This document shows positions 1 to 64,000 of a DNA stretch of 64,000 nucleotides, in pieces. A program made the position numbers and the translations under genes. The notes beneath the pieces were generated by a model. That model saw nothing but the letters and a program-made list of their open reading frames with translations. It did no database searches and was not told the origin of the DNA. Origin of the DNA: Apostichopus japonicus (Eukaryota > Echinodermata > Holothuroidea > Aspidochirotida > Stichopodidae); the NCBI RefSeq assembly GCF_037975245.1, contig NC_092579.1:16020178-16084177 (forward strand), written 5' to 3'. Within the stretch, counting starts at the first letter, position 1; each line of letters starts with the position of its first letter.

Positions 1-138
1 CATTACTACAACACCATCCATGCACAACTTTCCGTAAATACGGCTTCAAACGCCAGAAATTCGCTGTCAAAGTATTCCCCAGAGACCTCTCGAGCTGCCA
101 CTCGTAAAAAAAAGCAAAGCTGCCCACCGCAGTTCATC

Positions 139-146
139 TGACGTCA
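139..146. promoter_or_regulatory. Palindromic CRE octamer TGACGTCA
   Basis: This is a perfect CREB/ATF consensus palindrome 103 bases upstream of the ATG at 249. A second identical octamer lies at 1235-1242. Function is inferred from sequence only. Confidence 0.3.
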
Positions 147-248
147 TCAAAGGAACCATTTCAGCCAAAGCCGACTCCCCGCTGTTTACCGATACGGCGT
201 TACACAGTTTACTACATGTAACCACAACACTCTTCTCATCAATTGAAA

Positions 249-480
249 ATGTCTTCTCCCGAATCTTCCGATTCAGAGGAAATCTCTCAGGACATTCGTA
301 AGCTTTGACGAAAATTATTTTTTTGAGGAAGAAGAGGAGGAAATAGTTTTCGAGGGTGATGAAGATAATATCGGTGTCTTTCCCTATCAATTGAGCCCCT
401 TGCAGAAGAATTGTAAAACGATCCCGGTGGCCGAGACGCGTTGCTGCCGATCGAAGTCCCCGAGCAGAACGGTTGGACGA
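249..480 (+). pseudogene. Degenerate small acidic protein relic (P2X7-like 'PYxFEP' repeat family, tentative)
   Basis: An ATG at 249 opens a Ser/Glu-rich peptide (MSSPESSDSEE...) that stops at TGA after 20 codons. A shift of frame immediately downstream reads on through a run of glutamates, then IVFEGDEDN and a GVFPYQLSP motif. Acidic N-termini followed by a PYxFEP-like motif are typical of a widespread family of short proteins related to the P2X7 C-terminal region in invertebrates. A GTAAGC within the first segment could also be a splice donor, so a real short first exon is an alternative. The family assignment is from memory of motif style only. Confidence 0.3.
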
Positions 481-929
481 CCCTGAACCGAAACTGGTCG
501 GTTGAGCATAAACAAAACCACCGTTATTAAGACCATCATATGATTTAAATTATCTCGAATGTCGATGATCCTGCTACTTAACTTCGTAGCGAAGCTTCTA
601 GAATTTTGTGTCTTACAGTGCAAGGAAAATGTGACATTCTGTACATTGCAACCCTATAGTACTAGTAGTGGTAACATGGGGTCTAGACCTAACTAATAGA
701 CGTTGTATAACAGGCTAGCCAGTGTAATTGTATCATCCAACTGTTACGTAAAATCACAACACAACGCCAGTTTTACCACAAAAGAAAACTTGCAGATCTA
801 GTATTGATTGTTCTTAAACCAACTGGCTTTAAAATTTGTGCGAAATATTAGGTAACCATAAAAAAAATCGTCATTTGCTGTATCAAGGAGGCCTAGGTTA
901 TGGTCATAACAAGTAATTTGGCAACAGTA

Positions 930-1083
930 TAGGCCTACAGGCACTCGTAACGTTTTGTATGCGTAGTGTTTTGAGCGAGTCGTGTTCAAATTCTTCGATT
1001 TTGTCATCTTTTGGAAAAGCTTGCAGTAGAAATCCGTCTTTACTTGTGGTGGAGCAACCTGATACCACATATCGGCTCGGCAT
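930..1083 (-). pseudogene. THAP zinc-finger domain relic
   Basis: On the minus strand an ATG at 1083 starts MPSRYVVSGCSTTSK, followed by FPKDDK, the standard opening of a THAP C2CH zinc-finger domain (MPxxC...GC...FPKD). THAP domains bind DNA and occur in transcription regulators and P-element-type transposases. Three lesions are visible. The first zinc-ligand cysteine is tyrosine. The frame shifts after FPKDDK. In the shifted frame the expected tryptophan in RRIW is a TGA codon, after which TRLAQNTTHTKR resumes the THAP pattern. I read it as a dead gene or transposon fragment; no catalytic domain is seen nearby. Confidence 0.6.
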
Positions 1084-1234
1084 TTTTAACATTTACGAGA
1101 TAAATTTACGTAAAAACAAACTCCAAACACCAAATCTCAATTACTACGGAGCAATGCAACAGTGTAATGGTGTGTGTTCTCAGACGTTTAAGAATGTAAA
1201 CATAGCGTCTCGGAAGTGAGCTGAGTTCCTCGAC

Positions 1235-1242
1235 TGACGTCA
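1235..1242. promoter_or_regulatory. Palindromic CRE octamer TGACGTCA
   Basis: This is a perfect CREB/ATF palindrome about 150 bases upstream of the minus-strand THAP relic start, in a locally CG-containing stretch. It could be a remnant of that gene's promoter. Confidence 0.3.
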
Positions 1243-1394
1243 CGCCGCGTTACCGTAAATACAACAATTTTTAGAAAGTTTTTATTACCCTCGAATTTTT
1301 GATCGTTTATTCCTCGAGAATGCAAGCTTCGTTTGACACAAATTGGGTATCATTGGAAAGCTACGAGTGTACAGAATACGACGATAAAGAATTT

Positions 1395-1915
1395 TTTTTT
1401 CATTTCATAACCTCTTTAAGGATTTCTATCAACGAAAATCGAAATCACTCAACTGTATTCGTTTTTCATAAGTGTATAGTTCCTCAGAAATGTAATGATC
1501 ACAAAAGATTTATTGTTCTGTGACTAGGCTACGCAACGTACGACTGGTCCCAGAGAGTAGTGGTATTATATTGAGGCTATGTTGGTTATATTTTAGAGAG
1601 TAAAGATTTCCAAATGCTAAGAAAATGTACAAACCTGGGGGGCGGGGGAGGGGGAGGGTGTTAAAGCTTAAAAAAACACAATTTGATCAGTATATACCTG
1701 AAATGTATTCAAATTCATGAGATATGTAACTCTGCTTATCTGCAAAAAGTTTAGGTTGCCTGCTGTATCGTTGCTAGTAATAATTGAAGGTGCGTCAATT
1801 ATAAAGGTTCGTCAATTATTTCGCCTTTACTATATAGTAAAGGCGAAAAACAAAGACAGTTGAGTGATTTCGATTTTGCGTTGATAGACATCCTTAAGTG
1901 CATCAAATTTTGAGC
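1395..1915. repeat. Inverted repeat, about 60-bp arms around a ~390-bp centre
   Basis: The left arm at about 1400-1462 contains TCTATCAACGAAAATCGAAA and TCACTCAACTG. Its reverse complement, with a few changes, occurs at about 1848-1910 (CAGTTGAGTGA...TTCGATTTTGCGTTGATAGA). The arms are imperfect, so it is an old foldback structure or two oppositely inserted copies of one repeat. I see no target-site duplication. Confidence 0.65.
1819..1848. repeat. Perfect 30-bp palindrome
   Basis: TTTCGCCTTTACTAT is followed directly by its exact reverse complement, with no loop. It sits at the inner edge of the right arm of the inverted repeat, so it may be the terminus or junction of that element. It is preceded by a short direct repeat of CGTCAATTAT. 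Confidence 0.75.
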
Positions 1916-2594
1916 CAGCTCATCATGCTACTACTGTACTAGATCATACTTCATAGATGTAATTCTTTACAATTAAGGAATGATCTAGCATAGAGGTTTG
2001 GATCATGGCTACATACGTTATAAGTATTGGATCACGCAGGGAAACTTATCCTGAAATTGTGTTTGCAATTATGCATGAAGACTACAAAGCACAAAAGCTT
2101 CACAAAATCAGATATGTACAGTATACCCGTATATATATGGACTTGGATCTGATAACAAAGTGTGAATGATAGCAGATCTGCTATTTGATTCTTGTTTTTA
2201 TAGTGTTACAGATTTAGGCATATTCCATAGTTTTAATTACATGTTGATAGCTCTTTAGTATTGTGGTAGTTGCCTGTGCATCACACAAAATACAATTAAC
2301 CTGAATGTTTAGTGCTGCTTAATTAGTTCCATTGTGCAAAACGTGTATAAGTGATGTGTACTTATATGTTGCAATCAACAACAATACAAAAAGGTGAGAA
2401 AGGAAGTGACAAAATTGAATGCCGTAAAATCATTAGTAGGCCGCGAGGTCTCTCCCTGTAGAGAAGATAAAGTTTTAAATGAAGATTTAACGATAAAGAC
2501 TTGGGAAGAAAAAAGATGAAAAGCAGAACCAGACATAATTTCATTGCAAAATAACTTTTAATGACCAGTTCCATCACATGTATTCTATCCAAAG

Positions 2595-5500
2595 GATTAG
2601 CATCAGTGGAATTAATCACAAATGAACGCCCAGCTGTTGGTAACTGTTCAGTGGTGCCAAGCAACGGTACTGCTCTGGAGACAGAATTCAATGTCTTCTG
2701 TGAGGATTGGACGGATCCGGACATGCCGCTGAACTACAGATTTGCACAGCGACTGAGGGCCTCGGACGCATGGACGTGGATCTACAGTGGTATGATGAAC
2801 TTTAATTGTTTGTAATTTGAATTTGAACCATAGGTCAAGTAGCTGGTTCAATGATATTACTGTATGTAACCATATAAATCTCATCTACATCAGAGCCAAC
2901 CTTTCTCAGAAGAACAGCAAAAGCCAACCATTGTGTTTGCCTTCACTGCAGTATATGGAAAAGTTTACATCTCAAAAATAAAGCTAACTTCAAACAACCA
3001 ATTCAAAAACTTTAAAAGGAGCTGCCATGGTGTAAAGATGAGGTTTTTAGTCAGAGTATGGAACATAAATTTATCTTTCCCAAGGAAGACTTGCATTGCC
3101 TATAATTAAAATATTCCTTTTAACATTTGTGACATACCAAATGTAATGTCAATTAAAGTAAAAGTTGTTTTTATTTGTTCTTGTTCACAGGTGAAAAAGC
3201 CTACATGGATGCAGCCACTATTTTCCCTCAAGGCTATGAGAGTGAAGACTATCAAGTGTATATTCTTGTCCGAGTCAGTGACTTCATTGGTTCCTATTCA
3301 GATCTTGAAATCAGCGCGCAGGTAAAAATGGACAGCACAGTGCAACATAATTTGTTGTAGTACTTGAAAATGAAAATGAACAAAAAAAGTAATTGAACTA
3401 GTTTTATAATTAAAAATGGAATATTCATTGGTAAGATAAATGATCATTGATATGGTTTCCTCACTGTTTAGAGAAAATATGCATTAATTATCAGTATGTT
3501 TGAACAGTAAAGTTTGCTCGAGGTTGCAGTATTCAAGTAATTGCAGTTGGTGCAGACACAAAGGGATTGCACGTATGACAATTGAGAAATTTGAAGCAAC
3601 AACAAACTTGTTGAGATGGAACGACAAAAAGTGATAACATTGTCTTTTTGCCAGCAGAACTTTTTACACTGATTAAGGGCTTGGGGTGGCAAACTGAAAT
3701 AAGGGTCCTGCTTCTCTTTGTCAAAAGGAAGAGGACCACTCTAGTAACATCAGACAAAGTTGTAAGATAGCAATTGAATCTTGCAAAATTTGAAATTGAT
3801 AAAGGCATTCTAAATTCCAGGTGCATAGTTTTGTAGGATGCATAAAAGAACCATATATAAAGAATACCATCAGCTTGCCTCTTCTCTTTGTTGGAAGTAT
3901 TGAAGGGAGGGGAGGGGGGTAGGAGAGAACCCTGGCCCAAATATTTAGAGAGGTTAGAGGCACAATATACAGACCACTTTGTTATAATCTCGAGTGATTA
4001 ATAAACCTGATATCTTTCCAAGGTTGTACCACCTGCTCTGAGTGAAGCAGCTATGACCGAGAAGCTTCAGAATTTGACCGGGGAGGACAGCCCGATGGCA
4101 GATATGATCGCAGCCGGTGATGCAGCCGGAGCAGCGAATATCGTGGCAGCATGTGCTGGAATGTTGAATGTGGCTGCTTCAACATCTAATGAAGTCGCAA
4201 GGAGAAGAAGGAGAGACATAGAGGATGAGATCCAGGCACTAGGTTTGTCCTTTATTAAAACTTTGATTGCTTCCTTTATTTATATTTCTTTTTGCTTATC
4301 AGTTTTTCCTTAAATTTTGTCTTTTGTAGTGTTTGTGTGTGTGTGTGTGTCTCTTTTACTCTTTGGATTTAATTGAAGATGTATGCTTAAGTTTTATGAA
4401 TATTGTTAAACTTCGTAATATTTCAAAAGGATCATAGTAAGATGTAAAATATTTCTGCATATTTACAATTATGGCAAGACGTGAAACGGAGTTTAAGAGC
4501 TTAAGGGTTGAAAACTGTGAGCAGTTTTAATTAATTAGCTGGATCACTATATCCCGAAAAACTTTATGTTTCATGCTAATAAAGATTTAATACTGATTTA
4601 TTAGTCTGGTGTTTTCAAAGTCACAAACAGTGCTTACATGTGAAGTACTACTTACTCACTATATCTCACTGAACCTCTCTGATTTGAAGGCTGTTTGAGG
4701 CTTCTAGCTGCATGCTATCAATGCTATTCAAGGTGACAATATTGTGCAATGAAAACCTTTTTGGTATTTTGGCTTTTTTTCTGTCTTTCTTGAAGATACT
4801 GCTGAAATGACAGATGAAGAACGGGAAGCTTACATTGCAGAACAGAATCGGCTAGCGGCAGAGGCAGAAGCCGCAGAAGCAGCTGCAAGAGCTGAGCGTG
4901 AAGGGGTGAGTTTGGTGTATTAACTGGCTTACATCGGGGAACTCCTTACCTTGCCGAACACGAAAGGAAGGAAAAACCCTTTCCCAACTTATCCAGGGTG
5001 GAAAAAGGGGTCCCAAAGTGACTAAACAGGAGCAAACTCACCAAAACGTGAGATACAAAGTCTTCAATTGAGCTGAGCGGATGAATTTCTCTCATCAAAA
5101 CCCTCGATGCAGACTTGCAACTGTTCACAGCGCAAGTCACAGGAAAAGCATGACCAGACCAAGGCACCGGATCTGGCCAGATAGAGCTGGCTAGACCGGC
5201 TCCCCTTTGCAGGCTACAGTATAGTTGGTGGTAGCTTTTTTTTGTGAGTTGAGTGCCGATGGCGCCGGAAAATACATAATTAATTTGTCCAGAAGGTAAG
5301 TCGTTCCCTCGTTAGTAGCCCCACTAATCAAGTGGGGAAAATTCAGGGCTGTCAACATTGCTGGGGAGTGACTTAATTAGCTGAATGTTTCAACAGTTTA
5401 AAGTGCTGCGGAGTGACACATCGAAATGTATTCTATAGGGTTGAGGAGCAATTTATGTGAACAGATTACCATTGTGTTGAGGTGTGGAGGTATAGAACCT

Positions 5501-8500
5501 ATCAATGTTTGGGCTGAGGGGTGAACTGGTTTTATGGATCTGTATATAATATTTTAATATGCGCTGAGGGACAAGTTTTCTTTATTAAATGAAGTGTTTG
5601 AGGGCTGATTTGCAAGGAAACTTAATTCACTGAATGTATCAAATTGTGTGTGGGCGTGAGTGTACAGGATGATTCTGGTTTGAAGTAGAAGCAGTGTGTT
5701 TGGGCTGCACATGAATATCATATGATAATTTTGACATAGTTTAGTGTATTGAATGTGTGTTTCTAATGTTTTAGTTAAATTTTATTAAATATATTCAGTG
5801 ACTTAAGTGATAAAACCTTTGAAGCTGAATACGAATGTACAAATATTGAACAAGTCATTATTGTAACTTTGGTTCCAGATGCGAGAGTCCATGGTACAAG
5901 CTTTGTCACTAGCATCACCAAATAACGTTGGTTCCATGAAGCAGATGGCTTCAGCATTTGTACAAGCTACTGCAGAAACTACAGAAATAACAACCTCATC
6001 AGCGGTAAGTCTCATGCATATCCAGTTTGTTGCATAATATTATGCAGAATTCAGTTTGTTCAGCCAGTAGATGTGCAACAGCTTCAGCATGCAGGAAGGC
6101 TTATGCATATTCAGTGTCTTGTATATTCAAATTAAGCCAGTAGATACACAAACTCATCAGGCTTAGTGAAATCTCCTATATATGTACAGGGGTGTGCCCA
6201 GGATTTCCTAAGTGCCGGGTAAACTGATCGCCGTCATGGGGGAGGGGTCTTAGGGGGAGGGGTGTGAGAAAAATTGAGAAAAAATTTGTCGATTTTTTAA
6301 GGGGCTCAGATTACAAATGCTGGCACTTGTGTAGCTTTTTAAGCACATACACAAGTACTAGTTTTGCTAACAATTTACATTTTAAATTTTTTGTAGTGAA
6401 ATATATTACGTAGGCCCAATTTATGTTGAATATATTGTTAGGAATGTGGGGATTTTAGATGAAAATAGTGCTGGGCGGGATTCACAATTTTTAAGACAGT
6501 GCTGGGTGGTAGTTTAGTCATGGGCACATCCCTGTATATATATTCAATTTGCTCTTATTTTTTTGAAGGATGTATTTGAAGGAAATCATATCCCTCTTGT
6601 TCATGGAAATGCCTTTTCTAGAGTCTTGTCATATTCCCTTGCAATTATTATTATTCTTTTTATCTTTCTTTCTATATCTCTTATTTTCAAACCAGTGTTG
6701 GTCGGAACCTTTTGCCTTTTTAAATTTATTTTTGATAGAGTATTTTCTAGATTCGTTCAGCATTTTGCAATATACATGAGTATCATCCATTATAATCTTG
6801 ATCAATCATTTTTCCCTTCCCCTAAAAGGCTAATACCATGGATACTGGGGTGAGGTTCATGAGCTTGTTAACAGAGCAGGCCGATGAAGCTGGACCTGAT
6901 GAAGTGGAGGAATCTGGCAAGGGCATCATGAGTATGATTGGTAAGAAAGACGTTGTGAATATACATGTTAAATTACTATGAAACTGATTGGTTGGAAGGA
7001 GAATATGAATATGCAAATCAATTGTGACAAGTTTGATTGATAAGAATTAAGAAGATAATTAAATGTGCATGTCATGTTATGAGTATGATTGCTATCGTCC
7101 AGGTGGGATAAATTCTTTTTTTTAATCTTTTCTACATGGTATTTTCAGGGCATGCCTCAAAGTGGTTGTGTTGGTAATATGACCATTAAGAACATCATGT
7201 TCTCTATTTAAGGTCCAGATATGTTCAGATATACACTGTCAGCATGGTTGCTTTATAGCCAATGACTGATTGTTTAAGGAGATAACAAGTTTGGTAAAGA
7301 AGCTAGATGTCACGTCTAATAATGTTCGTTATATTAAATCTGCACGTTATGTTACATGTGGTTGATAATTAGGAGATTATTGGAGACGGTTCTTCATAGA
7401 AAGAGTTTGGGCTGGTAACAGGGAGATAATGAATATACGAGTTGTCATGGTTATGATTGGATTGGCATAGGATTGGAGATATATGTTTTTATTTATTTAT
7501 TAATTTTTTTGCAAAACATTGTTCTTTGTAGAAAATGTTAGTTTGTTTGTATCATTACTTACTTCATCCATGGTGTAAATGCTTTGTATTACAGTGTTAC
7601 ACATGCTGTTTTCAAGTGCTTTACATTTTCTTGTCCTGTTGAGTATATCAATGACAATCTCATGCACAAATGCAGCATTAAGGCACTAGCTGTTTCCTTT
7701 TTCATATACTTCTTAAACATATTATGTTATCCTTTCTCAACGACGTAGTTTTTCATGTGTGTTTAATGATTTGTTGTTAACATTCCTTTAAATACAAATT
7801 CAATTTACAGGTAATGCAATGAATGGTGCCAGGGTTAAAGCTTCCTCTGTGATTTCAGCAGCTAATGGAACTGACGACACAGGAGAGGTTGAAGAAATGA
7901 GGCAACTGGTGAGAAAAGACTCTATGAAAACTACCAAGAATGTCCAAAATAATCCTGTCACCAATGATATGTACCTAAATATTGAACATGTCATGACCTA
8001 AATGCCTAGTCGACAAATGACAGCAATTATCTCCCTCCCTCTTTCCTACCTCCCTCCCTCCATCTTCCCTCCCCTCCCTCCCTCTTTCTTCCCTTCCTCT
8101 CTTCTTCCTCCCTCCCTTCTCCGTCTACCTCCTTCCCCTCTCTATTCCCACCCCCCTCTGACTCCTTCCTGTTCCAACCCACCTTCTAACACCTTCCACA
8201 TCCACCTTTTCCATTTAACAAGACCAGTATCCTCTTCTTGTAAAAAACTTCTTGTGGGACTGGTAACTCTTGAAAGGACACCTGGTAAATTCTCAAAACC
8301 TTTTTAAGTGACCCTGAAAGGAATTTTGCTAGGAAATCATTTTAGTGGCCGGTAAGAAATGAAAATGTTTTTATTGATGAATATGATTTATTCTCAACAG
8401 ACAAAAGACCTAAATGCCCAAACTCAGAGTTTGTCTGGAAGTTTAATGGACACAGTGAATACCAACATGGTCACAGGTCAAGCAGCAGTCACTATGGACT

Positions 8501-11500
8501 CCCCATCGTTAAACCTCACAGTGGACAAATCTTTCACGGAAAGCATGACCAACAGTAAGTTTTTGTTTATTTGGATATATGTCACTGAATTGCATACTAC
8601 CATTTTAAAAACAGTCACTTCACTTCAAATTATGAAATAAATATTAATTTGTATACCAAAACATATAATAGTGTTTCCTTACAGCTGGGTGGCATTATTT
8701 GAGAGACTGAAGACATTACAGGCACAAGTGTCATTCATTTTGAGATCCAATCTGTAATAATGATTAGATGAAGACTGCATCGGCCTTTAGTGCAAGCCAT
8801 CCATGTTTGACTAGACTTCCAAAACTATGCATGGCTATTTTGTGCCTGTGCTCCTCCCCCATTCCTGCTTCAGTAATTGCCATCATGCACTTATTCATGT
8901 CCCAATATCTGATGGACCTGCACGTGTCCGATCGGACCGGCCACATGTCACTCAAAATCAAAATACTTAAGCACATGTCTGGCCACATGTCACTCAACAT
9001 CTAAAATACTGTAGCACATGTCTGGCCACGTGTCACTCAAATCTCAAATACCGAAACACATGTCCGGCCACATGTCACTCAAATCTCAAATACTGAAGCA
9101 CATGTCCGGCCACATGTCACTCAAAATCTCAAATACTATAGCACATGTCCGTCCACATGTCACTCAAATCTCAAATACTGAAGCACATGTCCGGCCACAT
9201 GTCACTCAAAATCTCAAATACTATAGCACATGTCCGTCCACATGTCACTCAAATCTCAAATACTGTAGCACATGTCGGGCCATGTGTCACTCAGATCTCA
9301 AATACCGAAGCACATGTCGGGCCACATGTTACTCAAAATCTCAAATACTGAAGCAGGTGAAAGCAACCTGTTCGAACATCATGGCAGTGTAGCTGCGAGA
9401 GATTAAAGGTTTCGATAGAACAGAAACAGACTTCTCAATGCACAAGTATACTATGATCGCAGCACCGCTGTCACTTTGTTGCGTATATAATTTGTCGATT
9501 CGCATCGCTCGTCTCAGATCATCAAATGAAGGTATTTTTGCTAACTACCACGTTTTTATTTCTTTCTCAGAAACCTACGGTAGCGAAGGAGGGTCAGGTT
9601 TTAAGCTGGGAAGGGCTACTTCGTTGTTTGGAAGTGGAAACGATACCACCTTATCAGTCGATGCTCAGGTCAGATGATAAACAATTAAAAAGATACTCTA
9701 GGGATAAATTATTGGGTGGAATATGATGAATGAGGAACTTTCATGTTGCCTGCGTCCTGATTAAATTCGCAGTTTAATCTCTACTTAACTCCCTTGAGAT
9801 TATTGCTAGTTGAAATTGTCACGGTTCTTATAATCACTGACCTTGGAGCAAATATGTGTGATGTCATAGTTGCACGAAATATGTTATGGTTATCGCTTTA
9901 TTTAACATTTCCTCTTCCATATCATTCATAAATAAATTTACATCTGGTGTATATCCTCTTAATAGTAAACATTGTTGGCAACTGGGTGTGGAGATGAAAT
10001 AGAATTGGTAAAGACATGCCACCAAAAGTTGTAAAATTTGCAATAACTTTTAGGAAATGACACTTGCGTCAGGAAAAATGAAAAAAAGAAAAAACGTCGA
10101 AATTTCACACGACTCGTGAGAAAACAATTGACACACTTTCTCACGACTCCCAATGGAAGAGAACGACCCAGAAACGATCGTTCTCATTCTCTGCCAAACA
10201 GGTCGTGATGGAAAAGGATAATTCTCGAACATGGTCTAACAGTTCAACTAGCATTCAGGGCGAGACCGCGTCTCTGAACTTCAGAAATGAAACTGGTGGT
10301 ATCATGATCATCGAGGATCTGGAGGAACCCATCGAGATATGGGTCCGGAGGACCGAGGATCAGGCAGATTTCTCATCGATTCCGACCCTGGTGAACGTGA
10401 CAACTCCAGTTTACGAAGAGATGATCATTCATATCATCGGTGAGGTTCAGAAACTATCTGAAGAATACAAAGTGATACATACTGTCCATTGGAATTAAGG
10501 GACCTCCTCCCCCCTCCCTCTCTGACTCTAGTATGCAAGACCCCCCTCTCTCTGACCCTAGTATGCAAGAAAGGCCAAAATAACGGTCACTCATGTTTCA
10601 ACAAAGAGAGGCAATTGTCGTGAAAAGTGAAATACTGTATTTAATCAGGTCGTCCACAGGATTATGTAGTCGATGAAAGTCCCAAAATTTTGCCTCCATC
10701 AATTTATATATGATTTATTAGAAGTGAGGGTTACATGCAGGCCAAGGTTTCCAAAGTTTAAACAGCCCTATGTGCAGCAGCATGACAGCTCAGAAACTTA
10801 CTTGATTCTCCAGGGATAAGTTTGCTTTAATAAATGAAGTGTTTGAGGGCTGAACTTGCAAGTAAAATTAATTCACTGAATGTATCAACTTGTAAATTTT
10901 TTTGAAGGGCAGTTGATTTTCAAAGCAGTTCCCCTGCCCCCCCCTCCCTTTTTCCAGAAAGTGTGTTTGTCTTCACTGTGAGTCTTCTATGTATGTGAAT
11001 AACTCTAGTCCTACTAATGGCTAGAGCTATATGTACACTACCTCTTGATCATACAGGTGTCAATCAACTTCAGACCAGAATCAACATCCCACTGTATATT
11101 ATACTAGAAGGTATTGTAGTTATGCTGACCGTACAGGGTTTGGTGCTGTATTCCATGCCCTAGAGAAAAAATTCATAGTTATATTTATGTGGTATATTGT
11201 TTTTGATTTACATTTTTTCCCCTTCCATTTCCACAACCATTAGATGTGTCCTTATATTGAGAATGGGTATAGGGTTATGCAGTCGTGTTAGAAAAAGCAT
11301 AAATACTAATTAACCCTGCAAGGAGCATGTCCGTTCTTTTCCCTCATTTAATCTTTCCCAATTCCCTTTACTTTAAAATTGGTATTAGGTCAGATTGGTA
11401 CTGTGCTTTGAAATGGATTTGCATAAAGGTTTAGTATTTCACTCCTGACGTTAAGTTTTGTATTTCCTCCCCGACGACCATTAGATGTGGCTCCATACTC

Positions 11501-11768
11501 AAGTCTCCACCTAGAGGTTAAAGCCAAAGAATGGAACGGGACCCGAGCTGATAATGTTACCTTTAACGTATACATCAGGATTGGCAAGGCCCCAACCATT
11601 GACATCTATGACTTCAACTGTACCCTTCCACACCGATACGAAGCCTGGGAATTGGTGAATAGGTCCGTCGACGAGTTTCCCGAACCAAACACGTGCTTCA
11701 TGAGTAACACCCTGTTAGACAGGTACATATGACCTGACAAATCTGCTATATCTATATAGATACATACA

Positions 11769-11820
<52 letters not shown>

Positions 11821-11823
11821 GTT

Positions 11824-11876
<53 letters not shown>

Positions 11877-11879
11877 GTT

Positions 11880-11944
<65 letters not shown>

Positions 11945-14900
11945 GAAAACTTAATGAGAAGGAAAATCCAGAACAGTGAAAAAACTTCCAGCCTCCACCG
12001 GGATTCCAACCTGGGCCTTGTGCTTTATATGCGGACACCCTAACCACTAGGCTATGGACGCTGATTGTATGTCCAGAGGTTCGAATCCGGTAAGGAAGGT
12101 CGTAATTCCACTGTAGGCGTTTGTCACCTGTATCGAACAATACTAGTTCTGGTTTGGTAACATATTTGCCTTACTCTAGAGATCAACCATGATTCTAACC
12201 AACTCGAAATCATTTGTGATTCCCAAAGCCGGATCTCGAAAGAGATACTTTGAATAGACTTTTGTTAATGAATAATTTTGTTAATTAATATATATATGAT
12301 AAGTGTCATGAAAATACCGCTGTGCAGTTCAATGGTTGTATTCAATTGTCACTTAATATCAAAATGATATATTACATTAAACAAACAATAACTTTACTTC
12401 TCATATTGCCTCAAGTGCATCAGACCGATGGCATGCACCATATAATATTCTTTTAATTTAGCTCTTCGTTATCGATAGAAGATCTCTCTGCATACTTATT
12501 ACAGTTCAAAATCTCCAGTTGACCAAAAAAACAGAAACGTTTACAAATATTTGTCATAAGTTTTGGCACCTTATAAGCTATAAGATTTTAGAAAGTCATG
12601 CATTGTGATATGAGATAAACCATTCCATGTTTCATGCATTGATATTGACCACTTTCCTTTTTTTTTTTTTTATGGTTATTATTATCATTATCTGGTTTTT
12701 CATTCGGTACTCATCAGCTACGGCAATGGAACTACAGTGTCGGTATACGTTGGTATCAAGCACACTGGAGGAACAAACCATACGGTAGAAGATGAGTACA
12801 TCTCCAGTACCAGGTATTCAGGGACCACCTTCTGGGAGGTCAACTACGCCCTTCGGCCCTGGACCGCCCAGTGCCAGTATTATGATGAAGAGCTGGAGGA
12901 CTGGAATCCACAGGGCTGCGTCGTATGTCAATTCATTTTCTTTCTTTTTTTTCTTTCCTTCACAAAGAAATTTTTTATCTTGACTTGCAATGTCCACCTT
13001 AATACTTTTTAAAAAACTTGCTCGACTCCAAATACTCTCTTGCAGGCTAGATTTGACCCTCGGAAGGGTTGGCATGTCACGTAACCTGTGAGGCAGTCGT
13101 GCTGGTTTACACAATCCTGTAGAAATCTTGTCCAGTGGCTGGCATATTTTCCCTACTTTGCCAGATTTCCATCAGCCCCGACGTATCAAAAGAATGCACA
13201 TGGTGTCAGCTCTAAAAATTGTCTCACATCTCCACTGTCAATATTTGTTAGAAATAATAAATTGAGAGAGCCGACACACCCAATTTTTTTGTTTTATGGT
13301 ACTATGTTTTGTCATCATTTCTTATTGTTTGTTTGCCATTGTTATCTGTTGATAGGTCGGAGACAAGACTTCTCTACTAGCCACCCAGTGTCTGTGTTAC
13401 CATTTAACTACGTTCGGTGGAGGTTTCTCGGTACCCATGAACGGCATCGACCTCAGCGATTCGGCTTTCGGCAAACTGGATGAGAATCCTGTGGTCTTCG
13501 TCTTTATGGTCTGCTGCATATGCATTTATCTGACGGTACTTTTGTGGGCCAGAAAAGCAGACCAGAGAGACAAAGTGAAAGCTGGATCTTCCCCTCTCCC
13601 AGATAACGACCCCAGAGATCATTTCAACTACGAGATTACAGTCTTCACTGGGATGAAGAGTGGTGCAGGTTTGTGCCAATTGATTGGTAGTTTTGAAGAA
13701 GCTTCCTCCCTCCCTCCCCATCCTGCCATCCATCTTCTTCCACCCCCACCCCACCCCTTTTCCAGATTCAGTCAGTATCCCATGCAAATGCTATAGATTT
13801 TTTTCATCCAATAATAAATCAATTACAAGCTTGGTAAAAGTTCTTACATGCAGATTGGTTGAATAGACACAAAATATACTCAAATAGCCTAGGTTATACA
13901 GCCTATAGCTACAATCTCTTTAGAGCTGCTGAAACATTTCATGAGAAACTTAAGTTACATGTTTATATACATATTGGTTGTATTTACTTTACAGTGGATA
14001 TCACTATGAGAAAACTAGCTGCATATTTCATACTATTTTTTTATGAGCAGTGTAACCTAAAATGGATTGTTATAGAACAAAAACTAAAGAAAAAAGACAT
14101 GAATATATCCAATCTCAACAGAAAAATGAAAAGATTGTTGCAGTGTTCTTGGATTTACCTTCAAAATATCTTCAGGAATAATGCTCTCTTTGCTGTAAAA
14201 CATCATTTAAATGTCTGGAAACAGATAGTTTTAACCCTCGTTTCCAATGTTTCTCGTCCAGGTACGTCAGCGAAGGTGACGGTCATAATAACCGGGGATG
14301 CCGAAGAGTCCAGACCACGGCTACTCATAGACCCAAAGAGGAAGACCTTTCAACGCGGTGGAATCGACACTTTTGTCATGCGCCTGCCCCGTCACCTTGG
14401 TAACCTGGAACACATCCGTATCTGGCACGATAACAGCGGCAAGCGGTCATCTTGGTACTTGAGTCGGCTGTCCATCAAAGACTTGTCCAAGGATAAGATG
14501 TATTTCTTCATGCTCGATCGTTGGTTGGCTGTGGAAGAGGATGATGGACAGGTATCTCAAAAAGTCTTTCTTTGTTGTTAGAATATTCCAGCAAACCAGA
14601 AAATATAGCTAACTTTTAGCCACTGCCTGTACTTGGTCCAGGAAGACCGGCCAATGTTTCTAATTTGTCTGAATACCCTTAATCTCTTTTTAGAGAAAGT
14701 GTTCTTGGTTTAATTGCTGTTAGAAATGGAACCTGGGTTTAGCTATTTCCTGCAATAATTAAACTTTAAGAAAGCTTTATTTTTTTTTAATAATTCTTGT
14801 GTTAAACATCAATGCTCGTTGAAGATTTATATTACTCTCTCATAGCCAAGGACTATTTTGCTGTGTTTACTCTTGAAGTATACAAAAATGGAACCATATG

Positions 14901-17900
14901 TTAAAATAATGACAATAATGATGATAATAATCTTTTCCATGCCATCTTGCTTCTTCCATTCGTTAACCACCAACTCCCATCTTCGTGCATATTCGTAGAT
15001 GTTCGTCGTTTATTGTGTTAATACTTCTAATCTTTAGACAACATTTCCATTCTCTGTGTTTGCTCTACATCTGAATTCCAGATCAAGCAAAGCGTATTAA
15101 TAGAACTGAATATATTAATGGAACCGCATACTGAAAATAACGACATACTCACCCATACAATCTTGTCTCTTCCGAGCACTAACGACCACCATTAATGATT
15201 CATAGATGTTCTTCGTTCATTTACGTTAATACTTCTAATCTCTCGATATCGTCTCCATTCTGAATTCCAGATAGAGCGAGTCATTCCTGTAGCCGGTAAG
15301 AGTGAACTGACCAGCTTCGGATATCTGTTCTATAGCAAGACACGCCGGAACCTCAGCGACGGCCATCTTTGGTTCTCCGTGTTTGCTCGACCCTCCAAGA
15401 GTCACTTCACCCGGTCTCAGCGTGCCACCTGCTGTATCTCATTACTCTTTTGTACGATGATGTCAAACATCTTCTTCTACGGCGTGGATCTCACAGCCGG
15501 TAATCAGTCCACGTCCTTCATCTTTGGACCCATATCCTTCTCCTTGGCCGAGATTTGCGTGGGTGTCATCAGCAGCCTCATGGTCCTCCCCGCCAACCTC
15601 CTGGTCATCCAGATGTTCAGGCTGTCCCGTCCGATCCCGGAAAAGATCAAGTGGTTCTCCTGGTTCAAGAGGAAGAAGAAGAAGACGAGAGAGGAGGAAG
15701 AGAAGGAATTGGAGGAGAAGATATTGCAGGTGAAGAGAGATAAAGAGGAGAGGATGGATGAGAAGGCAGTCACAGAATTAGAGGAACAGTTGCAGGCTCT
15801 CGATGGCGGCGACGAAGACGACATGAGGAAAATACTGAAATCAGCTCAGAGTCGGAGGTTGAACGTCGTTGATGGAGGAAAAGATGAAACAGAGGCAGGG
15901 GAGAATGTCAATGATGAGATGATGGTCAGTAGGAGATATTTAAAGAGGGTCATTCTCTTCCACTATTGTGACAAAAATAGTAGTGTTTATTGTAAACAAA
16001 TTACAATGTATTTGCTCCAACAGCTTGTAGAGAACAGCTACTGGAATTTTTCCAAATATTTCTAATGAGTTTGTATAATACTCAGACACGGAAATGGAAT
16101 GAGGGAGTCTTTCTAAAGGAGTATTTCTTGAATGGAAGGGGAGATGGGAAAGAGGGAGGCGGTTGGGGGGGGGGGTAGGCAAGTACCTGTAGTTATAGAA
16201 GTTTACTGCCTGAAAAGTGGTGCACTGATATGAAGCAAACCTTGGGAATAGTGTGTAGCGTTCAAAGATTTGTCCACTATTTAACCCTGCTCATTTTTTG
16301 TACCATTTGTTAAATTAGTTACCTCGTTACAAAAAAGTAAGTAGGTTTAAGTTAACGTTTAGCGCCAAAGCGGTATTCAGGAGGGAGGTTAAAGTCCTAC
16401 TTGTCCCCTCCCTGTATCTACTTTTGTCATAGTAAAGTACATGAGGTCACTTATATATTATGTAATAACTAATAAGTTTTGCCGCAGTTGCCCAACATGG
16501 AAGACTCAGAGATGTATACAATTCAGCAAGGCAACTCAAAGCACTGAGAGGAATTATTTGTGGTTTGTACCGCCCCTAAAATGTGGTTGATTGTAGTTGA
16601 ATTTCTTTTAATGTCCTTGTTTTAGCTCGTTGGTGGCTTGAAAACCACTGGAAAGAAAAAGAAGTCCAAGTTTATGCTGCCCTGGCCTTTTCAATTTGTG
16701 GGCTGGGTCGCTGCTTTTGCAACAATCGGTACAGCTTTCTTCTTCACCATCGAGGTTGCTGGGACGTTTGGCGTGGAAAAGGCCTCGGAGTGGCTCAGAA
16801 CAATGGTGTTTTCTTTGACTCAAGACATATTATTCTCACAACCCATCAAGGTAATACTGTTAGAAAACAAAGATTAGTTATAGTAGAATACACTTGAGGG
16901 GTTAGTGGAGGGAGAGGGGTCAGAGGGAGGGGGATGGGTGGGGAAAAGGGGGATTTAGGGGTCAGAGGGGGGAGGGGGGTTTAGGGGTCAGAGGGGGGAG
17001 GGGGGTTTAGGGGTCAGAGGAGGAGGGGGGTTTAGCTTTTTGATACATCAGTTACATTTGCGGATCTTCCCTTCTCAACAAAGAAGTTGGGACATTCAAA
17101 CCTTGAGTATAAATGCCAACAAGTTTAGTATAGTTGTGGACTTTATGTTGATTTATTGATTGACAGCAAACAATGATTTTTCCCACCTATGTAGAATGGT
17201 CTTAAAATATTGCCAGACAGATGGCAGTGATCGATAAGTTTTAACTTGGATTGCTAAACCTTGTGGATAGCATGTTAGCAAAACATGGTTTTTACCAAAC
17301 ATGCAAGTTTGCAAATGAAATGATCATTTTAAAAGTGTAATCCAAGCCCCGTTATAGCCAACTGTTTATCTTACCTATCTAGTTGTCTCAACTCTTTCGA
17401 TAGGTCTTGTGTCTGGCTACTTTCTATGCACTGGTCATCAAGAAGCCAGACAAGGAAGAGGAGCCAGTGTCTCCGGCCTTAAAGCAGGACGAAGAATACA
17501 TTCACGAGATGATCTCCGAGGAGGAATTATCGGATCCAGAGAAGATGGAGCAGCTCGAGCAGCAGAAGATGATGTGTCCGGTCAAACCTCCGGACACTGA
17601 CCAATTGGAGGAAGCGCGAGAAAAAAGGTTAAACATAACGTCAGATTAGTCCATGATGATCTTTGAGACCCCAAATATCTGGGCATGTAACCTAACCAAG
17701 TCCACCCCATTTTAGAAGAACTCCCACTGAGTCCCACTGGGTCTGGCTTAAAGAAGTCTTAGATGAGTCATCTGTACAATTAATTAGTCTATTAGCAATG
17801 AGTCACCTGTACAATTTATTAGTCTATAAGCGATGAGTCACATGTACAATTAATTAGTCTATTAGAAATGAGTCACATATACAGTTAATTAGTCAATTAG

Positions 17901-20900
17901 CAATGATTCACCTGTACAATTAATTAGTCAATTAGCAATGATTCACCTGTACAATTAATAAGTCAATTAGCAATGATTCACCTGTACAATTAATAAGTCA
18001 ATTAGCAAGATTCACCTGTACAATTAATTAGTCAATTAGCAATGATTCACCTGTACAATTAATTAGTCAATTAGCAATGATTCACCTGTACAATTAATTA
18101 GTCAATTAGCAATGATTCACCTGTACAATTAATTAGTCAATTAGCAATGATTCACCTGTACAATTAATTAGTCAATTAGCAATGATTCACCAGTACAATT
18201 AATTAGTCAATTAGCAATGATTCACCTGTAAAATTAATTTGTCTATCAGCAATACACACAAGAGTATCATATCTGCAACTATTAGCATAGAATTCTGAGG
18301 GTCATTTTGCATTGTAATTCATCATTTACGCTTTATATATACACTTTGGTATATGTCAGGTTTATTGGATTACAGCTCAAGTAATCTCCAAAATTGGAAA
18401 TAATATATTTACCCTCTTTTGCATTTTTTCTATTTTCACGTTCAAGGTTTCGTGATAGTCACTTAAAAGTAGCGGATTAGCTATAGACGTATATTAATTT
18501 TTGGATATGATAATTTCTGAGATTTTTTTTTTTTTTTTTTGACAGATTTAAGGAGATTGAGATGTGGGCTGTCATCAAGGAGATATCCGTCTATGTGATC
18601 TACCTCTATGTCATGCTGATCGTTGCCTATGGCAACCTTGATTCAAATTCCCATGCTCTGATCTCATCATGCAAAGGCATGTTCATCAACGCTGAATACA
18701 ACGGAATACTCAAACTGTCTTCTGTAAGAATTTTACTCTCATAGTGTTATAATTCTTACGTATGGTGACCTAAGGAGGGACATTGAAAGACAATATATAT
18801 AGATTGACAAGACCAAATTCCGATATAAACGGTCAAAATTTCGAGATAGAAAGTCAAAATTTTGTGATGAAAAGCCGAGAATTTCATAAATTACCCTTCT
18901 ACCCCCTTTGGTGGACTTATCTTGATTGTAAGCCTTTTCTGAAACACTTGGTGTTTTAATATATTGGAAGTGTTACACACAATTACATGATCATTCAGTA
19001 AAAACTCATAAAATTGTGGATATATTTGCAATATATATATAGTTGTGGGCTGTAGTTTGTGTTAATTCTGGTTAGAAAAATCATGGCTGTCAAGCCATTT
19101 CATTTTAATATTCTTGTATGAAACTGTCTGGATTTTCTTTCCACAGGTGACCAGTCGTAGTCACTTTCATAGATATTTGAGAGAAACCTTCATTCCCACC
19201 CTCTACGCTGATCCTCTGAGTAACGGCCTTCTTGATGAGGATAGCATATCACAAAGGTTTGTCGCAGACAAGGCACATATCCTGATTGGTACTGCCCGAC
19301 TAAGGCAGGTCAGGGTACATTCCAGTGAGTGAACTCGATAAATTTTTCTTGATTTCTAAAATTTATCGGAATTATATGCACAACATTTAATCCAAAAGGG
19401 ATTATTAGAGGAAAATGTTACTTTTGACATGCGAAAGGGTGAACTTTAATATAAGCATCTCCGTCAAATTTTCATCCAGTTTCTAAGAGGTTTTTTTGTT
19501 GTTGAAAATGTCACTTTTGACATTCGACAGGGTGAACTTTATTATAAGCATCTCCGTCAAATTTTCATCCAGTTTCTAAGAGTTTTTTTTGTTGTTGAGA
19601 TGTTTGCATATCACTTTTATACACTTTGTACAAAACGTGAACTCGATGCAAGCAAACGTGCAATGTCGTAAATCCGGGTTGATAATCTTCTTGTCTTTTC
19701 TCTTGTTGTGAGCTTCTGTTGAGATGGTTCTGTTCTAACTTCTGTTACAGGTTTGTAATGAAGCTTAAGCAATGCCAATGAAACATGAGTGTATGCATAT
19801 TCTGATGCATCCGCTCTTCAGGTAGAAAACTGAATTATAGTAATTAACATCTTGTGTAATTTTACATCCTTGACAAAACATGTGGTTTTATTTAAGTTCA
19901 CGTTCGGTAAAAATCTTATTTCAAATGAGTGAAACAGCAGTGTCATGTAGGGATTTCACATGCTAATTTTGTTCTTTCTCTACTATTTTCTTGTAACCTG
20001 TCATTTTCATTTTGTTGGAAATTTTCTTTTGCTATCCCCAGATTCTTGTAAGATCGAGGACATCATGAAGCCAGCCGTGAGTCGCTGCATGGACGTCTAC
20101 TCCTTTGCAGACGATGTAGAATACAGTTATGATGAAGGATGGACTCAGGTTAATGTCACAGATTGTAAGTCCAACAAACTTATTTGTTGACTGATCAAGA
20201 AGAAACATAGCCAGAGAATCCTTTTGAAATTTGCGTTCAGTCCTAATCGACATTTTTAAGATATCGATAGTTGAATTTTCATATTTTGCACCAAACATGA
20301 ACTCTTGTATCAAACTGGTCATGTGATGTCATAGTTCACTTTCAAAACACTGTGAACTTTTAATATATCATGATGAGTAGACGTTCTAAGAGCTTTAATT
20401 GGTTTCTTTTTTGTATCCTCGGTCATATTTCGTTTTTTGTTTTATTAATATGTTTTTTGCAATGTGGGCTGTACATGATGGTTTAGAATCTTCAGCTGAA
20501 CACAAGCACTATGTCCTCTCTTTGATGTACCCCAGAAGCTGAATACAAACACTATACTTTCAGTGTTACTACATGTATATGCCCCAAATATCCTCTCTTA
20601 GATGTACCCCAGGAGCTCTATACAAAGACTATACTTTCAGTGTTACTACATTTATATGCCCAAATGTCCTCACTTAGATGTACCCCAGGAGCTGAATACA
20701 AACACTATACTTTCAGTGTTATTACATTTATATGCCCAAATGTCCTCACTTAGATGTACCCCAGGAGCTGAATACAAACACTATACTTTCAGTGTTACTA
20801 CATTTACATGTCCAAATGTCCTCACTTAGATGTGCCCCAGGAGCTGAACACACACACTATACTTTCAGTGTTATTACATTTACATGTCCAAATGTCCTCA

Positions 20901-23900
20901 CTTAGATGTGCCCCAGGAGCTGAACACACACACTATACTTTCAGTGTTATTACATTTACATGTCTAAATGTCCTCACTTAGATGTACCCCAGGAGCTGAA
21001 TACAAACACTATATTATCAGTGTTATTACATTTATATGCCCAAATGTCCTCACTTAGATGTGCCCTGGAGCTGAATACAAACACTATATTATCAGTGTTA
21101 TTACATTTACATGCCCAAATGTCCTCACTTAGATGTGCCCCAGGAGCTGAACACACACACTATACTTTCAGTGTTATTACATTTACATGTCTAAATGTCC
21201 TCACTTAGATGTACCCCAGGAGCTGAATACAAACACTATATTATCAGTGTTATTACATTTACATGTCCAAATGTCCTCACTTAGATGTGTCCCAGGAGCT
21301 CTATACAAAGACTATACTTTCAGTGTTACTACATTTATATGCCCAAATGTCCTCACTAAGATGTGTCCTAGGAGCTCTATACAAAGACTATACTTTCAGT
21401 GTTACTACATTTATATGTCCAAATGTCCTCTCTTAGATGTACCCCAGGAGCTGAACACAAACACTATACTTTCAGTGTATTACATTTATATGCCCAAATG
21501 TCCTCTCTTAGATGTACCCCAGGAGCTGAATACAAACACTATACTTTCAGTGTTATTACAGTTATATGCCCAAATGTCCTCTCTTAGATGTACCCCAGGA
21601 GCTGAATACAAACACTATACTTTCAGTGTTATTACATTTATATGCCCAAATGTCCTCTCTTAGATGTACCCCAGGAGCTGAATACAAACACTATACTTTC
21701 AGTGTTATTACATTTATATGCCCAAATGTCCTCTCTTAGATGTACCCCAGGAGCTGAATACAAACACTATACTTTCAGTGTTATTACATTTATATGCCCA
21801 AATGTCCTCACTTAGATGTACCCAGGAGCCAAAGGTTCTATTGACCACACTTCGGTATGATGTGGTGTTACAGGTTACCAGGTTAACTGCATGTTGTATG
21901 ATAATAACCTTTTACCTTGATATGAGACTAATAACTTTAACCTTAAACCATCTACCTTATCAGTCTCATTCAAACTAGTCAAATATTACAAGTTATATAC
22001 ATTTTTAGTAACAAACAGTAAATCTTAAATTTTATGTTTTGTATCAACTCTGTTTGGAAGTTGTGTTTTATTTCTCTCCCCCCCCCCCCACACCTACTCT
22101 TTTTTGGCAAATTCAACAGGGCAAAATTTACCGAAATGGGGAACCAGTAGATTTGTCAGCATCTGGAAATATTCCGACTGGTTAGAATTGGATTCTTATC
22201 CAGTCATAGCGGATATTACCACTTACAAAGGGGGAGGATTTACGGCCGTCTTCGGTAACAGGATCGAAGAGGATTACGAAATGTTGGATTACATCATCGA
22301 CAGTAACTGGATGGACCAGCAGACGAGAGCAGTCTTTTTGGAATTTGTCCTCTATAATCCAACTTTGAACGGTCATGTGATGTCACAGATGCTGGTAGAA
22401 TTCCCTCCAACTGGAGGTAAACTTTCTCTTTTTCTACTTGTATAGTGTGATTTATTTTATAAAAGTATATATTTGTGTTTTTTCTTCTCTTTATCAATGA
22501 TATGCTACCGCCAAATTCAAGTTTGTATTTGTAGTTATATTTACTCGTATTTGTCACATGTATTGCCTAGTTGCCATGCCGCCAAAATTTTGGGTCAAAA
22601 TCATAAAAACGAGGGCTGCCGAGCTTTTCTTAAATTTGTTGGTGGTATGGCTAGCCTTGTGAAAATTACAAAATGAGTCGCCACGTCGAAGGAAGATGTT
22701 TGGGAAGCAAACCAACAGGCCCATCATATATGTCCTGGACTATCAGATGTTTTTATCTATGTTTTTACAAAAGATGCAGCCGCAGAGAATATTTGAGGAA
22801 ATTCAATCTTGGTTACGTACGATCGAGCGTCTGTTTGACGAACGTAGCATATCCCTTTTAAATTTCCAGATAGAACGGCAGATCGTTTTACCTTTATCGT
22901 CTTCCATTTTTTAGGAGCATTCCCGTTCCTGAAGTTCCAAACCATGCAACTGGATCATTACTACGGTCCGTTTGCGTATTTCGTCTTGGGAGCAGAAATA
23001 CTCCTGTGTCTCTACATACTGTATTACCTTGTCAGAGAGAGTCTCAAAATCAAGAAGATGAAGAAATCATACTTCAAAGAAGCTTGGAATATAATCGAGT
23101 TAGTCTCCTTGTTGTTTGCAATCTTGACCATCCTGTGCTACATCTACAGGCTGCAACAGGCTAACGAACTCGCTACAGATTTTGCTGAAAATCCTGACAG
23201 ATTTCACAATTTCCAGTACCTTGGTTACTGGGATGACGTAAGTAGATTAGCTTTTTATATGAATATATGAATAAATGAGGGATGTTTAAAGCAGCTGGAT
23301 GCATATGTTACTGTTTGTATATTCACTGCGCTGTGTGGCACAATAAGACAAAAACATGATAATAAGATTAAAAATAATTATAATATTAAAATAAAATATA
23401 ATAATTATACATTATAAAACTCTGGAAGAGCAATGATCTAAAGTGCTTTACAAAAACAGTTACAATTACACTATTACATATTAAGAAGAAGCCTGATTAA
23501 AAAGAAACATCTTTACTCTGGACTAAAAGGCTTACAACAGAAGTCAGATTTCTAATAGATAAAGAGAGACAGAGGGGTGGAGTTCCTGTATATAATATGT
23601 AATGTCTGCTGCTTTCCCAATGTACCATTATTATTTAGAACATAAATCCCTCTTAGGCTACAGTTACGTATTATTCAATTTATGCTGTTAAGATAATGGT
23701 CATTTTAGTTGCAAATCCAGGGGTTGTGTGAGGTGTACAACCACCCCCCTCCCTCCCAGCACCCACTTATTTCAAACCCCCACAAAACAAAATTAAAGGA
23801 TGTAGTAGCACTATAGCTTGTGTGTAGACCTCACTACAAACAAACCTAATTTATAGCTTAACTATATGTGCCTCAAAATGCACCATTTGACATCTTAAGT

Positions 23901-26900
23901 TTATTTTCTGAGGGAAGAACCACCAGAGCAAAACTTGTTAGTAGTTATGGATTCAATACTCCACCCTAATCATTTTAAAATCCAGCTTTTAATGTCCTAA
24001 AGAAAGTGTGACTCTTATTTACATTTTTATGCATGTTACTCTCATACAAGTCCGTCCTATACACACAAAAAGGATCTGTCGACTATTTGGTTGAGTTATT
24101 GAAATGAATATTTATGAAAAGAATAGGAAGTAACATGTGATGGGTAATGATGAATTTTGAAATATTTAGATACAAGTTTTAGATACATGCAAGGTATATA
24201 TATTAGTACTGTGTTACACATTAAGCAGTAGATCGGAGACGAAATGTAGCGCTAAGTGATGTCTGATAAGGTGATGCGTTTATACAGTATGTCAAGCATG
24301 TTCTGGTACTATGTAAAGTCTATATAGTGATGTGTAAAATGACCAGTATATATGTGTACATGCAGCTTATACAGACATATATGTGGTTTAATTGCTGTTC
24401 TCTTGAGACTCTGAACTACATGATATGTTGGAGGTTATCCCAGTGACTGAGAAAACCAACTGTTATCTTGACTGGAGGAGGGGTGCTTTATATAGGAATG
24501 GTAATCCTCAATTAACATGGTAAACTAAATTTATAAAAGTTTAACTTTTAAAATATAGGCCAACATTGAATCAGATGTTGGGCAATTTTTAGTTTCATTG
24601 AATGACAATGTGGGAACTAAACAAATGGTCAAAGCTGATATTCAGACACAAGTGTGAAAATTTTTGAAAAGTTAAGATCTTGAGAAAGGGTTAACAAACA
24701 TCACCATAGAGATCAAGGTTGTCATGACAACCTCTTTGCTTTGTCAACAGCTCTTCATCACAATGACAGGCTTGGTGCTCTTCATAGCTATACTTAAGTT
24801 CTCAAGAATCCTGAGGTTTAATCGAAAGTTGCTTCTATTCAGCTTGACTGTGCAGGTAAATTTTTTATATATTTTAAACAAAAAGTTTTAAATGAAGTGC
24901 CAACTTGATAGCAGCATTCTGCATTTGGTCCCGGACATTTTGCATTTCCCTGAAGGTTGTTTCTACCAAGTAATATAATTCACAGATCCCTGAAGGTTGT
25001 TTCTACCTAATAAAACAATTTACAGTTCCCCGAAGGTTGTTTCTACCTAGTAATACAATTCACAGATCCCTGAAGGTTGTTTCTACCTAGTAATACAATT
25101 CACAGTTTGCTGAAGGTTTTTTCTACCACATAATACAATTCACAGTTCCCTAATGTTGTTTCTACCTAGTAATACATTTTACAGTTCCCTAAGGTTGTTT
25201 CTACCACATAATACAATTCACAGTTCCCTAATAATGTTTCTACCACATTATACAATTCAATACAATTCAATGTAATACATTTTACAACAACCATGTCATT
25301 TGTTTGTTTTTCTTTCTCTATTTAAGGCCTCTATTTGTTTTGTGAGAAAGTTCACTCGGTTGAAAAAATAAATAAAAGTATCTGTTGTACTGTGAAAACC
25401 TTAATTGCAGGTTGCGTAGATTTGATATTTCCTGTTTCAATGATTCTGATCGAAACTAAATATTCCACAAAAGTATTACTTTCATAGCAGGACTATGATC
25501 AAGTTTCATTTTCACAAAAATAAAGTATATATATATATTGAACTTTGATGTTTGCAAAAGTGATCAAAGTTATATGCTATGCACTGTGCCTTACAACACA
25601 TCTTGCCTTGTTATGGTCTACAATTGCCGGCCATGTATTACATGCTAGTGTATGTGACCTTAATAGATGGATTTTTTTTTCCAATGTTACTTCACTTCTA
25701 GTTCATGATGCTAAGTTAATTGCACTGAAATAAATCTTGTATATATGGGTTTCGATGCTGATTATAAATGACAAAGAAATTGCAATTAGTTATATCTTTT
25801 TCTCTTTTTTTTTCTTTCTTGATTTTTCTCTCCAGAAATTTGGGACAGAGTTGAGTCTGTTCATGGTTATGTTTCTTGTGGTGTATGCAGCCTTTGCTAG
25901 CTTTTCCTACCTCTCCTTCTATCAGCTGAGGGATTACAGCTCTTTCATCAAGACCCTCGAGTCTCTCTTTGGCTCATTACTCGGTAAATACAACAAGAGT
26001 CTCTCAATATTGTAAATCTCTTCACCTTAAAGTTTCCTACCCTTCCAGGCAGTTCTTACCTGTGAAAGATGCTGCCTCTGTAGCGTGCATTCAAATTTCC
26101 CATGTTTTTTTCAAATGTTTTTTTTTTTCTCAGGAGGAGATAAGGGATTAGGATATATTACAATATTGTCATGGGGAGTTTTTAGGTCCATTCTTGTCAT
26201 GGGGACTTGTTAGGTCCATTCTTGTCATGGGGAGTTGTTAGATCCATTCTTGTCATGGGGAGTTTTTAGGTCCATTCTTGTCATGGGGACTTGTTAGGTC
26301 CATTCTTGTCATGGGGAGTTGTTAGGTCCATCATTGTCATGGGGAGTTGTTAGGTCCATTCTTGTCATGGGGAGTTGTTAGGTCCATTCTTGTCATGGGG
26401 ACTTGTTAGGTCCATTCTTGTCATGGGGACTTGTTAGGTCCATTCTTGTCATGGGGAGTTGTTAGATCCATTCTGGTCATGGTTAGTTGTTAGGTCCATT
26501 CTTGTCATGGGGAGTTGTTAGGCCCATTCTTGTCATGGGGAGTTGTTAGGTACATTCTGGATATGGGGAGTTGTTTAGGTCCATTCTGGATATGGGACTT
26601 GTTAGGTCCATTCTGGTCATGGTTAGTTGTTAGGTCCATTCTTGTCATGGGGAGTTGTTAGGTACATTCTGGATATGGGGAGTTGTTAGGTCCATTCTTG
26701 TCATGGGGAGTTGTTAGGTCCATTCTTGTCATGGGGAGTTGTTAGGTCCATTCTTGTCATGGGGAGTTGTTAGGTCCATTCTTGTCATGGGGAGTTGTTA
26801 GATCCATTCTGGTCATGGTTAGTTGTTAGGTCCATTCTTGTCATGGGGAGTTGTTAGGCCCATTCTTGTCATGGGGAGTTTATAGGTCCATTCTTGTCAT

Positions 26901-29900
26901 GGGGAGTTGTTAGGTCCATTCTTGTCATGGGGAGTTTATAGGTCCATTCTTGTCATGGGGAGTTTTTAGGTCCATTCTTGTCATGGGGAGTTGTTAGGTC
27001 CATTCTTGTCATGGGGAGTTTTTAGGTCCATTCTTGTCATGGGGACTTGTTAGGTCCATTCTTGTCATGGGGAGTTGTTAGATCCATTCTTGTCATGGGG
27101 AGTAGTTAGGTCCATTCTGGTCATGGGGAGTTGTTAGATCCATTCTTGTCATGGGGAGTTGTTAGGTCCATTCTTGTCATGGGGAGTTGTTAGATCCATT
27201 CTTGTCATGGGGAGTAGTAAGGTCCATTCTGGTCATGGGGAGTTGTTAGATCCATTCTTGTCATGGGGAGTTGTTAGGTCCATTCTCGTCATGGGGAGTT
27301 GTTAGGTCCATTCTTGTCATGGGGAGTTGTTAGATCCATTCTTGTCATGGGGAGTAGTAAGGTCCATTCTGGTCATGGGGAGTTGTTAGATCCATTCTTG
27401 TCATGGGGAGTTGTTAGGTCCATTCTTGTCATGGGGAGTTATTAGGTCCTTTATTGTCATGGGGAGTAGTTAGGTCCATTCTGGTCATGGTTAGTTGTTA
27501 GGTCCATTCTCGTCATGGGGAGTTGTTTAGGTCCATTCTGGATATGCGAGTTGTTAGGTCCATTCTGGTCATGGTTAGTTGTTAGGTCCATTCTTGTCAT
27601 GGGGAGTTGTTAGGTACATTCTGGATATGGGGAGTTGTTAGGTCCATTCTTGTCATGGGGAGTTGTTAGGTCCATTCTTGTCATGGGGAGTTGTTAGGTA
27701 CATTCTGGATATGGGGAGTTGTTTAGGTCCATTCTGGATATGGGACTTGTTAGGTCCATTCTTGTCATGGGGAGTTGTTAGGTCCATTCTGGTCATGGTT
27801 AGTTGTTAGGTCCATTCTTGTCATGGGGAGTTGTTAGGTACATTCTGGATATGGGGACTTGTTAGGTCCATTCTTGTCATGGGGAGTTTTTAGGTCCATT
27901 CTTGTCATGGGGAGTTGTTAGGTCCATTCTGGTCATGAGGAGTTGTTAGGTCCATTCTTGTCATGGGGAGTTGTTAGGTCCATTCTTGTCATGGGGAGTT
28001 GTTAGATCCATTCTTGTCATGGGGAGTTGTTAGGTCCATTCTTGTCATGGGGAGTTGTTAGGTCCATTCTGGATATGGGGAGTTGTTAGGTCCATTCTTG
28101 TCATGGGGAGTTGTTAGGTCCATTCTTGTCATGGGGAGTTGTTAGGTCCATTCTTGTCATGGGGAGTTGTTAGGTCCATTCTGGTCATGAGGAGTTGTTA
28201 GGTCCATTCTTGTCATGGGGACTTGTTAGGTCCATTCTTGTCATGGGGAGTTGTTAGGTCCATTCTTGTCATGGGGAGTTGTTAGGTACATTCTGGATAT
28301 GGGGAGTTGTTAGGCCCATTCTTGTCATGGGGAGTTGTTAGGTCCATTCTTGTCATGGAGAGTTATTAGGTCCATTCTTGTCATGGGGAGTTGTTAGGTC
28401 CATTCTGGTCATGGGGAGTTGTTAGGTCCATTCTTGTCATGGGGAGTTGTTAGGCCCATTCTCGTCATGGGGAGTTGTTAGGTCCATTCTTGTCATGGGG
28501 AGTTGTTAGGCCCATTCTCGTCATGGGGAGTTGTTAGGTCCTTTAAAAAAAGTGTTGCAGGTTTCGAATTGGATGCACAATATGTCACCACGGTCAGGTA
28601 ACGACAAGTTTGTATCCACCCGTGACTAATTAGAACAATTAAAAACCACATTCAGTTGAATCATTCTTCATTGCCAACGGCATATGTGGCTGTGTTACAT
28701 CGTTAATGTGCATCAACTCTGAAATAGTCACAAACCATTGACATTTCCCATTTTTTTCTAAAGGTAGTATTTTTTCTTATATTTTTAACTATAATTTTGT
28801 CATAAATTTCTCCTCAAATCAAGGAAAATTTAACTTTGAGGAGATGCTGGCAGCAAATCGAGTTCTAGGGCCCTTGTGCTTCTTCCTGTACGTGTTCACC
28901 GTCATGTGGACGCTACTGAACATGTTGCTGTCCATCATCAACGAAGCATTCTCGCAAGTGAGGGCAGCAGAGGCCAATGCAGAAAACGAGAAAGAGGTGG
29001 TGGACTTCATGATCAGCAAATTCAAACGCTGGAGCGGCTTTGCCGAGAAGAAGTCAGCCATGGACAGAAAAACGTTCACTTATATCGAAGGTAGGTCTAA
29101 CTGTTGTTGTCATATACCGACCTATGCACGACTCTGTATCAAGTCTGGGCAAGTGTCAATACATATCGTACTCTATCCTAGAATCCAGTGTGTGTGCGGT
29201 TTGCTGTGGTATAGGAGCAGGGATGTGCTCACACCGGGCGGCTGCGCCCAGCAGTTCTGAATGCTGCCCAGCACAAACAATATTTTAAACATTTCCGCCC
29301 TGCTTTTTTGATGATAATTTAACAAATTTTACCATAACCAAAATCTGGGAGAATACATGGCACAGAATTGGAAAAATAGCACCACCAAAGCATACTTCAT
29401 GTGCAAAATTTGTCCAGTGGAGAGGGGGCACCCCACCCATGAGATCCCTCTCCCAGGGTGTGGATCATACTACTGTACAATCTGCCCGGTACAATCTGCC
29501 CGGTATAATGCGGTCCAGTGTGTCGTATGACGACAGGGATCAGGCGACAAGACATTTGCACTAAGAGCTTGCATAGTTATGTCACAATTCGGATGGGGTG
29601 GGAAATAGTTAATTGCTTAGGGCTGACAGGAGTTTTAAATAGAAAGTGTCATAACAGGGCGGCCACGTTGAAGTATTAAGGCTTCAATAATTTAATGTAA
29701 CACTTTTGTAGAAAGTTTTTGAGTAAAAGTGTAGCATGTTTGCCAAGTTCTCATCAAGTGAAATCATATCTTTGGTTGTTGTAGCTTGCTAATACTCACA
29801 AATGCAAAAATTAAATTCCAGGCATTTCTCTTGGTTCTGTCATTTGTTCACACAGAGAACCAAAAGGAAAACGATAGGAAACATGGTCTGTGGCAAACTT

Positions 29901-30291
29901 CTTACCCTGCTGGCAGCACATACTGCACGCCACAGGGGTATATTTTCCCTGAAAAATATTACTAAGACAAAGGCAGCCGAGTCTCAACTGCCGACTATCA
30001 ATACATTGAGAAAGCTGGGTGGGCCAGGGTGTAGGGCGATTATCTCTTACCAATTACTTCCCCCCCCCCCACAATTTTGCTATAAGTTAATAATAGCACT
30101 GACGTAATGTCACCCATTTCATTTCAGGTGTGGATCCAATGCAAGAAGAATGCGATGAGCTAAAGTTCAAACTAGATGACATGGTCGGCAAACTCAACGA
30201 ATTTGTCCGCAAGACGAAGAACGAGGACAAAGACGTCTTTGGTGGCGAGGATGACGACAAAGACAAACCTAGAGTTATATTTTACGGTTGA
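2595..30291 (+). CDS. Polycystin-1-like / receptor-for-egg-jelly protein, 3' part (26 exons)
   Basis: This is a large membrane receptor/channel subunit of the polycystin-1/REJ family. Exons: 2595-2789, 3191-3321, 4023-4242, 4796-4905, 5879-6004, 6829-6940, 7811-7908, 8401-8554, 9571-9668, 10202-10439, 11485-11722, 12718-12922, 13356-13668, 14262-14551, 15271-15924, 16626-16850, 17404-17627, 18546-18723, 19147-19324, 20042-20164, 22120-22416, 22915-23237, 24751-24855, 25836-25983, 28824-29090, 30128-30291. Phases agree at every junction and give 1,803 residues to TGA at 30289. Visible order is REJ-like end and stem (1-490), GAIN/GPS (490-672), TM1 (~687), PLAT (~731-880), TM2-TM6, polycystin ectodomain (1270-1470), TM7-TM11 with pore, and coiled-coil tail. 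The N-terminal exons are left of the window. The layout matches sea-urchin REJ3 and vertebrate PKD1L2/PKD1-like proteins; which orthologue is not decided. Confidence 0.9.
5570..5645. repeat. Dispersed repeat, copy 1 (intron 4)
   Basis: AATGAAGTGTTTGAGGGCTG and the following AATTCACTGAATGTATCAA recur at about 10835-10890 in intron 10 of the same gene with only a few changes. The family is unidentified. Confidence 0.6.
6187..6534. mobile_element. Non-autonomous hAT-like MITE, 348 bp (intron 5)
   Basis: Terminal inverted repeats are CAGGGGTGTGCCCAGGA at the left and, read inward from the right, CAGGGATGTGCCCATGA. The 8-bp flanks TATATGTA (6179-6186) and TATATATA (6535-6542) match at 7 of 8 bases, although AT-richness lowers their weight. 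Termini beginning CAGGG and 8-bp duplications are hAT hallmarks. No transposase ORF is present. Confidence 0.7.
8028..8168 (+). repeat. Long polypyrimidine tract (CCCT-rich), intron 7
   Basis: About 140 bases of almost pure C/T with many CCCTCCCT runs lie inside intron 7. Such mirror-like tracts can form triplex (H-DNA) structures. The segment is open in one frame only because of base bias and is not coding. Confidence 0.75.
8934..9357. repeat. Minisatellite, ~42-bp unit, about 10 copies (intron 8)
   Basis: The unit has the form CACATGTCCGGCCACATGTC followed by ACTCAAATCTCAAATACTGAAG. Units differ by point changes (CCGGCC, CCGTCC, CGGGCC) and in the A-run of the second half. Every unit holds two CATG-centred half-sites. 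It lies just upstream of exon 9. Confidence 0.85.
10825..10892. repeat. Dispersed repeat, copy 2 (intron 10)
   Basis: This is the second copy of the element at 5570-5645, in the same orientation, sharing the GAAGTGTTTGAGGGCTGA block and the TTCACTGAATGTATCAA block. Confidence 0.6.
11769..11942. repeat. (TA)n microsatellite with periodic interruptions (intron 11)
   Basis: About 170 bases of TA repeat are interrupted by regularly spaced GTATAT, ACATAT and GTTTATAT motifs, which suggests internal duplication of a longer block. It directly abuts the 3' side of a minus-strand SINE-like sequence. Confidence 0.85.
11950..12075 (-). mobile_element. tRNA-derived SINE fragment (intron 11)
   Basis: On the minus strand TAGCCTAGTGGTTAGG resembles a tRNA A box and GGTTGGAATCCC a B box about 35 bases later, as in tRNA-headed SINEs. 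The 3' end runs into the (TA)n tract. An oppositely oriented B-box-like GGTTCGAATCC lies at 12079-12089. The sequence does not fold as an intact tRNA gene. Confidence 0.6.
13401..13409 (+). other. GPS autoproteolysis site His-Leu/Thr
   Basis: Codons CAT TTA ACT encode HLT within [12 protein letters not shown] motifs of adhesion GPCRs and polycystins self-cleave between Leu and Ser/Thr when the preceding His is present. Cleavage would fall between bases 13406 and 13407, giving a non-covalently held N-terminal ectodomain. The key residues are intact, so cleavage is predicted. Confidence 0.8.
14262..15400 (+). other. Polycystin-like gene: PLAT/LH2 domain (exon 14 and start of exon 15)
   Basis: The PLAT domain begins at the end of exon 13 ([19 protein letters not shown]) and continues with [54 protein letters not shown] and [18 protein letters not shown]. 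This is the usual order of a cytoplasmic lipid/protein-binding PLAT beta-sandwich following TM1 in polycystin-1 proteins. Exon 15 then gives the post-PLAT linker ([20 protein letters not shown]) that leads into TM2. Confidence 0.88.
14945..15290 (+). repeat. Tandem duplication of an intron 3' end, with decoy splice acceptor (intron 14)
   Basis: The region that ends at the exon 15 acceptor (GTTAATACTTCTAATCT ... TGAATTCCAG/ATAGAGCGAG) is duplicated about 190 bases upstream as GTTAATACTTCTAATCTTTA ... TGAATTCCAG/ATCAAGCAAAGCG. The upstream copy keeps an apparently good acceptor ending at 15081. Its use would stay in phase for 32 codons and then hit TAA. Confidence 0.7.
15271..17627 (+). other. 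Polycystin-like gene: TM2-TM5 and cytoplasmic loops (exons 15-17)
   Basis: Exon 15 (654 bases, the longest) encodes TM2 ([19 protein letters not shown]), TM3 ([19 protein letters not shown]) and then a highly charged cytoplasmic loop: FKRKKKK, a Glu/Lys-rich coiled-coil stretch and an acidic tail. Exon 16 encodes TM4 ([19 protein letters not shown]). TM5 spans the exon 16/17 junction, and exon 17 continues with an acidic loop ([16 protein letters not shown]). The exon 15 donor is GTCAGT, less common than GTAAGT but plausible. Confidence 0.82.
16897..17035 (+). repeat. G-rich minisatellite, quadruplex-prone (intron 16)
   Basis: Three or four imperfect copies of GGGGTCAGAGGGGGGAGGGG and GGTTTAG contain dense G runs of four or more. 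The plus (coding) strand meets simple G-quadruplex patterns several times. Confidence 0.75.
17765..18250. repeat. Minisatellite, 35-bp unit, about 13-14 copies (intron 17)
   Basis: The unit reads CAATTAATTAGTCAATTAGC and AATGATTCACCTGTA. The first copies are the most divergent (TCTATTAGCAATGAGTCA), and central copies are nearly identical, suggesting recent expansion from the middle. The array ends about 300 bases before exon 18. Confidence 0.88.
19412..19598. repeat. Two-copy tandem duplication, ~93-bp period (intron 19)
   Basis: The block from TTTTGACATGCGAAAGGGTG through TTCATCCAGTTTCTAAGAG and a T-run is repeated with few changes at about 19505-19598. It is intronic and non-coding. Confidence 0.75.
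20521..21832. repeat. Minisatellite, 76-bp unit, about 17 copies (intron 20)
   Basis: The unit includes AGATGTACCCCAGGAGCTGA, ATACAAACACTATACTTTCA, GTGTTATTACATTTATATGC and CCAAATGTCCTC. Copies fall into subtypes (TACCCC, TGCCCC or TGTCCC; CTGAATAC, CTGAACACACAC or CTCTATACAAAG; TTTATATGC or TTTACATGT). Because 76 is not a multiple of three, the array is open in several frames, and these openings are artefacts. Confidence 0.9.
24930..25262. repeat. Minisatellite, ~40-bp unit, about 8 copies (intron 23)
   Basis: The unit reads TTCCCTGAAGGTTGTTTCTA and CCTAGTAATACAATTCACAG, with later copies carrying CACATAATACAATT. It is degenerate and intronic, between the TM9 and TM10 exons. Confidence 0.8.
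26115..26133 (+). promoter_or_regulatory. Strong unused-looking splice acceptor before the 28-bp array
   Basis: A TTTTTTTTTTTTCTCAG tract ends at 26133, better than many of the gene's real acceptors. Joined to exon 24 in phase 1 it would encode about 25 residues running into the first minisatellite units and then TAG. No downstream homology supports it as a normal exon. Confidence 0.35.
26165..28545. repeat. Large minisatellite, 28-bp unit, about 85 copies (intron 24)
   Basis: The basic unit is GGTCCATTCTTGTCATGGGG and AGTTGTTA. Variant units (TTCTGGATATGGGG, TTCTGGTCATGGTTAG, GGCCC for GGTCC, AGATCC, ACTTGTTAG) recur in the same order at distant sites, so the array has a higher-order structure. 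Two 29-bp units (TTGTTTAGG) are present. It fills most of the intron between the pore exon (25836-25983) and the TM11 exon (28824-29090). Confidence 0.93.
29217..29465. mobile_element. Fragment related to the 6187-6534 hAT-like MITE (intron 25)
   Basis: CAGGGATGTGCTCACACC resembles the terminus of the intron 5 MITE (CAGGGATGTGCCCATGA), and CTGCCCAGCAC mirrors its GTGCTGGGCGGG. I find no clear right terminus, so it is a truncated or heavily diverged copy. Confidence 0.4.
30128..30291 (+). other. Polycystin-like gene: C-terminal coiled coil and stop (exon 26)
   Basis: The last exon encodes a short amphipathic helix ([20 protein letters not shown]) followed by a very acidic, lysine-rich tail ending VIFYG and TGA. 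Short coiled coils at this position mediate polycystin-1/polycystin-2 type assembly in related proteins; that role is inferred here. Confidence 0.8.
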
Positions 30292-30641
30292 TGACAAAAT
30301 ATCAACCAGATTTTAGGGGCGGGAAGGGTTATGGAGAACAGTAATGGGGGGCGGGTGGGGGGGTAGTGGGGGAATGATGTGTTTACATGTATTTATATCC
30401 TACTAAATTTGGATATTGGTGTATCTTGTGAATAATACCCTAGCTAGAATGAGAATGTTTAGTTAGGTACCTCAGTACTGTTATGATATGGTGTCTAACT
30501 TTAACATTCCTATATATTGCTGAAAGGAGCAAACCTGGGGAGATATTTTGTTGCTGGTTCTGCCATTGTGCATAACGGTGAAAAGATTTAAGACTTTTTC
30601 CACTAGAATGGGTGATAGTTATAGCAGGAGGAGAACAAGAA

Positions 30642-30647
30642 AATAAA
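30642..30647 (+). terminator. Candidate polyadenylation signal AATAAA
   Basis: This is a canonical AATAAA about 350 bases after the polycystin-like stop codon in an AT-rich 3' flank. Other weaker AT-rich candidates follow, so the true 3' end is not certain. Confidence 0.4.
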
Positions 30648-32111
30648 ATTGCAAATTAGAAGACGAAAGAAAGGGATGGATTGACATTTCTAGGACCTTT
30701 CAAATATTCAGAGATTGGAAGGGGGGGGGGATGAAACTAGTACATGGTTTCCTCATCTCGTCTTGAAGTACATATTGATAGATTTCTGGGTTAATAATAT
30801 TAATTATATATTGTGACAAGAGGTGTCTCTCAAGCCTTGCAAATTTATATATTCTTTGTACAAAAATGAGTGCCAAATGTGACTACGAAATTGATTCGAA
30901 AATATAAAATAATTCCTTTTTTTTTAACACACTGCCATCAACTGTGGTATTGTTTGTATTTTTGTTTTGTTTTGTTTTGAAAAGTGCAATTGATGAAGAG
31001 AAAAAAAAAACATATGAATTTCAAAAAAGGAAAGAAGAGTCTTAGAACTGATGGATTAATAGGTGGGGATTGACCTTTTGGGGATCTAAGGGGGAAATAT
31101 TAATACAGTTAGAGATTGAGGAACTGACAAGGTGATTATTGTTACTTATAAACAGGTAGGACTACATTAGTACATACTGAGGGATCAACTCTTATCCCCA
31201 TCTACCCCTCACTTGGATATTTTGGACCGGACTACAGGACAGAATAATTAGTCTACATATTTTGTTTCGACTGATTAAAAATGAGAAATCTGTTACTACA
31301 GATTGAATATTCTGTCATGACAATAAAAATCAGTAATCTGTTAGGATATATCTGGTCAGTTTTTTGATACACCAGTTTAAATTTCCCAATAGCTTTGTAT
31401 AAAACTTTAATGCGAAACCATTGTTCAAGGTTTAGCCTCAAACAGTCGATTGTGCCGCTATTAATTGTGTTGAGGAAGCGTTTTCAAGAAATATCCAAAT
31501 GCCTTATGCGTTCTCAGATACATGCATGGAAGATAACACCAATTAGGAACTGAAAAGGTGCTTACTGTTTTCGAGTATTTGCAAAGAATATGTAAGCATT
31601 ATCTTTTTTCTTCAAAATGTCAATGTATCCTCATATGCACGTCTCAATTAACTGTTAAAAAAGTGACGAACTAGTTACTCTATGTTTAATCATTTACAAT
31701 TACTATACAAAATAGAAATTGTATTATGAGATGACGAGAAAATATAAAATAATGGTCTCTTACATTTGCTGCTCCTTGCCAGCAGTTTTTACAGTTAAAT
31801 GTATTAGAATATGTTGACAAAATTTGGAAATACTCAGTTTCAAACAGTATGCTGCAACTTGTCGAATTGAATAAAATTGTAATATTTTTTAGAGAAATTT
31901 TGCGTTAAAAATTTGAACCCAAATATCTGCTCTGAATAAAAAAAAAGTATGTGTATTGTCAGTGAATTTTTGATAACTGACCATTTTGACAAATAAATGA
32001 ATACATTTTACATGTAAGTAAGTCATTCATTACTTCGATGAAAGTATATCTTTAATAAACAATAACACATCAAATCATTATATCCAAGTAGGGCCTACTG
32101 AAATTGCTTAT

Positions 32112-32284
32112 ATATTCACTGAACAGGTTAACGTTTAGGTGGCATGTCAGCGTTTCCGTACAATAGTGTCAATGCAATAGCGATTATGTTTTGCTCATAT
32201 ATTTACTGAACAGGTTAACGTTTAGATGGCACGTCAGCGTTTCCGTACAATAGTGTCAATACAATAGCGATTATATTTTCAGAG
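32112..32284. repeat. Two-copy tandem duplication, 87-bp period
   Basis: CACTGAACAGGTTAACGTTT through TGTCAATGCAATAGCGATTA is repeated once with about six changes. On the minus strand the second copy encodes the end of the 32215-32489 candidate exon (LTLLYGNAD); the first copy encodes the near-identical LTLLYGNADMPPKR. Confidence 0.8.
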
Positions 32285-32489
32285 TTATCAGTTAGATCAA
32301 ACTCATTCTCATTTCCTTTAAGCATAAAATCAACAAGGATTATTTTAGAAAGCGACATTATCCACACAACATCATCGTCATGAAAATTGTCCCAACGATG
32401 AAAGTACATTAACACAGACAAACACACACGCCATTTAATGGCGGTCTCGATTGGTCCGTTGTAACTTCCTTGTTCTGTGAGCATAGCCT
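32215..32489 (-). CDS. Possible isolated terminal exon, unknown protein
   Basis: On the minus strand a good acceptor (TTGTTGTTGCACTCAG) at about 32490 opens a frame of about 90 residues to a stop at 32215. It contains IKWRVCLSVLMYFHRWDNF, HDDDVVWIMSLSKIILVDFM and LTLLYGNAD. The W...HDDDVV pattern faintly recalls the IIWLMLKFIGVFYHDDVV start of the neighbouring GRL-like gene, but this could be chance. No upstream exon was found, since the plus-strand gene begins at 32679. It may be a relic or not coding at all. Confidence 0.2.
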
Positions 32490-32678
32490 GAGTGCAACAA
32501 CAAGTGTATCATGTATAGAGTATATACATTTATCATACTTTTGCCCCTATTTTGTGGGGAATTTCCATCAAAGCATCACTTTGTTTCGTATTGTAAGATT
32601 ATACCTCGAGGATCAACATCTTCTGTAATCAGGTAAAGATTAATTTCGATCTACAAACTGAAAAAGAGAGACGGAAAA

Positions 32679-35549
32679 ATGGATAATATTCCCGGGAAAG
32701 AGAGTACCTGGATACTATGGGGGCCGGCAGGCCGAAACCAACACCGGAACCTTCGAAAGGGGCAGAATTCCAACGATATATTCTTAATAGAAACCCAACC
32801 AAAGCTTAAAGAACACGAAGAGTTAAACCAACAAGGAAGATGGCCGTCTATTATTTGGTTGATGTTAAAATTCATCGGCGTCTTTTATCACGATGATGTT
32901 GTCAGTGAATGGAAACCATGTCTTGAATGTGAAATGAATGGGTTTGATCGTAAATTGAACAGATCGACGGAATTGGCTAATCTTAATATGTCGCACGAGT
33001 GGTTTACAGTCACGTATTGCTACGAGGGAGAAATTTGCAATCGCCAAGCGTTGGTATATACCAGGAATCTATTCAGAGACAAGGAAAACATATGCGAGGC
33101 TTGTCGGGCAAGTTGGTGGAACCGATGTGGGGAAGAACTACACTACACAGAAGATTCAATAGGTAGGTTGAGATCAACCTGACTTGTATATACCCAGGGT
33201 GTAGGAGCGGGGGGGGGGGGTGCACTGGGGCACGTGCCCCCACTTTTTGGAAGCTTCCTCCCCCTGTATATACCATACCGGAGGTTGTCGGGCAAGTTGA
33301 TGGAACCGATGTGGGGAAGAACTAAACTACACAGAAGATTCAATAGGTAGGTTGAGATCAACCTGGCTTGTATATACCACACCGGGCGGGGGTTGTCGGG
33401 CAAGTTAGTGGAATCGATGTGGGGAAGAATTGCACTACACAGAAGATTCGAATCTAGGTATGGTTGAGATCAACCTGCGCAGGCTTGTACTATATCATAC
33501 CGGGGGATACACAGTAATGCTGGGGGCCAAGCTGGGCCCCTGAAAATCTTTAAGTTTCCTTAAGTATATTATAAACATGCAGATACAGTATTCTTTATCG
33601 ATGTCCCATATTGATGGCCGCGGAGTGTACATTGCCCCATATGCACCCCGGCCGACACACTCTCGCTAGGCCTGCATGGTTATTGTAGATGTCTTGGGGG
33701 TTACAGGGGTCCGATACCTAATGGCGGCATACACGGGGGATGAGGGGTAGTTGAGTCTGCACGTTAGGGAGGGGAAAATGACCGTTGTGGCCCGGCCTGG
33801 GTACGGGCCTGCCTATATAATAGTATATTCGCAACTTATAACATCATTAATGAAAACAATTTTTCACACATTGCACTGCATTGCATTGCATGAATCTAAG
33901 AGACTGACTTCGGTCAGTTTGCAGCTTTGATAAGCCAATGATGGCTTCTTCGCGAGTTCCTGCTTGCAGGAGGATCTAAAATACATACATACATACTTTC
34001 ATCACAAAAAAAAAACTCTGTCGAAGTCTGTGAGTTTTCTACCATGATACTGAAGTAATGTATTTATCAGGCCCTTCCGCATTGAGGAGGGCTGCGACTG
34101 GTATTTACTTCCCTCGATATATTCAAAGGTGCATATTTTGCAAGGTAGAATAATATTTCGTGCTGCGGGGGAAGCTAACACAAATATTGCATCACAAAGC
34201 AACTTGATATGGTTTCCAAAATAAAATCAACAACCTAGCTTTTGCATGTCAGGGGCCCCTGTTGAAAAATAGCTTCCTGGCGACGCAATTGATTTTCGTT
34301 TCATATTCTGTATCATTCACAGGATTGAGAGCCTGGAATCATCCTGGCAGCTGGCTCGTATCCATCTTCATTTTGTTTTCCGTCCTCTGTAGTCTTGTAT
34401 TTGAAGTCTGTTTTGCTCTCTATTGGGGGTTCGGTAAACCAAATATGATCCTTCACCTTCTCTTGTCGTCCTGTGCCTCATGCATACATGTCATCTTCCC
34501 AGCAATGTGCCTGTGTTCTAAAGTGAGAAGCGCCCTCTCTGGACGAGGACCTGGCATGTGGGCGACGTCATTAAATGCCAGATATATTATTGGTCGACTT
34601 CAATATCTTAATCTCGATAAAAAAGGTAATTAACCGAAGCCTAAAGCCATCAGACAATACAAATTATTAATTTGATATTGCATGTATGTTAATACAAGTA
34701 TGCGGTAAGTAGTGTTATGTTAAATCAGCGTCATCTTTCGTCATCGTGATCGTCATCAACATTAACATCATTATCACCATCATCATCAACAATATCGTGA
34801 TAATCATAAGCATCATTAATAATAATATTGTTTATTTCACCTTAGGCGTCCCTTGGAAGAGTTTCCTTGTCGTCTGCTTCGGTTGGCCAATCGCGTGCTC
34901 CAGTTACAGAGGATATGTACGTCTAAACTACCGTTTAGAAGACGAAATGTTTGTAGATGTTCTCACCTGTGTTACTTGGGGCATTGCGGAATTGATGTGG
35001 GGATGTTACGTCTATCTCATTTATGCCACTAGATTATCATTTCAAATTCAGTTCGACCTGATTTTGAGATATTTAAAAAACAACGAAGGACGAACAGAAC
35101 TATGCCTGAATGTATTGCGACAAGTTGTTGTTGATTATAGATGTTTTCTGGATTGTATTTCTATGTACATGTCTGTGTGGATACCATTATGCGTATTGGA
35201 AGTGACGTCAAATTTGATTTGGCAGTACAGGCTCGCAGGTGACCAAGACGAAAGGGAGATTATTGCCAGTTCTAATGCTAAATTTTGTATGCGAATCTCC
35301 ATGTTTGTAACACTCCCTTTGATAGCATTAGGCAACGTCCACAACACAAACCTCTGGGAGAAATTTCAAGAAAGGGTTCACTGTGTGAAGGGCAATAATG
35401 GACGTAACGATTACTTTTGGGAAAGCATAACAAAGTACTTAAAACGAGTCGATCAAAAATCTTCAGGCGTTTCGTTGACAGTTATGTTGTCCATCCTTGG
35501 TTTTTACATGGCCTTGGTGCTTGGAAATCAAGATGTGGAACTACTTTGA
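32679..35549 (+). CDS. Divergent multi-TM protein, gustatory-receptor-like (GRL) candidate 1
   Basis: Three exons (32679-33162, 34323-34625, 34846-35549; all introns phase 1) give 496 residues. After a polar N-terminus comes TM1 (IIWLMLKFIGVFY), a ~95-residue cysteine-rich loop (CLEC...ICEACRASWWNRCGEE), then WNHPGSW leading TM2 (SIFILFSVLCSLVFEVCF). Further hydrophobic segments are at HLLLSSCASCIHVIFPAMCL, FLVVCFGWPIACSSY, VLTCVTWGIAELMWGCYVYL, CISMYMSVWIPLCVLEV, ISMFVTLPLIALG and VSLTVMLSILGFYMALVL. Seven to eight membrane segments, a KxxGxF-like TM1 and a conserved small hydrophobic last helix resemble the insect-chemoreceptor/GRL superfamily reported in echinoderms. The ligand is unknown. 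Another unnamed 7TM family is possible. A paralogue lies tail-to-tail at 38529-42219. Confidence 0.65.
33101..33500 (+). repeat. Triplicated exon end and splice donor in GRL-like gene 1
   Basis: The last ~60 bases of exon 1 plus ~35 bases of intron (TTGTCGGGCAAGTTGGTGGA ... AATAG/GTAGGTTGAGATCAACC) recur at about 33285-33380 and 33393-33500. Donors fall at 33163, 33347 and 33458 (the last GTATGG). In copies 2 and 3 the codon for the first conserved Trp is TGA or TAG, so only the first copy can encode the protein. A G-rich insert (33197-33270) separates copies 1 and 2. Confidence 0.85.
34738..34832 (+). repeat. Imperfect trinucleotide (ATC/ATT) microsatellite in intron 2 of GRL-like gene 1
   Basis: Runs of ATC, AAC and AAT triplets end just 14 bases before the exon 3 acceptor. 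They create an open frame that is not part of the protein. Confidence 0.6.
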
Positions 35550-36496
35550 AACCATGGCGTTCAAAATTGTATAGAAACAGCTTGGATTTTCCGAATATTG
35601 AGGTGATGAGCTTTGCTCCCATGCATCATCTGATCGCCCGCACTTTGCGTCCATTGCTGAACTCATGTAAACATCTTATAAGGACTGATTATCGACCACA
35701 TGAAGGCAATTATGTATAACAACCACAACATGACATACAACGTGAACTGGTGTCCCGCTGTTGAAAAGCATTGAAATACTGGCATATGTATAGTACAGAA
35801 TGCGAACGATCCATTTTGTCGGAAAGTTTTGAGGTAACTCAAATCAACTCATATGTCTCACTGCCCTTCTCATTCTGTGCCCCCCCCCTACCCCCAGTCT
35901 TCAAAGTATTAAGGTGTCACATCACAACATATTTGCTCCATTAATATATGTAAACCAGCGTATCTGCAATTGCTAAGAGGTGATCAAACACTGATCTACA
36001 CTTTACTTTTGTCAACTCCGAGGTCTTCAGAGCATATGATCGAAGTTTTACTATACCCACCAATGAGAGCTGATGACTTGATCTATCATTGTTCTTACAA
36101 ATCACAATACTATGTATGACCGGATTAGTTTTTTTTTTTTTAGCTAGGGACAGATACAGGCAGTTAGCATGCTACTTCCCAAGCTGTGAGAAAGACATCG
36201 TATGTTGCATTTGGTTTCCCATTTCTTAAATCCCTTGATTTTATTTATACCATTCTTATAGTATATATTCGTACCCTTCAACATTGCAAGCATCAATATA
36301 TCTGCAAAAAGTCACTTCTCGGAGTCATTTTAGGCATTTTCCGTGTCAAGTTTTATTCAAATTGGCGGATATATGCAGATATGATCACAGATTAGTCACA
36401 TTTTGCTCACAAATACCCATAGGATGTTTTCTTGCTTGTAAAAGATATCTGAGTTCCTTTGTTTATGGATATGCATTGTCGTTCGGAAATACTCAC

Positions 36497-36699
36497 CCAG
36501 TTGGGACAATTTTTTCTATACTGTATAGTGTCAGTGTCTCGCTTCAGAGCACTCGTATTGTCACTACGAGCAGTATGAATATCATGTTTCTATGAGATCA
36601 AGGTAAGAAACTGTTTGTACTGTCAATACCAGTGCTTCGAAGCATGATATTGGAGGACAGTTTAGAGAGGTATTAGCATTAGGAATTGGTCCCAGCTGG
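36497..36699. mobile_element. MITE with CCAGTTGGGACAATT termini, copy A (203 bp)
   Basis: The left end is CCAGTTGGGACAATT and the right end AATTGGTCCCAGCTGG. A second copy with perfect 15-bp inverted ends occurs at 57706-57906, and the interior (CACTCGTATTGTCA, AGCAGTATGAATATCATG, GTACTGTCAATACCAGTG) is about 90% alike. No coding capacity. The target-site duplication is unclear. Confidence 0.8.
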
Positions 36700-36864
36700 C
36701 TGAAATACCTTAACTGAGTCTCTTAAAATTTCTGCATGGAATAGGGAGGTGGTGGCGTAGTATATCTTTATATCGTTCATGTCTATTATTAACACCTGAG
36801 CCGTCTCTATCTACGCCTCTGACTGACGAACGCACGTATAATCCTGCATGCAATACCCTCGGGG

Positions 36865-37124
36865 CAGGGCCGGACTAAGCGTCTGTGGAGGGGGGGGGGG
36901 GGGGTGGCAGAGCACGCGATTGTGTGGGAGCCCTATAGTCTGTATTTTTTCCGCACTTTCATGCTTGCAAATTCAGAGAGTATTTCATCGTGTTTCATGC
37001 TAAGAATTTTGTGGATCACAATTACGACAGTTTTGTAAATTCTAGGATACTCTAAATGTGGGGGCACCAAAATGTGGGGGCCCGAAGCACGTGCCCCTGT
37101 TGCCCCGCCGTTAATCCGCTACTG
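36865..37124. mobile_element. Non-autonomous hAT-like MITE, 260 bp
   Basis: It begins CAGGGCCGGACTAAGCG and ends, read inward, CAGTAGCGGATTAACGG, both classical hAT-type termini. The 8-bp flanks are CCTCGGGG (36857-36864) and CCTGGGGG (37125-37132), a 7-of-8 match. Interior poly-G and GTGCCCC segments carry no ORF. Confidence 0.75.
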
Positions 37125-38528
37125 CCTGGGGGTTACTAGTATAGGCCTACTAAAGGAAACCAGTGTAAATATTTAAATACATTAGAGATAATGTAAAAAC
37201 AAATTGACGAATCCTTTGGCAATAAATATAATACGGTGTAAACAGTTTATTTTCAACATTTCTCGATATTATATTGAGCATAATTTCATTTAAGTTCGTT
37301 AATTATAAAAATCACTATAGACACTATGCTATGGGTGTGTTAGGGTTATTCGCCTTTTGGAAGATCAAATTTCAAACAAAACGAAAGTAGTAAACTGCAG
37401 TAGCTCAAAGCTATAGCCTTTTTTTCATCCTTTTGGAGCTATAAGCCTTGTAGGATTTTGTATAGGATAATTTCACTCTTTTGAATCAAAGAGTGTGGTT
37501 TTTTTTGTGTTATGTTTAAACAACTAATTTGTAAATAAAGTAGAGTATTGCAAGATAAGTCAAGAAAAGTAAAACTTTATTTGTGTTTGTTTATGTGATC
37601 CTCGTTATATTGTATCATGTAAATACCACTCATTTGTAATTGCCTGAGAGCCTGCTAAAAGTCGTGAACACAGTGTTTTGTTTTTTATATTTCTTATAAA
37701 TAATATTAAGTAATCTACTTTAAGCGTACGATCAAGTTAGGCAACGCCAACTTGAGAAACATAATATGTGTTTTGCCAGTTTACTCAAATTGATGCATAT
37801 GAGCGCAAATCTATAAATGATCTTATGTAATGTCGACATTTCAGATTTGATATATTCTTGCATTTTTACGTATAACCACTCATAATTCCGTAACCATATA
37901 ACCTTGTATCTTGTTTTGGTTTATGTCACTTACTTGTTATAATTCATCCACGTTGATGATAAACAGAGAGGAACTATATTTTACCAACAATGACATATCG
38001 CGCTCATAAAATTAATACACTATTTTGAAAGGTCCGACATCTGGAATCCTCCCTATATGTATCTCTCCTCTCGCCGCTCCATCAATCGCCACCCAAGAGT
38101 AAAAGAGTCTTGTATAGTAGTCACAAATATGTAGCATTTACCCGCATGGATACAGTTAATATTAATTATTTTTATTCATGACCTTGTGTTATATTTTCAT
38201 TGATTAAAATGGTGTTGGAAATGCTGTTTGATGAAATATTAATGTATTGAAACTATTTTGCTATTGATCAGAAACATACACATCAACTTGTAAGTTGTAA
38301 CGGTCACATTGTTGGCAACATCAACACAAATGAAAATCTAAACCATTCCATTTCCTGTATCACTATAGATGCCATGACATATTGAAACTAAGCTCAACGA
38401 TTGCAACACGTGCATCCTGTAAATTTGATATCATAAATGGTAGAAATATGATCTCAAATCAACTCTCTGAAATCAAACGAGCAATCTTTTATAATCTTCA
38501 TATCTCTTTTCTTGGCGGCTCTAATCGA

Positions 38529-41500
38529 TTAATTGCTCTCAAATTCTGTGCCGTAGACAGCAGCAAAAGCACTAATAAATGATAAAACCATCGTCCACGT
38601 GACCCTTCGCGATTCTATGCCCATAGAGTCCATTTGGCGAGTGAGTCTTCGCCAGAAAACCCGTGAGGATTTAGTTCGGCGACACGTGAGAAGCTGATAT
38701 CGAAAATGATCCCACATGTGAGAAGCATCCAACCCTCCCGTAGACAGCACGCTAAGACAGAGGAACATACATATTTGTGACCAAATCATCCATAATTGAT
38801 ACACGCAATCTCCGTGTCCACGTTGACTGTAATGCCAACACAGGGTTGTCGTCATTGCCCACGTCGAAAATGGGAAAACTATCATCATATACACGTAAAC
38901 GAACTGCCTGTAACAGTTAAAGTCATGAATGGCGTTCCACAGGATTCGTCGACATGTATCCACGTCATCTTGGTGTAGTTCGACGAAAGATTGAACCAGT
39001 TGAAATTGGTGGAAAAGTGAGATCCTACAGAGAAACATAACGTATTGGAAGTTCGACCAGACGAACATTAATACAAGAGTGCAGATCAAGGATTGGATTC
39101 TGATGTAAGGGAATCCTTTTATATCGTCACAGAGGAATGAATAAATCAAAATTCGATGGATGGTCAATTCAACCGGCCAAGCAAAACACACGAATAAGAA
39201 CTTCTTTCCTGGTATACCTGTGAAGGAAACAGAGATATGTATCATATACAACACATAGACGGATCCAAATATTGGAAGAACTACTATTTGTACATATCCA
39301 GATTGTTACTGGCATTATTGTTTCTTTAAGAAATGCTTCCCCCTTTTGTTGGAAAAATGCCAATTACTGGATTTTTGTTGAGTAATGCACAAAGTAATCA
39401 TTTTGTCGGAACGTTTGAGGTAACTTTGTGGTCTGCCCATTTCAATAAAAATGCATGTCTCCTTGCCCTTCTAATTCTGCCGCCCCCCCCCCCCCCCACG
39501 TCATTAAACCCTCTTCAATCTTGTTGTGTGAGGTGGTATCCTGTATCTCGTATTTTTCCCCCGCTCATTACGTCTCCTTCATCGCGGAAAGAGGGTAATA
39601 TTCGTCGTTGGAAAAATGATTTTCGAATTACAAAAGATAACAACTTTATTCTCAACTTAATTCATTTACTATTATCTTAATATCATTAATTTTTCTATAC
39701 CTCTCAACTATATAACTATACCCCCCCCCCCTTCCTTTCTTACTGCATTCTACTTACCCCCACATCGAAAATCTATAAACTGGAATCGTTTGACGATAAA
39801 CTGTGCATTGAGAGTGGTAGCCCATGAAAAGTTTGGACATCCTCTAGCCTGGATGAAGTAAGACTGGAACTTGGAATAAAGACTCATGACCGGATAAACC
39901 GACAAAACAGTCAAGAAGATAGCATAGGATAAGAGATGAATGGAGCGAGCCGGTTGCGGTCTCTGGTATCGGGAGTAGTTGTAAATTTCGTAAATATTCC
40001 AAAACGTTATCACGAAAAGAACGATAACCGAAATCATCCAACTGCCAGGATGGTTCCAATATCGACAACCTACAATAAAAAGAAAACCAATTTGTGTTAA
40101 GTTGGTCGCCATCTTCTATACTTTCGAAAGCGACTGAGGTAGTCTTTAACTATAATGGCTATAGATGAACAAGAGCTTCCCATCCTCTCTCCTTGCGTCC
40201 TGTATACTCACAGTTTATTGTGTTTGAATGGCACCGTTTCTGTGGGGAGACTACTACAAATGGGTGGAGTGGGATGTTCTTTACCTGTCAATGGTGGGGG
40301 TATTTTTATTGTAAAATGAAAACTTACCGAAAGGGCACTATCTAGTTAATGCTGTATAATTTTTATACTTCAGGGGAGATGTGGATTGCCATTCTCATCA
40401 TACATTAAGCAACGCAGACAATATATATCGGATCATATGCCAATAGCTCCTCAAAGGTATCATTAGTAAAGATGCAAACACCATGGCGAGGCTTAAATAT
40501 GATTTTGAAAATAGTTACAGGTACAAGCAAACGCTATAGACAACCGAAAAAAATCATTACAATGTTATGAAGAAAGAAGTTGATAACGAAGCATAAACTT
40601 TGTAAGTCGTTTGGCAGAATCAAATGGCAAATATAACTTGACTATTTATAAGACTGACTTTAATGATTAAAGTATGAGATAATTTGATTGGTCATATCGT
40701 GACATGGCTAACCAATCACAGACCTCCTGCAGTTTGATGTACACTTCTCGACCAGTGATGTTTGTGTGTCGCGACAATAACAAGGGAGCAGATATACTCT
40801 CAGCTAAGGCGACCATTTTCTTTAAATAGGAGTCTGGGACAAAAATGTTAAAACTGGAATGTGCGCGGCATGGGCAGGGGTCTCCCCTCCCGCTCCCCCT
40901 CCCCCTTTGAGCAAAAAAGTGCTAGTCTGGTAGAGCACAGACATGATATAATCAAGAGCAGGTATACAGGTCAGCACACGAGTAATCCTATAGTAAACAC
41001 TGTCACACTTGTAAGTTACTTCGCTTCTTAATTCTTACCGATATCTTCGTCGGTGTACTTGGAAATAATCCCATTATGATCCCACCAGCAACTGCTACAG
41101 GTCTTACAGCTTGTTTTATCACTCCGCCGGTGATTCACTGTTTCATTCACTCTGTCACATCCTTGACTAATCAAATCAACGTTTGTTGTAGAATACTCTC
41201 TAACGTCATCAGAACTCTATAAGTGAAGAGTGCGAGAAAAGTGTGATCTTCATCTTATTTTCTATGTGAAAATATGTCAAAACTTGATTTGAATGATGCG
41301 ACCCTGTCCCTTTACTGATTTGTCAGGGTAACATTTCCCGACGATTTAAAAGGCTTATCCGAAATTGTAACAAATCGATTACTAAGAGATCGAATACTGA
41401 AGGGATTTGTGTGGGGAAGGGGAGGGCGTGGGGCGGCGGAGGGGTGGGGAAGGTCATACAGAAGATTCGAGCCGTTCATGCAGTTAGTCCACGACGGAGA

Positions 41501-42219
41501 ATGAGCCTGGGGTGTCAATACATTTTGACCAGATAACCCGAAAGTGACCTTCAGCCTCTGATTGTAGATTTTCGTAAAGCGTATTGTATCAGTTTTGGTC
41601 AGGGAACAATTGTTTATGATTCGGGAGTAAGGGGCGGAGCTGCTCGGGTGAAGGCAGATATACTGCCGACTTGTTCCCCTGTATGATGCCAATTAAAACT
41701 GCAGTTAATAACATTTTGTCTATTCCAGTGGTGATCGAATTTTTCGATCTTTGCTTCTCTTATGACAACAGTTTGTTGACTTCACTTTAAATGGGGTAAT
41801 CTTTGTAACCCCTAAACAAAGATCATTTATGCAACTTTGTTTTATCGCATACAACTAATTAAATGTTTTGAATGCTATGGCATTTGGTGACTTTTGAGCG
41901 TGACCAATTCCGCAAACATAACCCACTACGCGTCGTTCTCCCAACTTACCGTTAACGAATGTCTTGACTCGGTAACTTGACAATGGAAACATTTTCGTGG
42001 AACTACTATATTTCGTTGAAAAAATATGCACGAGACCTTCATTGCAAACCAGATGATCGGCGGGAAGGAACGTCGAGCTTGTTGAATATTCGTATCCCTG
42101 ATATGACTTTGCTCGTCAGCTGATCTGCCGTCGTTTTTCGATACGAGAGGTAGCGATTCATCATCATCGTCGCAACTTGAGACGCTTCTAAGCAAAAATT
42201 GGTTCTCGTCGGTTCCCAT
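38529..42219 (-). CDS. Divergent multi-TM protein, gustatory-receptor-like (GRL) candidate 2
   Basis: Four minus-strand exons (42219-41950, 41216-41039, 40069-39758, 39217-38529) give 482 residues, phases 0, 1, 1. It is a clear paralogue of the gene at 32679-35549. Shared features are the IIWFAMKVSCIFF TM1, a Cys/Trp motif (CKTCSSCWWDHN), YTDEDIG against YTEDSIG, the WNHPGSW block, SWATTLNAQFIVKRFQFID against MWATSLNARYIIGRLQYLN, GIPGKKFLFVCFAWP against GVPWKSFLVVCFGWP, and a final hydrophobic helix (TWTMVLSFISAFAAVYG). It has one extra intron inside the region that is exon 1 of its paralogue. The start chosen is ATG at 42219; an ATG-TGA minimal upstream frame sits at 42232. The GRL family assignment is tentative. 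Confidence 0.65.
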
Positions 42220-42355
42220 GGGTTTAGTCACATATAGGCCTATCTCTTTGTCATGTACAAAAAAAGGGGAAAAATATATTGAAAAGGTCGCGGTGTATTT
42301 TCTTTCTATAGGATATACATTGAAATACCTATAGCCTATAGTGACTTTTCGTTAT

Positions 42356-54470
<12,115 letters not shown>

Positions 54471-56131
54471 AGAAGGAAGGAACTGGACCATGGGGCCCCA
54501 CTCTCTCGATGCTTAGCGACAGATCTCGCTTGGAAATCCAGTTGTGCTATTTTGCATGCGGTTGTGGTCTTCCCTAACTTCATTCAAGCCAGTAGCAATC
54601 CTAGCTTAAAGTACCGGGTATTTCCATCTTCAGGGTTTCGTTCCCCTCCATCATAGCTGTCACGATTACATCACACATGAGCTAGTGTTTAGGAAGAAGA
54701 GGAAGAAGACCAGGGTCTCTTGCCTGACGTTATCGGGACGGAACTGTTGCGAACATATGTCGTGCTAGAGTGGTGTAGGAGTTTTGCCATCACTATAGTC
54801 TTAGAGGACACACCAGAGCTCTCTTTCTCACCAGTTCAGGGATTACTGATATTATACTGAAGCTAGCTGGAAAGGACAGTATCTCATACTTGATGTATCC
54901 AGGTGAATCCATCATGGAAATATGTTGGGACTGCATAACGGTGGAGTTTTGTCAGCCCTAGTTATGGACATTAGTTAATGTTTATCACCTGTAGAGCATC
55001 CATTGTTAGACCCCCTTCTCTCTCAACTGTCACCCAAGTTGGTTCTGAAGGATGGCATGTCTTGTTTGATAACGAACGATGGAACTATCATGGAAGTCTG
55101 TAGTCAGGCCTAACGAGGGGGGGGGGGATACCTGTTGGGCACACTATCTTTGTATAAGATACAACAAGCTGTTTCAAAAGACGTCAGGGATTGACAATTT
55201 GCTGGATCAACTTCAGGGCAAACGAGATGCTATTATGCTCTCATGCACAACAACTTTGAAGAAATGCCTTAACATGCCTTAACATATGGCTTTAGAAAAC
55301 AAATGGACAACTTGGATAACCAAGAAATAATGAATATTGTATTATTAACCTTTTAAAGAAAGAGAGATAAAATAATTTCAGTAACATATTATGTAATGCT
55401 GGTAAAATGAATTTTTTATTCTGCAATAATTACACAACTACTCTCTTTTCAGAAGAAACTATTTTTCTCCTGACTTTTCTTTCTTCAGTGGATAAAACCT
55501 TTTTAACTCTTATCTTTTGTTGTTTTTAATCTGTACTGCTGTGACAAAAGAGGGTTCAATGGTGGTGGTGGGGGGGGTGGGCTGGGGGAAGGGAGGGGGT
55601 AAGCCTATACTTGGTAAGGAAGTAAGACATGTGTCTTTGCTTTGAGGAAGAAAACTACCCTAAAAAAATGTCCAGACAAAATGAGTCCTCTGTGCATTCT
55701 TTATCACAAATTCTGGTATTTTGAAGGGCCCAACTTCATTTCTATTTTTTTGTAATTCAACAAAAGATCACTTTGTAAATAGAAAAATTGCACAGTTTCA
55801 TTACCAAAATATAAAAAATACATGTGTTGTGTTTATTAACAAAAAGGGGCACTTTTAATTTTGCTAAGGGTCACTTTTGGGGTATTTTACACAGTTGTAG
55901 GGCAGGGATGGGGTCACTTGTCCATGGTCCACTGATCAGCCTTTGGAAATATTATGCAATTATAGGAAACGGGCTCTGCTATAATGTTAATGCATCTTAG
56001 ATTCTTCATTCTACTTGATCTGTCTTCCTCTCAGGCATCTATTTTAACCCATCGTGCCTTATTAGCCAAAATAGCATGCTTAAAGTCATAGTTTGAGTTT
56101 AAAATCTCATGAATAACGAATTATGTACCCT

Positions 56132-56417
56132 CAGGCTCGTAGCCAAGAGGGGGGGCGAAGGGGGCGACCGCCCCCCCCTTGAGCATATATTTTGTGTATG
56201 TTTTTATGATATCGCCAGTAATTTCAAGCTTAGATGCAACTTACAAGGCCTGGGAAATGCCATTTCCAGCGATCTGGGAGGCATTTTCAGCCAACATTTT
56301 CTTGTACGCGTAGCGCCAACTTATGGTGGCGCTACGCTTAGATAGTTTTCAATGCAGTTCAATGTAGTTTGCCTACAGGTTCGCCCCTCCCTTGGCAAAT
56401 TCCTGGCTACACGTCAG
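56132..56417. mobile_element. Non-autonomous hAT-like MITE, 286 bp
   Basis: It begins CAGGCTCGTAGCCAAGAGG and ends, read inward, CTGACGTGTAGCCAGGAA, with internal G-rich and C-rich stretches. The flanks TGTACCCT (56124-56131) and TATACCCT (56418-56425) match at 7 of 8 bases, fitting a hAT 8-bp duplication. A hairpin (GCGTAGCGCCA ... TGGCGCTACGC) lies at about 56308-56338. Confidence 0.7.
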
Positions 56418-57040
56418 TATACCCTTCAAACCAGTCAAGGCAAAGGCTGGAATGATTTCAACCAAATGACTGACTAAACAAAACCAAAAACTATAACGAC
56501 AGTTTTGAAGAGAATAAAAATACAAGTAGGTAATGAACACTTGAAAAAAAAAAACTGTTCGTGTGGTTGGTACCCTTTAACCATAGTACCCTTGCATACC
56601 GTGTGGCCATGCTTGAATCACCTAGCTCTAGTTTAATTTGATACAATCACGACAGTGGCAGGCGAGATATTTCATGAAAAATTCTAAACTTTCAGGATCT
56701 GAATTATGTTTAAGGAAATAGTAAAGCGAAACCTGACTTGACCTTTTTTTCATCCACAAGTTATGAAAGAGCAGAAACCACAGGCTGTATAACTTTCTGT
56801 CCTATTCACTCTTTGCTTTCGCTTTCTTTTATCGCTTTCTTTTTTCGCTTTCTGTTATTTATAATAACGGTATACCTGAAGGAAAATGGATTTCCATGAA
56901 CAAAAGAACGCATACATCATCATTCACAAACAAGTAGTATTTGCTATTGACATTTGTGAGCGCAGATGTTGATAATCGGGTTGGCTAGAATGGGACTCGG
57001 AACCTTGACTTTGGTATTAGCAGTCTTGTGTTGACTGACT

Positions 57041-57115
57041 GAGGGTGGATAGCTCAGTTTATAGAGATCATTGGACATGCAGTCATGAGACCACTGATTC
57101 AAATCCCATTTATAG
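57041..57115 (+). mobile_element. tRNA-like SINE head
   Basis: GGATAGCTCAGTTTATAGAG resembles a tRNA 5' half with an A box, and GATTCAAATCCC a B box about 50 bases later. The T-arm and anticodon arm do not pair properly, so this is a tRNA-derived repeat or decayed tRNA, not a functional tRNA gene. Confidence 0.5.
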
Positions 57116-57705
57116 CCTTTTTATTTATTTACTCGAAGGAAAATAACGTCAACAACTGCATAATCTATTTTATCTGTCATTAAACGTAATGGTCTGTCAT
57201 AAAATTTATCATAATGGAAGTAAAAGAATACCCAAACATTGTCAAAAAAATGTTTTTACTGGATAAGCAAGCAATGATATTTTAAAGTGGGGAGGTGGTA
57301 TCCAGTATTTTTTGGAAGAGAAGTGCCCGGGAGACATGTATTGGTAGATACCGAAACTGCTACCAAATAGCGGTGCTTAAGATAAAATCGATATAAGTGT
57401 GGTTTCCGCGAAGGGTGCTAGCATTTTCCTGCATGTGTACATTGTTTTGAGTAAAACAATTGGTTGTAGCTAACGGTTAGTGCCAAAACTTTGAGATGAG
57501 GGTCTTGCTTTTGCTGTAGTAAGTTTCCCGCAGTATGCTTAATGAATGCATGCATACCATAGCCATTGTAATCTTCACTGGCCACTCTGCAATATCAGTT
57601 CCAATAGTAGGCCTACCATGCTTTGGAGTTGTATAGTGTTACTTGACGTGATCTGTTTAGTGTCTAATTTGTGATGAATATGCATGAGTTCCTTTCTAAC
57701 TTTAC

Positions 57706-57906
57706 CCAGTTGGGACAATTATTTCTATACTGTAGTGTCATGCCCCGCTTTCAGAGCACTCGTATTGTCAGTACGAGCAGTATGAATATCATGTTTCTAT
57801 GAGATCAAAGTAAGAAACTGTTTGTACTGTCAATACCAGTGTTTTGAAGCATGATATTGGAGTACATTTTAGAGCGGTTTTAGCATTAGGAAATTGTCCC
57901 AACTGG
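57706..57906. mobile_element. MITE with CCAGTTGGGACAATT termini, copy B (201 bp)
   Basis: It has perfect 15-bp inverted ends, CCAGTTGGGACAATT and AATTGTCCCAACTGG. It is the same family as 36497-36699, in the same orientation and of nearly the same length. Better-preserved ends suggest it is younger or under less decay. Confidence 0.85.
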
Positions 57907-58000
57907 CTGCTAACATTTATGATGTAACATATTTGTGATTACAGTGAATAAATTGAAATGAATGACATTGCAAGCAGTCTTATATGGTTCATTTCGTTAC

Positions 58001-59215
58001 TACGGAAGCGTAGAAGGGACATGGTGATGAAAGAGAAACAAACTCGTCAAAATGACAAAATTCAGAAAAATTACGTTTTGCCGAGTTTAACAACTCGTCA
58101 AAACGACAAAATTATTTAATTTGCCGAGATGCAACAAGTCGTCAAAATGACAAAATTCTGAAAATTGACGTATTGCCGAGACACAATAACTCATCAAAAT
58201 GACAAAAATCTGAAAATTGACGTTTTGCCGAGATACAACAAGTCGTCAAAATGACAACAATTTTAATCTCAACGTTTTGCCGAGATACAACAAGTCGTCA
58301 AACTGACAAAAATCTGAAAATTGACGTTTTGCCGAGATACAGAAAGTCGTCAAAATGACAAAATATTGAAAATTGACGTTTTGCTGAGATAAAACAACTC
58401 GTCAAAATGACAAAATTTGGAAAATTGACGTTTTGCCGAGATACGACAAGTCGTCAAAATGAAAAAGATCTGAAAACGACAACTTTCAGATTTTTGTCAT
58501 TTTGATGAGTTATTGTATCTCGGCAAAACGTTAATTTTCAGAATTTTGTCATTTTGACGACTTGTTGTATCTCGGCGAAACGTCAATTTTCAGAATTTTG
58601 TCATTTTGATGAGTTATTGTATCTCGGCAAAACGTCAATTTTCAGAATTTTGTCATTTTGACGACTTGTTGCATCTCGGCGAAACGTTAATTTTCAGAAT
58701 TTTGTCATTTTGACGACTTGTTGTATCTCGGCGAAACGTCAATTTTCAGAATTTTGCCATTTTGACGACTTGTTGTAGCTCGGCGAAACGTCAATTTTCA
58801 GAATTTTGTCATTTTGATGAGTTATTGTATCTCGGCAAAACGTCAATTTTCAGAATTTTGTCATTTGACGACTTGTTGTATCTCGGCAAAAACGTCAATT
58901 TTCAGATTTTTGTCATTTTGACGACTTGTTGTATCTCGGCAAAACGTTAATTTTCAGAATTTTGTCATTTTGACGACTTGTTGTATCTCGGCGAAACGTC
59001 AATTTTCAGAATTTTGTCATTTTTGATGAGTTATTGTATCTCGGCAAAACGTCAATTTTCAGAATTTTGTCATTTTGACGACTTGTTGCATCTCGGCAAA
59101 TTGAATTTTGTCGTTTTGACGAGTTGTTAAACTCGGCAAAACGTAATTTTTCTGAATTTTGTCATTTTGACGAGTTTGTTACTCTTTCATCACCATGTCC
59201 CTTCTACGCTTCGTA
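58001..59215. mobile_element. Foldback transposable element with ~52-bp repeat arms
   Basis: Outer ends are inverted copies: TACGGAAGCGTAGAAGGGAC at the left and, read inward from the right, TACGAAGCGTAGAAGGGAC. The next ~150 bases of each end are also mirror images, including CATGGTGATGAAAGAG and the AACAACTCGTCAAAACGACA block. Inside, each arm is an array of a ~52-bp unit (ACAAGTCGTCAAAATGACAA and AATTGACGTTTTGCCGAGAT), with left-arm units oriented opposite to right-arm units and the switch near 58475. CGTTAC(T) directly repeats at 57995-58001 and 59216-59222, a likely target-site duplication. No transposase frame. Confidence 0.88.
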
Positions 59216-60236
59216 CGTTACTGATGGATTAGAGAAGAAGAGGGTTTCGCAGAAGTCACAAATTTTCCTTCCCTTATATAACTTTCGACCTCTGAAAGTG
59301 AAAGGCATCCAGACATCGCTTACATTAAGATATTTCAGATACAGAAGGCAAAGCTATATAATTTCTCAAAGTTTTTCAAAGCGGAGTGCAGCTGAATCTG
59401 ATAATATATAATTTTGTCATGAAGTAAGATCATCCTTCAGCCACGATCATGAGGCCCGATTTTGGAAGTAGCCTATAGGCTTAAACAATTTAATGCTGTG
59501 GCCTTACGTGATATTAATATCTGCCGTCTTTCTCCCCCCTCTATTTCTATGGGTACGACAGTCACCCTTGTCAGGGTATACACTGCAGCAGTATGTTTTG
59601 TTCTCTCAGTAATGTCAGAATCAAGTTCTGTGGGTGTGACGTATATACGTTCATGTCAACCCTGACTATATATGAGGGGATTTACATCCGGTCGGTCCCA
59701 TGTTTTCTATCTGTGTATCTATCTTTGCAATTTATACTGTACTGTACGTGTAGAAACTGAGGTCCAAAATCCGATGAAATATTTTTTCTTGGCCGGTGCA
59801 AACCTACAACTTACGGAACGCACTAGCCTACCATTGTAGTCACATGAACTCGTTTCAAGTAACAGAATGAGTATTGTAAGCCTTATTTTGATCTCACTAA
59901 ATTTTGAAGCTTAATTAACAGGCTCGGCCTATATGTTATTCTTACTTAGTCTACTCTTAGTACTCTTACTCCTAACTTGGCAAAAAAGCCCATGCTAGTC
60001 TAACTGTTATGTTAGGCCAGGCTTAACTACAGAAGGACTAGCCTAGCAAAGCCATAGGCTTCTTAATCTGTATCTAGACTTGTAACAATCTAGCCTGCCA
60101 ACATTCTAGACCTAGGGCTAGATTACACTAATCTTTATTCTATAAGCCCCTCCCTTGACCAGATGATATGTTCTACTACTAATAGGCCAAGCCTAAGCAT
60201 GAGCCATGTTTCACTTTCAAAGCTTGTTAGATTGAA

Positions 60237-60522
60237 GGCCGTGGCTATTCTTACGACTAGTCGTAACAATTATTTATTAACTACTCTTACGACACCGGCG
60301 AATTCATGCGCGGTAAAGTAAAAAAAGCAACTTCGCATGTAGTAGGGTTAATCCTAACCCCAACCCTAACCTTAAACCCTAACCCTAACCCTAACTCTTA
60401 CCCTAACCGGAAATTATTGTTACTCCTAGTCGTAAAAATAGTACTCTTGGTTGTAAAAATAGCACTTGCGCATGCGTAATCGGAAAATATTGTTACGACT
60501 AGTCGTAAGAATAGCCACTTTG
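60237..60522. mobile_element. MITE with 30-bp perfect inverted repeats and telomere-like core
   Basis: Positions 60241-60270 (GTGGCTATTCTTACGACTAG...) and 60489-60518 are exact reverse complements. Each contains the palindrome TTACGACTAGTCGTAA. TAGATTGAA occurs directly outside both ends (60228-60236 and 60523-60531), a probable 9-bp duplication. Sub-terminal partial copies of the terminus (CTCCTAGTCGTAAAAATAG) lie inside. No coding capacity. Confidence 0.8.
60352..60408 (-). repeat. Telomere-like (CCCTAA)n stretch inside the MITE
   Basis: About nine imperfect CCCTAA units (CCTAACCCCAACCCTAACC ... AACCCTAACCCTAACCCTAA) match the animal telomere repeat TTAGGG on the minus strand. They are enclosed within the MITE at 60237-60522. 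Confidence 0.85.
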
Positions 60523-61410
60523 TAGATTGAACCCAAAAGTTTAAACACATTCAACAATGTTGATGTCTATACTGCTACAAGTCTATATCCCAAGCCTACC
60601 TGAAAATGTGCATAATCAATACGTAGCCTGGCTAGCCTATTTTATGAATGTTGATTGTAATAACATTCTTCTTGTACATTCAGTTGTTAATGCATAGGCT
60701 ATGTACAGTACGTGCAGAAGCCAGTACTGTACTACAACTTACAAGCATATAAGTTTTAACAGCATAACTGTAGGATGCTTTAAATATCTAAGTTATTATT
60801 CTAAGATTGATTATCTAGTATTTCTTCAAATATGTTATTAGTTATACCATATATATATATATATACATATGCACATACACCCATACACATTGTATACATA
60901 CACTGATACAGTGAGAGGAGTGATGCTGGATGGAGGACAGGCACAGATTGCTAGACTGTCTGCCATTAGGCTAAACATACTGTACCTCTGGTCACCCTAT
61001 TTGGAAATATCACTGGTTGAATGTTAGAAAGTTTGTGCATATTTTCTTCTTGAATTTGTCATCTTAACGTTAAAACTATTGAGGGCTGGGCCTAGTCTGT
61101 AATGAACTTCTGTCTGCAGTTTATTGTAAACGGCTCCCATGTTATGAACCAGCTGATTGATTGCTGCTGTTACTAGTTTGAAATTTTCCAGACGCTATAT
61201 ATTTAATTCCAGCAGTGCAAAATACAATAACGGCAGAATTGGTGACTTTTCATTTTGTGTTATGTGGTCTACGAGTGTGTTGAATTAAAAAACTGTAGTT
61301 AACTTCACCCATTCTCTCAGATAGACCAATTGACTGAAAATTACAGCTCGTTACAGGTAAACCTTCTCATGTATTTCTTCCTTAATATTTGGTGTATTGT
61401 TTTTTTGCAG

Positions 61411-63923
61411 TTCATCTCATTATTGCAGCCAACCCACCTTACAGCCTGAGGCAATATTCCATGTTCTAGTAGCTACCACAGTAATTTCCCTCTGGAGCAT
61501 GGATTCAGTGCGGATTGAGACCGATGATCCCGTCACAGATCTCAAATGCCAAGACAAGATAAGAGTTCTCACTCAAAATGGAGAGTGTTCCATTGAATAT
61601 TACCTTGGAGACATCTGCTGCTTGAAGCCAGAAAATAAAGTAGATGTTTTGCTGGTGTCAGCATTCAGAGGTAACGTTGTTCAGGTACTGTACATATGAG
61701 GATAAACTGAAAAGTTTAAAATTTTGTTGCTGTGATTTTTTTTTTTGGTTATAAAATTATTCACTCCAGAGCTAGATGACTTTACATTTTGATTTGCTCA
61801 TCCTTACTTCTTAACCAGAATTTAAACCAGATGCAAGTAACTACATAGTCAACCTTTGATATAAAATTTCATTTGTTGCCGGAATGACATTAAAAAAAGA
61901 CTGGGAATTGAAAAGGACTGCCTTGCTAAGAATGGCCCTTAGTCAAATTATCCTGTCACTATACTGAAAAGTTAAAAGTTTAAGATTGTATGAAAACCAT
62001 CACACACTTTCTGTGTAAATTCATTTGCATGACAAGGCGTTTAGCATGGCATAGTTCGTGCTATATCACCATTTTGCATTTTATATAAGTTTTAATCTGA
62101 AGTATTCAAAATGTCTTTTTGACAAAATAATTCAACAATATACAGTAGATTGTTGGATTAAAAAGGAAGGGAAACAGAGATGCTTATCAGTAAATGTTTA
62201 TATTACTGAAATAAATGATTATTATTATGATTATTATCAATATTTTAAATTTTATAGAGAATTATGATCCAATTAAGGGAACTTTGATTGGAGCTTTGAG
62301 ATATCAACTGAAATTGAACGTTGCTGAGTATGCACTCAATAAAGCTGAAGACCTGAGAGAATACTACTCCTGTTGGGTGTCTCATCCGTTGCCAGAACAT
62401 CTTCCCTTCAAAAGACTCCTGTGTTTCGAACCAAAGAGGTAAGGCAGGTCCAGATCCAAAGGGGGGGGGGGGGGTTGTATGTGGTGTACACAGCCCTAAC
62501 TTTCAGTTTCCACACATATCGATCTAAGGTTCTAACTGAGTTACTAGTTTGTAAATTTCTGTATTTTGTTTCTTTTAATCTTTTCATTTTGTAATTTAAC
62601 TTTGTCTTTTTGTAAATTTTTTTCAAAAGATTAAGAACTGTTCACCCCAAGGAAGTGGTTGGAGATGTGTTCAGGTGTCTTGTACCTATACTCCAGGATG
62701 AGGTTGGAACTGTGATCACCCCAATACTGTCTACAGGCAAAGTGGTAAGTGTATGCTACAATTTCTCAGGTGTTGTATTGTTACCAAAATGAATTGGGCC
62801 AGCATTTAAAGGCATTGAAGACTCGCCCCAAACCGCGTGCGGCCATCTGGAAAAGTTAACTTTCTGTTGCTTGCAAGTGACGTTTTGTTTGTGTCGCTAA
62901 AAAATGCAGACAGTACAGTAATGAAACGTGATACCTTGTTATCTTTAGCTGGACCTGAGATGTCCATCGCTGTATCGTTTGTACACTGTGCTGTGGGTAT
63001 TGACTGCAGCTGTATGTATACTGACTGTACAATAGTATCTAATTACCGAATGTAGCAAGCAAGCTGTATGCGTATTTTCTGGGATCGATGGTGGTGTCTA
63101 ACTCTTCTGTTACACCTCATTCGAAACTAGGTCATATAACCGGCATTAGACATTTCTTTTTGCGCGAGTCTTCACACCCTTTAACAATGAAATCACAGCT
63201 CCCATGGTCATAAAAAAAATAAACTAAAACATAGAATATTTTATATCCATAATACAGCCATAGAATAGTTGCAGAGAGGAGTAAAAAGTTGAAAAGGTTT
63301 GGAAAAAGAAATGGTTTCTAACTTTCTTTTTCTCTGGATACTTGTCCAAAATCAATCCTATTTAGTATTACAAAGATGATGGAACTTCTAGTTTCCCACA
63401 TGGAAGAACCACAGAAATGTTCATAACATTGTATTTTCAAGAAAGTATGGGGAACCTGTTAAATTTTGCAACCATATTGTTCATTTCCCACCAGATTCAC
63501 TGGTTTCTCTGTATAGTGACAAGGGTAGTAATCTGTATGAACACCACTACACTACATAATAATCTCATCTTAGTTACTTGTTAACAATAAACACTTTCAG
63601 CCCAGAGGTTTATATGCAAATGTGGTCTACGCTTTTGTCAATAAGACAACAGCAACAAATTTGTAGAGATGTTAAAGTTCTCCAGTTATCTCAAATCTGT
63701 CTCCAAGGGTTTCAGAGAGACTGACTTAATGCAGAGCATGGTGGAAGCAGCGGTCAATTGGATGAAGGCTGGCCTTCCTCTCAAGCAGTTGAAGATCGTG
63801 CAATATGCCGTGTTCACGGAGGAGGGTGAGGTAGCCCAGTCACAGAGGAGGGACTACGAAGGCATCAGAAAACTCTTTGGTGAGCTGAAGGAGAGGTACG
63901 ACATGCAGTATCTTATGCCAAAG
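61411..63923 (+). CDS. Macro-like domain protein, 5' part (relative of bacterial TIR-associated macro-like modules)
   Basis: Four coding exons (ATG 61499-61670, 62258-62438, 62630-62744, 63708-63923) are compatible in phase (1, 2, 0, 0) and give 228 residues before the frame passes a GTAAAA donor and leaves the window. The segment 61411-61498 is 5' UTR after an acceptor. Motifs in order: IEYYLGDI, VDVLLVSAF, YDPIKGTLIGAL, NKAEDLREYYSCWVS, FKRLLCFEPKR, KEVVGDVFRCLVPIL, ITPILSTGKVGF, LMQSMVEAAVNWMKAGLPL, LKIVQYAVF and LFGELKERY. I know this motif order from bacterial proteins in which a macro-like N-terminal module precedes a TIR domain. Macro folds bind ADP-ribose-type ligands; that activity is inferred. 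The downstream partner domain is not visible. Confidence 0.7.
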
Positions 63924-64000
63924 GTAAAAACAGATGTGTTACAGTATTTGTATTTATGAAGATATTTATCGACAGATATCGTATAGTCCGCTTTCAATGT

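Follow-up and report, generated by a model that had tools for sequence, protein, structure and literature searches.

A predicted macro-TIR gene of the sea cucumber Apostichopus japonicus and its sporadic prokaryotic relatives

Introduction

The window analysed here is a stretch of 64,000 nucleotides of Apostichopus japonicus (C19:16020178-16084177), near the end of which lies a gene with motifs familiar from prokaryotic TIR proteins. What protein do these exons begin, how did an animal come by it and what may it do? Of the ten exons of this animal gene, the first four lie in the window, and the predicted chain is a macro-TIR1-TIR2-TIR3 protein of 750 residues. The explanation favoured here, with modest confidence and from sequence comparison, is that the macro domain may act as an ADP-ribose (ADPR)-type receptor that governs TIR2 in a chain derived from a prokaryote.

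Gene structure and paralogues

The four exons of the window splice in frame to exactly 228 codons, every donor being GT and every acceptor AG, and the translation contains every motif of the series that the original prediction had assigned to an exon-split gene (Table 1). The span given in that prediction, 61411-63923, agrees with the gene model at its end, which is the last base of exon 4, and not at its start, as 61411 lies directly after an AG, at the head of a 5' stretch that precedes the ATG at 61499. The exon 4 donor is in phase 0 at 63924, and the gene runs beyond the window end (64000). A partner domain had been anticipated there, and TIR domains are found downstream by both Pfam and a TIR profile. 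Within the 10 kb beyond the window edge, Pfam TIR_2 is matched in all three forward frames, at 39.1 and 34.5 bits (above the curated cut-off) and at 18.4 bits (below it).

Table 1. Exons of the macro-TIR gene and its copies in the genome. Exons 5-10 continue the window numbering past 64000.
Feature	Coordinates	Strand	Content	Evidence or remark
Exon 1	61499..61670	+	ATG, first strands of the macro domain, GD (adenine-side Asp), VSAF	Translation, splice phase; also in copies B and C
Exon 2	62258..62438	+	Macro domain: Y.P...LIGAL loop, NKAEDLR, SCW.S, CFEP	181 bases in copies A, B and C
Exon 3	62630..62744	+	Macro domain: VVGD.FR, second ligand loop P(I)LSTG	115 bases in copies A, B and C
Exon 4	63708..63923	+	End of macro domain: EAAVNWM, GLPL, LKIV	Spliced model, paralogues, downstream TIR domains
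Exon 5	65105-65303	+	TIR1	Paralogue comparison
Exon 6	66181-66343	+	TIR1	Paralogue comparison
Exon 7	67205-67440	+	TIR2	Paralogue comparison
Exon 8	68064-68200	+	TIR2	Paralogue comparison
Exon 9	69048-69263	+	TIR2	Paralogue comparison
Exon 10	69733-70350	+	TIR3	Paralogue comparison
Copy A	C19, window gene		750 residues	
Copy B	C19:2124769-2133512		744 residues	
Copy C	C19:29195443 to ~29209474		730 residues	
Decayed fourth copy	C19:2094556-2097190			In-frame stops; ~28 kb from copy B

The exon boundaries were picked from DNA inside homologous stretches to suit GT-AG, frame and homology; GT-AG is thus no independent proof of the splice sites, and the exon lengths and intron phases common to the copies weigh more. 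In each of the three copies, exon 2 measures 181 bases, exon 3 115, exon 6 163 and exon 8 137, and the phases of all nine introns coincide. A donor-like GTAA directly after the last codons of exon 10 was the motive for seeking an eleventh exon. Comparison of the downstream DNA of copies A, B and C reveals no shared exon after exon 10 at E 0.01; since no coding stretch is shared, the TAA is taken as the stop, although a short or distant exon may lie beyond it.

The copies were sought in the one animal genome searched (671,581,487 bases, 35 contigs). Copies A, B and C lie megabases apart on one 32.4 Mb contig. Their amino-acid identities are 60.9% for A-B (740 codons), 45.0% for A-C (725) and 41.4% for B-C (724), and the linker at residues 520-589 is much less kept than the rest (16.9-32.9%). 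Synonymous differences per site between the copies are saturated at 0.79-0.81, as opposed to nonsynonymous differences of 0.25-0.39. Judged by these codon comparisons, the macro-TIR copies are old genes under constraint. Introns and paralogues alike bear out the claim of a genuine animal gene.

Repeats are noted around and within the gene. Two abutting arrays of a 52-base unit (58120-58476 and 58473-59173, within window 58040-59173) lie upstream of it and have consensus units on opposite strands, resembling an inverted tandem array; about ten copies of TAACCC, a telomere-like repeat internal to the contig, occupy window 60349-60408. One interspersed repeat occurs in introns of the gene on opposite strands, at window ~62805-63211 and at ~2700-3070 of the stretch downstream of the window (L044, base 1 of which is 64001), and it also occurs in the copy B region.

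Domain make-up of the animal protein

A macro profile built from 33 of 35 prokaryotic sequences (see below) scores 169.5, 182.8 and 179.1 bits against copies A, B and C. The corresponding profile of prokaryotic partner TIRs places the TIR domains of copy A at residues 232-367 (105.5 bits), 387-519 (98.4 bits) and 594-700 (33.5 bits, E 5.2e-12), and the layout is identical in copies B and C. Across the three copies, TIR1 reaches 104.0-112.4 bits and TIR2 96.9-99.2 bits. A partner-TIR profile restricted to prokaryotes gives 102.6-118.3 bits for the TIR1 and TIR2 domains of the animal and 40.9-50.6 bits for TIR3, compared to 62.8, 62.6, 53.5, 52.8, 38.3 and 37.3 bits for six other TIRs of the genome (six of the eight control TIRs fetched were used). 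By this measure TIR1 and TIR2 lie closer to the prokaryotic partner TIRs than the six controls, and TIR3 is not set apart by score. Other clusters of TIR_2-type matches are located at C13:25.58-25.68 Mb, C16:1.09-1.27 Mb and C9:23.38-23.80 Mb, most of those on C9 in long open frames.

The prokaryotic macro-TIR family

With the 228 residues as a single query, searches of Pfam, NCBIfam, PADLOC, PDB, genome contigs, viral contigs, phages and plasmids return no relative, the sole row being a plasmid match at E=9. The family relation is thus visible only with the right sequences at hand. These were obtained with a degenerate DNA pattern for SAFxxxYxPxxx[ST]LIGAL, which was scanned against 84,980 prokaryotic species (one genome each) and matched 35 stretches. 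A phmmer search of the animal peptide against the 2262 open reading frames of the 35 loci gives one match per locus in 35/35 (E 1.7e-40 to 1.5e-7), and the motif resemblance between the animal and prokaryotic sequences is, on these scores, far beyond chance.

The original prediction held the module to be familiar from prokaryotic TIR proteins. It is the N-terminal domain, followed in the same frame by a TIR, in 31 of the 35 pattern-found loci (tails judged by eye). Of the remaining four, L004 ends just past the first TIR strand, L024 displays no TIR in frame, and L010 and L034 run off the stretch. The module is not exclusive to TIR proteins, as the profile shows. Four strong members (L060, L090, L091 and L094) were found by profile and not by pattern; one of these, L060 of the Asgard phylum, has a TIR, and the other three have another C-terminal part. 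In L090 and L094 this part is DUF4145 (PF13643; 4.2e-7 and 1.5e-5, Pfam), as it is by eye in L091. The macro domain is thus a module with more than one partner, and partners swapped around one macro domain fit a sensor role. Macro-DUF4145 is itself an unstudied family in genomes of the Cyanobacteria and Bacteroidota phyla. Additional domains also stand ahead of macro-TIR: a patatin-like phospholipase (PF01734, E 1.1e-15) in one frame with it in a member of the Bacteroidota (Catalimonadaceae; L021:5115-8000, minus strand), and a stretch resembling a ubiquitin-conjugating enzyme (PF00179, E 1.2e-7) in a member of the Saprospiraceae (L028:504-2105, plus strand).

The prokaryotic macro-TIR family is rare and sporadic. 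The 33 rows of the tree fall into ten phylum-level groups, two of them archaeal. Strong profile matches (E < 1e-20) occur in 1/226 genomes of the Asgard phylum, with the seed genome excluded. The corresponding counts for Pseudomonadota (0/397), Cyanobacteria (at least 2/338) and Bacteroidota (at least 1/344) are lower bounds, as these genomes were sampled from larger groups and part of the candidates was scored. Weak matches are mostly confined to the second half of the profile, and the one inspected, L061, has an ordinary macro NAAN...GGG. Viral contigs yield no match with a stricter DNA pattern or with the A1 profile, plasmids none with L013 as the query, and the neighbouring open reading frames of 8 of the 35 loci display no common operon neighbour by eye.

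No dedicated model for this family was met in Pfam, NCBIfam or PADLOC. A Pfam profile check, which the original prediction had proposed for the 228 residues, gives no match with those residues alone; among the 33 prokaryotic domains, Pfam Macro is matched in 5 (best 0.0096). Matches to Toxin_37 (one member, 0.0037) and FlgO (two members, best 0.012) were taken as chance. For 22 of the proteins, NCBIfam and PADLOC chiefly return models made for other TIR systems (Retron_TIR in 22/22, ThcB4 in 21/22) together with PDC-S66, a candidate system without description, in 22/22. For L013, nearly all matches lie in the TIR half, those of NCBIfam are below the curated cut-offs and the Thoeris models align to the TIR part only.

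The macro domain: fold, ligand residues and a possible eraser role

The domain is assigned a macro fold, as had been predicted, on the basis of a modelled bacterial homologue; ADP-ribose is a frequent ligand of this fold. The structural neighbours of this model are macro domains of the PARP and MacroD types, and its alignments to the macro domains of PARP9, PARP14 and macroH2A have 11-17% identity. Vtc4, OsSPX2 and chains of the T. gondii mitoribosome also rank high in the structure search; the OsSPX2 chain is a named fusion with macroH2A, and the Vtc4 chain is presumably one as well. Against known macro domains, the family profile aligns chiefly over their second half.

Two ligand-site positions are widely kept: the adenine-side Asp, D23 (29/33 prokaryotic rows, 3/3 animal copies), and G141 of the second glycine loop (33/33 and 3/3). 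Loop 1 differs, and reads SAF...Y.P...L(I)GAL where ADP-ribose binders have NAAN...GGG. Part of the near-invariance of this loop in the 33 rows comes from the scan pattern, which required those residues, and the four profile-found members are a fairer sample of its conservation. In these, S39, A40, Y45, P47, L52 and L56 are kept in 4/4, G54 in 3/4, F41 and I53 in 2/4 and A55 in 0/4; D23, D34, D73, R75, W81, S83, E102 and F117 are kept in 4/4 and G141 in 3/4. The pattern of S39, A40, Y45, P47, W81, S83 and E102 is common to these four members and the three animal copies. Individual copies deviate: copy B has Phe for Leu52, and Gln143 of the second loop, which is Q in 31/33 rows, is Val in copy A and likewise V in L060 of the Asgard phylum. 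From this residue conservation, the macro domain is inferred to bind ADP-ribose or a derivative.

The macro domain may alternatively be an eraser, which would hydrolyse a TIR-made ADP-ribose derivative or strip ADP-ribose from a target and so damp the TIR. The PARP- and MacroD-type neighbours of the fold are compatible with such a role, and anti-phage macro domains associated with TIRs are predicted regulators that potentially target cADPR (PMC9503650). However, none of the four members found by profile, the 33 rows found by pattern or the three animal copies has the NAAN...GGG seen in L061, and the profile matches known macro domains mostly in the second half; an eraser is therefore considered rather unlikely. 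NAAN...GGG is the loop of hydrolytic macro domains.

TIR active sites and the proposed mechanism

An alignment of 30 prokaryotic and nine animal TIRs separates the three TIR domains of the chain. The Glu at the catalytic position of S..C..E is present in 30/30 prokaryotic TIRs, 3/3 TIR2 and 3/3 TIR3, and is Q in 3/3 TIR1. The G..W loop is kept in TIR2 (3/3), partial in TIR1 (W 3/3, G 1/3) and absent from TIR3 (0/3), and the Cys of S..C..E is retained in TIR1 and TIR2 and replaced by Gln in TIR3. Because of this pattern of Glu, G..W and Cys, TIR2 is a candidate enzyme, while TIR1 and TIR3 resemble pseudo-enzymes. The catalytic-position Glu permits NADase activity and does not prove it; the TIR of TLR2 aligns a Glu at the same position.

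The pattern also has a reading in which the chain is an enzymatically dead adaptor, with three TIRs for assembly and the macro domain as a docking module, that is, a scaffold of the MyD88 type with no NADase. TIRs of the TLR/MyD88 type are adaptors, TIR1 has lost the catalytic-position Glu and TIR3 the G..W in all three copies, and even TIR2 is without D321 and E324, which are present in 20/30 and 27/30 prokaryotic rows. Moreover, TIR2 does not lead the domains in conservation between copies A and C (46.6% identity), and between B and C it ranks last (42.1%). Against an adaptor, TIR2 has the highest identity of all the domains between A and B (69.9%), lies nearer the prokaryotic partner TIRs than do the six control TIRs and retains F212, G249, W252, S277, C280 and E283 in all three copies. 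A dead adaptor is accordingly viewed as doubtful. Confidence in the receptor reading is itself slightly tempered, because TIR2 is without the two common prokaryotic residues and leads the domains in conservation in just one of the three comparisons.

In the favoured receptor mechanism, the ligand of the macro domain is most likely ADP-ribose or a derivative that a TIR makes, for example ADPR, one of the cyclic ADPR isomers or a conjugate of ADPR. Ligand binding would alter the packing of the chains and thereby turn on or limit the cleavage of NAD+ by TIR2, the sole TIR with most of the prokaryotic active-site residues, for which TIR1 and TIR3 would be packing partners. The output would be a loss of NAD+ or a nucleotide signal, as part of a cell-autonomous response to infection or damage; a role of the animal gene as an immune nucleotide sensor, as first suggested, is likewise inferred. 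More specific, and offered tentatively, is the possibility of Thoeris-type signalling within one chain, in which the macro domain would read an ADPR-type molecule made by its own TIR or by a neighbouring one, one active and two dead TIRs would form a switch, and a fusion from prokaryotes would have been kept until the three paralogues diverged.

Origin

The macro-TIR order is common to the prokaryotic and animal sides and both halves are similar, which points to one fused ancestor. The patchy spread of the family favours transfer, and the animal gene is probably a ready-made microbial fusion taken over from a prokaryote. Introns, extra TIR copies and paralogues would have been gained later. 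The trees add little on the donor. In the macro tree, the animals stand beside L022 (83/70) on long branches. The AU test rejects none of three placements: the animals grouped with L004 alone (p 0.335), grouped with both Asgard rows (p 0.253) or standing outside all non-Bacillota prokaryotes (p 0.271). The donor, the date and even the direction thus rest on the spread of the family rather than on trees.

Deep vertical descent would instead place a macro-TIR protein in early eukaryotes, perhaps from the Asgard side, with loss nearly everywhere thereafter. Two genomes of the Asgard phylum carry the family, L004 (with the TIR cut short) and L060 (with a TIR), and grouping of the animals with both of these rows survives the AU test, as stated. 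In the TIR tree, the Asgard members come near the animal TIRs with weak support (80/81, 13 rows), and this tree is given little weight because long branches meet in it and L004 fills 12% of the columns. But of 226 further Asgard-phylum genomes just one has a strong match, and the three other phyla sampled seldom carry the family; vertical descent would therefore require very many losses and is judged improbable. Bacterial contamination or an assembly error, which could be entertained as the nearest non-animal relatives in the prokaryotic, viral and plasmid collections searched are prokaryotic, is refuted by nine introns per gene model, by three full copies with the same intron phases on one contig and by the genome's own repeat in the introns.

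Comparison with known systems

The kinds of protein to which the parts belong are known: prokaryotic TIR proteins that carry regulatory domains, TIR proteins of animals, and macro domains. What is new is an animal member whose three TIRs include two degenerate ones, and a macro-TIR family that met no dedicated model in Pfam, NCBIfam or PADLOC. No report of an animal macro-TIR protein, and no paper by the macro-TIR name, was found in the literature covered, which consisted mostly of the openings of abstracts and took in subscription papers in part. Gerdol et al. 2017 is said to treat metazoan TIR families, and an earlier mention of an animal macro-TIR protein is possible there.

Well-studied animal TIR proteins are mostly adaptors of the TLR type, with SARM1 the known NADase. 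SARM1 has ARM and SAM domains besides its TIR. By contrast, the N-terminal part of the animal macro-TIR protein is a predicted macro domain, which SARM1 does not have, and the architecture is hence not ARM-SAM-TIR; among the PDB matches of TIR2, the SARM1 TIR ranks far down (E 0.23). A further family of animal TIR proteins, with the macro domain still attached, would tie prokaryotic defence-type proteins directly to animal immunity. It would also be a case for how a possibly cell-killing enzyme is tamed, as two of the three TIRs have lost active-site features alike in all copies, and with a prokaryotic parent family that has no model of its own, the prokaryotic and animal sides are both open to study.

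Bacterial origin is also proposed for SARM1 in a TIR atlas, which notes that clades of eukaryotic TIRs are still unstudied and in whose searched text 'macro' occurs twice, as macromolecules and macrophages (PMC13142454). The same atlas describes TirBCD of Dictyostelium as a TIR that a eukaryote took over from a prokaryote and that has introns and has been duplicated, with no known regulatory domains transferred (PMC13142454). The animal gene resembles TirBCD in its introns and duplication and differs in that the fusion keeps the macro domain. The macro domains of PARP9, PARP14 and macroH2A have a different ligand loop 1 and no TIR.

The closest match in the way of working is type II Thoeris. 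According to one study, the macro domain of the TM-macro ThsA binds ADPR-type molecules that a TIR protein can make; it binds ADPR and IAD and oligomerises, and His-ADPR is the activator in another Thoeris system with a TM-macro ThsA (PMC11204291). Type II Thoeris consists of two genes, one for the TIR protein ThsB and one for ThsA, with the ThsA macro domain and its transmembrane helices in a separate effector, whereas the animal macro domain and TIRs form one chain. In make-up, the closest match is the prokaryotic macro-TIR family itself, with which the animal protein shares the macro domain, the macro-then-TIR order, conserved residues and the kind of TIR; the prokaryotic chains of this set have one TIR and no introns, and the animal protein has three TIRs, two of them degenerate, encoded by ten exons.
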